This document shows positions 1-64,000 of a stretch of DNA of 64,000 bases, one piece after another. The notes under the pieces are model-generated. The model was not told the origin of the DNA, searched no databases, and saw only the letters and a list, made by a program, of their open reading frames with translations. The stretch is from SAR202 cluster bacterium. GTDB lineage: Bacteria > Chloroflexota > Dehalococcoidia > Lucifugimonadales > Lucifugimonadaceae. The stretch is taken from positions 1-64,000 of the forward strand of contig VFGZ01000051.1 in the NCBI GenBank assembly GCA_009392215.1. The letters are read 5' to 3'. Position 1 is the stretch's first letter. The number at the start of each line of letters is the position of its first letter. The position numbers and the translations under genes were made by a program.

Positions 1-1
1 T

Positions 2-586
2 ATGTTAATCCCGAAGGCACCTTCAGGCGTGGCAATCTCACAGGATAGGGATGCTCGGATTATTACTATTGATCTCGTTTCGGATGAGAACATTTTGGAA
101 AATTCTGCACGTTTGCGTCTGCTTCTTATGTTTATTAATCGTGCGGAAGTATCAAATTCAGCGACGGTGGCTCCGTCTTTTACACGAGATACCTATCCCG
201 CGATGCTTGCACTTGTGAAGGCTTTAGAAGGTGCTGGTATGGGGCAAGATTGGTCTCCAGATGGCGCTCGTTCTATGCGTCTGGGGAAAGCTAAACATCT
301 TTTTGTCAGTGTTGATATGCCGATTGCAGATCGGAGTCCTTCCCCTGATACATTTTTAGAAATCATTCAATCTCATCAGATTGATGCTTCTTGGTATGAC
401 CAATGTGTATATCCACGTGCTTCTGCTCCTGGATTAACCACAGTGATGTTTGGTGTTCCAGATCGGTCTTATTCTCAATACTCTAATTCTGTTTTCAATA
501 GGGAACGTTTGAAAAATCTATCTGGCAGGCCGGGTGGTATGCACTTTTTCTCACAACCGGGATGTTATGTCTCAGCAGCTGTGTGA
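2..586 (+). CDS. Hypothetical protein, probably 5'-truncated
   Basis: I do not recognise this 194-residue ORF. The first ATG is at the second base of the window, so the true start may lie outside. The protein is soluble-looking, with no obvious signal peptide or membrane segment. It has a mixed alpha/beta composition and ends in an aromatic, glycine-containing tail (GGMHFFSQPG). It is followed after 46 bp by the HTH regulator on the same strand, so the two could be co-transcribed. Frame openness and in-frame codon use support a real gene, but no function can be given. Confidence 0.55.
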   Translation: MLIPKAPSGVAISQDRDARIITIDLVSDENILENSARLRLLLMFINRAEVSNSATVAPSFTRDTYPAMLALVKALEGAGMGQDWSPDGARSMRLGKAKHLFVSVDMPIADRSPSPDTFLEIIQSHQIDASWYDQCVYPRASAPGLTTVMFGVPDRSYSQYSNSVFNRERLKNLSGRPGGMHFFSQPGCYVSAAV

Positions 587-632
587 TCGATATTTTTGTC
601 CACATTTCGTTTGATTAATTGGAGGTTTTTAA

Positions 633-1067
633 ATGTCACCAGTGTTTGATTCTCAAACTACCATGGCACTGGGTTACGTAAGGTCCGACACATTACCGGA
701 AAACACCCGTTACAAAGATGATGGTTGTGATGCTTCCCTTACATGCTTGGAGTGTCCGTTGTCATTATGTAAATATGACGATCCTGGTTGGCTGCAACGT
801 GAGAACCGTCGTACTCGCGATGATCAGATTTTCCGATTGCGGTCTGAACAGGTTGCTGTCACTGAAATTTCGAAACGTTTTGGCATAAGTACCCGAACCG
901 TTCATCGAATTGTTCAACGTGGGGGGGCAACTCCGGTTGTTTCTGATGAAGAAGGCGTAAGTCCGATTGTATCTCTTAGTGAATTAGATGAGCGTTCTTT
1001 ATTTCACGAGCGTGCTTCATGGCCCAAAATGTTTACTTACAAACGATCTGTCTCCCTTGGTAATTAA
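633..1067 (+). CDS. Small HTH regulator with a four-cysteine N-terminal cluster
   Basis: The 144-residue protein has a cysteine cluster (C32, C38, C41, C46, with a CLECPLSLCKYD core) followed by a helix-turn-helix at about residues 64-96 (VTEISKRFGISTRTVHRIV). The HTH resembles the Hin/resolvase or sigma region 4 type. The cysteines could bind zinc or an Fe-S cluster. A clear GGAGG lies 7 bases before the ATG. Proteins with a C-x6-C-x2-C-x4-C cluster before an HTH are, from memory, common in Dehalococcoidia and some phage-like loci, with no known target. It converges on phoU with a 21-bp gap. It is probably a DNA-binding regulator. Confidence 0.7.
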   Translation: MSPVFDSQTTMALGYVRSDTLPENTRYKDDGCDASLTCLECPLSLCKYDDPGWLQRENRRTRDDQIFRLRSEQVAVTEISKRFGISTRTVHRIVQRGGATPVVSDEEGVSPIVSLSELDERSLFHERASWPKMFTYKRSVSLGN

Positions 1068-1088
1068 GGTTTAGGAAGAAAGAATTTA

Positions 1089-1805
1089 TTATTCTGCGGT
1101 TGGTTCGATTTGAGTTGACCCGCTAACCAGTTCGCCTGTTGCCTGGTACAGTGCTCGTTCAACGATATTCATAGCGCGGTCGGCAACGCGTTCAACATTG
1201 TGAGCTACTCTCATCAGGTAAGTTGCCGGCTCAGCGTTTTCAGGATCGGCTTTCACTAGTTCGAGAAGATCAGTTTGAACCTTTGCGTAAAGGTCGTCTA
1301 CTGCGTCATCTTCTTTTTCTAGTTCTGTGCTGAGTGCCCGAACAAGATTTGCGTCTCGACTGATGAATGCTTCGAGAGATCGTTTTAGCATTCTTACGGC
1401 CATATCACCCATTCTTGGTATGTCGATTAATTCTTTGAGTGGAGGTTGTCCTCCCATTGCTATGCTGATCTTGGCTATACCTTCAGCGTAATCCCCTATG
1501 CGTTCTAATTCACCGGCAATGTGAAGAGATGCAACGATCCTGCGAAGATCTCCGGCCATTGGGGCCTCACGTCTTATCAATTCGATGCAGGTTCGTTCTA
1601 TTTCCAATTCTGTTTGATCGATATTGTCATCCTCATCGATAACTTTTTGAGATTTTTCAACGTCACGAGATCTCAGTGCATTGAGTGCGTTGAATATTGC
1701 CTGTTCGACCAGCCCACTCATAAGAATGAGTTCTGCCTCTAATTTGCCAAGATCTCTGTCGAAATCTTGACGACCTAACGGGATGATATTTTTCTGTTCG
1801 CTCAT
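1089..1805 (-). CDS. phoU: Phosphate-specific transport system accessory protein PhoU
   Basis: The 238-residue protein has the two repeated PhoU helical bundles. The acidic metal-binding pattern appears twice: ExxxD-type residues in the first half (ERIGDYAEGI) and the matching repeat in the second (ERVADRAMNI). PhoU links Pst transporter activity to PhoR signalling and restrains phosphate uptake. It lies 29 bp downstream of pstB on the same strand, so the two form an operon. The length is normal for the family. Confidence 0.95.
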   Translation of the reverse strand: MSEQKNIIPLGRQDFDRDLGKLEAELILMSGLVEQAIFNALNALRSRDVEKSQKVIDEDDNIDQTELEIERTCIELIRREAPMAGDLRRIVASLHIAGELERIGDYAEGIAKISIAMGGQPPLKELIDIPRMGDMAVRMLKRSLEAFISRDANLVRALSTELEKEDDAVDDLYAKVQTDLLELVKADPENAEPATYLMRVAHNVERVADRAMNIVERALYQATGELVSGSTQIEPTAE

Positions 1806-1834
1806 AATTCTTACAGTTTACGCTTGTGTCAGGA

Positions 1835-2698
1835 CTAACCGATTCGACCAGTTACATAGGCTTCAGTACGTTCATCGTTAGGATTGCCGAAAACTTGCTC
1901 GTTTGTTCCATATTCGATCAATCGACCTATCCGTTCTTCTCCCGCCATCATGACAGCTGCGTAATCGGAAATACGAGTAGCTTGCTGCATATTGTGAGTA
2001 ACTATGATGATTGTGACTTCGTTTGAAAGTTCTTGAATAAGTTGTTCGATCGCCTGAGTGGAAATAGGATCAAGGGAAGAGGCAGGTTCGTCCATAAGCA
2101 CGATTTCGGGATTCACTGCCAAAGCTCTAGCAATACATATTCGTTGTTGTTGCCCGCCTGAAACACTGAGACCACTTTCGTTTAAACGATCTTTTACCTC
2201 TTCCCATACTGCTGCTCGTCGGAGTGAGTTCTCGACAATTTCATCTAGATCATCTGTGATCCCATTAATTCGTGGCCCGAAAGCTACATTTTCATAAATG
2301 CTCTTTGGGAATGGATTTGGTCGTTGAAATACCATGCCAATACGGAAGCGAATTTCTGTAGGGTCAATATCGCTGTCATATATGTTTTGTCCTGCGAAAT
2401 TCACTGTGCCTTTCACGTCGGCGGTCGCGATGAGGTCGTTCATACGGTTAAAGCAGCGAAGCAGTGTACTTTTACCACAACCGGACGGACCAATTAAGGA
2501 TACGACACTATTCTTCGGTACTTGAATGGATACATCACTAATAGCGGTATTGCCGCTATATGTAACGGATAGATTGTGTGATTCGAGAATGGGTTCAGTT
2601 GTATCGAACCTCAAAATGTTTTCGGATGAACCTGCTTTTGATAACAGATCAGCTTGATTTTGGGGCATCAATTGCTCCGGTTGTTCAAGTGTTTGCAC
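1835..2698 (-). CDS. pstB: Phosphate ABC transporter ATP-binding protein PstB
   Basis: The 287-residue ABC ATPase has Walker [10 protein letters not shown], the PstB-type [11 protein letters not shown] helix, signature [17 protein letters not shown] and Walker B VLMDEP. Compared with typical PstB (about 250-260 residues) it has an extra ~35-residue N-terminus. It energises high-affinity phosphate import through PstC/PstA, with PstS as binding protein. None of those three partners is beside it here. It lies upstream of phoU in a two-gene operon and is divergent from rlmN across a 171-bp AT-rich gap. Confidence 0.96.
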
Positions 2699-2869
2699 TG
2701 TCTTAGATATTAGAAGCTCAAAGTTAACAGAATGAAATAATTAGCAGAAACTTTATAGATATTATCTTGTGGGTATTGCATCGCATAAATCACTTGGCCG
2801 TTGATAAACTTGATTTTCTAAGAAACTCCTTCTTTCAATGCCTATTTCTTTTTTACTCTTTCTAGCTCA

Positions 2870-4018
2870 ATGAATCACAATGTCTCGAGTTCTTCGAACG
2901 TATCTTTAATGCTTCCGTCTATTCTTGAGTTGTCTCGTCAAAGCCTTACTGATTCCATCCTAGAGATGGGGGAGAAAAAATTTAGGTCTGACCAACTCTG
3001 GCGGTCGCTTTACCACGATGTATCAGAGACGTTTGAAGAGATGTCGACTCTAAGTAAGCCATTTAGAAACTCGTTGCGGGAAAAATACTCAATCTCAACA
3101 TTGAAAGAGGTGATGTTGCTGACATCGTCAGATCGTACAACCAGCAAGTCATTGTATCGCCTGGGTGATGGTGAGTTGATTGAAACTGTGATGATGAGAT
3201 ATGAAAGTGATGGGCATCGACGTAATCGTAAAACGGCTTGTATTTCCACACAGGCAGGGTGTGCGCTCGGATGTACGTTTTGTGCAACGGGGCAACAGGG
3301 ATTTCGTCGGAATTTGACCGTGGGAGAAATTGTTGGTCAAGTTATAGATATGCAGCGTGTTGCCATTGCCGAGGATAGGGCTCAAATAGATGGGGGTCGA
3401 CGTAGTAAGGGAGAAGTTCAGGGGGTTACAAACGTTGTTTTTATGGGTATGGGAGAACCACTTGCTAACTACAAAAATACTATATCCGCCATACGGGTAT
3501 TAAATGATGGTCAAGGATTGAATATTGGTGCAAGGCATATCACAGTTTCGACCGTCGGACTGATACCAGAGATATTGAAACTTGCTGATGAAGATCTTCA
3601 AATTAACCTTGCAATCTCTCTTCATGCTCCCGATAACGTCACTCGTTCACAGACGATGCCAGTGAATAAACGATATCCGGTTCAAGAACTAATCAATGCA
3701 TGTCATAAATATGCCGATAAGACAAAGCGGAGAATTTTTTTTGAGTACGTTCTTTTGAAAGACCAGAATGATTCTATCGAACAGGCTCAGAAACTTGGAC
3801 GTTTACTTAATGGTTTGCATTGTCACGTGAATTTAATACCGGTTAATCCTACAGCCGGAGGCCCGTTCGAACGTACTGACTTAATCAGCGCTAAATCTTT
3901 TCAGGGTGGGCTCAAACAATACGGAATACCTTCCACAATACGAATGGAAAAAGGGATTGATATAAATGCCGGCTGTGGCCAGCTCCGTGAGAGAGCCATC
4001 GACATATTCAACAATTAA
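2870..4018 (+). CDS. rlmN: Dual-specificity 23S rRNA/tRNA adenine C2-methyltransferase RlmN
   Basis: This is a radical-SAM methyltransferase for C2 of A2503 in 23S rRNA and A37 in some tRNAs. The SAM cluster motif is CALGCTFC (C131, C135, C138). It is followed by the GEIVGQV helix and the glycine motif VVFMGMGEPLANY. The C-terminal INAGCGQL holds the cysteine that carries the methyl-enzyme intermediate. The 382 residues are in the normal range. The first ~25 residues, rich in Ser and Asn, are poorly conserved, so the start could be slightly downstream. Confidence 0.95.
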   Translation: MNHNVSSSSNVSLMLPSILELSRQSLTDSILEMGEKKFRSDQLWRSLYHDVSETFEEMSTLSKPFRNSLREKYSISTLKEVMLLTSSDRTTSKSLYRLGDGELIETVMMRYESDGHRRNRKTACISTQAGCALGCTFCATGQQGFRRNLTVGEIVGQVIDMQRVAIAEDRAQIDGGRRSKGEVQGVTNVVFMGMGEPLANYKNTISAIRVLNDGQGLNIGARHITVSTVGLIPEILKLADEDLQINLAISLHAPDNVTRSQTMPVNKRYPVQELINACHKYADKTKRRIFFEYVLLKDQNDSIEQAQKLGRLLNGLHCHVNLIPVNPTAGGPFERTDLISAKSFQGGLKQYGIPSTIRMEKGIDINAGCGQLRERAIDIFNN

Positions 4019-4119
4019 GTGCTTAGGCCAATTAGCGAGTTTTCTTGTCGCTGTGTAGAATTCCGATCTGTTTGGTAAATTTCATATTATTGTTCGTGAG
4101 TTGACGAATTGAGGGGCTT

Positions 4120-5262
4120 TTGACTGATCGTATTTGGCCTGAGGTTTACAAAAAGCTTGGAGTAGAACCAATTATTAATGCCCAAAGTTGGGTTACCGCA
4201 TTGGGTGGTTCCATTATGCGGCCAGAAGTATTGGCTGCAATGGATGAAGCAGCAAATGCATTTGTAGATATAAAAAAACTTAACCGCGCAGCAGGAGAAG
4301 TTGTAGCTCTCGCATGTGGTGCTGAGCAAGGTCTGGTTACTGCAGGCTGCTCTGCTGCTCAAGTCTTGATGGTTGCCGCGTGTATGACTGGCCAGAGTGA
4401 AAGCAATGTTGAGCAGTTGCCCGACACTACCGGTATGAAAAACGAAGTGGTACTTTTCAAAGGTCAGCGGAATCGATATGACAAAGCCTTTGTGACGGCA
4501 GGAGCAAAGCTTGTAGTTTATGGTTCAGAGGAAGAAGGAACGATTGATGAACTGGAAGCTGCGATCAATGAAAAGACAGCCTGTGTAGCGTTTGTGATAA
4601 TGCCTTTTGCTCCCCAGGGAGTGGGGCTTGAAGAGACTATACGTGTGGCTCATAAGCGTGGAGTACCGGTGATTGTCGACGCAGCAGCGGAGTTGCCGCC
4701 ACGGGCAAATCTTTCAAAATTTCACAAACTGGGGGCTGATATGGTGGCATTTAGTGGTGGTAAAGGGATTGGGGGTCCTCAATCGTCCGGTTTGTTGGCA
4801 GGCAAGGCTGATTTGGTTGAGGCGGCCGTTATGAATTCTTTGAATCTTGATTCCTCTGTGGCTGGCATTGGTCGACCTATGAAAGTTTCGAAAGAAAATA
4901 TAGTGGGATTGGTTACCGCTATTCAACTTTTTACCGACTCTGACGAAGCAGCTGAATGGGAAGGATGGCAGCTTAAAGCCCAATATGTTGCCGAGCGTCT
5001 GCAGGGCATAGATGGTGTACAGGTGAAGATTGAAGACGATCCTGCTGAGCGACAGGGACCACAACCGGTTCTGTATTTCGAAGATGAATTCGAGGGACCG
5101 TCAATTTCAGAGATTAAAGAGCAACTTGAAAATGGAGATCCGGCAATTTTTGTCGGTGGTGGTAGTGAACGCGCAGAAATTAACATTGTTATGGTCAATG
5201 TCCAAGATGGTGAAGAAATCGTGATCGCTGATCGTATGAACGAGATCCTTCGATCTTCTTAG
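4120..5262 (+). CDS. SelA/DgaE-like PLP-dependent enzyme
   Basis: The 380-residue fold-type I PLP enzyme has the SelA-family core. D187 in VIVDAAAE would contact the pyridine nitrogen. K215 in SGGKGIGGPQSSG would form the Schiff base. The family includes selenocysteine synthase and D-glucosaminate-6-phosphate ammonia-lyase. At 380 residues it lacks the larger N-terminal domain of true SelA, and no selB or selC is nearby. A metabolic lyase or aldolase-like role is therefore more likely than selenocysteine synthesis. The start is a TTG preceded by GAGGGG. The exact substrate is unknown. Confidence 0.75.
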   Translation: MTDRIWPEVYKKLGVEPIINAQSWVTALGGSIMRPEVLAAMDEAANAFVDIKKLNRAAGEVVALACGAEQGLVTAGCSAAQVLMVAACMTGQSESNVEQLPDTTGMKNEVVLFKGQRNRYDKAFVTAGAKLVVYGSEEEGTIDELEAAINEKTACVAFVIMPFAPQGVGLEETIRVAHKRGVPVIVDAAAELPPRANLSKFHKLGADMVAFSGGKGIGGPQSSGLLAGKADLVEAAVMNSLNLDSSVAGIGRPMKVSKENIVGLVTAIQLFTDSDEAAEWEGWQLKAQYVAERLQGIDGVQVKIEDDPAERQGPQPVLYFEDEFEGPSISEIKEQLENGDPAIFVGGGSERAEINIVMVNVQDGEEIVIADRMNEILRSS

Positions 5263-5479
5263 ACGGTTTCAACCATTTTCGAACTTTAAATATTCTTTAT
5301 CTTTTCGACGGTCGGGATGTAAAAACATCTGGATCTTGGGGTCACTGACAGCTTCATTTAATTGTTGACAAAGTGTGTTTGGGCGGCTGAGTAGGGTTCC
5401 TCGTGTCGCCCTAATGGGCTAATGGGATATGTGCTTTACGCTTCGAAAAGATCAGACATTATATGCTTTTGAATTTGCT
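5263..5479. other. Convergent intergenic region, no gene seen
   Basis: This 217-bp gap lies between two convergent genes. It contains a short GATGT-AAAA-ACATC hairpin and a 7-bp imperfect stem (GGGCGGC with GTCGCCC, one wobble) around a 17-base loop. Neither has a clear uridine tract. A TTGACA hexamer at about 5364 lacks a convincing -10 at 16-18 bp. No tRNA or small ORF is evident. Confidence 0.4.
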
Positions 5480-6247
5480 TTAATGCGGTTGCACCGGGAG
5501 ATCATTCAGGAGTCCTGCGTTATCCATTGAATTCCACTCATCTAAGAATGTCTTATTCCATTCGTCAGTGAGGTGACTTTGCATCATGTCTTTTAAGATT
5601 GGCCAAAAGATTATGATCCCGTCGGCGCCATCACGTAGAGCGGCATCTGCTGTTTCCACAGACCGAACTAGTGCAGCTGTGATGAAGGGTCTGTCTCCCC
5701 AGCCATCAAGCATTTCTCTGCAGTCACGAATTAATTTAGTTGGATCTCCGCCAACTTCTTTGTATGGTTCGCAGAATGGTAGAACGTGGGTTACTCCTGC
5801 TGCGGCAACGGCTGCTGCTTGAGGTAGGGTGAAAACAGTTGTGCAAAATGTGGGGATTCGGGCTTTTTTCAACTCTGAAAATGCATCCAGCGCGTAGGTG
5901 GTTGCAGGAATTTTCAAGATGATCTGATCAGACATTTTTGTGAAGACTTCCCCTACGCTTAGTAGTTCTTCTGTTGAGTGTCCATCGATTTCTATGACGA
6001 CGGGTTTATCGGTAATGTCGAGATATCGTTTGGTTACTTCTGTAATTTGTCCATATTTTTGTACCATTTGATTAAGTACGACGGTGTTGGTCACGATACC
6101 TGCAGCGCCACGGTCCATCCATTCAGTAAGGTCTTCTGGGTCTCCAGCCAGCCAAATGGCGGGCCCACTACCAGTCATCCGTGCGTTTTCTGCCGTCCCG
6201 AACAAGGGCTCGGTTAGCTTTGCTGAAGTTCCATTTTTGGTAGACAC
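5480..6247 (-). CDS. Transaldolase / fructose-6-phosphate aldolase-like protein
   Basis: The 255-residue TIM-barrel protein has the transaldolase hallmark LKIPAT with the Schiff-base lysine K112. It also has a later strand with CTTVFTLPQAAAVAAAGVTHVLPF, typical of the small FSA/TalC group. The early substrate-binding motif normally reads TNP but here is VTNTVVL, so the proline is lost. It may cleave or transfer dihydroxyacetone units from sugar phosphates, or have shifted to another aldol substrate. It stands alone, convergent with the PLP enzyme and separated by 253 bp from the FAD dehydrogenase upstream. Confidence 0.8.
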   Translation of the reverse strand: MSTKNGTSAKLTEPLFGTAENARMTGSGPAIWLAGDPEDLTEWMDRGAAGIVTNTVVLNQMVQKYGQITEVTKRYLDITDKPVVIEIDGHSTEELLSVGEVFTKMSDQIILKIPATTYALDAFSELKKARIPTFCTTVFTLPQAAAVAAAGVTHVLPFCEPYKEVGGDPTKLIRDCREMLDGWGDRPFITAALVRSVETADAALRDGADGIIIFWPILKDMMQSHLTDEWNKTFLDEWNSMDNAGLLNDLPVQPH

Positions 6248-6500
6248 CGTTATTCTCCATGCCTGGTCAGACTGATCTACTCGAAATTTTCATTATAGAT
6301 GCAGCTATAGTGTTTCATGTGGGAAGTTTAAGTTTTAGTGACCTGATTATATTTGATCTGTTTATTTGAAATTTTTCCGTATTGATAATCATAGTGGTAA
6401 TTAATATCTAACACTTAGCCACCTGTTGTTTACTGAATAGATAATTTGCCGTAAAAACCTAGAGTGTCTACTTCGCTTGTAGTGATCTATGTATCTTGAG

Positions 6501-9413
6501 TTATTCGGGGAGGTCGTCCGCTATAATTTCAACAATATGGCGAGATTTTCTACGCGTATTGAAGCCGATCTGTTCCCTACAAGAAATCCCATTTGTAGCA
6601 AATTCTATCTTCGGACCTTCTGCACGGATAGCAGGGAATAATCTGTCTTCGCCGACTGCAGTCGAGACTCCAATGTGTTTCTTCTCGTAACCAAACGAAC
6701 CTGCCATTCCACAGCATCCGGCTTCAATCTCGGTTGCTTCATATCCGTTTGGGAGATTCAATGCTGCGAGGGAATTGTCGGTTCCCTGTAAAGCTCGCTG
6801 ATGACAATGCCCAAAGAATTTCACTTCTTTTTTTATACCGGACCATATGATTTGTTGCTTGGCATCAAGATTCGTTTTAACTAGGAGGTCCTCTACTGTT
6901 ACTACCGACGAGGCGACCTGTTTTGCTTTTTTATCGCCATTCAACAAGTCTGGCCAATCATCGGTCATAGCCGAGATACAACTTGCTTCGCATCCAACAA
7001 TGTTTATGCCTTGCTTGACATAGGGGTGTAAAAGATCCACGTTGGCACGAGCGTTTTTTCCTGCCTTATCGAGAAGCCCTTTCGAAATCATGGGTCTGCC
7101 ACAGCATTTGCGTTCTTTTAGTACAACCACTTCGAATCCAAGAGCTTCGAGTATTCGGGTTGCTGATATCCCTATGGAGGGATGATTGAAATTCATAAAT
7201 GTATCGTGGAACAGTACTACCTTGCCACGTGGTGTGGGAGCAGTGGATTTATGGCCTGAAAACCATTTTTCAAAAGTTTGTCTTACAACTTTAGGTGCAG
7301 GTCGATTACGATCGAATCCGACTATTTTTTCAAATAGGAATTTCACGGGGGTAGATTGATTGAAAAGATTGGCTATGGGTGCAACTGGCGCGGACAATGA
7401 GCTGATTTTATGTATGTCAGCAACTATTTTTGATCCCAGGGGAATTTTGTGAGTTTTGTGGTGTTGATAAAGGTATTCGTATTTTATTTTCGCCATGTCG
7501 ACGTCTGATGGGCATTCGGATTTGCAAGATTTGCATTCAAGGCATAAATCGAGCACGTCAATCAAATCTTCTGATGTGATGTTTTTAGTTGACAGTCCAC
7601 CACTGATAGCGGCCCTTAACGCGTTTGCTCTGCCTCTGGTGGTGTGTTTCTCTTCGAGGGTTGCCATATAGGAAGGGCACATGGCACCAGCGTTAACTTT
7701 TCGGCAGGCCCCAACTCCGTTACATTTTTCTACGGCTGCAACAAACCCGCCTTCTGCTCTCCAATCAAGCCTAACCGGTGGCTCAATAGGCTTGTAGTTA
7801 GGTCCGTATCGCAGGTTTTCGGTTAACCCAGGAGTATCAAATATCTTGTTAGGATTCATAACTCCATTAGGATCGAATGCATTCTTTACTTCACGAAAAT
7901 GCTGGACTAGTTCTTTGCCAAACATCTTGTCTGCGAATGCTCCACGCACTATCCCATCACCGTGCTCTCCACTTAATGATCCTCCGAATTCGAGCACTAA
8001 ATCAGATATTTCATTCGCTATGCGATTCATCTGGTCGATACCTTCGCGTGTTTTCACGTTCACAACAGGCCTAATGTGTAAACAACCAACTGAAGCATGA
8101 CCGTAATAGCCAGCCTGTGTTCCATTAGATGAAACGATTTCATCAAACCTTTTTACATATTCAGGAAGTTTTTCTGGAGAGACTGCAGTGTCTTCAACAA
8201 AAGGTAAAGGTTTTGCATCGCCTGGGATGTTCATAATTAGGCCTAGGCCTGCCTGTCGCATCGCCCATACTTTGGCTTGATCTGATGGGCGCATAATCCG
8301 TGTACTGGCGTAGGGTCGTACACCTTTATTGATTCGTTCATCTAGTTTGTCCAGTTTGAAATGGACTTCTGGCTCAGAGTCACCTGTCATTTCTACGACG
8401 AGAATGTCTGTGGGATCTCCATCTAGGAAGGTAAGTTCTCGAGAGAATCCTAGAGACTGTCGCGCCTGAGAAATGATCATTTGCCCCATGTGTTCAACAG
8501 CATCAGGGTTCTGTTCTAGCGTGGCTACCGTTGCCTCCATCGCCGATGAGATATCCGTAAAGTGAAGAATGGCTAGACCTTTCACTTTGGGAACTGGCTC
8601 GAGGTTGAGTTTTGCTTCCGTTACAGCTACTAAAGTACCTTCGGAGCCGACGGCTAATTTTGCGAGGTTAAAAGCATTATTGTTTTGGATTAAATCTAAG
8701 TTGTATCCACCGACTCTTCGCAGGATTTTCGGATAGCGTTCCTCTACTGCTTCTGCTGATAAGCGCGCGATTTCATTGATCTGATTGTAGATTTTTCCTT
8801 CTAGATTTTCCGACTTTAGCTTAGATTTCAGTAGTCCTGGTGACAATTGTTCAAAGATTGTCGGTGATCCGTCGGAAAGTACAACGTTCATCGATATGAC
8901 CTGATCGACGGTCTTGCCGTAAATTATTGAGCGGGCCCCACATGAGTTATTACCCATTGCACCACCAATATTGGCTCGTGATGATGTACTTGGATCTGGT
9001 GTGAAGAAAAGGCCGGTGTGGCGTACTTGACGGTTTAGATCGTCAATCGTTACCCCAGGTTCAGTCCGTACCCACCGTTCTTCTTGATTGAGCTCTATGA
9101 CTTCGTGCATGTACTTCGAAAAATCGAGCACGATGGCGTGGTTCACGGTTTGTCCTGAAAGTCCGGTGCCTCCGCCACGTGGCAGGACCGATACATTGTT
9201 TTTGTTAGCTATTTCTAGAACGGCTTGTACATCAGACGAGTTCTTAGGAATCACAACTCCTATTGGTTCAATGCGGTACAACGAAGCATCGGTTGAATAC
9301 ATCTGCCTTGATACTTCGTCAAATCTAACTTCACCGATAACTGATGTATTCAGCTCAGCTTCTAGATCCGAACTTGCACTTGAAATCTTTCCCTGGCGCA
9401 GGGTGGTTGTCAT
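6501..9413 (-). CDS. FAD-linked 2-hydroxyacid (D-lactate/2-hydroxyglutarate-type) dehydrogenase fused to an Fe-S/CCG module
   Basis: The ~970-residue fusion has four parts. An N-terminal PCMH FAD-binding domain contains PRGGGTGLSGQ and GNNSCGARS. A GlcD-type FAD-oxidase C domain includes YGHASVGCLHIRP and LSGEHGDG. Two 4Fe-4S ferredoxin-like motifs follow (CLECKSCKSECP is the second). Two CCG domains end the protein (CCGRPMISKG and GCCGMAGSFGYEKKH). The layout matches YdiJ-like dehydrogenases that oxidise D-2-hydroxyacids and pass electrons to quinone. The ORF track starts at 9452, inside terC. The ATG at 9413, preceded by AAAGGA and just past the terC stop, is the better start. Confidence 0.9.
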   Translation of the reverse strand: MTTTLRQGKISSASSDLEAELNTSVIGEVRFDEVSRQMYSTDASLYRIEPIGVVIPKNSSDVQAVLEIANKNNVSVLPRGGGTGLSGQTVNHAIVLDFSKYMHEVIELNQEERWVRTEPGVTIDDLNRQVRHTGLFFTPDPSTSSRANIGGAMGNNSCGARSIIYGKTVDQVISMNVVLSDGSPTIFEQLSPGLLKSKLKSENLEGKIYNQINEIARLSAEAVEERYPKILRRVGGYNLDLIQNNNAFNLAKLAVGSEGTLVAVTEAKLNLEPVPKVKGLAILHFTDISSAMEATVATLEQNPDAVEHMGQMIISQARQSLGFSRELTFLDGDPTDILVVEMTGDSEPEVHFKLDKLDERINKGVRPYASTRIMRPSDQAKVWAMRQAGLGLIMNIPGDAKPLPFVEDTAVSPEKLPEYVKRFDEIVSSNGTQAGYYGHASVGCLHIRPVVNVKTREGIDQMNRIANEISDLVLEFGGSLSGEHGDGIVRGAFADKMFGKELVQHFREVKNAFDPNGVMNPNKIFDTPGLTENLRYGPNYKPIEPPVRLDWRAEGGFVAAVEKCNGVGACRKVNAGAMCPSYMATLEEKHTTRGRANALRAAISGGLSTKNITSEDLIDVLDLCLECKSCKSECPSDVDMAKIKYEYLYQHHKTHKIPLGSKIVADIHKISSLSAPVAPIANLFNQSTPVKFLFEKIVGFDRNRPAPKVVRQTFEKWFSGHKSTAPTPRGKVVLFHDTFMNFNHPSIGISATRILEALGFEVVVLKERKCCGRPMISKGLLDKAGKNARANVDLLHPYVKQGINIVGCEASCISAMTDDWPDLLNGDKKAKQVASSVVTVEDLLVKTNLDAKQQIIWSGIKKEVKFFGHCHQRALQGTDNSLAALNLPNGYEATEIEAGCCGMAGSFGYEKKHIGVSTAVGEDRLFPAIRAEGPKIEFATNGISCREQIGFNTRRKSRHIVEIIADDLPE

Positions 9414-9417
9414 GTGT

Positions 9418-10395
9418 TTAGTCCTTTGAGGCGATGTCTTGTTTTTCCTCAATTGATCCAGGAAACACCTTGGACAAAATTATTGCGAAGGTGAATATTG
9501 AAGAAATCACAATTAACGATAGGAACGGGGATTCCATAATTAAAGGCAGATGGAACTCAAAGGTGTGGGCGGCTTCCTCAAGTAACATTTTCAACCCTAT
9601 TAGCACAAGCACTAGGGCTAAACCGTATTGTAGGAATCGGAATATCCGCACAAGACCTGATAGTAAGAAGAACAAAGGCCTTAGCCCTAAGACCGCCATT
9701 GCATTTGAGCTCCACACAACGAAGGGGTCTTTTGTGATGCCAAAAACAGTAGGTATCGAATCAATAGCAAAAATTATGTCAGTGGTTGCAAGTGCCAAAA
9801 TTACCAGCAGGAATGGGGTCGCTGCCTTTGTGCCATTTGGTAGGCGCTTGAAGAAATTATGTCCATGGAATTCATCCGTCACTGGCATTAATCGCCTGAA
9901 TACACGGACGATAGGGTTTTGTCCGGGATCTACTTCAGAATCACCCAGAAAAGCGATTTTGTAACCTGTGTAAATTAGGAAAGCGCCTAGAACGAAAAGT
10001 ACCCAAGAGAATGCGCTAATTAAACTGAGCCCAATAGCGATAAAAATTGCCCTAGCAATCAGCGCGCCGATGATTCCGTAGAACAGTGCTCTTAGACGCG
10101 CATTATCCGGCAATCCAAAGTAGGTGAAGATCACCAAGAATACAAAGAGGTTATCGACGCTTAATGCTTTTTCAACGACAAACGCCGTAGCGTAATTGAT
10201 TCCTTGATCGGGAGAACCGACTGTGAAAATCCATATTCCGCATACCGTTGCTACACCCCACCAGAAAGCGGTGAGCCACGCTGCTTGCTTCATGCTTACT
10301 GCACGACTGCCGCGCGTCAAAATTAACAAATCGAAAATTAAAAGCACTGCTAGTACTGCGTTGAAAATCAGCCAATGATTAAAACTTTCGATCAA
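9418..10395 (-). CDS. TerC/Alx family integral membrane protein
   Basis: The 325-residue protein has about 8-9 hydrophobic segments. It carries TerC family signatures: FVVEKALSVDNLFVF and ATTDIIFAIDSIPTVFGIT, the acidic intramembrane residues linked to metal handling, plus FVVWSSNAMAVLGLRPLFF. Members (Alx, YkoY) export manganese or act during metal and protein secretion stress. Its stop lies four bases before the start I favour for the FAD dehydrogenase, so the two are probably co-transcribed. The link between them is unclear. Confidence 0.92.
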   Translation of the reverse strand: MIESFNHWLIFNAVLAVLLIFDLLILTRGSRAVSMKQAAWLTAFWWGVATVCGIWIFTVGSPDQGINYATAFVVEKALSVDNLFVFLVIFTYFGLPDNARLRALFYGIIGALIARAIFIAIGLSLISAFSWVLFVLGAFLIYTGYKIAFLGDSEVDPGQNPIVRVFRRLMPVTDEFHGHNFFKRLPNGTKAATPFLLVILALATTDIIFAIDSIPTVFGITKDPFVVWSSNAMAVLGLRPLFFLLSGLVRIFRFLQYGLALVLVLIGLKMLLEEAAHTFEFHLPLIMESPFLSLIVISSIFTFAIILSKVFPGSIEEKQDIASKD

Positions 10396-10522
10396 AAGAG
10401 ATCTGCCTCTTTAAGCCTAGTAGCCTGTTAATATGGCGCTCTGTCTGGGACTGTGTTTCGACTTACGAACAGCTTCACCTGAGTGCAATACTAAACAGGC
10501 TAACTCAAAGGGGGTTACTGCG

Positions 10523-11365
10523 CTAGCCGGTTTTAGTAATTGTGTAAACCTGTTCTCCACGTGGCGTTTTAACCTTGATTTCATCGCCCAATTTATGGTC
10601 GAGGATTGCTGAACCTACTGGAGATAGGATAGAAATTTTACTGGCAAGTGGGTTTGCTTCATTTGGTTCAACAAGCTGGTATTTGTATACCTTGGTCGAA
10701 ATGGTATCTGTTAGTTCGAATTTCGAGCCGATATGAACACGATCTCTATCTTCATTTTTGGCATCGATGATAACGGCTACCTTTAGAGTAGCTTCAATTT
10801 CTTGTATTTTCCCAACGGCCATGCCTTGGGCTTCTCTAGCTGCTTCAAGTGGAGCGTTTTCGCGTACGTCACCGTCTGCTGCAGCGCGCTGGATATCTTC
10901 GACAATTCGGACACGCTCATTTTGTAGTTGGGTCAATTGTTTTTTCATTTCGTTGTATCCACTTTGGGTTAAGCGGATACTTCGAGTTTGTTCTGGAGTT
11001 GTCGAAACCTTAGAGGCTGACACTCTGGATTTACGGAGTCGGAGATGCTGAGCGAGGTTGACGTCGATATGTTCTTTTTTCTTGAGAAAAGTGAGGAAGA
11101 GTTTTACAGCGCTAAGCCTTTCCGTAGAATCTCTGGTGGCAGTCTTAGCACCGAAAATATCGTTGTACTCTCCTATTTCAGAAGGGACGATCGAGCTTAT
11201 CAACCTATCACCCCCTAGCCACCTAACAAATTTGGCGATTTCTGGTTGCGCGGCTTTTTTGGTTTCTTTCGGCATTTGTCTGACATATACCTGAAACGCT
11301 TCGTTGAGTGAAAGTGATGCATTTTCTTCCTGTGCTTGTTCGGGCGCTTCAGACGTTGTTGCCAT
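10523..11365 (-). CDS. greA: GreA transcript cleavage factor with an N-terminal integrase-type core-binding domain
   Basis: The 280-residue protein is far longer than GreA (about 158). Residues ~128-280 are a complete GreA. The coiled-coil tip reads GDVREN (D166, E169), the residues that hold the catalytic Mg in RNA polymerase. The C-terminal FKBP-like domain follows and includes SPVGSAILDHKLGDEI. Residues ~17-115 look like the SAM-like core-binding domain of tyrosine recombinases (FVRWLGGDRLISSIVPSEI, then ERLSAVKLFLTFL). No recombinase catalytic domain is present. GreA rescues backtracked RNA polymerase. The extra domain may bind DNA or protein. It is divergent from rpmH. Confidence 0.88.
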   Translation of the reverse strand: MATTSEAPEQAQEENASLSLNEAFQVYVRQMPKETKKAAQPEIAKFVRWLGGDRLISSIVPSEIGEYNDIFGAKTATRDSTERLSAVKLFLTFLKKKEHIDVNLAQHLRLRKSRVSASKVSTTPEQTRSIRLTQSGYNEMKKQLTQLQNERVRIVEDIQRAAADGDVRENAPLEAAREAQGMAVGKIQEIEATLKVAVIIDAKNEDRDRVHIGSKFELTDTISTKVYKYQLVEPNEANPLASKISILSPVGSAILDHKLGDEIKVKTPRGEQVYTITKTG

Positions 11366-11486
11366 GTTAGGGTTTACTCCGTAAGAACTAGGGTTAGCCT
11401 GTTTCCCGGGCGGGTTTAGCAGGAGAACAATCCTTTAATGATAGTTATGCTGATTTGACTCTGCAAATAATTGACCCCGTTTTCGT

Positions 11487-11516
11487 TTGACACTCCAACT
11501 GAGGGGAACTTAAAAT
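11487..11516 (+). promoter_or_regulatory. Sigma70-type promoter for rpmH-rnpA-yidD
   Basis: A perfect TTGACA (11487-11492) is followed after 18 bp by TAAAAT (11511-11516), five of six matches to the consensus. It sits 80 bp before the rpmH ATG in the greA/rpmH divergent region (11366-11595). I see nothing else in that 230-bp gap. Confidence 0.6.
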
Positions 11517-11595
11517 TAGTTCTTAATTCATCCCGACATATGACATATTCTCAATATTCTTGCGAATATCTTGTTCAAGGCTTTTTGTTTCTACT

Positions 11596-11733
11596 ATGCC
11601 AAAGCGCACATACCAACCCAAATCTCGCCGTCGCCAACGGGTGCACGGTTTCCGTTCGCGAATGAGTTCTAAGGGTGGTCGTGCGATTCTCGCACGTCGT
11701 CGAGGTAAGGGTAGGATTAAGTTGGCCGTGTAA
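11596..11733 (+). CDS. rpmH: 50S ribosomal protein L34
   Basis: This 45-residue ORF was too short for the track. It reads [20 protein letters not shown] and continues with [18 protein letters not shown]. That is an almost canonical L34, including the MPKRTxQP start and the basic R-R-x-G-R-x-L core. It is the first gene of the rpmH-rnpA-yidD-yidC-jag cluster, with rnpA starting 13 bp after its stop. Confidence 0.97.
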
Positions 11734-11746
11734 AAGGTCAGATTTA

Positions 11747-12109
11747 ATGTCTTTACCTGCCACACAGAGAATTCAGCATCCGGTAGACTTTCGGCGTGTA
11801 TTGGCGAGCGGAAATCGAGTGTCTAATTCTCGTATGAATGTTGTTGCAACCTCTAATAACCGGTCTCGTTCCAGAATAGGTTTGTCTATTAGTAAACGCG
11901 TAGGCTCTGCGGTCACACGTAATTTGATCAAGCGTCGAATTCAAACTGCTTTTGCCAATATTTGTAACGGGGGCGGTTGGGATTTAGTAGTTATAGCTAA
12001 ACCCCCATCTTCTGGCGTTTCGTATGCAGAACTCTGTGCAGATATTCACAGCTTGTCTAATCGATTGGGAATAGAAGTGACTTCATTGGAACAAGAAGTG
12101 GTTGCGTAA
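11747..12109 (+). CDS. rnpA: Ribonuclease P protein component
   Basis: The 120-residue protein component of RNase P assists 5' maturation of tRNAs. It has the RNR motif region SKRVGSAVTRNLIKRRIQ, which contacts the RNA subunit. The ORF track opens at 11675 inside rpmH. I chose the ATG at 11747 (MSLPATQRIQHPVDF), preceded by AAAGG, because the family starts with L-x-x-x-x-F-x-x-V. The stop overlaps the yidD start by one base. Confidence 0.95.
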   Translation: MSLPATQRIQHPVDFRRVLASGNRVSNSRMNVVATSNNRSRSRIGLSISKRVGSAVTRNLIKRRIQTAFANICNGGGWDLVVIAKPPSSGVSYAELCADIHSLSNRLGIEVTSLEQEVVA

Positions 12110-12333
12110 TGAGTGTGTTGTTACTTTCATTAATTCGAATTTATAAAATGACGATTTCACCGTACATGCTAGGACAATGTCGTTTTGATCCGACGTGTTC
12201 TGCGTTTGCCGCTGAAGCAATCGAGACGTGTGGTGTGGTGAGAGGGTCTTGGCTTGCCGTCAAAAGGGTTGTTCGATGTCATCCAGGTGGGTCTCGTGGG
12301 TATGATCCGGTCCCCGAAAAGAAAATCTATTAA
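12109..12333 (+). CDS. yidD: Membrane protein insertion efficiency factor YidD
   Basis: The 74-residue protein has the full YidD signature: LIRIYKMTISPYMLGQCRFDPTCS, with the conserved cysteines, and RVVRCHPGGSRGYDPVP. YidD is a small amphipathic membrane-associated protein that helps YidC-dependent insertion. Its start shares one base with the rnpA stop, which indicates translational coupling. The next 150 bp to the lipoprotein gene hold only inverted and direct repeats. Confidence 0.96.
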   Translation: MSVLLLSLIRIYKMTISPYMLGQCRFDPTCSAFAAEAIETCGVVRGSWLAVKRVVRCHPGGSRGYDPVPEKKIY

Positions 12334-12366
12334 TTCCTATATTTATTCATATTTAGCTAAACCATT

Positions 12367-12472
12367 CCCGTATATCGCCTTCTTTGTAAATCGATACGGG
12401 TTCAAAACTGTCCGGAGGCCAAAACGCCACCGTTAATATTCGATTCAGCTGGTAACAATTACGGACAGCTGG
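12367..12472 (+). repeat. Nested inverted repeats and CAGCTGG direct repeats before the lipoprotein gene
   Basis: CCCGTAT (12367-12373) pairs with ATACGGG (12394-12400). CTGTCCG (12408-12414) pairs with CGGACAG (12462-12468). CAGCTGG occurs twice, at 12446 and 12466, exactly 20 bp apart and just upstream of the ATG at 12484. They could form mRNA structure or an operator. No uridine tract follows, so a terminator is unlikely. Confidence 0.4.
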
Positions 12473-12483
12473 AAAGTAACCAA

Positions 12484-13764
12484 ATGACTATGTCTAATTG
12501 TGGTAGCCAAAAATGGTGGTTGAGGGCGCTTGGCGTCTTTTTCATAATGGCTGCCACAATTGGTTGTGTTAATGACCTAACTCCTCATGGCGGATGGTCA
12601 AGTCCGGTGGTGTCTGACAATAAATTGCTAATTGGTAACGTAGAAGGCAATCTTGTTCGTTTAGACCTAGTGTCAGCGAATTTAGATAGCGGTTGGAGTT
12701 ATCCGAGAGAAGATGGTCTTGGAGCGATCTACTCTGACGTTTTGGTTGTAGACGGTGTGATATATGGTTCTGGCTATACCTGTAGAGGTGATGACTGTGA
12801 AGGGGAAATTTTTGCAGTTGACAATATTGATGGTTTTTCGATTTGGGGTCAGAGCGGACTATCGCTGAAAACAAAATTGATCGGACAATTGGGATTATCC
12901 GACAAAACACTTCTTGTGGGTACTTCAGCATTAGGCGACGAAGATGACGGCGCTGATGGATATCTTTACGCACTTGATGTGACTCCGGGCACTGGGTCTA
13001 TTGTTAAATGGCGGATCCCGCTCGACGGCAATGTTTGGAGTGGGGTTGTGGTCGAAGGGTCCATGGCATATTTGTCTACTATGGCCGGGACTGTTTATGC
13101 CATCAATGTCGCTGAAGGTGAGCCTGGGGATATAGTCGACCAAGACCCTGCCTCACGTATTATTTGGAAATTTGAAAGTGGCAATGCCATTGCGGGCCCA
13201 CTTAATATTGTCGCCGGCAGTGTTTATTTTGGGGACCTTGCAGGCAAGGTTTACAAATTAAATGTTCTTGCTCGAAATGCTGAAGTAAAATCTGCTGAAG
13301 CAAACGTGCATGGCGAAAAGATAGATTTAGCAAACGGTGAGTGGATATTTGATGCGGGTGCATGGGTTTGGGCCAAGCCTGTCAAAGAGGACGGCACATT
13401 GTTTGTATCGGCTTTAGATGGTTCGATACACGCAGTTGATGACTCTACCGGCAACAAAATATGGTCAGCTTCTATCGAGGGGCAAATTGTTTCATCTCCA
13501 ATTTTATTCGATCGTAAGAGAGGTCAGATAAGAGAGCGGGCCCTTGCAGTTCCATCTGGGGATGAGAATGTTTGGGTTATTTCTGTTATTGATGGTCGTG
13601 AATTGGGTGTTTTTGTAACCGAAGAACCGGTCAAATCTTCGCCGTTGGTTCATGAAGGTAATCTTTATGTTCATACTTTGAACGGTCAGCTTAAGTGGTT
13701 CTCGGTAGATGATACGACTCAGCGTGGCTGCATTGATCTCAAGGATGGTGCGCAATGCAATTGA
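12484..13764 (+). CDS. PQQ-type beta-propeller lipoprotein
   Basis: The 426-residue protein has an N-terminal hydrophobic signal ending in AATIGC (likely lipidated cysteine at residue 28). It continues with repeated propeller blades of the PQQ/BamB type. Examples are GGWSSPVVSDNKLLIG, DGSIHAVDDSTGNKIWSAS and KSSPLVHEGNLYVHTLNGQL. It is probably anchored outside the cytoplasmic membrane, where such propellers act as scaffolds. Its place between yidD and yidC suggests a link to membrane protein insertion or folding, but no enzymatic quinone-binding role can be shown. Confidence 0.85.
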   Translation: MTMSNCGSQKWWLRALGVFFIMAATIGCVNDLTPHGGWSSPVVSDNKLLIGNVEGNLVRLDLVSANLDSGWSYPREDGLGAIYSDVLVVDGVIYGSGYTCRGDDCEGEIFAVDNIDGFSIWGQSGLSLKTKLIGQLGLSDKTLLVGTSALGDEDDGADGYLYALDVTPGTGSIVKWRIPLDGNVWSGVVVEGSMAYLSTMAGTVYAINVAEGEPGDIVDQDPASRIIWKFESGNAIAGPLNIVAGSVYFGDLAGKVYKLNVLARNAEVKSAEANVHGEKIDLANGEWIFDAGAWVWAKPVKEDGTLFVSALDGSIHAVDDSTGNKIWSASIEGQIVSSPILFDRKRGQIRERALAVPSGDENVWVISVIDGRELGVFVTEEPVKSSPLVHEGNLYVHTLNGQLKWFSVDDTTQRGCIDLKDGAQCN

Positions 13765-13775
13765 GCACCATCCTT
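13741..13775 (+). terminator. Strong hairpin spanning the stop codon of the propeller lipoprotein gene
   Basis: AAGGATGGTGC (13741-13751) and GCACCATCCTT (13765-13775) form a perfect 11-bp stem. After one mismatch, CAAT/ATTG adds four more pairs around a 3-base loop. The lipoprotein stop codon lies inside the hairpin, and TTAATATTTCC follows. It may end transcription, protect the 3' end, or set the ratio of lipoprotein to YidC, whose ATG lies 36 bp downstream. Confidence 0.65.
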
Positions 13776-13810
13776 AATATTTCCATTACCTTCTTGCCGA
13801 GGACTATTTA

Positions 13811-14785
13811 ATGGAAATTTTTGGCATTTTGTGGCAAGAACTTATCATGCGCCCCATGATCAATAGCCTTGCTTTGCTATACCAGCTTCTGTTTAGTAAC
13901 TTCGGTTTCAGCATCATTGTTTTCACTATTCTTATACGTTTGGCCATGATTCCGTTGACAGTACGTCAGACTCGTCAGATGAAGAAGATGCAGATCATTC
14001 AGCCGAAGATGAAAGCGATTCAGGACAAATACAAAGGCAAATCCGGTGATGCTCGTCGCCAGATGTCATCTGAGACGATGGCTCTTTACAAAGAAGCTGG
14101 AGTCAGTCCGGTTGGATGTCTTGGCCCAATGATTATTCAGATGCCAATTTGGATAGGTTTCTATCGAGCTATTTTGCAAACAATGCCTTCGACACCAGAA
14201 GGGATGGCAAATCTTTCAGCACTGTTTTATAGCTGGAATCCAGCTATTTCCGCAGTGCCATTTAACAGTCAATTTGTGGGTCTCTCACTTGTGGATTTAG
14301 TTTCAGCAGCTAGTTTGCCATGGAATTACGTGTTGCCTGTGGTCGTAGGGGCTTCAATGTTCCTTCAACAAAAGATGACTACGAACCCGACAACAGACCC
14401 TCGACAACGCCAGACTAACCAAATGATGCTGTGGATGATGCCGATAATGTTTGGGGCATTTACGTGGCAGTTCCCAGCCGGTTTGGCGGTTTACATACTG
14501 TTTTCAAACATTGTCGGCGTGGTTATTCAATACTACGTAGGCGGCAAACAACCAATTGAATTGTTTGGTCGATCATTTTTAGGTACCGAACAAACTAAAG
14601 CTGAGCTAATAGCGCAACGTGCAGCGGAAGTTGCAGGATCTAATGTGGATGCGTCTAGCCCGAAGGAGTCAGATCAAAATGGCCAGAGTGAGGAAATTCA
14701 GCGGAAAGACAGTAGACGAGGCGACAGAAATCGCTCTCGACGAAATGGACGTCGAACTAGAAGACGTCGAAATAAGGGTAACTAG
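13811..14785 (+). CDS. yidC: Membrane protein insertase YidC/Oxa1
   Basis: The 324-residue insertase is of the short Gram-positive/Chloroflexi type without the large periplasmic domain. It has the conserved groove arginine region (FTILIRLAMIPLTVRQTRQMKKM), the cytoplasmic coiled hairpin, and later transmembrane segments including MMLWMMPIMFGAFTWQFPAGLAVY. The C-terminal tail is very basic (RRGDRNRSRRNGRRTRRRR) and could touch ribosomes. The last 107 bp are shared with jag in another frame, so the tail sequence is constrained by both genes. Confidence 0.95.
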   Translation: MEIFGILWQELIMRPMINSLALLYQLLFSNFGFSIIVFTILIRLAMIPLTVRQTRQMKKMQIIQPKMKAIQDKYKGKSGDARRQMSSETMALYKEAGVSPVGCLGPMIIQMPIWIGFYRAILQTMPSTPEGMANLSALFYSWNPAISAVPFNSQFVGLSLVDLVSAASLPWNYVLPVVVGASMFLQQKMTTNPTTDPRQRQTNQMMLWMMPIMFGAFTWQFPAGLAVYILFSNIVGVVIQYYVGGKQPIELFGRSFLGTEQTKAELIAQRAAEVAGSNVDASSPKESDQNGQSEEIQRKDSRRGDRNRSRRNGRRTRRRRNKGN

Positions 14786-15638
14786 AACAGGACGTTCTGG
14801 GATACTTGGATTTGGAGGAGAGCTTGCTGAAATTGAGGTTGCATTAGTAGCCGATGGCGGTATCACCGACATAGATGAAAATTTAATCGATCCTACAGAT
14901 GCCGAAGCTGAAACTTCTAAAAAAACCGCTCGTTCTTCTCGGCGCCGTGGGCGTGATAAAAAAGAGCGATCTCGACATAGCGGTAGAGGTAGTGGACGGA
15001 GTGGGGGAGCCTCAAGTCGTTTAGCAGTTTCAACGACTGAAAGAATTTCTGGGTCTGATTCAAAAAACAGACCTGTGGATTCCTCCGACAGCGGTGCTAA
15101 ATCTCATAGTGATTTAGCTGCTGCGCCCAGCGCATCACATTCTGAGCGTAATAAAGAAACTGCGGAGCCAATAATTCGTGAAAAGGATGAAGAGGCAGAG
15201 CAGCTTGTATCAGAACTCATTGATTACTTCCTTGGTGCAATGGGTGTAGTTGCTGATACGTACATTCGCGAGGATGACGAAGGAACGATGACCTTCGAAA
15301 TTGATGGACCTGATGCTGGCCTGTTGATTGGTAGACGAGGAGAGACTCTCCAAGCGCTTCAGTTTATTGTCCGTATGGTTACGAATCGTCAACTTGGTCG
15401 TAAGGCCCATGTTGTAATTGATATAGAAGATTACCGCGAGCGGCGTGTGCAGATGTTACGTCGTCTTGCGAAACGTACAGCTAATCGTGTTGGATCTAGC
15501 GGACGTGAATATACTCTCGAGCCTATGTCACCTGCAGAGCGACGAATTGTCCACATGTCACTTGCGGGACATAATGAAGTTCGTACCGAATCTGAAGGCG
15601 AAGGTAATCAACGTAGGGTAGTGATATTTCCAAAATGA
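14679..15638 (+). CDS. jag: RNA-binding protein Jag/KhpB
   Basis: The ~319-residue protein has a Jag-N domain at residues 1-55 (KTVDEATEIALDEMDVELED). A long low-complexity Ser/Arg/Lys linker follows, then a KH domain with GRRGETLQALQ and a C-terminal R3H domain (ending LAGHNEVRTESEGEG). It binds RNA and, with KhpA, affects cell elongation in Gram-positive bacteria. The track begins at 14619. I prefer the ATG at 14679 because GAAGGAG lies 12 bases upstream and Jag-N starts there. It overlaps yidC by 107 bp. Confidence 0.93.
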   Translation: MARVRKFSGKTVDEATEIALDEMDVELEDVEIRVTRTGRSGILGFGGELAEIEVALVADGGITDIDENLIDPTDAEAETSKKTARSSRRRGRDKKERSRHSGRGSGRSGGASSRLAVSTTERISGSDSKNRPVDSSDSGAKSHSDLAAAPSASHSERNKETAEPIIREKDEEAEQLVSELIDYFLGAMGVVADTYIREDDEGTMTFEIDGPDAGLLIGRRGETLQALQFIVRMVTNRQLGRKAHVVIDIEDYRERRVQMLRRLAKRTANRVGSSGREYTLEPMSPAERRIVHMSLAGHNEVRTESEGEGNQRRVVIFPK

Positions 15639-15836
15639 TGTAGCGTTGGTTTTGAGTTGCTTGATAAGCCCTATTTTAAATATGGCACTTATGGCACTGA
15701 TAAGTTCATTGGGTGTTTGGAGATGTGAAAATTGTGGTTAAGGCGCATTTTTCATAGGTGAAGATATGTGATTTATTTAAAATGAGTGCTAGTGGTGAAA
15801 TTATTGAAGTTATTGGTTGTAGTCTAATTATCGGTA

Positions 15837-16694
15837 ATGTTAAAACATCCAGAATTCCTTGCGATGGGTCACCTTTCGTTCGACGTCAATATCGTTGATG
15901 GAGGATCACCGAGTGATCCTATACCTGGTGGAGCTTCGGCTTATGCCAGTTTGGTTGCACAAAAACATGGGATTTCTTCTGGTATTTTGACTTCAGTGGG
16001 CGATGATTATCCTGTTGTGGAGATGCTTAGTGGAATTGATGTCCGCGGGTCGAAGGTTGAGCACACGTCTTCTTTTGCGAATTACTACGATGGAGATAAT
16101 CGCAATCAGGTGTTATTGGCCTCCGCTAGCAAGATTTTTGAATCCGAAATTCCCGTTGGATGGACGCAACCCGACATCCTCTATGTCAGCCCGTTACTTC
16201 ATGAGCTTCCTACTGATAGTGTTAACTGGTTTGAACCGAAACTGTCTTGCCTGGTGCCTTCAGGTTGGTTGCGTCGATGGGGTCCGGATGGGTTTATAAC
16301 TCATGCTCGAGATCTGCTTCTCCCTCAATTTAAGAAGTGGCATGTCATTGTGGTTTCTGAGGTTGAAATTGCGAATTTGCCTATAGATCAGATCTGCTCA
16401 TTCGGTGAAATTGTTTGTGTTACACGTGGGCAATTCGGTGCGCGAATATGGAAAGCGGGGGATTGGGTTGACATACCGGCGGTTAAGTCAGTACCAGTCG
16501 ACCTTACTGGAGCCGGAGACATTTGGGCGTCGGCGTTTGCAATAGCAATAAGCGATGGCAGGAACATCGAAGATGCTGGACTGTATGCATCAACGGCTTC
16601 TGCTATCGGAATAGAGTCTATTGGGCTTCTTGGATGTCCTTCGCGTACGGAAATAGAAAACAGGCTATCCGATATATATCTATCAAGTACCTGA
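15837..16694 (+). CDS. PfkB-family carbohydrate/nucleoside kinase
   Basis: The 285-residue kinase of the ribokinase family has an N-terminal GGASAYASLVAQ substrate-binding loop. The C-terminal signature DLTGAGDIWASAFA includes the catalytic-base aspartate of GAGD. It probably phosphorylates a sugar, nucleoside or sugar-like alcohol with ATP. The substrate cannot be deduced. It stands alone, 198 bp after jag (no feature seen in that gap), and converges on the thioredoxin gene. Confidence 0.82.
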   Translation: MLKHPEFLAMGHLSFDVNIVDGGSPSDPIPGGASAYASLVAQKHGISSGILTSVGDDYPVVEMLSGIDVRGSKVEHTSSFANYYDGDNRNQVLLASASKIFESEIPVGWTQPDILYVSPLLHELPTDSVNWFEPKLSCLVPSGWLRRWGPDGFITHARDLLLPQFKKWHVIVVSEVEIANLPIDQICSFGEIVCVTRGQFGARIWKAGDWVDIPAVKSVPVDLTGAGDIWASAFAIAISDGRNIEDAGLYASTASAIGIESIGLLGCPSRTEIENRLSDIYLSST

Positions 16695-16699
16695 CATCT

Positions 16700-16733
16700 G
16701 TTTGATTTGAGAAGAAATCAGGCTATTTTATCC
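16700..16733. terminator. Hairpin between convergent genes
   Basis: GTTTGATTT (16700-16708) pairs with AAATCAGGC (16715-16723) as nine pairs, two of them wobbles, around a GAGAAG loop. TATTTTA follows. It sits between the pfkB-type gene and the convergent thioredoxin gene, which fits a bidirectional but modest terminator. Confidence 0.45.
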
Positions 16734-17216
16734 ACTGATTTCAAGTGCTTTTAGTGCTGCTTGTTTATCGAGAAATCCACCTGACTGACGCCAAACTTCT
16801 TCACCGTTATGACCGAGTACTATGAAAGTTGGCGTTACGTATGCTCTGTATCTGCGTATGAGTTGATATGAAATTGGATCTTGTATGTTTACTTTCAAAA
16901 TAAGGGCATCGTCTTTGATTGAACCTTCAAGACTTTTGACGATGGGCTCTGATGCTAGGCAGGCTGTACAAGTATTCGAGAAGAACTCTACGAATACCGG
17001 CTGGCCTGAACTGATGATTGCCTCGGCTTGGGATTCAGTCTCTACAGAGCTGTCACCCGGCTGGAGACTAAATAGAACAATTAGCCCGATTACTACTACC
17101 GAGAAGTAGAGAGCGGTTCGTTTTTGCCAATTACGGACTGGCACTAGCACAGTTATGGCAATAATTATGATGGGGATTATAAAAATTGCTGAATAGTAAT
17201 TAATAAATTCGATCAA
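16728..17216 (-). CDS. Membrane-anchored thioredoxin-like protein
   Basis: The 162-residue protein has two N-terminal hydrophobic segments (about residues 7-26 and 34-51). A thioredoxin fold follows with active site C83-T-A-C86 and a cis-proline region VTPTFIVL. The second half would face outside if the short loop between the segments is cytoplasmic. It probably reduces or exchanges disulfides on exported proteins or cytochrome c apoprotein. No ccd or ccm genes are beside it, so the partner is unknown. Confidence 0.82.
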   Translation of the reverse strand: MIEFINYYSAIFIIPIIIIAITVLVPVRNWQKRTALYFSVVVIGLIVLFSLQPGDSSVETESQAEAIISSGQPVFVEFFSNTCTACLASEPIVKSLEGSIKDDALILKVNIQDPISYQLIRRYRAYVTPTFIVLGHNGEEVWRQSGGFLDKQAALKALEISG

Positions 17217-17353
17217 TCATGATCCTGATTTGATTTTTCAAACTATTTCAAACAATGAAAACGCAACGATGCTCATTAACAAAACGGTTTGATCTTTTAC
17301 ATTAAATGTTCAGTATCTTAACGGCTTTATATTTCTTTTGAGGCTAATTCCCG

Positions 17354-17977
17354 CTAATTTTGAAGTAGTCGACCGTTGATAAATGCGCCCAGCGAATGGT
17401 TGTTCTCGGGGTATCCGTCAATTTCTAGTCTGTGCGTGCTCAAGGTCACGTGATTATGGTTGCATGTAGAAAGTACCTGCTCAAACCGTTCGGTGGTTGT
17501 GTTTCCAAATAGAATAAGTACTGGCAGAACGTGTCTTTGTTCGGCTTTGAAGATTGCTGCTTGGTACCAGAGTGCTTGCCGTAGCCCTTCCGACCAAGAA
17601 TCAGCTCGTTCGATTTCTATCACATGTGTCGGGAATTTTATTGTGTAACCAATTAATAAATCAGCGCGTTCCTTGCCAGTCCACATTTGGGCCTGCTCAA
17701 TGGTGTTGATACCGGCCATTTTGAAAATAGTTGCTACTTCTTCTTGGATTTCAGCTTCAGCTTTTTTTGGAATTCCTTGAGCTGCATCGAAGCCTTTCAT
17801 AATTCCATCTTTGAGAGTTGCGTGTGTTAGGTTGAACTGTGATTCCCACGCTGAATATAAGGCCGATTTACGTAAGTTGCTAAGTTGCGACCAACCTGAT
17901 GCCTCAGCTTCTCCGTGAACGGTTGAAATGACGTATTCACGTTCTCTGTCAGATAGTTCGGTAAGTGTTCGAGTCAT
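17354..17977 (-). CDS. Candidate type II restriction endonuclease (PD-(D/E)xK fold, ExE variant)
   Basis: I do not recognise the family by name. The 207-residue protein has ERADLLIGY with D106, then a hydrophobic strand with VIEIERA (E121-I-E123) and the helix LRQALWYQA. This is the order seen in PD-(D/E)xK nucleases, with the lysine replaced by glutamate as in BamHI (D94, E111, E113). Its ATG overlaps the methyltransferase stop by four bases (ATGA). That tight coupling to a methylase strongly suggests a cognate nuclease. Other uses of the fold cannot be excluded. Confidence 0.6.
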   Translation of the reverse strand: MTRTLTELSDREREYVISTVHGEAEASGWSQLSNLRKSALYSAWESQFNLTHATLKDGIMKGFDAAQGIPKKAEAEIQEEVATIFKMAGINTIEQAQMWTGKERADLLIGYTIKFPTHVIEIERADSWSEGLRQALWYQAAIFKAEQRHVLPVLILFGNTTTERFEQVLSTCNHNHVTLSTHRLEIDGYPENNHSLGAFINGRLLQN

Positions 17978-18915
17978 TGTTTTGTGCTTGTGCCAGGTTT
18001 AAATTTTTTATCAAGCTTATAAGCATTAAGACGTTTTTTTGCTAACTCAACATAACTGTTTGATATCTCATAACCTACGAAATGGCGATTGTTTTTCACC
18101 GCGGCCAACGCCGAAGTACCGGTTCCCATAAATGGGTCTAAGATTATTTCATTTGAAAATGTGTATAACTCTATTGCCCTACGAGGGAGTTCTTCAGGGA
18201 ATGGGGCAGGGTGACCTACTTGTTTGGCCGACTGGGGAGCGAATACCCAAACACTTTTCGTGAATTCTAAAAAATCTTCTTTAGTAATAGTAGGCTCTCG
18301 ACCGCTAAGTGGTTTTCTGCCAAAGGGTGGTTTCTGGAACACGAGTATGTATTCATGTGTGTCACGGAGAGTGGGATTAGAGGGGGACATCCAACTGCCC
18401 CATGCAGTTGATGTCCCAGCACCAGCCGATTTATTCCATATTATTTCGCCACGCATATAGAAACCAGCTAGGGATGCCTGTTCAATTAAATACGCGTGTA
18501 AGGGGATGTAAGGTTTGCGACCTAAGTTGGCGATATTTACAAGGGCTCTGCCACCGTCTACAAGGACTCTGAATGTTTCTTTCATTACGTTTCCAATTAG
18601 CCGCATGTATTGACTGTGGGTTAGATCGTCGTCGTATTCTTTTCCTACGTTGTATGGTGGCGATGTAACCATAAGGTGAACTGATCGGTCGGGTAGTTCT
18701 GTCATATTCTCGCTCGAATGAGTGAAGAAATGATCAACTACAGCGCTTGTTAGGGGATTTTCAGGCTTCGCTTCTTTCTCGAGATCTTCTCGGTATTTCG
18801 GTTGTAAGGCTCGCGCATAATACTGTGAAGAGTCATGGCTGAATCTTCCGTTTGTCCCGAAGGATGAGGTGCTCGTCGGGGTTTGCTTTCGTGTTGATCT
18901 TGGTTTGCGTGGCAT
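17974..18915 (-). CDS. Site-specific DNA methyltransferase, beta class (N4-cytosine or N6-adenine)
   Basis: The 313-residue amino-methyltransferase has motif IV TSPPYN (residues 84-89) before motif I DPFMGTGTSA (260-268), which defines the beta class. The SPPY form favours N4-cytosine, but N6-adenine members also use it. HPAPFPEELPRRAIEL is the usual motif X-like segment. The first ~50 residues are a basic, low-complexity extension. It is followed in the same transcript by the candidate nuclease. It protects host DNA if the pair is a restriction-modification system. Confidence 0.92.
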   Translation of the reverse strand: MPRKPRSTRKQTPTSTSSFGTNGRFSHDSSQYYARALQPKYREDLEKEAKPENPLTSAVVDHFFTHSSENMTELPDRSVHLMVTSPPYNVGKEYDDDLTHSQYMRLIGNVMKETFRVLVDGGRALVNIANLGRKPYIPLHAYLIEQASLAGFYMRGEIIWNKSAGAGTSTAWGSWMSPSNPTLRDTHEYILVFQKPPFGRKPLSGREPTITKEDFLEFTKSVWVFAPQSAKQVGHPAPFPEELPRRAIELYTFSNEIILDPFMGTGTSALAAVKNNRHFVGYEISNSYVELAKKRLNAYKLDKKFKPGTSTKQ

Positions 18916-19313
18916 CTTAGGTGTAAAGATGCTAGCAGTTGCTAAGCATTACCGCGAATGCCTGTTGCATCGTTACTGGGCGACTTGAGGTTTACATAGC
19001 TAGTTATCTGCTTCGTTTAGGATATGGATTGAATCCGCAGCCTATTTTTGCTTATTTTGATGTTTTGCGCCGATTCTGTCGTTAAATTTCCGGATACAAA
19101 GTGGAAATGAGATCATCATCGTATCGGCTTCGGCCTCGAAAAAATGGTCAGTTCGCATTTGCTTCACTCTCTTACCCGCTTCTTTCATCCGATTTCTACT
19201 GGTATCGACTCCGCAACAAAAAGATCGCTCATGATTCAGATTTATCTTAGAGATTGCTGGGGAAAACGAGGTTTTTCATCTGTGCAATAACGTATCAGAA
19301 CAGGTATCTATTT
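18916..19313. other. 398-bp gene-free region
   Basis: This lies upstream of the methyltransferase and downstream of the ubiA-type gene. I found no ORF of useful length, tRNA or clear terminator. A GAAAAC-GAG-GTTTTTC element near 19262 could form a short bulged stem. The promoter for the methyltransferase operon should be in the right-hand part close to 18916, but no good hexamer pair stands out. A small RNA cannot be excluded. Confidence 0.4.
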
Positions 19314-20315
19314 TTATTGGGTGAGCCTAGTCCACATCAAGACTGATGAACCAGTTACCAGCCACAATAAAATATTGATCATTAACGGTCGGTCTTTGAA
19401 TAGAATTTCCTCTGGATTTTCACCAAGCTCTTTGACATGTATCAAGTAAAGGTATCGCATGATCCCATATGCTACGAATGGGATTGTTAACATCATCGAA
19501 TGATCGTCAGGGACGTTAGCTTCAGTTACGCCAGTGCTGAAAGTGTAAAGGGTGTAGGAAATTAGAGTTGCCGTCGCTACGATGTTTATTAAGTTGTCCA
19601 GCAGCGGTACGTTGTATTCCCCAAGAATCAAGCGATGAGATTTTGATTGTGTTCCACTGCTGTGAAGTTCTTGTCGGCGCTTTGCCAGCGTTATCAGTAG
19701 AGCTCCTAATGCCGTCACGACGTATAACCAAGGCGAAATAGTCAGATCGAGTGGGACACTGTTTCCGGATTCTTGAATAATTGCGTGATCTATAGCGATC
19801 GAACCCGCAACAGCTCTCAGGACGAAACCTGAAGCAACAATCATCACGTCCATAAGGATAATGTTCTTTATCCACCAGCTATATGCCATATTGATTCCGA
19901 GATATGCGGCAACTGTTATAAAAAGCGGAATAGAAATCAAATAAGCGTTGGCCAACCCTAATAGGATCAGCAACGTAGAGATTCCCAATGCCCATGGAAT
20001 TGAAATGCGTTTAGCTGCGATCGGTCGGAACCGTTTCTCTGGATGCATACGGTCTTTTTCGGCATCAACTGAGTCGTTGATGAAATAGACAGCTGCAGAG
20101 ATAAGTACGAAAATTCCCAGTGCCGCAAGCGCACGAGTAATAATTGAGCTCATACCTAGTAAATCCGATGGGTTGTACCAGATATTGACAGTGAAAAAGA
20201 GCGGAACCAGTACTAGAGCATTCTTTAAGATCTGTTTAGGTCGTGCTTGAATAACGATGTCGCGGATGCTTGGTGTTCGAGTTGGATTGTCATTGACTTT
20301 GTGTTTTGGCGACAT
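19314..20315 (-). CDS. UbiA-family prenyltransferase, decaprenyl-phosphate phosphoribosyltransferase type
   Basis: The 333-residue protein has about nine membrane segments. The first aspartate motif is INDSVDAEKDRMHPEKRFRP (N80, D81, D84, D88), the form typical of the DPPR-synthase (Rv3806c-like) branch of UbiA. In mycobacteria that enzyme transfers phosphoribose to polyprenyl phosphate for arabinan synthesis. Here it may supply a pentosyl lipid for cell-surface sugars, or prenylate another acceptor. It is divergent from tlyA across 55 bp. Confidence 0.85.
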   Translation of the reverse strand: MSPKHKVNDNPTRTPSIRDIVIQARPKQILKNALVLVPLFFTVNIWYNPSDLLGMSSIITRALAALGIFVLISAAVYFINDSVDAEKDRMHPEKRFRPIAAKRISIPWALGISTLLILLGLANAYLISIPLFITVAAYLGINMAYSWWIKNIILMDVMIVASGFVLRAVAGSIAIDHAIIQESGNSVPLDLTISPWLYVVTALGALLITLAKRRQELHSSGTQSKSHRLILGEYNVPLLDNLINIVATATLISYTLYTFSTGVTEANVPDDHSMMLTIPFVAYGIMRYLYLIHVKELGENPEEILFKDRPLMINILLWLVTGSSVLMWTRLTQ

Positions 20316-20370
20316 GTAAGTGATGATAGGGGTATTTGCAAATGGTGGTCAATTTAGGTTACCTACATAA

Positions 20371-21129
20371 ATGGCAGGATTTATGCATTCGAAATCAAGA
20401 ATTCGGTTAGATCAACTTCTGGTCGATCATGGGCTTGCTTTTGATGTTAAGGAAGCGGGTGCACTTGTGATGGCAGGTGAAGTCGAATTACCCGGTGATC
20501 GTAGGTCACCTACACCAGGTATGCAGGTTGATATAAGTGCAAAAGTGTTAACCAAGCCCGTAAAAAGATTTGTTTCTAGAGGTGGCGATAAGCTTGTACA
20601 GGCGTTGAATGGATTTGATGTTGAAGCCAATGGCGCTGTGTGTTTAGATGTTGGCGCCTCGACTGGAGGGTTCACTGATTGCCTTCTTCAAGCTGGGGCT
20701 ACTCGGGTTTATGCCGTGGATACTGGGCGCGGCCAGCTTCATCATCGCCTGTTAAACGATAAGCGTGTCATTAGTATCGAGCGAACTAACGTCGTGGATT
20801 TGAAATCTCCTTCTGATCCTATTGATTTGGCAGTTGTGGACGTTTCGTTTACATCTCTCGAGATCGTATTGCCTGCAATATTGGAGTTATTGTCCCAAAA
20901 GGGGCAGGTGATAGTTCTGCTTAAGCCTCAGTTTGAGGCCACTAGATCGGAAGTCCCGCGCGGGGGAGTTATTTTGGATCCCATGGTTCACGCAGTAATT
21001 ATTGGACGGTTTTTGAAGTGGATCGTCGATCGAAATATTCGGGTAAGAAATTTTCTTAGTTCTGGGGTACTTGGTGACAAGGGAAATCGCGAGTTCTTTC
21101 TACACATTGAACCCGCCGCTGTTGGATGA
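20371..21129 (+). CDS. tlyA: TlyA family rRNA (cytidine-2'-O)-methyltransferase
   Basis: The 252-residue protein has an N-terminal S4 RNA-binding domain (RIRLDQLLVDHGLAFDVKEA). An FtsJ-like methyltransferase domain follows with SAM motif CLDVGASTGGFTDCLL and motif IV AVVDVSF. The conserved SRGGDKL hinge joins them. TlyA methylates 2'-O of cytidines in 16S and/or 23S rRNA and is often misannotated as hemolysin. Two ATGs lie near the start (20371 and 20383). Either is possible. Confidence 0.93.
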   Translation: MAGFMHSKSRIRLDQLLVDHGLAFDVKEAGALVMAGEVELPGDRRSPTPGMQVDISAKVLTKPVKRFVSRGGDKLVQALNGFDVEANGAVCLDVGASTGGFTDCLLQAGATRVYAVDTGRGQLHHRLLNDKRVISIERTNVVDLKSPSDPIDLAVVDVSFTSLEIVLPAILELLSQKGQVIVLLKPQFEATRSEVPRGGVILDPMVHAVIIGRFLKWIVDRNIRVRNFLSSGVLGDKGNREFFLHIEPAAVG

Positions 21130-21162
21130 GAAGAATTCGGAGGGTTGTTATTGAGTTTCGCG

Positions 21163-21192
21163 TTGACCTATCTGCTTTGAACAAGTTAAAAT
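21163..21192 (+). promoter_or_regulatory. Promoter candidate for the purF-purM-purH cluster
   Basis: TTGACC (21163-21168) is followed after 18 bp by TAAAAT (21187-21192), the same -10 form as the rpmH promoter. A weaker TTGACG-16-TAAAAC pair lies at 21226-21253. The leader to the purF GTG would be about 100 nt. No purine riboswitch is recognisable in it. Confidence 0.5.
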
Positions 21193-21298
21193 CCTAATCT
21201 CCACATTGGGCGGAATTAGAATGAATTGACGATTGTCCATGGTGCATTAAAACATGTGCCTCAATTGTTAAATTATCTGGGAAAAACCGGCTGTATTA

Positions 21299-22744
21299 GT
21301 GTCAGATACTCAACCCGTGAGCAATATGAATATTGACGATAAGCCTCATGAAGAATGCGGTGTTGTCGGAGCGTTCATACCCGGTGAAAGTGTGGCTCGT
21401 ACTGTATTTTTTGGTCTGTTCGCGTTGCAGCATCGCGGGCAAGAAAGTGCAGGTATAGCTACCTCTGAAGGAGATGCAATTCGACTTAAAGCTCGGATGG
21501 GTTTGGTTTCTCAAGTTTTTCATGAAGAAACCCTTGTAGGTCTCCCAGGACATCTTGGGATTGGTCACACCCGCTATTCCACCATGGGTGGGAGTAAGGA
21601 ATATAACGCTCAACCACTCATAGCAAACGGTCAAAGAGGTGAGATCGCTGTAGGGCACAACGGCAATGTGATTAATGCCGCAGAGCTTCGAGTTGAGATG
21701 ACGGAAGAATTTGGCTCAAGCTTTGAGAAGACATCAGACACAGAAGTAATTGCGGAGTTATTTGCGAAAGCTCCGGGGAGTGATTGGTTCGAAGTTTCTG
21801 CGTATGCCATGCGTCGATTAAAGGGAGCTTACTCTCTAGTGGTAATGACGAAAGACCAATTAATCGCGGTACGTGATCCGTTGGGGATACGTCCTCTTTG
21901 TTTAGGAACTTTAAACGGTGGATGGGTCGTGGCTTCCGAAACTGCTGCACTCGATAATTTAGGAGCTGAATTTGTAAGAGAATTTGAGAACGGTGAAACT
22001 GTGGTTATTGATCGTAGTGGTATTCGATCTCATATTTGGTCATCTGCGCGTGCGAACCACGCGATGTGTGTATTCGAGCAAATTTATTTTGCACGTCCGG
22101 ACAGTATTCTCAACGGAGAACTAGCGTATGAAACGCGCCAACGTCTTGGCGCAGAGGTTTACCGTGAACATCCCATAGACGCCGATATTGTTGTTGGGAT
22201 ACCTGATTCATCCACGCCCCACGCCGTTGGATTGGCAGCTGAAGCAAAGATTCCGTACACAGAAGCGATTATTCGTAATCGTTATGTTGGTCGAACTTTC
22301 ATCCAGCCCGATCAACGTTCTCGAGCGCAAGGAGTGCAGACCAAGTTCAACCCCATGCGGGGCGTTATATCAGGGAAGCGGATTCTAGTAGTTGACGATT
22401 CAGTGGTTCGGAGTACGACAATTACGCGTGTCATCAAGATGTTGCGAAGAGCTGGCGCGAAGGAAATTCACGTTAGAGTTGCCTCTCCGCCTATAAAATC
22501 TACCTGTCATTTTGGCGTCGACATGGCGACTCTCAACGAGTTGATTGCTGCTAATAAAACGATCACTGAAATTACTGAATATATTGGTGCCGATTCATTA
22601 GCATATCTATCAGTAGAGGGCTTGCTGAGAGCTGTACGAGCCCCTGGAAATTCTTACTGTACTGGCTGCTTCACAGGGAATTATCCTATCCCAGTCCAAC
22701 TTGAGATGAATAAAATGCGATTTGAAGTGGGTAGTAACACTTAA
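21299..22744 (+). CDS. purF: Amidophosphoribosyltransferase
   Basis: The 481-residue enzyme makes phosphoribosylamine from PRPP and glutamine, the first step of purine synthesis. The Ntn glutaminase begins at C20 (ECGVVGAF) after a short propeptide that must be removed. The glutamine site includes RGQESAGIA and HTRYSTMGG. The PRPP loop is ILVVDDSVVRSTT. C-terminal cysteines (CYCTGCFTG-like: SYCTGCFTGNYP) suggest the Fe-S-containing Bacillus type. The start is GTG. An ATG at residue 10 would leave a shorter propeptide. Confidence 0.96.
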   Translation: MSDTQPVSNMNIDDKPHEECGVVGAFIPGESVARTVFFGLFALQHRGQESAGIATSEGDAIRLKARMGLVSQVFHEETLVGLPGHLGIGHTRYSTMGGSKEYNAQPLIANGQRGEIAVGHNGNVINAAELRVEMTEEFGSSFEKTSDTEVIAELFAKAPGSDWFEVSAYAMRRLKGAYSLVVMTKDQLIAVRDPLGIRPLCLGTLNGGWVVASETAALDNLGAEFVREFENGETVVIDRSGIRSHIWSSARANHAMCVFEQIYFARPDSILNGELAYETRQRLGAEVYREHPIDADIVVGIPDSSTPHAVGLAAEAKIPYTEAIIRNRYVGRTFIQPDQRSRAQGVQTKFNPMRGVISGKRILVVDDSVVRSTTITRVIKMLRRAGAKEIHVRVASPPIKSTCHFGVDMATLNELIAANKTITEITEYIGADSLAYLSVEGLLRAVRAPGNSYCTGCFTGNYPIPVQLEMNKMRFEVGSNT

Positions 22745-22868
22745 ATCTTTTATACGTGTCTGTGGTTTTATCCGGCAGTAACGTAACCAATTGAACCGTA
22801 TACTTATGACTTGATTATTTTGCTTGTTACCTCGAGGCAGGCAACATCTTTCACGGGGACTTTTCAAT

Positions 22869-23906
22869 ATGACTGAACCGCTAACTGGAAAGACCTATGC
22901 TGCTGCAGGCGTTGATCTAGAGGCGGCGGCCTCAGTGAAAAACACAATAAAAAGTATTGCTTCTGCAACCCTTAATAGCGCTGTGGTTGCTGGACCTGGT
23001 GGGTTTGGAGGAGTTATAGATCCCGATCCTGACGGTGATACTCTTTTGGTAGCTAGTACAGATGGTGTGGGAACAAAGTTACGTATTGCTGATGCACTTG
23101 GCCGGCACGACACGGTTGGCGCAAGTATTGTAAATCATTGCATTAACGATATTTTGCCTGCTGGAGCGCGGCCGCTTTTTTTCTTGGATTACATTGGCTT
23201 GAGTCGATTTGACGCTGAGAAGATTGCAGAAATTGTTTCTGGTCTTGCGAAAGCGTGTGCCGATTCTAAGTGTGCGTTGCTTGGTGGCGAAACCGCAACC
23301 ATGCCAGATATCTATCGTGGTAATGACTATGACCTAGCTGGATTCATAGTTGGGACTGTTCGTAAAGATGCGTTACTTAAACCTGAAAACACTCGGGCGG
23401 GTGATGTGATCCTTGGTTTAGCTTCAGACGGTTTGCATACCAATGGGTACTCATTAGTTAGGTCTATATTTGAGACTGATTTGGATCCTTCTGTTCTTAC
23501 TGTAAATGTACCAAATACACCCAATACACTTGGGGAGATGCTTCTCCGCCCTCACCTCAGTTACCTTGGTGCTATAGGTCCTGTGCTTGACAAAATACGT
23601 GGCCTGGGACACATCACTGGTGGTAGTTTCTATAAAAACGTCCCACGCGCGTTGGCTACTGGTCTCGGTGCGGACATAGATGTTTCATCATGGTCAATTC
23701 CTCCTCTGTTTAAATTCATTCAAGAAACAGGGCAGGTTGAAGATCAAGAGATGTTTAGAGTTTTCAATATGGGTGTTGGAATGGCCATTATTGTAGAGCC
23801 TGGATTGGTAAAAGATGTGTTGAAAAGTGTTTCTGGCTCCTTTCGAATTGGTGAAGTTGTCCCTCGCGCGGTTGGAGAGGAATCCACTAGGCTGATTGGA
23901 CTGTAA
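22869..23906 (+). CDS. purM: Phosphoribosylformylglycinamidine cyclo-ligase
   Basis: The 345-residue AIR synthetase closes the imidazole ring of FGAM with ATP. Visible signatures are the N-terminal YAAAGVDLEAAASVKNTIK, the glycine-rich FGGVIDPD, STDGVGTKLRIA, the mid-protein LLGGETATMPDIY and HITGGSFYKNVPRAL. The track starts at 22824. I prefer the ATG at 22869, preceded by GGGGA, because the family motif begins soon after. It lies 124 bp after purF and 81 bp before purH. Confidence 0.96.
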   Translation: MTEPLTGKTYAAAGVDLEAAASVKNTIKSIASATLNSAVVAGPGGFGGVIDPDPDGDTLLVASTDGVGTKLRIADALGRHDTVGASIVNHCINDILPAGARPLFFLDYIGLSRFDAEKIAEIVSGLAKACADSKCALLGGETATMPDIYRGNDYDLAGFIVGTVRKDALLKPENTRAGDVILGLASDGLHTNGYSLVRSIFETDLDPSVLTVNVPNTPNTLGEMLLRPHLSYLGAIGPVLDKIRGLGHITGGSFYKNVPRALATGLGADIDVSSWSIPPLFKFIQETGQVEDQEMFRVFNMGVGMAIIVEPGLVKDVLKSVSGSFRIGEVVPRAVGEESTRLIGL

Positions 23907-23987
23907 AGGGTTATCAATATAGCGATGAGTGTTGAGTTATATTGAGATTCGAAAATGGAACCCAAAAGTGAAAAGGATACCGTGTAA

Positions 23988-25541
23988 TTGAGAGCACTTC
24001 TTTCGCCCTATGACAAAACAGGGCTTGTGGAATTTGCACGCGTGTTAGCAAATGTAGGTTTTGAATTACTCAGTACCGGTGGCACTGCTGCCATGTTGAA
24101 AAACGCGGGGCTAGAAATACTTGAGGTAGCATCTGTAACCGGCGCACCTGAGATTCTTGATGGTAGGGTAAAGACATTGCATCCTAGAATTCATGGAGGC
24201 CTTCTCGGTAAGCGTAACAATCCTGATCATGTCTTAGAAATGCAAAAGCATGGTATCGAGGGGATTGATGTCGTCGTAAATAACCTTTACCCATTTCAAC
24301 AGGTTATTGCCAATTCGGACGCTAGTCTTGATGATGCTTTGGAAAACATTGATATCGGTGGTCCGGCTATGACACGGGCAGCTGCAAAAAATTTTCAAGA
24401 TGTTGTGGTAATTGTTGACCCTTCTGACTATATTGAGATTGGCAATATGCTGGCTGCGGAAGGGGTTCCCCTAGAGTACCGCCGGCGGTTAGCTGCCAAG
24501 GCATTTCAACACATTGCTGTTTACGACACCGTTATCTCTGCTTATCTCCGTGGAAATGATATTTCCTCGAAGGATAAATCTTCTTTTTTCCCTGAAGAAC
24601 TGACGTTTGGTTGGAATCGTGTTGCAATTCCTAGGTATGGTGAAAATCCACATCAAGCTGGAGGTATTTACGCTACGCCCGGAGAAATGGGTGGGATAGT
24701 CAACGGAAAACAGTTACACGGTATTGACATGTCTTATCTGAATTACTTTGATGCAGATGCTGCGTGGGTATCAGCAAACTCTTTTTCACGTATTGCTTCA
24801 TCACAAGAGCATTGTGTTTCGATTGTCAAACACGCCAATCCTTGCGGGTTAGCAATTGATGGAGACCAATCAGAAGCTTATCTCAAAGCACTTTCTGGAG
24901 ACCCAATATCAGCTTTTGGCGGCATTGTAGGCTTTAATAGCAAGGTTACGGTTGAAACTGCGGAAGCTATGGTGGGGACCCTGTTTGACGTTATTGTTGC
25001 CCCTGGGTTTGAGCAGGAATCTCTAGAGATATTCCGTCGGCGAAAACGCACTCGAGTGATTGAAGTAACTCCCTCTTCTGTTCCTCTACTGACCGTTCGC
25101 AACGTTACAGGTGGAGTCTTGGTTCAGCAACCCGATGACATCTCTGAAAATGTAACTTCATGGACTGTTGTTAGTAAAAAATCTCCTACCGATGATCACT
25201 TGAGGGATATGGCATTTGCTTGGAAAGCCTGTCAGTTAATTCACTCTAATGCGATTGTGTTTGCCAAAAATTTTGCCATTCGAGGTATGGGTGCGGGGCA
25301 ACCAAATAGAGCTATAAGTGTTTATTTAGCAGGCCGATCAGCAGGGGAAAATGCCAAAGGATGTGTGATGGCTAGTGATGCATTTTTCCCATTCCCTGAT
25401 GGAATTGAAAATGCAGCCAAAGTTGGTGTTGAAGCGATTGTTCAGCCTGGAGGATCTGTTAAAGATAGCGAAGTAATTGAAGCAGCAGATCGCTTGGGAT
25501 TGGTCATGCTGTTTACAGGAACCCGTCATTTTTATCACTGA
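23988..25541 (+). CDS. purH: Bifunctional AICAR formyltransferase/IMP cyclohydrolase
   Basis: The 517-residue enzyme catalyses the last two steps to IMP. The N-terminal MGS-like cyclohydrolase domain carries STGGTA and DGRVKTLHPRIHGGLL. The C-terminal transformylase contains IVKHANPCGLA, ISAFGGIVGFN and the end FTGTRHFYH. The start is TTG with AAAAGGA upstream. It completes purF-purM-purH here. The intermediate-step genes are elsewhere. Confidence 0.97.
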   Translation: MRALLSPYDKTGLVEFARVLANVGFELLSTGGTAAMLKNAGLEILEVASVTGAPEILDGRVKTLHPRIHGGLLGKRNNPDHVLEMQKHGIEGIDVVVNNLYPFQQVIANSDASLDDALENIDIGGPAMTRAAAKNFQDVVVIVDPSDYIEIGNMLAAEGVPLEYRRRLAAKAFQHIAVYDTVISAYLRGNDISSKDKSSFFPEELTFGWNRVAIPRYGENPHQAGGIYATPGEMGGIVNGKQLHGIDMSYLNYFDADAAWVSANSFSRIASSQEHCVSIVKHANPCGLAIDGDQSEAYLKALSGDPISAFGGIVGFNSKVTVETAEAMVGTLFDVIVAPGFEQESLEIFRRRKRTRVIEVTPSSVPLLTVRNVTGGVLVQQPDDISENVTSWTVVSKKSPTDDHLRDMAFAWKACQLIHSNAIVFAKNFAIRGMGAGQPNRAISVYLAGRSAGENAKGCVMASDAFFPFPDGIENAAKVGVEAIVQPGGSVKDSEVIEAADRLGLVMLFTGTRHFYH

Positions 25542-25579
25542 GTGTTTTATTAAAAGATGGTTTAAACTTCAATGTTTTT

Positions 25580-26314
25580 ATGTCAGCAAGAATAGATATC
25601 GTAATTCCTGTCCTCAATGAAGAGTCTGCTTTGCCACATTGTTTGGCGAAGTTGTTTGCATTTATTGAATTGCATCCTGAGTGGAACTGGGGAGTAGTGA
25701 TTGCTGATAATGGGTCGGTCGATCGGACGCCTGAAATCGCCGCGCAGTTGTCGGAGAAGTACACTGAGGTTTCAATTTTGCGGCTTGAAGAAAGAGGTCG
25801 TGGTAGGGCGTTAAAAAAAGCTTGGAGTGAAAGCAATGCAGATGTCAGGCTATACATGGATGTTGATCTATCGACTGGCTTAGAAGCATTGCCGGGTTTA
25901 GTTGCTTCTATTATCTATGAAGGATATGAAGTCGCTATAGGATCGAGGTTGTCCAAAGGTTCGCGAGTAGTCAACCGATCGCTCAAGCGCGAGGTTACCT
26001 CTCGGGGATACAACACTTTGATTCAATTGTTCTTTCCAATGACGAGATTCAAAGATGCTCAATGTGGATTCAAGGCTGTTTCAAGAAGGGCAGCGGAAAA
26101 CCTTGTTCCTTTGGTTGAAGATAACGCATGGTTTTTTGATACTGAACTGCTTCTACTTGCCGGTAAGGCTGGCTATGCTATAAAGGAGATTCCGGTTCAT
26201 TGGGAGGACGATCCCGATACCCGAGTTAAGATAATTTCAACGGCATGGGAAGATATAAAGGGATTACTTCGTTTGAGATTGAGAGGACGCCCAACGCCGC
26301 CATGTGTATCTTGA
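25580..26314 (+). CDS. Family 2 glycosyltransferase (dolichyl-phosphate-hexose synthase-like)
   Basis: The 244-residue GT-A enzyme has the N-terminal IDIVIPVLNEESALP, IADNGSVDRT, and the metal-binding YMDVDLSTGLEAL (DxD). QCGFKAVSR, DTELLLLAGKAGYAIKEIPVHW follow. This matches polyprenyl-phosphate glucosyl/mannosyl transferases that load sugars on lipid carriers. There is no C-terminal membrane domain, so it is the soluble or peripheral form. It sits 38 bp after purH, but that link is probably positional only. Confidence 0.85.
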   Translation: MSARIDIVIPVLNEESALPHCLAKLFAFIELHPEWNWGVVIADNGSVDRTPEIAAQLSEKYTEVSILRLEERGRGRALKKAWSESNADVRLYMDVDLSTGLEALPGLVASIIYEGYEVAIGSRLSKGSRVVNRSLKREVTSRGYNTLIQLFFPMTRFKDAQCGFKAVSRRAAENLVPLVEDNAWFFDTELLLLAGKAGYAIKEIPVHWEDDPDTRVKIISTAWEDIKGLLRLRLRGRPTPPCVS

Positions 26315-26327
26315 CCATTATTTCATC

Positions 26328-26365
26328 CTCTAGCTAAGGTTGTTTCTAGAGTTAACTATTATTTG
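26328..26365 (+). terminator. Weak hairpin after the glycosyltransferase gene
   Basis: CTCTAG (26328-26333) pairs with CTAGAG (26346-26351) around a 12-base loop, followed by TTAACTATTATTTG. The stem is only six pairs, so termination would be partial at best. Confidence 0.3.
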
Positions 26366-26389
26366 TGTTTGGACCTATAGCATCAAATC

Positions 26390-27391
26390 ATGACTACTCC
26401 TGGCGATTTTGAAATAGGAAGGTCGGTACTGACCGGCTATACAGCTGATAATGAATTACATCGGGCTCTGACGATCCTGCGTAATGAAGGAGTCAACCCC
26501 GAAGTTGTAGTTGAATTCACTGCGGAACGCGATGGAGTATTTTGCGGTATTTCTGAAGTGAAAACCCTTTTGAATCGTGTGTTGCCTGAAACAGGTAGAG
26601 AAGTTTGGGCTTTAGAGGAAGGCGTATCAGTAGGAGCCGGTGAGGTAGCGTTGCGAATTAAAGCTCCGTACGCATCATTTGGATTATTTGAGACTGCGAT
26701 TTTGGGTATTCTTGCTTCTTGTACGGGGTGGGCGACTGCGGCCTCTGAGTGTGTAGAAGCGGGATCTGGGATTCCTGTAATCGCATACGGAGCACGTCAT
26801 GTGCATCCGGAAGTTGTGGGTGTGATGGATTATTCTGCTGTAGTTGGTAAATGCGCATCAAGTTCTTCGGTGGCCGGCCACCAATTACATGGACTAACCC
26901 CTTCAGGGACTATGCCCCATTCTTTTGTGCTTCTTATCGGTGATACTGTTCGTTCTATTCTCGCGTTTGACAAACATATGCCCCCTGAAGTGCCAAGAGT
27001 GGCGTTGGTTGATACGTTTAAGGATGAAGTTGAAGAAGCAGTTGATGTTGCGAAAGCTCTACGTGAGCGCTTACGTGGTATTCGACTTGATACACCGAAG
27101 GAGCGGGGTGGTGTCACTCCTGAATTGGTCCACGAGATAAGGGCACGGTTGGATCAGGGAGGATACAGTCACGTCGATATTTTCGTAAGTGGTGGTATTA
27201 CCCCCGATCGTATCCGTGAATTTGTCGAAAAACAAGCTCCTGTTAGCGTTTTCGCTGTTGGCTATTACATTGCTGCAGCATCACCGATTTCATTCACTGC
27301 TGATATCAAAGCTATTGAAGATCGTCCAATTGCCAAACGAGGGCGAATTCCAGGGCTGGTAGCGAACCCACGACTTTCTCAGGTTTTGTAA
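26390..27391 (+). CDS. Nicotinate phosphoribosyltransferase (short type)
   Basis: The 333-residue protein joins PRPP to nicotinate in NAD salvage. Signatures include the N-terminal SVLTGYTADNE, VWALEEGVSVGAGEVALRIKAPY, a GARHVHPEVVGVMDY segment with the phosphorylated-histidine-like region, ALVDTFKDEVEEA and the phosphate-binding IFVSGGITPDRI. It is the short archaeal/Thermoplasma-like form. Its 3' end overlaps the convergent tilS by 13 bp. nadE further right supplies the later step of the same pathway. Confidence 0.88.
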   Translation: MTTPGDFEIGRSVLTGYTADNELHRALTILRNEGVNPEVVVEFTAERDGVFCGISEVKTLLNRVLPETGREVWALEEGVSVGAGEVALRIKAPYASFGLFETAILGILASCTGWATAASECVEAGSGIPVIAYGARHVHPEVVGVMDYSAVVGKCASSSSVAGHQLHGLTPSGTMPHSFVLLIGDTVRSILAFDKHMPPEVPRVALVDTFKDEVEEAVDVAKALRERLRGIRLDTPKERGGVTPELVHEIRARLDQGGYSHVDIFVSGGITPDRIREFVEKQAPVSVFAVGYYIAAASPISFTADIKAIEDRPIAKRGRIPGLVANPRLSQVL

Positions 27392-28821
27392 CTGTTTTTC
27401 GTGAGTTGCGGACCGATTAATTCAAGTCGAGTGACCTCAGTGTGTTCCGGCATCACTTTTGCCCATTCAGCTAAGCGTGATCCCGCCACCCATAAAATCC
27501 CGTTTTTAGATTCTATAAGAGGTACTCTATCACGCCACCTTTTTGGTACCCCGGCTCCGACAAAAAAATCTTGAAGTTTCACATGAGGATTCATTCCTAG
27601 TGGTTGAAAACGATCTCCATTTTTTCGGTTGCGTAATATTAGGTTAAGACTTGCAATTACTGGCGACGCATAGGTTATCCACGAATTGGATGTATCTAGT
27701 TGGCGCGGCCTGTTTCGTAGTTCGCTGGTTACAGCGAACCCACCATCAAGTTGGGTGAATCCGAAATGATTTAGGCTTGTTTCAACAATTGGTGGGGGAT
27801 ATGGGCAATCGTCCTTCTTATTTGAGCTGAAGCTGAATGCATCTTTATCGACGTGGAACGTTACCCCGTTTGGTAAATCTATAGATGTTCCACTATGACT
27901 CAATAATTGAGACGTCATTTCAGATACATGTGTTCGTTCAAGTTGTTGGGAATGCCCGATGTGATTTCTGTACCCAAGCATTAGGACTCTGCCGATTAGA
28001 TAAACGGGCAGGCGATTAATTGCTGAGCGTGAGTATCTATTGTCAGAATAAGCGGCTTGTTGGAGTTCACGCCTAACAATCCAATTAACCACTTCTAAAT
28101 CATCTGATACGTTTTCTGCCAATCGTGCCAAAGCATGCTTGGCTCCAGGGCTGGCGGCTTCGAGAACTGGTAAAGCATCTAGCCTGATCTTATTACGAGT
28201 GTATTTTTTATCGGTATTCGAGGAATCGATAACTGGTTGAATGTTTCTTTGCTTGCAGTAGCTGATGATAGTTGAGCGAGAAATATCCAGTAGTGGGCGC
28301 AGGATGGTTAATTTGGTCTCATATTTAGGGGATTTAAGTGTTGTACGGTATTCCATTCCGACTAAACCTTTCAACCCTGCTCCTCGTATAGCATGAAGTA
28401 AAACGGTTTCGGCTTGATCGTCTTTTGTATGACCGGTGACAACACCATATGCATCGTATTTTTCAGACAGCTGCGATAGGATCTCATATCTCAGAGTACG
28501 GCCCGCCGTTTCAATAGAAACTTTTTGTTCTTTTGAAGCTTTTGGCACATCTACAGTAATGCCTATGAATTCGACCCCGAGAGATTCTGCAATTGTTTTA
28601 GCGGCAGCCTGATCTGTTTCAGATGTGTCAAGTAGTATTTGATGGTTTACATGGCAGGCGATGAGGTTGAAATATTTTTTTTCACTGAGAACCGATAACC
28701 CTGCGAGAAGGGCGGAAGAGTCTGGCCCACCAGAAAAAGCAACTATCAAAGTTGCTCGGTTAGGAATTGTTGACCGGATTAATCCTGTACCGAGTTGTTT
28801 TAAAAAATCAGGATGTTTCAT
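27379..28821 (-). CDS. tilS: tRNA(Ile)-lysidine synthase
   Basis: The 480-residue enzyme converts C34 of tRNA-Ile(CAU) to lysidine, which changes its codon from AUG to AUA. The PP-loop is AFSGGPDSSALL. TGHTKDDQAETVLLHAIRGAGLKGLVGM is the N-type ATPase core, and IDSSNTDKKYTRNKIR is the conserved tRNA-binding segment. A C-terminal TilS-C domain includes NGDRFQPLGM. It overlaps the upstream CBS membrane protein gene by 14 bp, so translation is probably coupled. Confidence 0.95.
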   Translation of the reverse strand: MKHPDFLKQLGTGLIRSTIPNRATLIVAFSGGPDSSALLAGLSVLSEKKYFNLIACHVNHQILLDTSETDQAAAKTIAESLGVEFIGITVDVPKASKEQKVSIETAGRTLRYEILSQLSEKYDAYGVVTGHTKDDQAETVLLHAIRGAGLKGLVGMEYRTTLKSPKYETKLTILRPLLDISRSTIISYCKQRNIQPVIDSSNTDKKYTRNKIRLDALPVLEAASPGAKHALARLAENVSDDLEVVNWIVRRELQQAAYSDNRYSRSAINRLPVYLIGRVLMLGYRNHIGHSQQLERTHVSEMTSQLLSHSGTSIDLPNGVTFHVDKDAFSFSSNKKDDCPYPPPIVETSLNHFGFTQLDGGFAVTSELRNRPRQLDTSNSWITYASPVIASLNLILRNRKNGDRFQPLGMNPHVKLQDFFVGAGVPKRWRDRVPLIESKNGILWVAGSRLAEWAKVMPEHTEVTRLELIGPQLTKNSYKT

Positions 28822-30118
28822 CTTCAGTTAAGGATTGGTTCGTACGCTCCGATAGTTCCGTTACTCGTCGGATGTGAATGTTGGCTATTTTTGATCCCTC
28901 CATTTCAGCAACTTGCATTCGTAGATTGCCAAAGCGGACTCTACTACCTACAGTAGGCAGATGTTGAGCCTGTTCAAGAAAGAATCCCGCGATAGTTTCA
29001 TAGTCTCCTTCGGGAATTTCTAGGCCTAATTCATCGTTAGCTTCACCGATCTCAAGCCCTCCATCCAATTCGAAGGTATTTTCATTTACTGTCACGAATC
29101 GCCGATCAGGTTTTGAGCCCTCTTCTCCTGTCTTTCCGACTATCTGTTCGACAACCCGTGTGAGAGTAATGAGTCCAGCTATGCCACCGAATTCATCTAC
29201 GACCAATGAAATCTTGTGTCCCGATTCCTGCATTTCATCAAATAGATCATCTAAGCGTTTTGTTTCGGGTACAAAATGAGCTTGCCGCATGAGGTTGATC
29301 ACTGGGCGATTCAAATCCAGTTTTGATTCAGATATTGAACCTAAAACATCTTTGACTGAGAATATGCCGACGACATCGTCATGATTGGTGTCAAATACCG
29401 GGAATCTTGTGTGTGGTGACAATCGGTATGAGTCCATGAATTGCCCAAAGGTAGCGTCGACTGAAGTCCAAACTATTTCCGGGCGCGGTGTCATTACATC
29501 TCGGACTTCCATTTCGCCGAATCTGAATATGTTGTCAAGCATTTCTCCCGTGTTTTCTTCAACAGTCCCCTCGGCTTCCCCCAGATCTATCAATGTTCGG
29601 AGTTCGCCAGGTGTGACGATAGGGCTTGTCATCGATTCTTTCCCACCGAACAATCGTATGATTCCTCTTGGTATTAAGGTGAATGCAAAGACTACTGGCC
29701 AACTGGCGGTCATGAGAATTAGTACTGTGCGTGCGGTTATTAGTGCCCATTTTTCGGCGGCTACTACAGCGAGAGTTTTTGGCGTGAGTTCACCTACAAC
29801 GACTACAAATACTGTTGCAATGGCTGTGGCAACGATCGTAGATAAAATTGTGGGCTCGCCACCACCGATAGTTGAAATTGCGAGCGTGGTCCCGACTGAT
29901 GCAACCATGATGTTAAACAGATTGCCGACTAAAAGGATTGTGCCGAAGAATTTCTCGTATTGATCAAAAATTCGAATTAAAAGTTTGGCTCGCCTGTCAC
30001 CTTCTTCGCTGCGGTGTTCAATCTTATATCGACTCGAGCCGAGAACCGCTGCCTCAGTAGCACTGATAAAAGCACTACCTAATAAACCGATCAGGATAAT
30101 TAATAAAGATATGGTCAC
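28808..30118 (-). CDS. CorC/HlyC-type (CNNM) membrane protein with CBS domains
   Basis: The 436-residue protein has an N-terminal DUF21/CNNM domain with about four membrane segments and the conserved GELTPKTLA motif. A CBS pair follows (VRDVMTPRPEIVW, then HTRFPVF). A C-terminal CorC/HlyC transporter-associated domain ends it (SGHKISLVVDEFGGIAGLITLTRVVEQIVG). Such proteins export magnesium or cobalt or regulate their transport. The older name hemolysin is not supported. The start is GTG. It precedes tilS with a 14-bp overlap and follows recA after 147 bp. Confidence 0.92.
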   Translation of the reverse strand: MTISLLIILIGLLGSAFISATEAAVLGSSRYKIEHRSEEGDRRAKLLIRIFDQYEKFFGTILLVGNLFNIMVASVGTTLAISTIGGGEPTILSTIVATAIATVFVVVVGELTPKTLAVVAAEKWALITARTVLILMTASWPVVFAFTLIPRGIIRLFGGKESMTSPIVTPGELRTLIDLGEAEGTVEENTGEMLDNIFRFGEMEVRDVMTPRPEIVWTSVDATFGQFMDSYRLSPHTRFPVFDTNHDDVVGIFSVKDVLGSISESKLDLNRPVINLMRQAHFVPETKRLDDLFDEMQESGHKISLVVDEFGGIAGLITLTRVVEQIVGKTGEEGSKPDRRFVTVNENTFELDGGLEIGEANDELGLEIPEGDYETIAGFFLEQAQHLPTVGSRVRFGNLRMQVAEMEGSKIANIHIRRVTELSERTNQSLTEDETS

Positions 30119-30260
30119 TTGATTATCAAGGCGAAACGCTTAAACAAAACAACGATTTGTTTCCGTATCAAGTTTATCTGTCAATTGCCATTATGATGCA
30201 AATTGTGATTTGTTATCACGCTGTATTTACCTCAACTGGTTTTAAGTATCTGGTGTCAGG

Positions 30261-30279
30261 CGACTCTATTTTTGAGTCG
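30261..30279 (-). terminator. Hairpin spanning the recA stop codon
   Basis: CGACTC (30261-30266) and GAGTCG (30274-30279) form a perfect 6-bp stem around TATTTTT. The recA TAG lies partly in the stem. No uridine tract follows on the minus strand, so it may stabilise the 3' end or act with a protein rather than terminate alone. Confidence 0.4.
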
Positions 30280-31342
30280 GACTTTCGCTGATTCTGCTTT
30301 CTGGATTTGTCTTGGCGTCCTGTTCGTTTCTGATAGTGGTTTCAATTTGATTTCGGATTTCAGTGTTTGCCTTAAGAAATTGGCGTGAAGCTTCGCGTCC
30401 TTGACCAAGACGAACATCATCGTAAGAGTAGAATGATCCGCTTTTTCTGATGATGCCATTTTCTACACCAAGGTCGAGTAGACTGCCTTCCTTGCTGATA
30501 CCGGATTTGAACATAATTTCCAATTCAGCTTTTCGGAACGGCGCGGCGACTTTGTTCTTTACAACTCTTGCACGTACCCGATTGCCAATAATGTCTTGTC
30601 CGACCTTAACGGCTTCAATACGTCGAAGGTCAATACGAACGGAACTGTAAAATTTCAATGCTCGGCCGCCTGGCGTTACCTCCGGATTCCCAAAAACTAC
30701 TCCAACTTTTTCTCGTAATTGGTTGATGAAAATACAGACAGTCTCTGTTTTATGGATTATTCCAGTTAACTTTCGGAGTGCTTGCGACATGATGCGGGCT
30801 TGGAGCCCAATTTGCATATCTCCCATATCCCCTTCCAGTTCAGCAGCAGGAACAAGTGCAGCGACACTATCGACAACAATGATGTCTAGCGCTCCGCTTC
30901 GTATGAGATATTCTGTAATTTCTAGGGCCTGTTCTGCCGAATCAGGCTGGGAAATCAGGAGTTTGTCGACATCGACGCCTATAAGTCGGGCATAAGCTGG
31001 ATCCATCGCATGTTCAACGTCTATAAAAGCTGCTTGACCACCCGCGGCTTGCGCTTCCGCAATTGCTGACATTGCTAGTGTGGTTTTGCCAGCGGATTCT
31101 GCCCCGAAGATTTCAATAATGCGACCACGTGGTAGACCTCCTACTCCTAATGCCAAATCCAGTGCTATGGATCCAGTTGGTATTGATCTCACAGCGTTGT
31201 CTGCGGATGAATCTCCCATTCGCATGACAGCACCTCTCCCAAATGCCTTTTCAATTTGTGCGAGGGCTAATTCGAGAGTCTTATCCCGCTCATTACTTGT
31301 TCCGTTAACATGGACTTTCGTCAGTGCCTTTTTTACAGCCAA
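30266..31342 (-). CDS. recA: RecA recombinase
   Basis: The 358-residue strand-exchange ATPase and LexA co-protease. It is standard in layout, with Walker [13 protein letters not shown], loop L1 [37 protein letters not shown] and [13 protein letters not shown]. The Walker A reads GAESAGKT instead of the usual GPESSGKT. The start is TTG with AAGAAGAG upstream. The C-terminal tail is charged and poorly conserved. The upstream region holds an SOS-like box, a G8 tract and a tandem 12-mer. Confidence 0.97.
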
Positions 31343-31372
31343 CGTTGCTCTTCTTTCTGTCTGAATCCCCTT

Positions 31373-31426
31373 TTTATAATCGTATCGGGGGGGGCCTGAA
31401 TCAAACTGAGATTAGCACAAGTGTTC
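31373..31426 (-). promoter_or_regulatory. Possible recA promoter with an SOS-like box
   Basis: On the minus strand TTGATT (31404-31399) and TATAAA (31378-31373) are spaced 20 bp, longer than ideal, with eight consecutive cytosines in the spacer. GCACAAGTGTTC (31415-31426) differs by one base from the Gram-positive LexA box GAAC-N4-GTTC and ends 10 bp upstream of the -35. Confidence 0.45.
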
Positions 31427-31436
31427 TAATAATGCA

Positions 31437-31480
31437 ACACACGTATGTCACAACAATAACTTTCTCCCACACACGTATGT
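31437..31480. repeat. Tandem 12-bp direct repeat ACACACGTATGT
   Basis: Exact copies lie at 31437-31448 and 31469-31480, 32 bp apart (about three helical turns), between recA and the htrA-type gene. Each contains CACA-CGTA-TGT(G), a near dyad. The phasing suggests paired protein binding upstream of recA, but they could also serve the 3' end of the htrA gene. Confidence 0.55.
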
Positions 31481-31507
31481 GTATGGAAATTCAATGTTGG
31501 CGAAAAA

Positions 31508-32857
31508 TTAAGATGTTGCTGGACGTGATCCAAGGGTCATAGGAATTGCAATTTCCTTACCATCCCTAAAAACACCTACGATGATCTCGTCACCAGGACT
31601 GGTATTCAATGCTAAATATCCAATAAGGTCATCCATAGATTTCATAGGAATGGAATTGATTGAAACTATCACATCGCCATCGAAGTTTAGGGAGCCAGTC
31701 GAACTTGAATCGCCGCGGATTCCAGCTAAATCAGCTGGCCCATCCACACTCGTGCGATTTACATATGCGCCGAGAATGTCACGGGGTAGATTTGCTTTTT
31801 CACGTAACAAAATATTTACTTCATTGCCGCTAATGCCCATTAATGGGTATGAATGTTGTCCATTATTAATCAGAGACGGCACAACTCGTTTTGCAAGATC
31901 GACTGGTACTGCGAAGCCGACACCTGAATTTTGTCGTGAGCTACTCTTGATTTGAGTGTTTATACCAATCACTGCCCCATTCATGTCTAATAGTGGACCG
32001 CCCGAGTTCCCTGGGTTAATTGCCGCATCAGTCTGCATAACTGCTGGAATACTATAGGATGAGAATCCACTGGAAAGTGTTCGTGTCACAGCACTGACGA
32101 TTCCCGTTGTCATAGTGAATTCTTCGCCGAAAGGATTTCCTAAAGCTATCGCCATTTCTCCTGGACGTGTTTCTGAAGAATTACCCATTGGTAGTGGAAT
32201 TAACTTATGGTCGATCTCATTGATTTTGATCACCGCAAGATCTGAATCGCGATCCCATGCTACAACCTCAGCACGATATTCTCGACCGTTGAAGAATTTT
32301 ACTATCAGGGAGGTGCTACTTTGGATTGCGGTTTGGATCACGTGGTAATTGGTTACTAAATGTCCTTCTGTATCCCATACGAAGCCGGATCCTGAACCCG
32401 CGCTCATTCTCGTATCGGCTGTGATGAAAACAACTGATTCAACACTGGTTTCGTACAGATTTGCTAGATGTTCTGCTTGTGCTGCTACGATCGCTGCAGG
32501 TGTAAGTTCTTCGGTAATGGGTTGTGGTAGAGCATCTCCAAGTGACTTGTACTTTGGTTGTTCGGTTAAAGCTACCGAAGTGGTTGTGACGGCGGTGGCG
32601 GTTGGGACGATTTCATTTGATGTAATAGTGCTTTCTGACGATGAATCCGCTGTATCTTTGACCTTTGGTGAAATTCTAGTTTGAGAAGACGGAGTGGCGG
32701 ACCTTGTATGGTTTGAGGTTTGTTCCGCGTCGGGGTTGGCTAAGTCGACGTTTGAAACGATCGGGTCGTTAGCACTCATACAAGCCGAACCCACTATCAT
32801 TAGGATGAAAATGCTGCTGAGATACTGGGCGTTTATTTTTTGCAACGTGCTTATCAT
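31508..32857 (-). CDS. HtrA/DegP-type serine protease, probable lipoprotein
   Basis: The 449-residue protein has an N-terminal hydrophobic segment ending in VGSAC (C26, a weak lipobox). A Ser/Thr-rich linker of about 100 residues follows, then an S1C trypsin-like domain. The catalytic triad is H172 (TNYHVI), D206 (DSDLAVIK) and S285 (GNSGGPLL). One C-terminal PDZ domain ends it (GDVIVSINSIPMKSMDDLIGYL). It probably degrades or refolds damaged proteins outside the membrane. Confidence 0.92.
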   Translation of the reverse strand: MISTLQKINAQYLSSIFILMIVGSACMSANDPIVSNVDLANPDAEQTSNHTRSATPSSQTRISPKVKDTADSSSESTITSNEIVPTATAVTTTSVALTEQPKYKSLGDALPQPITEELTPAAIVAAQAEHLANLYETSVESVVFITADTRMSAGSGSGFVWDTEGHLVTNYHVIQTAIQSSTSLIVKFFNGREYRAEVVAWDRDSDLAVIKINEIDHKLIPLPMGNSSETRPGEMAIALGNPFGEEFTMTTGIVSAVTRTLSSGFSSYSIPAVMQTDAAINPGNSGGPLLDMNGAVIGINTQIKSSSRQNSGVGFAVPVDLAKRVVPSLINNGQHSYPLMGISGNEVNILLREKANLPRDILGAYVNRTSVDGPADLAGIRGDSSSTGSLNFDGDVIVSINSIPMKSMDDLIGYLALNTSPGDEIIVGVFRDGKEIAIPMTLGSRPATS

Positions 32858-32993
32858 TTTTTACTGTGCCGGTTCAGACATTAAGTTGAGTTCTGCGGAA
32901 TTACCTTTGTCCAGAATATAAAGAGAATGTGAAGTAAGTTTGTGGGTTTTTGCTAAATTGTTATCGAATCGTTTGAAAATCGAATAACTTTAC

Positions 32994-33015
32994 TTTCGAT
33001 GAACGCTCATCGAAA
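32994..33015 (-). terminator. Terminator-like hairpin after nadE
   Basis: TTTCGATGA and TCATCGAAA form a perfect 9-bp stem with an ACGC loop (GCGT on the minus strand), nine bases downstream of the nadE stop codon. The following minus-strand bases are AT-rich (GTAAAGTTATTC) but not a uridine run. It is the probable end of the glnA-gltB-gltD-nadE transcript. Confidence 0.6.
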
Positions 33016-33023
33016 CTCTTGGA

Positions 33024-34808
33024 TTAATGTTGCCAGACTGATGCAATTGGTAGCCGGCGATCTCGCCCGAATGCTAGTCCGGTGATTTTCACGCCAGGAG
33101 GTGCCTGCCTTCGCTTGTATTCATTTTTGTCTATTAGTTGAACAATGCGGCGTACGACCGTCTCGACGTTATCGTCAGATAGGACTTTTCGTTCTTTTTG
33201 GATAATCAGATCAGGCGACAGGCGTTCTTCGATATACATGTGAATAATTCGGTCTAGCTGATCATATGGTGGAAGAGAATCTTCATCCAATTGGTCAGGT
33301 CGGAGCTCTGCACTTGGTGGCTTGTCAATTATTTCTTGTGGAATCGGGCATCCGGAACCTTGTGCATTTCGGTGTTCGCATAATTCGTATACCAGCGTCT
33401 TGGGCACGTCTTTGATCACGGCGTATGCCCCGGCCATATCACCATAGAGAGTTGCATAGCCTGTTGCCATCTCTGACTTGTTGCCAGTTGAGAGAACTAG
33501 CCAGTTGAATTTATTGGCGATCGACATCATGAGGTTGCCGCGTATTCGTGACTGGGTATTTTCTTCTGACAATCCAGGTTCAGTACCCTTGAATGTATCG
33601 CTCAGCATTTTTTCAAATGAGACGTGACCTGGTTCTATTGGTATAGTCCAAAGTTCGACGTTTAGTCGGGAACACAACTCTCTCGCGTCTGTGATGCTTC
33701 CTTCTGATGAATAGCGCGAAGGCAAAGCCACTCCAATGACGTTTTGAGCGCCGATTGCGTCAGTGGCGATAGTGGTGACCAAGGCAGAGTCGATACCGCC
33801 CGATATAGCGATGATTACTTTTTTGAAACCAGTCTTTTTCAAGTAGTCGCGAGTTCCGATAATTAGTGCTTGATACACACTTTCGAGTCTGCCTATATGA
33901 CTGATGGACAGTTCAGGTAAATTTGGCATTTTTTTTTGCCGTTTTATTGTTGGGATTTCCATAATTGACGATTTGCCAACTTTAGAAAGTTTTTCATGAA
34001 AATTTGTGTAATCTTGCCGGGTGGGAACAGGGATTTCTGTGAGTTTGGCTTTTATGTCTGCTATAAGCAACGATTCTTCAAATCGTGGGGAGTTACCCAA
34101 TAGTTTGCCATCGGGGTCAAACAGCATGCTCCCTCCATCGAATACAAGTTCATCCTGACCGCCAATTTGGTTGGTGTAGAGCGTGTAAATATTATTTCGC
34201 CTTGAGAGGTCACTGACGATCTCTTCTCGATGTCGATGTTTTCCAAGTTGATAGGGCGAGGAGTTTAAATTAATGATTAGCTGTGCTCCTGCCTCGCGTT
34301 GAACCTCTGATGGTCCAATCGGCTCCCAAATGTCTTCGCAGATATTGATGCCTATCTTAATTCCACGTATTGAAATGACCGAACACTCATTTCCCGGAGT
34401 GAAGTAGCGGCGTTCGTCAAAAACCCCATAGTTTGGGAGGTGAATTTTTCGGTAAGTGGTTACGATTTTTCCTTGATGGAGTACAGCAGCTGAATTGAAT
34501 AACTTGCCATCTTCAGAATCGACGAAACCCACAAGCGCAACGATGTCTTTAACTTTGGTTGCTATATGGCGAAGCGCTATTTTATTTGCTTCTATGAAAT
34601 TATCGTAAAGAACCAGATCTTCGGGTGGATATCCGGTGATGGTTAGCTCAGGGAAAGCTATTAACTCAGCTTGTTGGAGCTGAGCGAGTTTGATCCATTT
34701 TTCAATGAGTTGCGAGTTACCGTCGATATCACCGACGGTAGTGTTAACTTGGGCGGCCGCAACTCGAATTACAGTGGTCGAAACCGAATTAAAAGTGGCC
34801 GAAGTCAT
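33024..34808 (-). CDS. nadE: Glutamine-dependent NAD+ synthetase
   Basis: The 594-residue two-domain enzyme amidates nicotinic acid adenine dinucleotide to NAD. The N-terminal nitrilase-type glutaminase has E54 (AFPELTITGYPPEDL), the lysine in RKIHLPNYGVFDERRYF and the cysteine in INICEDIWEP. The C-terminal ATP-pyrophosphatase has IAISGGIDSALVTT and STGNKSEMATGYATLYGD. It follows gltD by 24 bp, so a glutamine-consuming enzyme is carried in the glutamine/glutamate operon. Confidence 0.96.
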   Translation of the reverse strand: MTSATFNSVSTTVIRVAAAQVNTTVGDIDGNSQLIEKWIKLAQLQQAELIAFPELTITGYPPEDLVLYDNFIEANKIALRHIATKVKDIVALVGFVDSEDGKLFNSAAVLHQGKIVTTYRKIHLPNYGVFDERRYFTPGNECSVISIRGIKIGINICEDIWEPIGPSEVQREAGAQLIINLNSSPYQLGKHRHREEIVSDLSRRNNIYTLYTNQIGGQDELVFDGGSMLFDPDGKLLGNSPRFEESLLIADIKAKLTEIPVPTRQDYTNFHEKLSKVGKSSIMEIPTIKRQKKMPNLPELSISHIGRLESVYQALIIGTRDYLKKTGFKKVIIAISGGIDSALVTTIATDAIGAQNVIGVALPSRYSSEGSITDARELCSRLNVELWTIPIEPGHVSFEKMLSDTFKGTEPGLSEENTQSRIRGNLMMSIANKFNWLVLSTGNKSEMATGYATLYGDMAGAYAVIKDVPKTLVYELCEHRNAQGSGCPIPQEIIDKPPSAELRPDQLDEDSLPPYDQLDRIIHMYIEERLSPDLIIQKERKVLSDDNVETVVRRIVQLIDKNEYKRRQAPPGVKITGLAFGRDRRLPIASVWQH

Positions 34809-34832
34809 ATCAATTCGATTATATCGTCCATT

Positions 34833-36332
34833 TTATTTGCCTGAATGCTGCATTGCAGTTAGTACTGGTGGTCGAGCGTAGCCTCTAACTGTTGGAAGGT
34901 TAGATTTACCGGACAGGAAAATGTCGATTTGTCTGGCTGTCCGACGCCCACTGGCTATTGCGTGGACCACCAGTGATTGACCTCGTTGCATATCTCCACA
35001 GGCGAACACTTTCGCCAAATTTGTTTGCATGGATCCATTTGCAGCGACGTTACCTCGTGAATCGTAGTCGACCCCGAGTGCATCGAGCAAGCCATCATGT
35101 TGCGGGTGTAGGAATCCCATAGCTAGAAATACTGCGTCGGCCTCGATTGTAAATTCGCTACCTGAAATTTCTTTCATATTCATCCGGCCAAGCGCTTTGT
35201 CTTCTAACCATTCAACCCGTACACATTCCAAATATTTGATGTTGTTATCTTCATTTCCTACGAATCGTTTTGTGAGTACATTGAAATCCCTATCTCCGCC
35301 TTCTTCGTGTGCACTAGAAGTGCGGAAGATCGTTGGCCATTGTGGCCATGGGTTTGTGTCTATACGTGACTCCGATGGGCGAGGCAAGATTTCCATTTGA
35401 ACTATGTTGCTTGCCCCCTGCCGGTGTGACGTTCCTAGGCAGTCAGCTCCGGTATCACCGCCGCCGATGATCACGACTTTCTTGTTCTTGACATCGATGA
35501 TTTCATCAGGGGGGAATTTTTCGCCTTTTAACTTTCGGTTCTGTTGTGTAAGGAATTCCATCGCAAAATGTACACCTTTGAGTTCGCGCCCTTCAACCGG
35601 AAGATCGCGCGGGACAGTTGCGCCTCCAGATAGACAAATAGCGTCATAATCGGTTAGCAATTCATCATGTGTGATATCTATTCCCACATCGGTGTTCACT
35701 TCAAAGCCGACACCTTCATGACGCATCTGTTCAATGCGTCGATCTACGATTTTTTTCTCTAGCTTGAACTCTGGGATACCAAGAGTAAGCAGCCCACCAA
35801 TATATTCGTTTCGTTCGAATACCGTTACTGTGTGTCCTGATCGTGCTAGTTGCTGCGCAGCAGCCAGGCCTGCCGGACCCGAGCCTACCACGGCGATTTT
35901 TTTACCACTTTTTATATAAGCTGGTTCTGGCTTGATCCAACCTTGTTCCCAGGCGTGATCTACGATTTGCTTTTCAATCATTTCTATGGTGACGGGTTCA
36001 GAATTAACCGACAGAGTACAAGATGCCTCGCATGGGGCTGGACAAATTCGGCCGGTGAATTCCGGGAAGTTGTTTGTCGCGTGCAGGGATTGGATTGCTT
36101 CTTTCCAATTACCTTGATATATCAAGTCGTTGAACTCAGGAATTAAGTTTCCAAGAGGGCATCCACTATTGCAAAACGGCACGCCGCAATCCATACACCG
36201 ACCAGCTTGTTTACTGGCATCCGAGTCGTCCCACTTCAAATACACCTCTTGCCAGTCGGCAATTCGGTCACTTTTATCTCGGCGTTTAGGAGTTATACGG
36301 CCCGTTTCAATGAAACCAGTGACTTTACCCAT
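34833..36332 (-). CDS. gltD: Glutamate synthase small subunit
   Basis: The 499-residue FAD/NADPH subunit feeds electrons to GltB. N-terminal cysteines for two 4Fe-4S clusters occur in CMDCGVPFCNSGCPLGN and RICPAPCEASCTL. The FAD Rossmann motif is VVGSGPAGLAAAQQLARSG. The NADPH motif is VVIIGGGDTGADCLGTSHRQGA. A second FAD segment (FACGDMQRGQSLVVHAIASGR) lies near the end. It overlaps the end of gltB by 8 bp. Confidence 0.97.
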   Translation of the reverse strand: MGKVTGFIETGRITPKRRDKSDRIADWQEVYLKWDDSDASKQAGRCMDCGVPFCNSGCPLGNLIPEFNDLIYQGNWKEAIQSLHATNNFPEFTGRICPAPCEASCTLSVNSEPVTIEMIEKQIVDHAWEQGWIKPEPAYIKSGKKIAVVGSGPAGLAAAQQLARSGHTVTVFERNEYIGGLLTLGIPEFKLEKKIVDRRIEQMRHEGVGFEVNTDVGIDITHDELLTDYDAICLSGGATVPRDLPVEGRELKGVHFAMEFLTQQNRKLKGEKFPPDEIIDVKNKKVVIIGGGDTGADCLGTSHRQGASNIVQMEILPRPSESRIDTNPWPQWPTIFRTSSAHEEGGDRDFNVLTKRFVGNEDNNIKYLECVRVEWLEDKALGRMNMKEISGSEFTIEADAVFLAMGFLHPQHDGLLDALGVDYDSRGNVAANGSMQTNLAKVFACGDMQRGQSLVVHAIASGRRTARQIDIFLSGKSNLPTVRGYARPPVLTAMQHSGK

Positions 36333-39300
36333 GACTACCGATTCCTTCTTTGGTGTTCATATTATTTTGTAAGGCTGCTTTTATTGCTTGTTCTTTGATG
36401 ACACGCGCGTAGTCTCTAGGTAATACCTTTTTGAATTTTTTCACAGCGTTATCCCAATCGGTGAGTAATGCTTTACCGACCTCGCTGCCAGTGTATTTGA
36501 CATGGGTTTTAATTATTTGTGTTAGTTTCAAGTCATCTTCAGAATCAGGAACTACACTAAGCAGATCTGCCATTACGTTATTAAATTTTCCTTCGAAAGA
36601 CTGATCAGGGTCGAAAACGAAGGCGATACCACCACTCATACCGGCACCAAAATTGCGACCGGTAGGCCCAAGTATGACTACATGGCCGCCGGTCATGTAT
36701 TCGCAGCCATGATCCCCAATTCCTTCAACAACAGCTGTCGCTGCTGAATTTCTCACAGCAAACCGTTCTCCAGCCATTCCATTGATATAAGCTTCACCAC
36801 CAGTTGAACCATATAAGGCGACGTTGCCAATGATGATGTTTTTTTCTGCTTTATAGCAGCTGCCTCTTGGTGGCGTGACTATGAGTCTTCCGCCAGAAAG
36901 TCCCTTGCCAAAATAATCATTTGCGTCACCTTCAACTTTGAGAGTAATTCCTTTCACAACCCAGGCTCCAAAACTTTGCCCCGCTGAGCCTTGAAATGTG
37001 AAATTAATTGAATTGTCCGATAGCCCGTTTTCACCTCTTTTCTTTGTTATTACGCTGCTGAGAGTAGCACCGGTAGTTCGATTAGCGTTGCTAATCGGTA
37101 AGGTTTTAGAAACGGGTTTTTCCTTGTCTATTGCTTCTTTTGCAAGCGCAATCAGTTCATTATCTAGAGCCTTATCTAGCCCATGATCCTGTAATTTTTG
37201 CTGATATGGATGATCTGTTGGTAAGACCTCAGGCATCATCAGTATGGGGGACAGATCGAGAGTTCTAGCTTTCCAGTGACTGATGTTGCTTCGTACTTTA
37301 AGTTTGTCGACTCGGCCAATCATTTCATTCACTGTTCGAAAACCCATCTTTGCCATATGAACGCGGAGGCCTTGCGCAAGAAACATGAAATAATTGACGA
37401 CTGCGTCTGGAGTGCCAGCGAATTTTTTACGGAGCTCAGGATCTTGAGTCGCTACTCCTACAGAGCAAGTATTTAAATGACATTTGCGCAACATTATGCA
37501 GCCCATAGAGATTAAAGCGCCAGTTGCGATGCCCCACTCTTCAGCTCCCAGCAGAGCACCGATGAGTACATCGAGGGATGTCTTCATCTGTCCATCCGTC
37601 TGTACCACTATGCGATCGCGTAAACCGTTAGCCACTAACACTTGCTGAGTTTCAGCCAGTCCTAGTTCCCATGGAAGGCCTGCATGTTGGATTGAACTAA
37701 GAGGGGAAGCTCCAGTGCCGCCAGAATTACCTGAAATAAGAACTACATCTCCCTTGCCTTTGGCCACTCCGGCGGCAATGATTCCAACCCCTGCGACTGC
37801 GACAAGTTTCACGTGTATTCGTGAGTCAGGATTAACATTTTTTAGGTCATGAATAAGTTGAGCCAGATCTTCGATTGAGTAGATGTCATGATGTGGTGGA
37901 GGTGATATGAGTTCAACCCCCGGGGTCGTTTTTCTGATGGAGGCGATGTATTCAGATATCTTGCGTCCGGGGATTTCTCCTCCTTCACCCGGCTTTGCCC
38001 CTTGGGCCATTTTTATTTGTAAGTCTTTTGCATTTACCAGGTAATTGGTGGTCACACCAAATCTCCCAGATGCAACTTGTTTTACTGCACTAGATCTTGA
38101 ATCCCCATTAGGATCTGGTGTAAATCGCATGGGGTCTTCGCCGCCCTCACCCGTATTTGATCGAGCGTTGATTCGGTTTGTAGCTACGGCTAATGTTTCA
38201 TGCGCTTCACGACTTATGGAGCCAAGAGAAATTGCACCGGTTGCAAATCTTTCTGCGATTACAGATGCTGGCTCAACTTCGTCAAGTGGAATGCCTTCGC
38301 TGTATATAGGTTCGAGCATATTTCGAATTGTAATGTGCTCTTCACCCTCTTCACTTGACGCAGCTTCGAATTGTCGAAACACATTGTTATCGTTGCGGGT
38401 AACGGCCTCTTGCAATAGCGCTATCGTCTTTGGGTTCCACATGTGGCGTTCACCTGTCGATCGCCACAGGTAGAGCCCCCCCAAGTCTAATTTCAGGTTA
38501 GACGGGATATTGTCGGGTGAGTATGCTCGGGAGTGGTTAGTCAAAATGTCAAAAGCAATTTCACCGGTACCGATGCCGCTGATTCGCGATACTGTCCATG
38601 TGAAGTACTCGTCGATAAGTTTTTGCGATAGACCTAGTGCTTCGAAAACCTGTGCTCCTATGTAGCCTTGAAGGGTAGAAATACCCATTTTGGCCATTGT
38701 CTTCACTACCCCTTCTTCTACAGCGTGACAGAAGTTTTCTTCAGCTTCTTCTTGTGGTGGGATTTTCTCCTCAGCAGTTGGGCTTAGTTGTAACCCCGCA
38801 ATCGTTTCGAAAGCTAGATAAGGGTTGATAGCAGATGCCCCGTAACCAAATAAAGTTGCAAAGTGGTGTACTTCGCGAGGCTCACCTGATTCGATAATAA
38901 TGTCTGCCTGCGCGCGGTTACGTTCTCGTATTAGATGGTGGTGAACTGCACCGGTTGCTAACAGAGATGGGATATAGGCGTTGTCTTGATTGACTCCCCG
39001 GTCAGAAAGGATCAGCAGGGTGTACCCATCTTCTATTGCCTGGCTAGCCTCATACCGAATACGTTTTAACGCATCGTTTAAGCCTGTTGAACCTGCGTCA
39101 GCTTCAAAACATGTTGATATCGTTTTTGCTTTTACTCCAGGTTTATCTGATGCTTTGATTTTAGCCAAATCAGCATTTCTTAAAATCGGGTGATCGATTC
39201 TCAATGTACGGCAGTGAAGTGGTGTGGTTTCAAAAATGTTCAACCGTCGACCCGCTGGGATTGCAAATTGTGTGACTAACTTTTCCCGAATCGCGTCAAG

Positions 39301-40959
39301 TGGGGGATTCGAAACCTGGGCAAATGCCTGCTTGAAGTAGGAGAATAGGCTCTGAGGCCTGTCTGAGAGGACAGCAAGGGGTGCGTCATCGCCCATTGAT
39401 CCTTGGGGTTGGTGCCCGGTTATAGCCATCGGGCTAATAAGCATGTGAAGATCTTCACGTGAGTAACCAAAAGCCATTTGACGCTTTATAAGATTCTTCA
39501 TGTTGGCTTTTGGGACATTTTTTACGGCAGGTAGTGAATCCAGAGTTACACGGTTTTCTTCCAGCCACTGTCCATAAGGATTTTGTTTGGCTATTCGTTC
39601 AATAACTTCTTGTGGTTCGACAATTCTTTGCTGCTTGAAATCGATCAGAAACATGCGACCTGGTTCAAGGCGTGATCGATATTTAATTTTTTCAGGTTCA
39701 ATATCTAGTACGCCGGTCTCTGATGCCATTACGAGTAAATTATCATTAGTTACCGTGTATCGGAATGGTCGTAGTCCATTACGGTCTAGTACAGCACCGA
39801 CAGCATTACCATCTGTGAAAACTATCATCGCTGGACCATCCCAAGGCTCCATAATATTGCCGTGAAATTCGTAGAAATCCTCAACTTCTTGCGACATTGA
39901 TTCGTGCCCATACCATGCGGCAGGCATCAGCATCGCAGCTGTGTGTTCGACTGACCTTCCTGTCATTCGAAGCAGTTCAAATACATTGTCCAGAGATGCA
40001 GTGTCTGAGGGGTCATCTGATTCACAAATTGGTGTCAACTGGTCGATCTTGTCGCCAAACAATGGTGATTCAAGGGAACGTTCTCTAGCTTGCATCCAGT
40101 TTCTGTTTCCTCGTACGGTGTTGATTTCACCATTGTGCGCCAGCATCCGGTAGGGGTGAGCCAACTTCCAAGAACCAAGCGTATTGGTCGAGAACCGGGA
40201 GTGTACGATCCCAAATGCACTCATCATGCTTTGGTCTTCTAGATCTTTATAGAACTTGCCGAGTTGATCGACAAGTAGCATGCCTTTGTATATCAATGTA
40301 CGCGATGACCATGAGCATACATAAAACTCCCTGAGAAGCGTTTTGCGTGTTTCTGGATCAGTATCGTTATTGAGCAGCTGTTTTTCAGCGGATTTTCTGG
40401 TTAAGTACAACGTACGTTCAAAATCATCTCCTTTAACGTCATCTGGTGCGGAAACAAATAGCTGGGTGATTTTTGGCATGATAGAACGCGCTGACATGCC
40501 GATTACGTTGGGGTCAACTGGAACCTGTCGCCAGCCGAGTATGCCCATTCCGTTGTCCTTGGATCTCTTTTCTAATTCAGAGCGTACAACAGCATTCAAT
40601 TGGGCATCATTAGGCAAAAAACACATTGCAACCGCATACCGGCCTTCGTTTGGTAAATTGATGCCTTCTTGCATGGCAACTTTTCGGATAAAGGCATCTG
40701 GCATTTGGATTGTGATACCGGCTCCATCACCGGTCATGGGATCAGCGCCAGAGGCTCCGCGATGTCCAAGATTCACCAATACCTCAAGTGCTTGATCGAT
40801 GATCGACCGCGAGCGTTTCCCGCTGATGTCTGCGACCATACCGACTCCGCATGCATCGTGTTCCAACTCAGGTACGTATAGCCCGCGTTCAGTTATGTCA
40901 GTGAAATCCGGCAAAACCGAATCGGATTTGGAATTCCAAGTATTCTGATTGGCGGGCAT
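36325..40959 (-). CDS. gltB: Glutamate synthase large subunit
   Basis: The 1544-residue enzyme converts glutamine plus 2-oxoglutarate to two glutamates. A 36-residue propeptide precedes the Ntn cysteine C37 (HDACGVGMVA). The central domain, FMN barrel (GDVVLISGNSGGTGASPLSS) and the 3Fe-4S motif CIMLRKCHLNTC follow. The C-terminal GXGXG beta-helix contains NYFGKGLSGGRL and GMSGGIAFVFDPD. It lies 50 bp downstream of glnA and overlaps gltD, so the two GOGAT subunits are translationally coupled. Confidence 0.98.
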   Translation of the reverse strand: MPANQNTWNSKSDSVLPDFTDITERGLYVPELEHDACGVGMVADISGKRSRSIIDQALEVLVNLGHRGASGADPMTGDGAGITIQMPDAFIRKVAMQEGINLPNEGRYAVAMCFLPNDAQLNAVVRSELEKRSKDNGMGILGWRQVPVDPNVIGMSARSIMPKITQLFVSAPDDVKGDDFERTLYLTRKSAEKQLLNNDTDPETRKTLLREFYVCSWSSRTLIYKGMLLVDQLGKFYKDLEDQSMMSAFGIVHSRFSTNTLGSWKLAHPYRMLAHNGEINTVRGNRNWMQARERSLESPLFGDKIDQLTPICESDDPSDTASLDNVFELLRMTGRSVEHTAAMLMPAAWYGHESMSQEVEDFYEFHGNIMEPWDGPAMIVFTDGNAVGAVLDRNGLRPFRYTVTNDNLLVMASETGVLDIEPEKIKYRSRLEPGRMFLIDFKQQRIVEPQEVIERIAKQNPYGQWLEENRVTLDSLPAVKNVPKANMKNLIKRQMAFGYSREDLHMLISPMAITGHQPQGSMGDDAPLAVLSDRPQSLFSYFKQAFAQVSNPPLDAIREKLVTQFAIPAGRRLNIFETTPLHCRTLRIDHPILRNADLAKIKASDKPGVKAKTISTCFEADAGSTGLNDALKRIRYEASQAIEDGYTLLILSDRGVNQDNAYIPSLLATGAVHHHLIRERNRAQADIIIESGEPREVHHFATLFGYGASAINPYLAFETIAGLQLSPTAEEKIPPQEEAEENFCHAVEEGVVKTMAKMGISTLQGYIGAQVFEALGLSQKLIDEYFTWTVSRISGIGTGEIAFDILTNHSRAYSPDNIPSNLKLDLGGLYLWRSTGERHMWNPKTIALLQEAVTRNDNNVFRQFEAASSEEGEEHITIRNMLEPIYSEGIPLDEVEPASVIAERFATGAISLGSISREAHETLAVATNRINARSNTGEGGEDPMRFTPDPNGDSRSSAVKQVASGRFGVTTNYLVNAKDLQIKMAQGAKPGEGGEIPGRKISEYIASIRKTTPGVELISPPPHHDIYSIEDLAQLIHDLKNVNPDSRIHVKLVAVAGVGIIAAGVAKGKGDVVLISGNSGGTGASPLSSIQHAGLPWELGLAETQQVLVANGLRDRIVVQTDGQMKTSLDVLIGALLGAEEWGIATGALISMGCIMLRKCHLNTCSVGVATQDPELRKKFAGTPDAVVNYFMFLAQGLRVHMAKMGFRTVNEMIGRVDKLKVRSNISHWKARTLDLSPILMMPEVLPTDHPYQQKLQDHGLDKALDNELIALAKEAIDKEKPVSKTLPISNANRTTGATLSSVITKKRGENGLSDNSINFTFQGSAGQSFGAWVVKGITLKVEGDANDYFGKGLSGGRLIVTPPRGSCYKAEKNIIIGNVALYGSTGGEAYINGMAGERFAVRNSAATAVVEGIGDHGCEYMTGGHVVILGPTGRNFGAGMSGGIAFVFDPDQSFEGKFNNVMADLLSVVPDSEDDLKLTQIIKTHVKYTGSEVGKALLTDWDNAVKKFKKVLPRDYARVIKEQAIKAALQNNMNTKEGIGSHG

Positions 40960-41009
40960 ATTGCTCCTAGGGTAATCGTGAAAGTAAATTGACGGCGACG
41001 GTTTTCTAT

Positions 41010-42374
41010 CTATAGGTGTCGGTATCTGGTTATCTCGTAGTCAGTCACGTTGTTGTTGAATTGTCGCCATTCGAGTCGCTTGTTTTCGAGGAAGTTATCC
41101 ATAACGGTTTTGCCCAGCGCTTTTTCAAGCAACTCGCTACCTTCCGCTAGTCGAATTGCTTCGTCAAGCGTTCTAGGTAGTTTTACTACCCCACGATCTT
41201 TCAGCTCAGAATCCGTCATTTTATAGACATTGCCTTCTATTGGATTAGGTAGTGGCATTTTTTTTGTAACGCCATCTAGTCCTGCTGCAAGTAGAACCGA
41301 GAACAATAAATAAGGGTTTGCCGCAGGATCGGGTGCACGATACTCAACCCGTACACTTTCTTCGCGTCCAGGTCTATATGCTGGTACTCGAATCAAATCG
41401 CCGAAGCTAATGGTTGTCCACGAAGCGAAAAGGGGAGCCTCTAATCCTGGTAAAAGCCGTTTATAAGAATTTACCCATTGGTTTGTGACTAGACATATTT
41501 CTGCAGCATGTCGCATCAGACCAGCGATGAAATGCCTCCCAATGTCTGAAAGATTCAGATTTGCTGTGTTATCGAAGAATGCGTTCTTGTCGCCTTTGAA
41601 AAGTGACATGTGAGTATGCATTCCAGAACCGTGGCGATCACCGAAAGGTCTCGGCATAAATGTGGCATGGCTGCCAGATGGGACTGCAAGCTCTTTAGCA
41701 ACAACCTTGAATGTAATTATTGAATCCGCCATAGTTAGGGCATTCATGTGCCGCAGATCGATTTCATGTTGCCCCATGCCTACTTCGTGGTGACTGTGTT
41801 TTACAGGGATACCCATTTTTTCAAGCGTGAGAACCGTTTCGCGGCGTAAGTCTCCTCCTGCGCCATCAAGGGTTGTTTGATCAAAATATCCACTTTGATC
41901 ATTTCGAACCTGTTCATCAGGGTTTTCCATGTCATAGTAGTATTCAATTTCTGGTGCCACGTAAAAGGTGAGTCCCATCGCGGAAGCTTGCGCCATATTT
42001 CGACGTAAGATTTGCCGTCCATCCGCTGACGATGGCTGGCCAGTGGGTGTTTTGATGTCACAGAAAACTCTTGCAACAGCGTCCTTTTTGGGGCGCCAAG
42101 GCAGTACCTGAAAGGTTGAAGGGTCGGGCATGGCGACCATATCTGACTCATCCGCGCGTGTAAGGCCCTCGACCGATGCACCATCAAAGCTCGCACCATT
42201 CCGAAGAACGCCTTCGAGTTCATCAATGGTTATAGCGAATCCCTTTAGGGTGCCTAAGATGTCAGTGAACCAAAGGCGTATGAACTTGACATCATTCTCC
42301 CGCGCCGACAGCAGGACATATTTTATGGCCTCTTCGTCGATATTTTTTTTTGGTTTTTCTGTTTTATGTGACAT
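41010..42374 (-). CDS. glnA: Glutamine synthetase, type I (alpha-like)
   Basis: The 454-residue enzyme fixes ammonia onto glutamate. Signatures are the beta-grasp (FIRLWFTDILGTLKGFAI), DGASVEGLTRADESDM, the metal residues in EIEYYY, HHEVGMGQHEID and the ATP loop GSHATFMPRPFGDRHGSGMHTHMSL. The C-terminal region (IEGNVYKMTDSE) resembles Bacillus GSI-alpha, with no NLYDLP adenylylation site. Feedback and transcriptional control are therefore more likely than adenylylation. It is first in the glnA-gltB-gltD-nadE operon. Confidence 0.97.
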   Translation of the reverse strand: MSHKTEKPKKNIDEEAIKYVLLSARENDVKFIRLWFTDILGTLKGFAITIDELEGVLRNGASFDGASVEGLTRADESDMVAMPDPSTFQVLPWRPKKDAVARVFCDIKTPTGQPSSADGRQILRRNMAQASAMGLTFYVAPEIEYYYDMENPDEQVRNDQSGYFDQTTLDGAGGDLRRETVLTLEKMGIPVKHSHHEVGMGQHEIDLRHMNALTMADSIITFKVVAKELAVPSGSHATFMPRPFGDRHGSGMHTHMSLFKGDKNAFFDNTANLNLSDIGRHFIAGLMRHAAEICLVTNQWVNSYKRLLPGLEAPLFASWTTISFGDLIRVPAYRPGREESVRVEYRAPDPAANPYLLFSVLLAAGLDGVTKKMPLPNPIEGNVYKMTDSELKDRGVVKLPRTLDEAIRLAEGSELLEKALGKTVMDNFLENKRLEWRQFNNNVTDYEITRYRHL

Positions 42375-42392
42375 GGTTCTGAAATTGCAGGT

Positions 42393-42477
42393 GTTTCATG
42401 CATTTAAGTTTCATTTACACGAGCAATATCCAAAAGGGCTGGATATTGAGTATTGAAAAATGTTTCCTTATTGTCAA
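42393..42477 (-). promoter_or_regulatory. Possible glnA promoter with a GTTTCAT repeat
   Basis: On the minus strand TTGACA (42477-42472) and AATACT (42454-42449) are spaced 17 bp. GTTTCAT occurs twice on the plus strand (42393 and 42408, 15 bp apart) between the promoter and the glnA ATG. GTTTC/GAAAC is half of the actinobacterial GlnR site, but the spacing does not match, so the operator role is tentative. Confidence 0.4.
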
Positions 42478-42551
42478 TTAATTAACATTGTGAGTTGATG
42501 GTTAGCGTTTAATAATTATCTTGGGTTGTTTTCGTGTTATCTGAGCGTTCT

Positions 42552-43283
42552 TTAGGTGTCAGCATTGAGAGTTGGGATTGTCATTGAAGAGTTTTCTTCA
42601 GAACGCTGTGATGATTTATCCATTGAACGAAAACGATACCCGACGTTCCATTGTGTTTCGATAAAGTGATTCGCAACATCATTTATTTTGCTGCGTAATC
42701 TCCTGATGTGCACATCGACAGTTCTAGTGCCGCCAAAATAGTCATATTCCCAAACACTGCGTAGAAGTGATTCTCGAGTAAAGACTCGACCCGGATTTGA
42801 TGCTAGGTATTTGAGCAGCTCATATTCTTTATAGGTTAGGTCGACCTTTAGACCTTTCAGTGTTACCTCATATCTGTCGCAATCAATTACTAGATCACCT
42901 CGCGTGATGGTATTAGAGATTTCCGGCGGAGCGTTCTTTAGTATTGCCAGCCTGAGGCGCAGGTTTACCTCTTCGGGTGTGCAAGGTTGGAAACAGACTT
43001 CTACCTGGGCCTTTGACGTTGTAATACCATCTAAGGATAAGATTGGCATTATTACAACTATTGGTATTCCCGCATTATCAGCACGGCTAATTAGATCTGA
43101 AAATCTTTTAAGCCCGGCTCCGCCCGCCCAAATGATGGCACATTGGATGTCTGAATTAAGATCGTATTCATTTGTTTCAGGTGTGAAACTGTTGAACTTC
43201 AGAGAAGGATTTGCAGCGCGTAAATACGTAGCTAAACCCAAAGACTCTGGGTTTGCAAAACCTAAGAGGGCTATTGAATGCAA
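42552..43283 (-). CDS. OmpR-family regulator without phospho-acceptor Asp (GlnR-like candidate)
   Basis: The 243-residue protein has a receiver-like N-terminal half (residues 1-115). The strand that should end in Asp reads DIQCAIIWAGGAG, with no Asp at the expected position near 52. The winged-helix domain (about 127-220) is canonical: LTYKEYELLKYLASNPGRVFTRE, RTVDVHIRRLRSKI, GYRF. No sensor kinase gene is adjacent. It lies 177 bp upstream of glnA on the same strand. The layout recalls GlnR, an orphan nitrogen regulator of actinobacteria. A role in controlling glnA-gltBD is inferred from position. Confidence 0.8.
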   Translation of the reverse strand: MHSIALLGFANPESLGLATYLRAANPSLKFNSFTPETNEYDLNSDIQCAIIWAGGAGLKRFSDLISRADNAGIPIVVIMPILSLDGITTSKAQVEVCFQPCTPEEVNLRLRLAILKNAPPEISNTITRGDLVIDCDRYEVTLKGLKVDLTYKEYELLKYLASNPGRVFTRESLLRSVWEYDYFGGTRTVDVHIRRLRSKINDVANHFIETQWNVGYRFRSMDKSSQRSEENSSMTIPTLNADT

Positions 43284-43588
43284 TTAGTTACACCTAGTTT
43301 AAATTTCATCTTCATCTTCATCGACTTTTTCTACAATGCTTCATAGTGGAGATGACCATCTATACCTGCCATCGATGTTCACTTTTCAGTTTCGAAACAA
43401 ACTAGGTTATTAGTTTGTGGTGAATTTCACAATATCTTTCAAGAGAAACGGAGTTGTGCAAAATTAAGTAGCTATTTTGTTTTAAATTCTCGTTGACTTG
43501 CAAACATGTTCGTTCGTATAATCGCTGTTCGTGGCCTGATCAATTCCGGTTGGGCCTGTTTTATTGTGACCTTTTTTTGGAGTAAATT
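43284..43588. promoter_or_regulatory. Divergent regulator/rpsL region with palindromes and the str promoter
   Basis: GTTTCGAAAC (43389-43398) is a perfect palindrome. ACAAACTA/TAGTTTGT (43397-43418, 6-base loop) is a perfect inverted repeat next to it. CCTAGTTT (43293-43300) repeats its AAACTAGG core in inverted form. These are candidate operators of the GlnR-like gene. A wobble-rich stem GCCTGATC/GGTTGGGC (43534-43555) lies in the rpsL leader. Confidence 0.45.
43493..43522 (+). promoter_or_regulatory. Promoter of the str-S10-spc-alpha gene run
   Basis: TTGACT (43493-43498) and a perfect TATAAT (43517-43522) are 18 bp apart. This would start transcription near 43530 and give a leader of about 60 nt before the rpsL GTG. 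Confidence 0.7.
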
Positions 43589-44002
43589 GTGCCCACTATT
43601 AATCAACTCGTGCGCAAGTCGCGCAAGTTGAAGCGGCGTAAGCCGAGGACGCCTGCTCTTCGTTTTGCATTCAATTCGTTTGTTAGTCAACAGGTTGAGT
43701 TGAAAAAGGGGAGTCCTCAAAAACGAGGAGTTTGTTTGCAGGTTCGCACGATTACTCCGAAGAAGCCGAATTCTGCTCTACGTAAAGTTGCGCGGGTTCG
43801 ACTTAGCAATGGAATGGAAGTTACTGCTTACATTCCTGGTGAAGGACACAACTTACAAGAGCACTCGGTAGTGCTTATTAGAGGCGGTAAAGTTCCAGAT
43901 CTACCTGGTGTTAGGTACCACATTGTTCGTGGGACTCTTGATACATCAGGGGTCGAAGACCGTAAACGGGGTCGAAGTAAATATGGTGCAACGAAGACCT
44001 AA
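43589..44002 (+). CDS. rpsL: 30S ribosomal protein S12
   Basis: The 137-residue decoding-centre protein starts with [21 protein letters not shown] and has the conserved [15 protein letters not shown] and [17 protein letters not shown] loops. Compared with E. coli (124 residues) it carries the ~13-residue insertion [13 protein letters not shown] near position 28, as in several other phyla. The start is GTG with GGAG 8 bases upstream. It is the first gene of the ribosomal run. Confidence 0.98.
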
Positions 44003-44119
44003 TCTCTAAAAGTAAACGAGCGTCTTTACAAAAACATGACCGTTTTAGTTTCATTTGAGACTACGGTCTGGTTTCGCAAAGACAATATTGAATATCTAAA
44101 CGGTAACGAAAGTAACATC

Positions 44120-44590
44120 ATGGCACGTAGACGACGCGCTCAGCGCCGCAAAATAGCCCCCGATCCGCAATACGGCAGTGTGGAGCTTACGCGATTCATA
44201 AATCGCTTGATGATAGGTGGTAAGAAATCGGTCGCCCAACGCGCTATGTATGACGCTCTGGATAAGCTGGAACAAGAAACTGATCGACCGGGTCTGGAGG
44301 TATTTGAGCAGGCTATGCGTAATGCAATGCCTGCACTTGAAGTGAAGCCTCGCCGTGTCGGTGGCGCGACTTATCAGGTTCCTGTTGAAGTACGCCCTGA
44401 GCGCAGGGGCGCACTGGCGCAGCGATGGTTGATAGAGGCAGCGCGAGAGCGATCGGGGAGGCCGATAGCCGATCGGTTATATGCGGAAATATTAGAGGCC
44501 TCACGTGGCACTGGCGTCGCTGTGCGGCGGCGCGAGGATCTTCACCGAATGGCCGAAGCGAACCGGGCTTTTGTTCACTACCGCTGGTAA
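44120..44590 (+). CDS. rpsG: 30S ribosomal protein S7
   Basis: The 156-residue primary assembly protein of the 30S head reads MARRRRAQRRKIAPDPQYGS and ends in RMAEANRAFVHYRW. The track extends to 44036, but the added 28 residues are not family-like, so I use the ATG at 44120. FINRLMIGGKKSVAQRAMYDAL is the conserved RNA-binding core. It lies 117 bp after rpsL. Confidence 0.97.
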   Translation: MARRRRAQRRKIAPDPQYGSVELTRFINRLMIGGKKSVAQRAMYDALDKLEQETDRPGLEVFEQAMRNAMPALEVKPRRVGGATYQVPVEVRPERRGALAQRWLIEAARERSGRPIADRLYAEILEASRGTGVAVRRREDLHRMAEANRAFVHYRW

Positions 44591-44653
44591 AGGCCAGCAT
44601 AAATTAATCAGCCGTAAAACCGCTTTGATGGCAAGGTCACAGGGACGGAATGG

Positions 44654-46747
44654 ATGGCAATCAGCATGACTACTACATCTGCAAAGAAAACTGATCTGAA
44701 AAAGGTTCGAAATATAGGTTTTATTGCTCACATCGACGCGGGCAAGACTACTGTGACAGAGCGCGTACTTTATTTCACTGGTGAGACTTACAAAATCGGG
44801 AATATCGACGAGGGTACTACCGTTATGGATTTCATGTCCCTTGAACGGGAACGTGGAATAACTATTGGGTCGGCAGCGACTAACGCGCAATGGAATGGGC
44901 ATCAGGTTAATATCATTGACACTCCTGGGCACGTTGACTTTACAGCTGAGGTAGAACGTAGTTTGCGGGTGCTCGACGGTGGTGTTGTAGTCCTTGAATC
45001 AGTTTCCGGCGTTCAGCCTCAATCAGAGACCGTATGGCGACAGGCAGATACTTATAAGGTCCCTCGCCTTATTTTTGTAAACAAAATGGATAGGCTTGGT
45101 TCTAATTTCAACTATGCTGTACAAACGGTCCATGATCGGTTGGGTGCTAACGCCGTTCCTATTCAGATCCCTATGGGTGCGGAATCTGAATTTCATGGAC
45201 TGATCGATTTAATTGCACGGAAGGCTTACTCATACGAAACGCCTGAAGCTATTGAGCATGTGATCACCGAAATTCCTGACGAATACTTGGAAGTTGCAAC
45301 GGAGGCACGGCAAAACCTTATTGAAAAAATCGCTGAAACAGACGATGAGTTGATGTTGAAGTTCCTTGAGGAAGAGGAAATTACGGACGAAGAGCTAAAA
45401 ATCTCACTTCGCCGTGCGACGATTGATCTGAAGATATTCCCGGTATGCGTAGGTTCGGCACTTAGACATCGTGGTGTACACCCGTTGCTGGATGCGGTCG
45501 TCGATTATCTTCCGTCCCCAATAGATGTTCAGGCGATAAATGGCGTTGATCCTGCTGATGAGTCGGTCGAGTTAGAACGTAAGCCTTCCGTGGATGATCC
45601 GCTGGCCGCGTTAGCTTTTAAAGTTGTCACAGACCCGCATGTGGGCCGTCTTGTATATTTACGGGTTTACTCTGGGGTTCTTGAAGCCGGTTCAACTATC
45701 TACAACTCAGCGGCTCGATCCCGAGAACGTGTTGGTCGTTTGATGGTCATGCATGCAGACTCTCGGGAAGAGAAAAAAACAGCTGGACCTGGTGAAATTG
45801 TCGCAGCCATTGGTCTCAAAGCAACGGTTACTGGGCAGACGCTCTGTACACAAGATTCGCAGATTTCTTTGGAGCAGATTTCATTTCCTGATCCTGTGTT
45901 GTCTGTTGCTGTCGAGCCAAAAACTCGAACGGATCAGGAGAAAATGTCCACCGCATTAGTCCGGTTGTCTGATGAAGATCCCACTCTAGTTGTGTCCAGT
46001 GATGAAGAAAGTGGGCAAGTGATTCTTGCGGGAATGGGAGAACTCCATTTGGATGTCATTGTGGAGCGAATGCGACGAGAATTCAACGTCGACGCAACTG
46101 TTGGTGCCCCGCGAGTTGCTTATCGTGAAACCGTTACGAAGATCGTTACTGCCCAGGGTAAGTTGGTTCGTCAAACTGGTGGGCATGGGCAATTTGGTGA
46201 CTGTACTCTTAGGCTTGAGCCAGTAGAGTCTGGCGGCGGTCTATTGTTCGAATCTGAAATCACTGGTTCGACTTTACCTCGTGAGTATTTCGGCCCCATT
46301 GAGCAAGGATTTCGTGAGGCTGCTCGTTCCGGAGTGATTGCTGGATATCCTGTTGTTGACATGAAAGCTGTGTTGGTAGATGGCTCTTACCATGAAGTTG
46401 ATTCTTCTGAAATGGCTTTTAAAGTAGCTGCTTCCATGGCGTTTAAATCGGCCATGGCTAAGGGCAATCCAACTCTTCTGGAACCGATTATGAAAATTGA
46501 AGTTGTAACTCCATCTGAGTTTCTTGGTGATGTATTAGGTGATTTGAATTCAAGGCGTTCGCAAGTTCAGAATATGGAAGCTCGTGGTGAGGCGCAGGTG
46601 ATAAATGCGTTTATACCTCTTGCCGAAACTTTCCAATACGCTACGCATGTTCGATCGATTACTACCGGTCGTGCTAGCTTCTCTATGGAGTTGGACCACT
46701 ACATGCCGGTACCAAAGAGCGTTACAGAAAAAGTGATAGGAAACTAA
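44654..46747 (+). CDS. fusA: Elongation factor G
   Basis: The 697-residue translocase GTPase has G1 [10 protein letters not shown]2 [10 protein letters not shown]3 DTPGHVDF and G4 NKMD. Domain IV includes GGHGQFGDC and YFGPIEQGF. It drives tRNA-mRNA movement after peptide bond formation. In most bacteria tuf follows fusA. Here rpsJ starts 4 bp after the stop, so EF-Tu is encoded elsewhere. A second ATG lies at 44666. Confidence 0.98.
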
Positions 46748-46751
46748 AGGG

Positions 46752-47060
46752 ATGCCCGGACAAAAAATTCGAATCGTCCTAAAATCGTTCGATCATCGCG
46801 TACTAGATATATCTGCCCAGCAGATTATGGAAACGGCAGAGCGTACCGGTGCGCAAGCGGCTGGTCCTGTTCCTTTGCCAACAGCAAAACGACGTTTTGC
46901 TGTTATTCGAGGTCCCCACGTTCACAAGGATTCACGGGAATATTTTGAGTTACGGGTGCACAAGCGCCTTATTGATATCTTAGAGCCCAGTTCAAAGACG
47001 ATTGATTCTCTGACACGTCTCAATGTCCCAGCTGGTGTTGACATTGCTATCAAATTGTAG
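46752..47060 (+). CDS. rpsJ: 30S ribosomal protein S10
   Basis: The 102-residue protein of the 30S head also acts as NusE in antitermination. [26 protein letters not shown] and [21 protein letters not shown] are the family hallmarks. It immediately follows fusA, fusing the str and S10 operons. Confidence 0.98.
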
Positions 47061-47096
47061 GGTTAGAAACTTCAAGACTTCAAGTAAGTAGATTAA

Positions 47097-47720
47097 ATGA
47101 CTATTGCTGGACTTCTCGGTCGAAAGATCGGAATGACAACTTATTACTATGATGACGGAACTGCTGAACCGGTTACGGTGGTTGAGGTTGGGCCTTGTAC
47201 TGTAACTCAGGTGAAGACGCGTGCTAGAGATGGATATGAGGCCGTCCAATTAGGGTTTCTCCCTGCCAAAAAGCTCAACCAAGCTGAATCGGGTCACCAA
47301 TCCCGCTCTGGCGGTAAATTCTCTCATCTTCAGGAATTTATTGTGGATGATCTCGCAGAATTTGAAGTTGGGCAGGAGCTCAAAGCTGACGTGTTTGAAG
47401 TCGGAGAGACTATTAAAGTTATTGGCGTTTCTAAGGGCAGAGGTTTCGCTGGGGTTGTGCGTCGGTGGAATTTCAGAGGTGGTCCCAAGACTCATGGTCA
47501 ATCTGATCGTCATCGTTCACCCGGCTCTATCGGTGCTGGGACTTCTCCTGGTCGGGTCTGGCCTGGGACAAAGATGGGCGGACACTACGGTGTAGATCGT
47601 AAAACCATCAGGGGCTTGAGAGTTGTAGCGGCTGATGTTGAGAAGAATGTGGTACTTGTTAGAGGAGCGATTCCCGGAGCCAAAAATGGAATTGTTCGAA
47701 TTGAGAAGCAAAAAATATAA
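47097..47720 (+). CDS. rplC: 50S ribosomal protein L3
   Basis: The 207-residue protein sits near the peptidyl-transferase centre. Family features are GLLGRKIGMT at the start, VSKGRGFAGVVRRWNF, GPKTHGQSDRHRSPGSIG and GRVWPGTKMGGHYG. Its stop shares a base with the rplD start. Confidence 0.97.
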   Translation: MTIAGLLGRKIGMTTYYYDDGTAEPVTVVEVGPCTVTQVKTRARDGYEAVQLGFLPAKKLNQAESGHQSRSGGKFSHLQEFIVDDLAEFEVGQELKADVFEVGETIKVIGVSKGRGFAGVVRRWNFRGGPKTHGQSDRHRSPGSIGAGTSPGRVWPGTKMGGHYGVDRKTIRGLRVVAADVEKNVVLVRGAIPGAKNGIVRIEKQKI

Positions 47721-48358
47721 TGAAGTTGGAAGTAAAAGATAATAAGGGCAAAGTCGTTGGATCTGTCGTCGCGAGCGATCAGGTGTGGGGTGCTGTGAAT
47801 AATGACGCCCTTTTGCATCAGGCCGTAGTAGCTCAATTGGCTAATAAGCGACGCGGTACCCAAAATACTCAAACACGTGCCAACGTTAGTTACTCGACTA
47901 AGAAAATTAGGCCGCAGAAAGGAACGGGCGCGTCTCGACAAGGTAGCAGGCGCTCTCCGGTTCGGATCGGTGGTGGAGTGGCTCACGGACCGCATCCTAG
48001 AAGTTATCGGCAAAGACTACCCAAGAAAATGCGCCGCCAAGCCTTGCGAATTGCTCTCTCGGACAAAATTCGGCAAGAGAGCGTAACAATTATCGATGAC
48101 CTTCAGGTTGATGTTCCAAAGAGCAGCACAATACGTGACGTTGTCGCAGCATTAGAGCTAAAGGGTAGTACACTCATTATTACGGGGTCTACGGATCAAA
48201 ATATTGTGAAATCAGCGGGTAATTTACCTGGGATTGAAGTTCAGGCCGCTGCACTGATGAACTCACTTCAGGCAGCTAGCTTCGCGAATTTGGTTTTGAC
48301 TCAAGAAGCACTAGAGACTATAGATAGGCTATGGGGATCTGGCGGGGGCAACGTGTGA
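47720..48358 (+). CDS. rplD: 50S ribosomal protein L4
   Basis: The 212-residue protein lines the exit tunnel with its extended loop (KIRPQKGTGASRQGSRRSPVRIGGG). It also controls the S10 operon in enterobacteria, though no leader target is recognisable here. TGATG couples it to rplW. Confidence 0.97.
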   Translation: MKLEVKDNKGKVVGSVVASDQVWGAVNNDALLHQAVVAQLANKRRGTQNTQTRANVSYSTKKIRPQKGTGASRQGSRRSPVRIGGGVAHGPHPRSYRQRLPKKMRRQALRIALSDKIRQESVTIIDDLQVDVPKSSTIRDVVAALELKGSTLIITGSTDQNIVKSAGNLPGIEVQAAALMNSLQAASFANLVLTQEALETIDRLWGSGGGNV

Positions 48359-48642
48359 TGATTCGGACAAAAGTTCTTAAACGACCGATTGTCACAGAGA
48401 AAAGTACTGTTCTTGGTGAAGTTGGTAGATACGTGTTTGAAGTTGATCAGGCTGCTACAAAATATGATATTGCACGCGCTGTGGAATGGGCATTTGACGT
48501 TAAGGTAGTCAAAGTGAACACTCTTATGGTATCTGGGAAAGTGAAGCGATATGGTGGTCGTCCATCGAAACAGCCCGACTGGAAAAAGGCAATTGTGAGT
48601 CTTGCAGCAGGCGATACTATTCAGTTATTTGAGGGAGCCTAA
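48358..48642 (+). CDS. rplW: 50S ribosomal protein L23
   Basis: The 94-residue tunnel-exit protein is a docking site for trigger factor and [12 protein letters not shown] at the start and [31 protein letters not shown] are diagnostic. The track starts at 48331, inside rplD. I use the ATG at 48358, which shares its A with the rplD stop. It overlaps the rplB start by one base. Confidence 0.96.
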
Positions 48643-49469
48643 TGGGACTGAAAGAATACAAGCCTACATCTCCCGGTCGTCGAGATACAGTTGCGGACGA
48701 TTATAAGGACTTAACAAGAAGTACGCCTGAAAAATCCTTACTTGCGCCTGTTAAAAAGAAGGGTGGAAGAAATAACCGCGGCCGGGTAACCGTCAGACAC
48801 CGTGGTGGTGGGCACAAACGGCGCTACAGAATTATCGATTTCAAGCGTGATAAGGCTGGCATAGCCACTGTTAAGTCTATTGAGTACGATCCAAATCGAA
48901 CGGCAAGAATCGCTCTCGTATTATTTGAAGATGGAACCAAGCGCTATATTGTTGCTCCTGATAACGTGTCGGTAGGTGATGTTGTCCAAAGTGGGGGCTC
49001 CGCGCCGGTAGCAACAGGTAACTCTCGACCTTTAGGGACACTCCCTACCGGAACACTTGTGCATAATATTGAGGCCGCTCCTGGCAACGGTGGTCAGATT
49101 GCAAAGAGTGCTGGGGCAGTCGCCCAAGTGATGGCTCATGAATCGGGTTATACATTGGTTCGACTTCCGTCAGGGGAAATGCGTCGCTTATTAAGTGAAT
49201 GCTCAGCTACAGTGGGTCAGGTGTCAAATCTTGATCATAAGAACCAAAAATTAGGTAAGGCAGGTAGAAACCGACATCGTGGTCGTCGTCCTACTGTTCG
49301 CGGTTCAGTCATGAGTCCAGCTGCTCACCCGCACGGTGGTGGCGAAGGCCGATCTGGCATTGGAATGCCCGGCCCGAAGACTCCTTGGGGTAAGCCAGCG
49401 CTGGGCAAACGCACGCGTCGTAATAAGAGTACGAATAAGTTTATTTTGAGACGGAGGTATGACCGCTAG
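48642..49469 (+). CDS. rplB: 50S ribosomal protein L2
   Basis: The 275-residue protein is needed for subunit association and peptidyl transfer. It starts [14 protein letters not shown] and has [20 protein letters not shown]. The C-terminal [19 protein letters not shown] contains the conserved histidine region. The length is normal. Confidence 0.98.
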
Positions 49470-49506
49470 AAACCGATCAGGTTGTTGGCAGTCCATATGA
49501 AAACAG

Positions 49507-49785
49507 ATGTCAAGGTCAATTAAAAAAGGTCCTTACGTAGACCCAAAATTGATGAAAAAAGTTAAGGTTATCCAAGAAGCTGGATCGCGCGATGTTATCC
49601 GAACCTGGGCACGTGCTTCGATGATAATGCCTGAAATGGTTGGTCTTACAATTGCTGTTCATGACGGTCGACGGTTCATACCTATATTAATAACTGAAAA
49701 TATGGTGGGTCATAGGCTTGGCGAATTTGCTCCTACTAGGACTTTTCGTGGCCATATCGGTAGATCTGATCGGGTAACAGGTTAA
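49507..49785 (+). CDS. rpsS: 30S ribosomal protein S19
   Basis: The 92-residue 30S head protein reads [42 protein letters not shown] is the conserved core. It lies 37 bp after rplB and 2 bp before rplV. Confidence 0.97.
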
Positions 49786-49787
49786 TC

Positions 49788-50123
49788 ATGGCAATTGCAA
49801 GAACAAAAAACGTAGGTATTTCAGATTACAAACTTCGACTCGTTATGGATCAGATTCGAGGCAAAATGGTTACTGAGGCGATCCCGATGCTCCGGTACAT
49901 GACTAGTCCTGCTGCCGCTGAAATTTTGAAAATTCTTAATGCTGCAACTGCTAATGCAGAAAATAATGATCTTCAATCTCGTTCTGATTTAAAGATAGTG
50001 AGAATCACAGCGGATAAGGCAACTTGGCTTCGGCGCTACAGACCGAAAGCTCGTGGACGTGTTGGTGCATTTGATAGGCCAACATCCCATATCACAATTG
50101 AAGTTGATGAGATAAGGGTTTAG
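49788..50123 (+). CDS. rplV: 50S ribosomal protein L22
   Basis: The 111-residue protein has a beta-hairpin that reaches into the exit tunnel (WLRRYRPKARGRVGAFDRPTSHI). DQIRGKMVTEAIPMLRYM is the usual N-terminal helix. It sits 2 bp from both neighbours. Confidence 0.97.
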   Translation: MAIARTKNVGISDYKLRLVMDQIRGKMVTEAIPMLRYMTSPAAAEILKILNAATANAENNDLQSRSDLKIVRITADKATWLRRYRPKARGRVGAFDRPTSHITIEVDEIRV

Positions 50124-50125
50124 AT

Positions 50126-50923
50126 ATGGGTCAAAAGACACACCCAATAGGGTTTCGGCTTGGAGGAGTGCAGGATTGGCGAGCCCACTGGTTTGCTAGT
50201 AAGGCCTCAGACTATCGTCATTTAACCGAAGAAGATCAGGCTATCCGTACCCTGATTGATGGACGCTACGCCGAATCTGGGGCGATCTCCCGAGTGGAGA
50301 TTGAGCGAGGAGCCCAAGATTTGGTTGTAACGATCAATACTGCCAGGCCGGGCATCATAATCGGTAGAGGTGGCACACGTGTTGATGAATTGAGGGCCGA
50401 CTTAGAAAAATTAACGCAGAAGCGTTCACGTCTCAACATCCAAGAAATACGTCAGCCTGAACTCGATGCGATTCTCGTGGGGGAGGCTATAGCGGAGCAA
50501 TTGGAAAGGCGTGTTGCTTATAGGCGTGCAGTTCGTCTTGCTATGCAGCGAACCATGCAGTCTGGTGCTTTGGGCATTAAAGTGGTTGTATCGGGTCGTC
50601 TTGGTGGTGCGGAAATTGCCCGAACTGACAAACAGAAGGAAGGTCGTACACCTCTTCATACCCTGCGCGCTCAAATTGACTTTGCAGTATCCGAAGCGAA
50701 AACAACCTTCGGTGTAATCGGTATAAAGGTGTGGATCTATACAGGAGACATGATTCCGTCCGCTACCAATCTTAGGGCTCGGTCGATGGCCCGTGTTTCA
50801 TTAGGTGTAACACGGGATAATCAGGAAAATCCTAACGCATCAGCGGATGAATCAAACAAATCGGATGTTTCTAGTTCTTCGGATTCATCGGATAAAGGTT
50901 CTGATAATGGGAGTGCCGGTTAG
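50126..50923 (+). CDS. rpsC: 30S ribosomal protein S3
   Basis: The 265-residue protein lies at the mRNA entry site. It opens [14 protein letters not shown], with the KH domain motif [17 protein letters not shown] and the [15 protein letters not shown] helicase-related loop. It is longer than E. coli S3 (233). The last ~35 residues are an acidic Ser/Asp tail ([17 protein letters not shown]) with no obvious conserved role. Confidence 0.97.
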
Positions 50924-50925
50924 TT

Positions 50926-51342
50926 ATGCTTCAACCCAAGCGAACAAAATTTCGTAAAGAACATCGCGGTCGAATGAAAGGGATTCGTTCAAAGGGTTCG
51001 ACTCTTGTAAATGGAGAGTATGGGTTGAAGGCAGAAGGCCCGGGTTGGGTTACTGCGAGAGAGATCGAGGCTGCGCGTCGGGCAATCACCGGTTATGTAA
51101 AACGTGGAGGTCAGCTTTGGGTTCGGTTGTTTCCTGCAAAGCCTGTGAGTGCCAGACCGGCTGAAACTCGTATGGGCGGGGGTAAAGGTGCTGTTGATCA
51201 GTGGGTTGCCGTTGTGAGACGAGGTCGAGTGCTTTATGAAATAGCTGATGTTCCTGAGGAGGCAGCACGCGAAGCACTTAGGCGGGCAGCGCATAAGCTG
51301 TCGGTGCCTACGAAGATTGTAGCTAGAAGTGAAGAATTTTAA
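50926..51342 (+). CDS. rplP: 50S ribosomal protein L16
   Basis: The 138-residue protein organises the A-site region of the 50S. It opens [52 protein letters not shown] is the conserved centre, including the arginine that is hydroxylated in some bacteria. It is 2 bp from rpsC. Confidence 0.97.
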
Positions 51343-51397
51343 TCAAGCCCGTTACTGGGCGTAGAACGAATAGACCGAATGTGGCAGGAACTTGTGA

Positions 51398-51637
51398 GTG
51401 ATGCAGATTACAGAAGTAAGAGAATTAAGCGATAGTGAGCTAGAAAAAGAGCTTACTGAACAGGAACGAGCCTTAATGAACCTGAGGTTTAGAAAGGCGA
51501 CAATGCAATTAACGAATACTAACGAACTCGGGAATACGAGGAAAACAATAGCGCGCATTAAGACGGTAATTCGAGAGCGTGCCATTACTGCAAGTATGAC
51601 AAGTAAATCAAATAAATCTCTGGCGCAAGGAGAATAG
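51398..51637 (+). CDS. rpmC: 50S ribosomal protein L29
   Basis: The ~79-residue two-helix protein sits at the tunnel exit. MQITEVRELSDSELEKEL and ELGNTRKTIARIKTVIRER are typical. It is about 15 residues longer at the C-terminus than E. coli L29. GTG at 51398 is directly followed by ATG at 51401, so the exact start is open. Confidence 0.94.
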   Translation: MMQITEVRELSDSELEKELTEQERALMNLRFRKATMQLTNTNELGNTRKTIARIKTVIRERAITASMTSKSNKSLAQGE

Positions 51638-51638
51638 G

Positions 51639-51971
51639 TTGGCCCGCAAACAACAGACTGGTACTGTCCTGAAAGACCAAAATGACAAGAGTATTGTTGT
51701 GGGTGTTTCTTGGTTGCAGCGTGACCGGATTTACAAGAAAGCTCGCCGCCAGATTACTAAATTTGTAGTTCATGATGAATCGAATAAGGCAACGGTTGGT
51801 GATCGTGTATTGATAGAAGAGTCTCGACCGATTTCGAAAACTAAGCGTTGGCGTTTGGTTGACATTCTCGATAGAGTTGAGTTAGCTGAGGTTCAACCTT
51901 CGGATATTGATAATGAAGCTGATTGGGCGGGCACACCAGGTGCGGGCGGATCTGAGGGCTCACTTAAATGA
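51639..51971 (+). CDS. rpsQ: 30S ribosomal protein S17
   Basis: The 110-residue OB-fold protein has [50 protein letters not shown]. It exceeds E. coli S17 (84) by an acidic/Gly C-terminal tail ([15 protein letters not shown]). The start is TTG with AAGGAG 8 bases before. It overlaps rplN by four bases. Confidence 0.96.
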
Positions 51972-52336
51972 TTCAGAGAGAGACACGGCTTAAGGTTGCT
52001 GATAACTCGGGTGCTCGCGAAGTGTTATGTATCAATATCATCGGTGGGAGTGCGCGCCGTTACGCTAGCTTAGGGGATGTTATTACCTGTGCCGTAAAAG
52101 ATGCGCAACCTGGCGGTACTGTAAAAATGCACCAAGTTGTAAAGGCTGTTGTTGTTAGGACTTCCAAAGAGGTTCGGCGCACCGATGGTTCGTACATCCG
52201 ATTTGACGATAATGCTTGCGTGATAATCGGGGACGATGAAAACCCTCGAGGGACTCGTATATTCGGTCCAGTAGCCCGTGAACTGAGAAACAAGCAGTTC
52301 ATGCGTATTGTGTCTTTGGCACCGGAGGTTTTGTGA
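51968..52336 (+). CDS. rplN: 50S ribosomal protein L14
   Basis: The 122-residue protein forms an inter-subunit bridge and binds Rsf[20 protein letters not shown] and [13 protein letters not shown] are diagnostic. ATGA overlap joins it to rpsQ. Confidence 0.98.
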
Positions 52337-52339
52337 TTA

Positions 52340-52654
52340 ATGAGTCAAACTCGTATTAAACGAGATGATCAAGTGATGGTCATCAGTGGCAAAGATAAGG
52401 GTAAGCGAGGTTCAGTCATACGAGTTCTCGTTTCGGAGAATAGAGTCGTCGTTGAGGGAGTTAATATGGTTACTCGCCATGTCAAGGCTCAGCCTGGCGT
52501 AGCGCAGACCGGAATGGTACAAGGCGAGGCATCTATTTCATTGTCCAATGTAATGCTTATTGATCCAGAGACTGGAAATGTTGGTCGATCTGGTCAGAAT
52601 ATTCTTGAAGACGGAACGAAAGTAAGGGTGGTCAAGAGTGGTAAGCGCTCCTGA
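52340..52654 (+). CDS. rplX: 50S ribosomal protein L24
   Basis: The 104-residue assembly-initiating protein has the KOW motif [20 protein letters not shown] and [13 protein letters not shown]. It lies 3 bp after rplN. Its end overlaps the longer of the two possible rplE starts. Confidence 0.96.
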
Positions 52655-52661
52655 CGATAAT

Positions 52662-53414
52662 ATGACTGAAGAACAGAAAACAAAGGCAAAGGCTTCTAAT
52701 AAAAAAAGTAAGAAGGCATCGGCGAAAAAGCCTGTGGCGGAGAAAGCCGCAGTAAAAGGATCATCGACTCGGAAATCCAAAGCCCCCAAAACTTCTAAGT
52801 CTCAGGTTACGGCCAAACCAAAACCTAAGACTTATGTGACGCGGGAGCAAATTCCTCGAATGAAACTAATATATGCTGAAGAAGTAGTTCAGGTACTGAC
52901 ACGTGAGTTCGGGTATAAGAATTCTATGGAAGTTCCTAGGATTGTGAAGATTGTTCTCAATATTGGTTTGGGTGAAGCACTTGAGAGCAACTCAGCTGTT
53001 GGCGCTGCAGTCGGAGATCTTCAGAAGATATCAGGGCAGAAACCAATCGAAAATCGTGCCAAGGTGTCGATTGCCAACTTTAAATTGCGGGAAGGCTCGG
53101 TTGTTGGCACATCTGTTACATTGCGTGGGAATCGCATGTGGCAGTTTTATGATCGATTTGTGAATATTACTCTTCCTCGTGTACGTGACTTTCGTGGTAT
53201 TAGTCGCACTTCTTTTGATGGAAGAGGGAATTATTCTCTTGGAATGCGTGACCAATCGACGTTTCCTGAAATTGACTACAATGAGATTGATCGGATGCGA
53301 GGAATGCAGTTGAATTTTGTCACCACTGCTCGCTCTGATGAAGAGGGGCGTCGGCTTCTTGAACTGCTTGGCATGCCGTTTGCGCGTGTCGATGAACCCG
53401 TTGGGGCTCTTTAA
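52662..53414 (+). CDS. rplE: 50S ribosomal protein L5 with a long basic N-terminal extension
   Basis: This protein contacts 5S rRNA and the P-site tRNA. The core ([51 protein letters not shown]) is standard. About 65 residues rich in Lys, Ala and Ser ([19 protein letters not shown]) precede it, giving ~250 residues against 179 in E. coli. The ATG at 52662 clears rplX. The track's GTG at 52638 would add eight residues and overlap it. Confidence 0.94.
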
Positions 53415-53437
53415 ATAAATAATGTGGAGTTTATATT

Positions 53438-53743
53438 TTGGCTAAAAAGTCGATGATTCAAAGGGAAAAGCGTCGCAAGAAAATGGTGAATGCCAAAGCA
53501 GATATGCGTGAAGAATTACGTAAGGCTTCGGTTGATATTCATCGGTCTGCTGAAGAGCGATTTGCGGCTCGTCAAGAGCTGGCCAAATTACCACGTAACT
53601 CTGCAGCGATACGTTTGCGCAACCGTTGTGCTGTTTCGGGTCGTCCCAGGGGCTACATGCGTTTTTTTGGCCTATCCCGAATCGCTTTTCGTGACCTTGC
53701 GTTGAAAGGCGAGTTGCCTGGAATACGTAAGGGAAGCTTGTGA
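53438..53743 (+). CDS. rpsN: 30S ribosomal protein S14, zinc-free long form
   Basis: The 101-residue protein has MAKKSMIQREKRRKK and RNRCAVSGRPRGYMRFFGLSRIAFRDLA. It has only one cysteine and no CxxC pairs, so it is the long zinc-independent type rather than the 61-residue zinc type. The start is TTG. Confidence 0.96.
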   Translation: MAKKSMIQREKRRKKMVNAKADMREELRKASVDIHRSAEERFAARQELAKLPRNSAAIRLRNRCAVSGRPRGYMRFFGLSRIAFRDLALKGELPGIRKGSL

Positions 53744-53777
53744 TACTCACTATTTTAAATCGAGAGAATTTGTAAAG

Positions 53778-54179
53778 TTGCCAGTAACAGATCCAATAGC
53801 CGATATGCTCACCCGAATACGTAACGCGGTTCAAGTGCGACATGAATCACTTCAGATACCTGCGTCTCGTATGAAGTCTTCTCTTTTGAAGCTCATTGCT
53901 GAAGAGGGATTTATATCGAGTTTCTCGGTTCAAGAAACCGATTCAACTGCCAAAACACTTGAAGTTAAGTTGCGTTACTACGAAGATAAATCTCCTGTAA
54001 TCCAAGGGTTGAAACGCGTAAGTAAACCTGGCCTGAGGGTTTATGTTGGCAAGAACGAAGTGCCTCGATATTTCGGTGGTCTTGGAGTTGCGTTTATGTC
54101 TACTTCAAAGGGAGTTATGACAGGCCAGCAGGCTCGTCGTGAGGGTGTCGGCGGGGAATTGCTTTTTTACATTTGGTAA
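53778..54179 (+). CDS. rpsH: 30S ribosomal protein S8
   Basis: The 133-residue primary 16S-binding protein opens PVTDPIADMLTRIRNA. SKPGLRVYVGKNEVPR and the end STSKGVMTGQQARREGVGGELL are family marks. The start is TTG, 34 bp after rpsN. Confidence 0.97.
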   Translation: MPVTDPIADMLTRIRNAVQVRHESLQIPASRMKSSLLKLIAEEGFISSFSVQETDSTAKTLEVKLRYYEDKSPVIQGLKRVSKPGLRVYVGKNEVPRYFGGLGVAFMSTSKGVMTGQQARREGVGGELLFYIW

Positions 54180-54235
54180 GACTACGGTCTTGGTTCAATA
54201 ACTAGAAACATGTTTTTTGTGAGAGAAGATATACA

Positions 54236-54784
54236 GTGTCTCGAATAGGTCAAGCTCCGATAATTGTTCCTGATGGGGTCGAGATTAAGCTCGAAGGTAC
54301 TACAGTGACTGTAAAAGGTAAGGCTGGAGAGTTGGCGCGTACTTTTCCGGCGAGTATGAGAATCGATTTGACTGATGGGGTACTTAGCGTGAATCGATCA
54401 GATGACGAACCTGAACAACGGGCCTTGCATGGTCTTACTCGTAGTTTGCTTAATAATATGGTGATTGGTTGTTCGGATGGTTTTTCAAAGAGACTCGAGC
54501 TGATCGGAACTGGTTACAGAGTGCAACAAAAGGGTCAAGGATTGGAAGTTAATGTTGGGTATTCTCACCCTATTGATATTCAACCGATTGGAAATAATAA
54601 ACTTACGGCTGATGGTCAGACGTTCATTGTTGTTAGTGGTCCTAGCAAAGAAGACGTAGGTGATCAGGCGGCTCGAATACGGAAGGTTCGAAAACCAAAC
54701 CCGTATACGGGTAAAGGTATTAAGTATTCAGACGAAGTCATTCGACGTAAAGCTGGTAAAACAGCAGTTGGAACGGGTGTTTAG
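54236..54784 (+). CDS. rplF: 50S ribosomal protein L6
   Basis: The 182-residue factor-binding-site protein opens [18 protein letters not shown]. The C-terminal [25 protein letters not shown] is diagnostic. The start is GTG. The length is normal. Confidence 0.97.
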
Positions 54785-54786
54785 CA

Positions 54787-55140
54787 ATGGGCAATAGAAA
54801 GTTCGATACTCGAAAAAGGTGGATCAGGCATCGACGTGTTCGTAAGAATATACGGGGCGTGTCGTCGCGTCCTAGATTGGCCATTTTTCGTAGTAGTAAT
54901 CATATTTATGCTCAAGTGATTGATGACGATCGTGGCCATACTTTGGCTGCGGCGACATCACTCGATATTAAAAGTGACGATGTGAAGACGAATATCGCAA
55001 AAGCGGTTGGTGAAAAAATTGCCAAGTCCGCTCTTTCAGCTGGCATTACCAAGGTTGTATTTGACCGAGGTGGTTACAAATATCACGGTCGAGTTAAAGC
55101 GCTAGCTGATGCTGCTCGATCAGGAGGACTTAACTTTTAA
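54787..55140 (+). CDS. rplR: 50S ribosomal protein L18
   Basis: The 117-residue 5S rRNA-binding protein has [35 protein letters not shown] and [20 protein letters not shown]. It overlaps rpsE by one base (TAATG). Confidence 0.97.
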
Positions 55141-55757
55141 TGGTTGCGTCTCAGAATGATTCACGTAATGGGCCCGGTAGAGGCAATAATTCAGACGCTC
55201 GCGGGCCAGGTAGTGCACGTAGGCAAGGAGGGGAACGTCGATCTCGACGTCCAAGGCGTGAAGAAGAAGATTCCGGTCTTGTTGAGCGAGTCGTAAAGAT
55301 TCGCAGAGTTTCTAAAGTAGTCAAAGGCGGCAGAAACCTGACATTCAACGCAATGGTTGTAGTCGGAGATGGTAATGGAAATGTTGGTGCCGCTCTTGGT
55401 GCTGCGGGTGCTGTTCCTGATGCAGTGCGGAAGGGTACAACATTTGCCAAAAAGGCTATGTCGCATGTCGAATTGAATGGACCAACAATTCCTCACGAAA
55501 TCACATCAAAATTTTCTGGTGCGAAGGTTTTGTTGAAACCTGCTGCACCCGGGACGGGTGTGATTGCAGGAGGTGGTGTTCGCGCGGTTATGGAGGCAGT
55601 TGGCGTAAAGGATGTACTCTCAAAGACATTTGGTTCAGCCAATACGATTAATATTGTGAGAGCTACACTCGATGCACTTCATCAACTCCGAGATCCCATT
55701 GTCGCGATTGAACGAAGAAAAGGTATAACGGCTTCTCTCGAAGAAGAAAACTCGTAG
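55140..55757 (+). CDS. rpsE: 30S ribosomal protein S5
   Basis: The 205-residue protein is needed for decoding fidelity and translation initiation. The core ([32 protein letters not shown]) is normal. The first ~45 residues are an Arg/Gly/Asn-rich extension ([17 protein letters not shown]) absent from E. coli S5 (167). Confidence 0.97.
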
Positions 55758-55769
55758 ATTCAATAAACT

Positions 55770-55952
55770 ATGCCCCAATTACGCATTACACAATTAAAGA
55801 GTGAAATAGGTATTAAGCCGGATCAGAAAGCGACCCTTAAAGCGCTCGGGCTCCACAGGATTCGGCATGCGGTTACAAAGAACGACAGTCCTCAGATTCG
55901 AGGCATGTTAAAAAAAGTTTTGCATTTGGTTGCTGTAGAGGAAACAAAGTAA
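55770..55952 (+). CDS. rpmD: 50S ribosomal protein L30
   Basis: The 60-residue protein has LRITQLKSEIGIKPDQKATLKALGLHRI and the end KKVLHLVAVEE. It is the usual short bacterial form, between rpsE and rplO. Confidence 0.96.
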   Translation: MPQLRITQLKSEIGIKPDQKATLKALGLHRIRHAVTKNDSPQIRGMLKKVLHLVAVEETK

Positions 55953-55994
55953 ATATTTAGCTAATGATAATTCGCTCTAGGTAGTAATTTAGAT

Positions 55995-56471
55995 ATGTCT
56001 GGTCTCCATCAATTAAAACCTTCTAAAAATTCAAATAAAAATCGTAAACGTGTCGGTCGAGGTGACGGTTCCGGGAATGGTACTTATTCCGGTCGAGGTT
56101 CTAAGGGACAGAAACAGCGTGGTAATGTTCCGTTTCTGTTTGAAGGTGGTCAACTCCCACTTATAAAACGTTTGCCACACATGCGTGGTTTCACCAATAT
56201 TTTCCGTGTGGAATCGATACCTGTTAACGTTCAATCTCTTGAACAGTTTAAATCCGGTTCAGACGTAACGGTTGAAAATCTCGTAGCTGTAGGTGCTGTT
56301 CGTAAGAGAAACGCACACATCAAGATCCTTGGCAATGGCAAACTTACCAAGAAATTGAATGTTATTGCGCATGCTTTTAGCAAGCGTGCTCAACAAAAGA
56401 TTGAGGATGCTGGAGGAACTGCCACAGTAGTAGGGGCAGATGAATCAGGCGAATCAACGATAGCTAAATAG
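55995..56471 (+). CDS. rplO: 50S ribosomal protein L15
   Basis: The 158-residue late-assembly protein has LKPSKNSNKNRKRVGRGDGSG, GSKGQKQRG and the GGQLPLIKRLPHMRGFTN segment. It precedes secY by 11 bp. Confidence 0.97.
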   Translation: MSGLHQLKPSKNSNKNRKRVGRGDGSGNGTYSGRGSKGQKQRGNVPFLFEGGQLPLIKRLPHMRGFTNIFRVESIPVNVQSLEQFKSGSDVTVENLVAVGAVRKRNAHIKILGNGKLTKKLNVIAHAFSKRAQQKIEDAGGTATVVGADESGESTIAK

Positions 56472-56482
56472 ATTAAGTAATC

Positions 56483-57838
56483 ATGACCCAGGCTACACAA
56501 ACCTCCGAATCTGCAGTACCTGCCTTATTCCGTGCTGCAGCGGATGCTTGGCGTATCCCGGATCTTCGATTCAGGATTCTGTTCACACTGGGGATTCTGG
56601 TTTTATTTAGATTTTTCGCTCATGTCCCCGTTCCAGGAGTGGATAGAGAGGCTTTAGCGGCTGCTTTTGAAGCGAACCCTTTGCTCGGTTTTCTTGATCT
56701 GTTTTCAGGAGGTGCGCTCAGGAACCTTTCTATTGCTGCACTTGGCGTGTATCCCTACATCACAGCATCCATCATCCTGCAAATAATGACACCTATTATT
56801 CCTACTCTGAAAAATCTTTCTCAGGAAGGTGAAGGAGGTCGTCAGGCGATAAACCGATACACACACTATTTGACTGTTCCGTTGGCTTTCCTTCAAGGTT
56901 ATGGTCAATTGAATTTGTTCGCAGGTGGATTTGCTTCACAAAGTGGAGCCGCTATCACTGGTATTGGTTTTGGGGCTGACACTTTGAACACGGTTACGAT
57001 CTTAACAGCGATGACGGCTGGAACGATGTTATTGGTATGGATGGGAGAGCTTGTTACTGAGAAAGGTATCGGTAACGGGATATCCTTGATCATCTTTGCA
57101 GGTATCGTTTCTACCCTGCCACAGGTTGTTGGCCAATTATGGTTGTTGCGTGAACAAACTTTTCAAGTTGGGATGCTTATATTCATTGCGATAGCGATTG
57201 TTTATTTGATTGTATATTTCGCTGAAGCGCAGCGAAAAATTCCTGTTCAATATGGACGAAGTGTATTCCGGGGTGGTCAGATGTATAGACAATCGGGCGC
57301 CACTCATATCCCGTTGCGCGTGAATGCAGCTGGAATGATTCCATTAATATTTGCTTTTTCGATTTTGATTTTGCCTTCAGTGGTTGCCAGTTATTTTAAT
57401 GATGGCTCGGGTGGGCTTATCTCGAATATAGCCAATTTCTTTCAAAATTCATTTGGGCCGACGAGTACCATGTATTGGGTAGCGGTGTTTTTACTCGTGG
57501 TTATCTTCACCTTCTTTTATACATTAGTTGTTCACAATCAACAGAATCTCGCGGAAAACCTTCAAAAAAATGGTGGTTTCGTTCCTGGTATTCGCCCCGG
57601 GCCGCCAACCAAAATTTATCTAATGCGTGTCGTCTTGCGCATTACTTGGGGTGGTGCGTTATTTTTAGGTGGTGTTGCCATCGTGCCGTACCTCGCCCAG
57701 TTGGTTACTAATTTACCTAACGCCACGACCATACTTCAAAGTACAAGCCTGCTTATTATGGTGGGTGTTGCACTGGACACAATGCGACAATTGGAATCGC
57801 AATTGTTGATGCGAAACTATGAAGGATTCGTCCGCTAG
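56483..57838 (+). CDS. secY: Protein translocase subunit SecY
   Basis: The 451-residue channel has ten membrane segments. Signatures include the plug and TM2 region (LDLFSGGALRNLSIAALGVYPYITASIILQ), NGISLIIFAGIV and KIPVQYGRSVFRGGQMYRQ. The C-terminal end LESQLLMRNYEGF binds SecA and ribosomes. It forms SecYEG for export and membrane insertion, working with the YidC encoded at 13.8 kb. Confidence 0.98.
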   Translation: MTQATQTSESAVPALFRAAADAWRIPDLRFRILFTLGILVLFRFFAHVPVPGVDREALAAAFEANPLLGFLDLFSGGALRNLSIAALGVYPYITASIILQIMTPIIPTLKNLSQEGEGGRQAINRYTHYLTVPLAFLQGYGQLNLFAGGFASQSGAAITGIGFGADTLNTVTILTAMTAGTMLLVWMGELVTEKGIGNGISLIIFAGIVSTLPQVVGQLWLLREQTFQVGMLIFIAIAIVYLIVYFAEAQRKIPVQYGRSVFRGGQMYRQSGATHIPLRVNAAGMIPLIFAFSILILPSVVASYFNDGSGGLISNIANFFQNSFGPTSTMYWVAVFLLVVIFTFFYTLVVHNQQNLAENLQKNGGFVPGIRPGPPTKIYLMRVVLRITWGGALFLGGVAIVPYLAQLVTNLPNATTILQSTSLLIMVGVALDTMRQLESQLLMRNYEGFVR

Positions 57839-57855
57839 CGACTGTTTATGAGTAA

Positions 57856-58506
57856 ATGCGTATAGTTTTATTGGGCCCCCCAGGAGCGGGTAAAGGGACG
57901 CAGGCACGTCGACTTGCGGAGTCGACCGGCATGACGCACCTATCAACCGGAGACATGCTACGTTCTGAAGTTGCATCAGGTACCGAATTAGGTTTACTTG
58001 CTAAGAAGTTTATGGATAGTGGGGAGTTGGTACCAGATTCGGACATAATAGCGATGATTCAACAGCATATCGCTGATCCCGAAGGTGTATTACTTGATGG
58101 TTTTCCGAGAACTCTAGTTCAGGCGAAATCACTTGATAAAGCGCTCGACCACGCTAATTTACCTATCGATCAAGTTATTCATATGTCAGTCAACACTGAC
58201 GAACTCATACGGAGGTTATCCAGCAGAGTTGTCTGCAAAGAATGCCAGACGCCTTATAACTTGGAAGTAGATCCACCTGTTAAGTCAGGTGTTTGTGATC
58301 AATGTGCGGGGGACGTGATAGTCCGAGACGATGACAGGCCTGATGCTGTTAAGAATCGCATGAAGGTGTACGAAGAGTTGACGGCTCCTGTTCTGGACTA
58401 CTACCAACTGCATAGGAATGTAGCTGAGGTAATTGCTACAGGAACACCTGATGCGGTATTTGCCAAACTTAGTACAGCAATAAGATCCGGTGCACCATTC
58501 AACTGA
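57856..58506 (+). CDS. adk: Adenylate kinase, zinc-LID type
   Basis: The 216-residue enzyme interconverts ATP, ADP and AMP. It has P-loop LLGPPGAGKGTQA, the AMP-binding STGDMLRSEV, DGFPRTLVQA and a LID with paired cysteines (VVCKECQ and GVCDQC), which predicts structural zinc. It lies 17 bp after secY and 18 bp before map. Confidence 0.97.
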   Translation: MRIVLLGPPGAGKGTQARRLAESTGMTHLSTGDMLRSEVASGTELGLLAKKFMDSGELVPDSDIIAMIQQHIADPEGVLLDGFPRTLVQAKSLDKALDHANLPIDQVIHMSVNTDELIRRLSSRVVCKECQTPYNLEVDPPVKSGVCDQCAGDVIVRDDDRPDAVKNRMKVYEELTAPVLDYYQLHRNVAEVIATGTPDAVFAKLSTAIRSGAPFN

Positions 58507-58524
58507 GCGCGTATTTGAGATATA

Positions 58525-59340
58525 ATGAGGAGCGTTCGTTCTTTGAACAGTGAATCGACACCCAAAATCGTTTCTGGCAGCAATTTTGCTCTAAGTCCTG
58601 TTTTGAAGACAAGATTAGAATTGCAAGCGATGCGTGAGGCGGGTCGTGTTGTCGCGTTTGCTGTTAGAAAGGCGTTCGATGCGCTCGAGCAGGGAATAAC
58701 GACTCGGGAGATGGATTCAATTGCTCGTGAGGCAATTGAATCTGAAGGTGCAAAACCTGGGTTTTTAGGTCTTTATGGGTTTCCAGCAACAGCATGCATA
58801 TCGATTAATGAAGAAATTGTGCACGGTATACCTGGAGATCGAATTGTACGATCGGGCGACTTAGTTACTCTTGACTGCGGTGCTTTGGTGGACGGGTATA
58901 ACAGCGATTATGCGATGACAAAGGTTGTAGGTGACTCGACAAGAGAAAAGGACGATCTGATTGATACGACTCGTGAGTCGTTGGAGGCGGGGATTAACGC
59001 AGCCCGACATGGAAATCGCATAGGTGATATATCTAATGCTATTGAGACGTATGTGGTTCCTAGGTCTTACGAATTGGTTCGTGAATATGTTGGTCATGGG
59101 ATTGGAAAACGCTTACATGAGCCACCGCAGGTTCCTAATCTCGGGAAATCTGGTCAGGGTCTCGAGCTTCAGGTTGGGTTGGTTTTGGCGATAGAACCGA
59201 TGGTGAATGTTGGTGGATGGCAGACACGGACACTTGATGATGAGTGGACGGTTGTGACAGCAGACGGTTCTCTGTCGTGTCATTTTGAACATACGGTAGC
59301 TATTACGGAGGACGGTCCGCTGGTGCTCACAGTTGAATAA
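58525..59340 (+). CDS. map: Methionine aminopeptidase, type I
   Basis: The 271-residue dimetal enzyme removes the initiator methionine. Metal ligands are the two aspartates in TLDCGALVDGYNSDYAMT, the histidine in GHGIGKRLHEPP, and the glutamates in AIEPMVNV and HFEHTVAIT. About 30 residues precede the family core, somewhat longer than E. coli Map (264 in total). Confidence 0.96.
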   Translation: MRSVRSLNSESTPKIVSGSNFALSPVLKTRLELQAMREAGRVVAFAVRKAFDALEQGITTREMDSIAREAIESEGAKPGFLGLYGFPATACISINEEIVHGIPGDRIVRSGDLVTLDCGALVDGYNSDYAMTKVVGDSTREKDDLIDTTRESLEAGINAARHGNRIGDISNAIETYVVPRSYELVREYVGHGIGKRLHEPPQVPNLGKSGQGLELQVGLVLAIEPMVNVGGWQTRTLDDEWTVVTADGSLSCHFEHTVAITEDGPLVLTVE

Positions 59341-59372
59341 CAGTGATAATCGGCAAATAGGCGGAGTATAAC

Positions 59373-59591
59373 TTGGCAAAAAAGGAAGCAATAGAAGTAG
59401 AAGGTCTTGTTAATGAGGCGTTACCTAACGCTTTTTTTAAGATCGAACTTCCGAATGGTCATGAAGTTTTGGCACATGCATCAGGAAAAATTCGTAAAAA
59501 CTTTATTCGCATTCTTCCTGGCGATAAAGTTTTAGTCGAGCTTTCCACATACGATCTAACTCGTGGGCGAATTACATACCGATTTAAATAG
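59373..59591 (+). CDS. infA: Translation initiation factor IF-1
   Basis: The 72-residue OB-fold factor occupies the A site during initiation. [43 protein letters not shown] and [10 protein letters not shown] are diagnostic. The start is TTG. It precedes rpmJ by 56 bp. Confidence 0.97.
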
Positions 59592-59647
59592 TAGTTATCT
59601 GATCAGTTTTTGGCTGAGCGTGTTATGGAGATAAAACGAGATAAATT

Positions 59648-59764
59648 ATGAAAGTAAAGGCATCAGTCAAGGCTAAACACCCTGGCAGCAAAATTGTTCG
59701 TCGAAAGGGCCGCGTGTACGTGATTAACAAACAAACTCCCCGCCTTAAGGCGCGGCAGGGTTAG
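59648..59764 (+). CDS. rpmJ: 50S ribosomal protein L36, zinc-ligand-free form
   Basis: This 38-residue ORF, absent from the track, reads [20 protein letters not shown] and ends PRLKARQG. Family members usually bind zinc through C11, C14, C27 and H33. Here those positions are H, S, N and R, so the protein is the C-minus type and cannot hold zinc in the normal way. It lies 24 bp before rpsM. Confidence 0.95.
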
Positions 59765-59788
59765 GGACTGAATAGGAGAAATCGTTTT

Positions 59789-60172
59789 ATGGCGATTATT
59801 GCCGGTGTAAATATTCCAGATAATCAGAGACTTGAAATCGCCTTGACTTCGATCTATGGGATTGGTCGGTCGACATCAAAAAAAATTGTTGCGGATTCAG
59901 GGATGGGAGATACAACTCGAGTCCGAGATCTGTCGGATGAAGATTTAGCTCGAGTTAGAAGTGCAGTCGAGAGGACCGGCCTTTTGATTGAAGGTGATCT
60001 TCGACGAGAGACCCAATTGAACATTCGCCGATTAACGGATATTCAGAGTTTTAGAGGCCTGCGGCATCGCCGTGGGTTACCTGTTCGAGGCCAGCGAACA
60101 AAAACTAATGCGCGAACAAAACGCGGTCGCCGGCAAACGGTTGCTGGGCGTAAACGAGTTGTGGCTCCGTAG
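59789..60172 (+). CDS. rpsM: 30S ribosomal protein S13
   Basis: The 127-residue 30S head protein contacts the P-site tRNA. It has [48 protein letters not shown] and a C-terminal basic tail. 93 bp of AT-rich spacer separate it from rpsK. I see nothing structured in it. Confidence 0.97.
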
Positions 60173-60265
60173 CGACTTGGCTTCAAACTCGTTTATTCTT
60201 CATTTACTGTGAAAATTATTAAGCTAAAAACCGCAACTAACAAACTAACTTAAAAAGAAAGAAAT

Positions 60266-60649
60266 ATGCCAAGGCAACGATCTCGTAGGCGTGAAAAGAA
60301 ATTTGTACCTCAGGGCAAAGCCTTTATTAGCGCCACTTTTAACAACACTCTTATTACGTTTACTGATCCGCAAGGAAATGTAATTTCTCAGAGCAGTGCC
60401 GGAGCTATGGGTTTTCGCGGTTCAAGAAAATCTACTGCATTTGCCGCACAACGCGCTGGAGAAACAGCAGCTCGAGCTGCGACAGAACACGGTTTGAAAA
60501 CGGTTAATGTGATGGTGAAGGGTCCTGGTTCTGGTCGAGAGGCTGCGATTCGGGCGATTCAAGGGGCGGGGATACGTGTTGTGTCGATACGAGATGTTAC
60601 TCCCGTGCCTCATAATGGATGCAGGCCTCCGAAAAAGCGTCGAGTTTAA
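60266..60649 (+). CDS. rpsK: 30S ribosomal protein S11
   Basis: The 127-residue platform protein has [39 protein letters not shown] and the end [13 protein letters not shown]. 85 bp separate it from rpsD. Confidence 0.97.
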
Positions 60650-60734
60650 GTATTTATATGGTTGAATATGTGCTTTTATTAGTCAGTTCTATGGTGGAAA
60701 ACAGTAAAACGTAATGAGTAATTTAAGGATTTAA

Positions 60735-61361
60735 ATGGCAAGGTACACTGGACCTAAATGTAAAAACTGCCGACGCTTTGGTATGAAGCTCTGCTCAAAA
60801 CCTTCTGGTAAATGTGCTTGGGAACGCCGCAAAAGTGCTCCCGGCGACAAGTCTACTCAGCAGCGTCGAAGAAGAATATCAGAATATGGGACGCAGCTCC
60901 GCGAAAAGCAGAAGGCGCGTGCGATATATGGAGTATTTGAGAGGCAATTTCGTAACTACTATAAGAAAGCTAGCCGTCTCGATGGGGTGACGGGTGATCG
61001 TCTTCTTCAACTTCTAGAGAGTCGGCTTGATAATGTTGTTTATCGACTAGGATTTGCTGACTCCCGCCCGCAATCCCGACAGATTGTAGGTCATGGTCAT
61101 ATTCAGGTTAACGGGAAAAAGGTGAACATTCCTTCTTACCAAGTGAAGCCTGGTGATCGTATCAGTTGGCGTGAGCAGTCCAAGCAGACGGGGTTGTTCG
61201 AAATCGTTTCTGCAGGTATGGGTTCGAATTCAGTGATCCCCAGTTGGCTGAATGTGGATTCTGATAAACATATTGGTGAGGTTGTCACGGTCCCGGGCAC
61301 GAATGAAGTCGAACTTTCGATTGATACACGTCAAATAGTCGAGTACTACTCTAGGAGGTAG
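60735..61361 (+). CDS. rpsD: 30S ribosomal protein S4, zinc-type
   Basis: The 208-residue primary 16S-binding protein keeps the N-terminal cysteines CKNCRRFGMKLC and KCAWERR, so it is the C-plus form. LESRLDNVVYRLGFADSRPQSRQIVGHGHIQVNGKKV is the S4 domain. It could regulate this operon as in E. coli, but no pseudoknot target was identified. Confidence 0.97.
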   Translation: MARYTGPKCKNCRRFGMKLCSKPSGKCAWERRKSAPGDKSTQQRRRRISEYGTQLREKQKARAIYGVFERQFRNYYKKASRLDGVTGDRLLQLLESRLDNVVYRLGFADSRPQSRQIVGHGHIQVNGKKVNIPSYQVKPGDRISWREQSKQTGLFEIVSAGMGSNSVIPSWLNVDSDKHIGEVVTVPGTNEVELSIDTRQIVEYYSRR

Positions 61362-61370
61362 ATTACCCAT

Positions 61371-62423
61371 ATGCTTGAACGAATGTACGGCATTACTCCC
61401 CAGGAGGAATTGCCCCCTGCAGCTCCAGAAATTCCAGATCTTTCTATTACTATTCAAGAAAATGAACAGCATTATGGTCGGTTCGTTGTAGAACCCCTGG
61501 AGCGCGGTTGGGGTGTGACGTTGGGTAACCCCTTGAGGCGTTCGCTGCTCAATTCGTTGCCTGGCACTGCTATCACATGGGTGAAGGTCGTTGGCGCTCT
61601 TCATGAGTACTCCACGATCCCTCATATGCGTGAAGAAGTGGTTGAGTTTTTGTTGAACATTAAAGGTATTCGTATACGCTCATTGTCTGAACGTCCTGGT
61701 AGATTGCGTCTTGAGGTTGATGGTGAAGGGGAAGTACGCGCCGGAGATATTATGGCGACGGCCGATTTCGAAATTGTAAACCCCGAGCATCATCTTGCTA
61801 CTCTTGATAGTGCTGATGCGAGGCTTTCTGTGGAATTCAATGTTGAGCAGGGAGTTGGTTATGAACCCGCAAGTCAAGATGAAGGCTTGCCGATAGGTGT
61901 TCTGCCAGTAGACGCGGTCTTTACACCCGTTCGTAAAGCTAATTTCTCGGTGGAACCAACCCGCGTAGGACAGAGATCTGACCTTGAGCGTTTAATTGTC
62001 GAGGTTTGGACTGATAGGACCATCACGCCACTTGAAGCCATTCAATCTTCAGGAAATTCATTGATGGAACGTTTTTTCCTGTTTACGAGACTTGATAAAG
62101 AACCAGAGGAAGAAGCTAGTCCCGCCGCAGGCCTTGGTATTTCTCCTGATGTTTACAATACTTTGGTGGAAACTCTTGCTCTTTCTGCGCGAACGCTCAA
62201 CTGTTTGAAACGTGCTGGATTGAATCGTGTTGGCGAAGTGATTTCTATACCCAAGGCCGAACTACTCAAGATTAGAAATTTTGGTCAGAAGTCACTTGAT
62301 GAACTTTATGACAAGCTCGCCGAGAGGAATATGTTGCCCGAAGATGATGCATCCTCCACGGAAAGTGGTGATACTGAAGAGGCTGCTGCTGAGGGTTCTG
62401 AGGAACAAGCTATTGAGGCATAA
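61371..62423 (+). CDS. rpoA: RNA polymerase alpha subunit
   Basis: The 350-residue subunit has an N-terminal dimerisation domain (GRFVVEPLERGWGVTLGNPLRRSLL). The C-terminal domain (SARTLNCLKRAGLNRVGEVISIP, LRNFGQKSLDEL-like IRNFGQKSLDELYDKL) binds UP elements and activators. It is longer than E. coli (329) because of a terminal acidic tail (ESGDTEEAAAEGSEE). rplQ starts inside its last codons. Confidence 0.98.
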   Translation: MLERMYGITPQEELPPAAPEIPDLSITIQENEQHYGRFVVEPLERGWGVTLGNPLRRSLLNSLPGTAITWVKVVGALHEYSTIPHMREEVVEFLLNIKGIRIRSLSERPGRLRLEVDGEGEVRAGDIMATADFEIVNPEHHLATLDSADARLSVEFNVEQGVGYEPASQDEGLPIGVLPVDAVFTPVRKANFSVEPTRVGQRSDLERLIVEVWTDRTITPLEAIQSSGNSLMERFFLFTRLDKEPEEEASPAAGLGISPDVYNTLVETLALSARTLNCLKRAGLNRVGEVISIPKAELLKIRNFGQKSLDELYDKLAERNMLPEDDASSTESGDTEEAAAEGSEEQAIEA

Positions 62424-62766
62424 GATATCAGGTAGGCAGTTTGGTCGGGCTTCAGGTCCGCGTAGGGCTATGTTCAGAATCATGGTGACCGATTTGCTTC
62501 GCCATGGTCGGATCAAGACTACGGTTGCTAAGGCTAAAGCAATTCGTCCTTTAACTGAGAAAATGGTTAGTTTGGGTAAGGGCGGCACCCTTCACGATCG
62601 GCGGCAAGCAGCAGCCTTCATCACTGATAAATCAGTTTTGAAGGCGGTGTTCGATGATATAGCTCCTCGTTTTGAGGAACGAAATGGCGGTTACACTCGT
62701 ATCACTCGTCTGGGTGTGCGACCTGGCGACGCTGCGGAAATGGCACTAATTGAGCTGATCGATTAG
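62413..62766 (+). CDS. rplQ: 50S ribosomal protein L17
   Basis: The ~117-residue protein reads M(TTG)RHKISGRQFGRASGPRRA, which matches the family start. The track opens at 62281, but those residues are an rpoA shadow. The TTG at 62413, preceded by GAGGAA with 7-base spacing, puts the start 11 bp inside rpoA. VTDLLRHGRIKTTVAKAKAIRPLTEKMVSL is the conserved core. Confidence 0.95.
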   Translation: MRHKISGRQFGRASGPRRAMFRIMVTDLLRHGRIKTTVAKAKAIRPLTEKMVSLGKGGTLHDRRQAAAFITDKSVLKAVFDDIAPRFEERNGGYTRITRLGVRPGDAAEMALIELID

Positions 62767-62773
62767 ATCTTAG

Positions 62774-63562
62774 ATGCGTATCGGATTAGTCGTCGAATAC
62801 GACGGGACTGAGTTCCATGGCTCTCAGTTGCAGTCCAACGCTAGAACTGTTCAGGGTGAGATTGAAAAAGCCTTACTTAAGATTTTTCAAAAAAATATAA
62901 GAGTGTATTTTGCTAGTCGCACAGATTCTGGAGTTCATGCAAGAGGACAGGTCGGGCGTTTCGACCATCAGACAGACATGGCACCGGATCAGGTCAGGAA
63001 AGCATTGAATTACCATATGACAAAAGATGTGCGCATTATGTGTGCTCAGCAGGTTCAAGGCGGACCTAGGGGATTTGATCCACGTAGTGACGCCTTATCA
63101 CGTACATATGTATATACGTTTAATGATGCGCAATCTCAGCCAGCTCTGGGAAGACATTTCGTCACTCATGTACGCGCAAATCTTGACGCAGTGATAATGA
63201 ATAATGCTAGTCAAGCCTTTATTGGATCCCATGATTTTGCTGCTTTTGCAGGCCCTAGTACTCCAGATACTGCACCAACAACGCGTGTTGTTGAACACGC
63301 TTCAACCATACGTCACGATGACAATGTAGAAATTACAATAACAGCTAATGCCTACCTGCATCAACAAATGCGGCGTATTGTTGGCGTTCTGTATGACGTC
63401 GGTCGAGGCAACTCTCCGATTGACATTGTCGATGAGTTACTGAGTTCAGCAAAGCGTGGGGCAGCAAGCAACGTTATGCCTGCAGAGGGTCTTTGTTTAA
63501 CCAAGATTGTGTATAACGGATCCGGAGAGTGTGGATTGCCTGTTTATGCTGCTGTTGACTGA
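62774..63562 (+). CDS. truA: tRNA pseudouridine(38-40) synthase TruA
   Basis: The 262-residue enzyme modifies the anticodon stem-loop. It has EYDGTEFHGSQLQ, the catalytic aspartate D51 in ASRTDSGVHARGQV, and FLHQMVR-type YLHQQMRRIVGVLYDVGRG. It lies 7 bp after rplQ. Confidence 0.96.
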   Translation: MRIGLVVEYDGTEFHGSQLQSNARTVQGEIEKALLKIFQKNIRVYFASRTDSGVHARGQVGRFDHQTDMAPDQVRKALNYHMTKDVRIMCAQQVQGGPRGFDPRSDALSRTYVYTFNDAQSQPALGRHFVTHVRANLDAVIMNNASQAFIGSHDFAAFAGPSTPDTAPTTRVVEHASTIRHDDNVEITITANAYLHQQMRRIVGVLYDVGRGNSPIDIVDELLSSAKRGAASNVMPAEGLCLTKIVYNGSGECGLPVYAAVD

Positions 63563-63607
63563 GTCGACTTAGGCGTAGAATAAGATGTTGAGAATTATGG
63601 ATTGAAT

Positions 63608-64000
63608 ATGGTTACCAAAATAAAACAATATAATCCGAGTGTTTCTGAAGTCGTAAGTGACTGGCAGGTTATTGACGCGAGTGGTCAGGTTCTCGGCCGG
63701 CTTGCAACCCAAGTTGCCACACTTCTTATGGGAAAGCATAGGCCCACGTATGTGCCTCATATGCTGTCTGGTGATTTCGTTATCGTAATCAACGCTACCG
63801 AGGTGAAAGTTACCGGACTCAAGGCAGAGAAGAAAATATACAAGCGTCATAGCCAGCATCCTGGGAATCTTAAAGAGATACCTTATACGCGTATGCAAGA
63901 GCGTCATCCAGAACGAATTATTGAATTAGCTGTCAGAGGGATGTTGCCGAAGACCAAGCTTGGTCGACAAATGCTCAAGCGATTGAAAATTTATTCTGGT
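63608..64000 (+). CDS. rplM: 50S ribosomal protein L13, truncated at the window end
   Basis: 131 codons are visible before the window ends. They include VSDWQVIDASGQVLGRLAT, LLMGKHRPTYVPH, GDFVIVINATEVKVTG and AVRGMLPKTKLGRQMLKRLKIY. The gene should finish within about 15 codons and is normally followed by rpsI. It was not in the ORF track because it is open at the 3' end. Confidence 0.96.
   Translation, partial: MVTKIKQYNPSVSEVVSDWQVIDASGQVLGRLATQVATLLMGKHRPTYVPHMLSGDFVIVINATEVKVTGLKAEKKIYKRHSQHPGNLKEIPYTRMQERHPERIIELAVRGMLPKTKLGRQMLKRLKIYSG

Follow-up and report, generated by a model that had tools for sequence, protein, structure and literature searches.

A conserved fusion of GreA with a predicted recombinase-type core-binding domain in Dehalococcoidia and other Chloroflexota

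GreA is among the most uniform of bacterial transcription factors, with about 157 residues, and is normally held to RNA polymerase (RNAP) solely via the secondary channel. Its coiled coil enters this channel and brings acidic residues to the active-site magnesium, and its C-terminal domain sits on the channel rim. In Escherichia coli GreA, the residues interacting with the RNAP magnesium are D41 and E44 (PMC7527559). The Gre family also has inhibitory members such as Gfh1, and competition for the channel has been described (PMC4598747); the tyrosine-recombinase fold is known to serve as a regulator in MrpR of prophage SPbeta (PMC10516654). In the window (the whole 64-kb stretch of SAR202 cluster DNA that was analyzed), a GreA is joined to a further N-terminal domain, a fusion not described in the literature searched.

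Parts of the fused protein and identity of its N-terminal domain

The fused greA gene, delimited by its open reading frame (ORF) and Pfam matches, occupies positions 10523 to 11365 on the minus strand (280 codons plus stop, with the ATG at 11365 and the stop at 10523), and direct reading of the sequence places a Shine-Dalgarno-like GGAG about 11 bases 5' of the ATG (11377 to 11380, minus strand). The C-terminal part shows the GreA domain order of a coiled-coil N-domain followed by an FKBP-like C-domain. The coiled coil (residues 129 to 200; 10766 to 10981, minus strand; model helices 134 to 163 and 171 to 196) matched Pfam GreA_GreB_N at residues 131 to 199 (E = 8e-18), and the RNAP-binding type of FKBP-like domain (residues 201 to 280; 10526 to 10765, minus strand) matched GreA_GreB at residues 207 to 278 (E = 9e-20), with the gathering score exceeded in both cases. 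The tip of the coiled coil is AAADGDVRENAPLEAARE (GDVREN motif); within it, alignments equate D166 and E169 of the D166-V-R-E169 stretch (10859 to 10870, minus strand) with D41 and E44 of E. coli GreA, and both acids are invariant among the aligned relatives. In Foldseek comparisons, the GreA part matched E. coli GreA and related GreA/Gfh1 structures (including 1grj, 3aoi, and 9a7t) with TM scores of 0.86 to 0.91 by target length, and a single-sequence PDB search with the window protein returned GreA/Gfh1 matches alone, for the GreA part. The intact tip argues against membership of the Gfh1-like, cleavage-dead class. The NCBIfam GreA cut-offs, which serve for naming equivalogs or subfamilies and are not a functional criterion, were narrowly missed (TIGR01462, 130.6 of 139 bits), with NF001261 (134 of 167 bits) and NF001263 (132.3 of 145 bits) also under cut-off.

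Residues 18 to 108 (11042 to 11314, minus strand) form the added domain, which follows a disordered and poorly conserved N terminus (residues 1 to 17; 11315 to 11365, minus strand) with a pLDDT below 50 at residues 1 to 15 and a high dN. No Pfam family scored above its cut-off in the first approximately 125 residues (Phage_int_SAM_1, E = 0.025); residues 27 to 119 matched the N-terminal part of the XerC/XerD NCBIfam models (E about 1e-4), as did 34 to 36 of 55 relatives. A profile built from an alignment of 55 sequences was compared by hhalign with 27 Xer N-domains from relatives of the window (same lineage), giving 95.8% probability (E = 6.9e-9, 83 columns); 20 column-shuffled controls reached at most 3.3%, and comparison with either the Xer catalytic domain or the GreA domain gave 0.1%. 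Searched over 400 Chloroflexota genomes, the same profile ranked fused GreA on top, followed by ORFs mostly of about 300 to 400 amino acids, and the four non-GreA matches checked were all tyrosine recombinases with Phage_integrase and SAM-like domains. The best hit of a PDB profile search was the integrase N-domain 3nrw (E = 0.0085). Modeled alone with AlphaFold, the domain has four long helices and a short fifth (pLDDT 78, pTM 0.67), and its first 38 Foldseek matches are all tyrosine recombinases or integrases, led again by 3nrw (TM 0.71 to 0.73, E = 0.013, probability 1.00). The E values of the fold searches are modest, and the weight comes from the agreement among all methods, by which we judge the N-domain to be homologous to the core-binding (CB) domain of Xer and phage tyrosine recombinases. 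The recombinase catalytic domain (R-H-R-Y) is replaced by GreA, with no Phage_integrase match in the Pfam scan; the window protein is therefore not a recombinase.

A flexible basic linker (residues 109 to 128; 10982 to 11041, minus strand), recognized from the structure model and from the charge across relatives (mean net charge about +5 [+5.3]), connects the two parts. The full-length AlphaFold model (pLDDT 79, pTM 0.47) is disordered in the linker at residues 113 to 126, and its Foldseek matches are GreA/Gfh1 first and integrase N-domains next; at this pTM, the model makes no prediction of how the domains are arranged with respect to one another. In the N-domain, R83 (K/R in 96% of relatives) and K88 (K/R in 55/55), at the start of the fourth helix, align with basic Xer residues, and R109 (K/R in 98%), R111, and K112 (K/R in 55/55) form a basic patch with the linker. 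The core itself has a net charge of just about +1.4, and the second helix has lost the S..T...Y pattern with which it starts in Xer proteins. Beside the basic positions, F46, W49, G51, Y67, F90, L91, and H107 are strictly conserved, and the fused family has conserved motifs of its own, FVRWxG..R and NLAxHLRxRK.

These results bear out the domain assignments of a previous sequence-only reading of the locus, which had placed the gene correctly without giving its strand (minus). It had described a full GreA with the catalytic GDVREN tip, now seen in both Pfam domains and the invariant D166/E169; an N-terminal part of core-binding type, in agreement with the hhalign, Foldseek, and recombinase matches; and a missing recombinase catalytic domain, consistent with the Pfam scan. 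The reading had also held that a structure prediction devoid of the core-binding fold would overturn it, and AlphaFold recovered that fold.

Authenticity, distribution, and genomic context of the fusion

Of the 76 genomes in the window's GTDB family, 69 contain a match, a single one each, including all of those with completeness of 90% or more and contamination of 5% or less (26/26) and every genus (12/12), and in all 69 the alignment begins within the first 29 query residues. Class-wide, 380 of 394 genomes contain a match, and among the matches listed the alignment start lies mostly at residues 1 to 42. The same gene, at 82% identity, is found in the closed genome CP046147 of “Ca. Lucifugimonas marina” JH1073, a circular chromosome obtained with PacBio (PMC10444878), and closed genomes of 1.4 to 1.5 Mb carrying the fusion exist within the class. 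Between the window and its nearest relative, dN and dS are 0.043 and 0.616 for the CB-like domain (ratio about 0.07) and 0.038 and 0.578 for GreA. As the two ratios are similar, the N-domain is translated and selected, and it is under purifying selection as strong as that on GreA itself. Misassembly or a chance ORF is ruled out by several hundred genomes, the closed chromosomes, and the dN/dS values. The misassembled join that the sequence-only reading had foreseen as an objection thus fails against the 69 family genomes and the closed genome, and the fusion it had proposed is genuine, as judged from several hundred relatives together with profile comparisons and the predicted structure.

That reading had suggested looking for the fusion in other Chloroflexota, where it indeed extends through Dehalococcoidia and into families outside this class (L206 to L220). 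Among relatives in GTDB genomes, the best 80 of 447 all have Chloroflexi-type names. In a GreA-domain tree of sampled families, the fused sequences form one clade (SH-aLRT 96), and the tree calls for just two label changes, the fusion being gained once and lost once. The loss is in genome G145, where a fused-type GreA of 182 amino acids with the tip KDVREN (L377:2509-3057, plus strand) is without the CB-like domain. The N-domain is therefore not indispensable everywhere. The simplest reading of these sequences is one ancient fusion followed by vertical inheritance and rare loss, and comparison across genomes indicates that the fusion is an old, actively kept, class-wide architecture. This age and spread lay beyond the reach of the sequence-only reading, as did the standing of the fused protein as the family's only GreA and the tip loss in unfused paralogues of the class.

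Several features of related GreA proteins were seen in passing. In the G145 protein, a short lysine-rich basic tail stands in place of the CB-like domain, making it a natural N-domain deletion. The fused GreAs of the class have a first coiled-coil helix one residue shorter than that of E. coli GreA and of most unfused copies, a shortening that maps to about residues 148 to 150 of the window protein and might alter the register of the coiled coil; no such shortening is apparent in fused GreAs of other classes. Other long N-terminal extensions of GreA (about 145 to 415 residues) occur at L105:28-1746, L247:1498-3039, L238:748-1725, and L328:194-1081; Pfam scans of the L105, L247, and L328 proteins found GreA domains alone.

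The gene order greA-terC-FAD oxidase does not extend beyond close relatives of the window, the neighbors being different in Dehalococcoides and other classes, and so nothing on function follows from it. A gene at 6501 to 9452 (minus strand) encodes a 983-amino-acid protein in which an FAD-linked oxidase is joined to 4Fe-4S and CCG domains, and related ORFs are present in 7 of the 19 greA neighborhoods compared. Adjoining greA is an rnpA-yidD-yidC-jag order (11675 to 15638, plus strand), with a gene for a 426-amino-acid PQQ/BamB-like beta-propeller (12484 to 13764) lying between yidD and yidC, where L. marina (L379) also has a related propeller gene. RNA-family and tRNA scans of the 64-kb window found nothing.

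The fusion may also bear on a described protein, GreA (cbdbA743) of Dehalococcoides mccartyi CBDB1, for which an acetylated K17 was reported (PMC7918482). In the Dehalococcoides-like loci compared (L102, L099, and L381), this residue corresponds to lysine 17 when numbering begins at an internal Met (MTASGYKKLEDELSTLK), and residue 17 of the full ORF is N or S. The numbering suggests that the CBDB1 GreA was annotated from a start within the ORF, so that the annotated D. mccartyi protein is probably without the N-domain. Annotation thus appears to have missed the fusion, given the lack of a Pfam call for the N-domain and the internal start in D. mccartyi.

Catalytic tips of fused and unfused GreA

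The D/E pair of the tip is intact in 131 of 131 distinct fused proteins. A second GreA, unfused and about 156 amino acids long, occurs in many genomes of the class, and both tip acids were present in the unfused copy of none of the 72 fusion-carrying genomes examined (39 families), typical tips being GGTVDN, ASTQNN, and GPDQLD. This division, in which fused GreA is always tip-intact and its unfused partner never is among the fusion-carrying genomes examined, is new. In fusion-free Chloroflexota, by comparison, a tip-intact unfused GreA was found in 29 of 43 genomes from the copy first examined, and nine more were tip-intact in a second copy, giving at least 38 of 43. As counts by genome are not phylogenetically independent, the comparison was also made by family, giving 0 of 39 versus 14 of 20 families with a tip-intact unfused copy (second copies not included). 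Eight genomes of uncertain fusion status (G188, G127, G280, G105, G145, G201, G078, and G169) were left out of the tip counts.

In the window's family and in complete Dehalococcoides-like genomes, no unfused GreA was detected, and the fused protein is the only GreA detected in the window's genome (assembly 85% complete). The tip counts suggest that fusion-carrying lineages depend on the fused protein for cleavage, their unfused copy being probably cleavage-dead and perhaps Gfh1-like. The class of the abundant marine SAR202 and the dehalogenating Dehalococcoides thus appears reliant on a GreA with an added, conserved, recombinase-derived domain, and the split of catalytic and tip-less Gre paralogues into fused and unfused forms is a question addressable with three proteins.

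Within the class, the tip-less unfused paralogues at L087, L088, L093, L095, L103, and about 70 further loci, all in genomes that have the fused GreA as well, make up a candidate Gfh1-like family. In genome G133, a 154-amino-acid GreA-like protein (L106:1495-1959, minus strand) has about nine coiled-coil tip residues deleted altogether.

Possible roles of the N-terminal domain and comparison with known systems

We hypothesize that the fused protein is a working cleavage factor carrying a descendant of an Xer-like CB domain that binds nucleic acid, most likely DNA near RNAP, a reading that we favor with some reserve. By analogy with GreA biology, the coiled coil would enter the secondary channel of RNAP, D166 and E169 would place the second magnesium and a water molecule and so cut backtracked RNA, and the GreA C-domain would hold the channel rim. 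With less certainty, the CB-like domain would stay outside the channel on its flexible basic linker of about 16 to 20 residues and bind nucleic acid, for which a DNA duplex near the polymerase is the likeliest candidate, and such a tether might keep the factor longer, or in higher local concentration, at complexes that have stalled or backtracked. If the N-domain does bind DNA, transcript cleavage in these bacteria would have a template-tethering step unknown in model bacteria. Granted that the domain is correctly identified, nucleic-acid tethering would be its likeliest role, and the conserved basic residues and basic linker weakly favor nucleic-acid contact. The sequence-only reading had suggested either a tether of GreA to DNA near paused polymerase or the binding of a partner, and both suggestions would fit. 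CB domains normally clamp DNA jointly with the catalytic domain and alone may bind weakly. The core charge of only about +1.4 and the loss of the Xer S..T...Y pattern would count against a tether.

The strictly conserved residues beside the basic ones offer another reading, since F46, W49, G51, Y67, and H107 could equally belong to the core or to a protein interface. Together with F90 and L91, their strict conservation would suit a protein-docking module that has lost DNA binding and that fixes GreA at the secondary channel by binding the RNAP surface or another Chloroflexota elongation or repair factor; the abandoned S..T...Y pattern fits this proposal too, and in recombinase synapses, proteins also contact each other through their CB domains. 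However, K88, K112, R109, and the strongly basic linker suit nucleic acid at least as well, and the nonconserved gene neighborhood offers no candidate partner from the comparison. We regard docking as the main rival of the tether, although as rather unlikely. The coexistence in many fusion genomes of fused tip-intact and unfused tip-degenerate GreA, with Gfh1 inhibition and channel competition as precedents (PMC4598747), brings to mind a regulatory switch or competitor module that chooses which of the two occupies the polymerase. Yet the window's whole family and complete Dehalococcoides-like genomes keep the N-domain without an unfused paralogue; competition is therefore not its only role, and we consider the switch improbable.

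Least credible, to the point of near exclusion, is that the N-terminal part is an annotation or assembly artifact or an unselected remnant, with GreA translated from an internal start. The acetyl-lysine numbering of D. mccartyi CBDB1 fits such a start, but the same join recurs in several hundred genomes, closed chromosomes included, and the N-domain has the low dN/dS given above. In the window protein, M31 is the sole internal ATG ahead of the GreA coiled coil, and a start there would still keep most of the N-domain; an internal start is ruled out for this protein by the sequence, the dN/dS, and the upstream GGAG. Returning to the tethering hypothesis, we tentatively extend it to a history that we hold with more doubt than conviction: ancient capture of a recombinase DNA clamp would have made one GreA copy DNA-tethered and the only GreA still able to promote cleavage in Dehalococcoidia and in several further lineages of Chloroflexota, the original unfused GreA would have become a tip-less, presumably cleavage-inhibiting partner, and this cleave/anti-cleave pair would later have been reduced to the fused form alone in SAR202 and Dehalococcoides.

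Among known systems, TPR-GreA/B-C-PIN conflict systems (PMC8195603) differ from the window protein, in which the Pfam scan found no TPR or PIN match. PRK14720 and PRK06330 (NCBIfam) likewise have GreA at the C terminus of a longer protein, but their N-parts of several hundred residues are unlike the window's, and the GreA segment alone aligns (model positions 741 to 899 of 906 and 560 to 704 of 718, respectively). Gfh1 and the tip-altered Gre paralogues (Thermus, Rv3788) resemble the unfused, presumably cleavage-dead paralogues of fusion genomes, whereas the window protein has an intact tip. With the CB domain of XerC/XerD and phage integrases (Phage_int_SAM_1; 3nrw, 3lys, and lambda Int 2oxo), the window protein shares fold and profile homology over residues of about 18 to 115; it differs in being without the catalytic domain, in having lost S..T...Y, and in its new conserved motifs. 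MrpR of prophage SPbeta (8a0a) likewise has a recombinase-derived CB domain working outside recombination (PMC10516654), although it keeps the whole recombinase fold, acts as a repressor, and has no GreA part. Like GreA of the E. coli type (PF03449 and PF01272), the window protein has both GreA domains and the D/E pair of the tip, and it differs by its N-terminal CB-like domain (residues 18 to 108) and basic linker.
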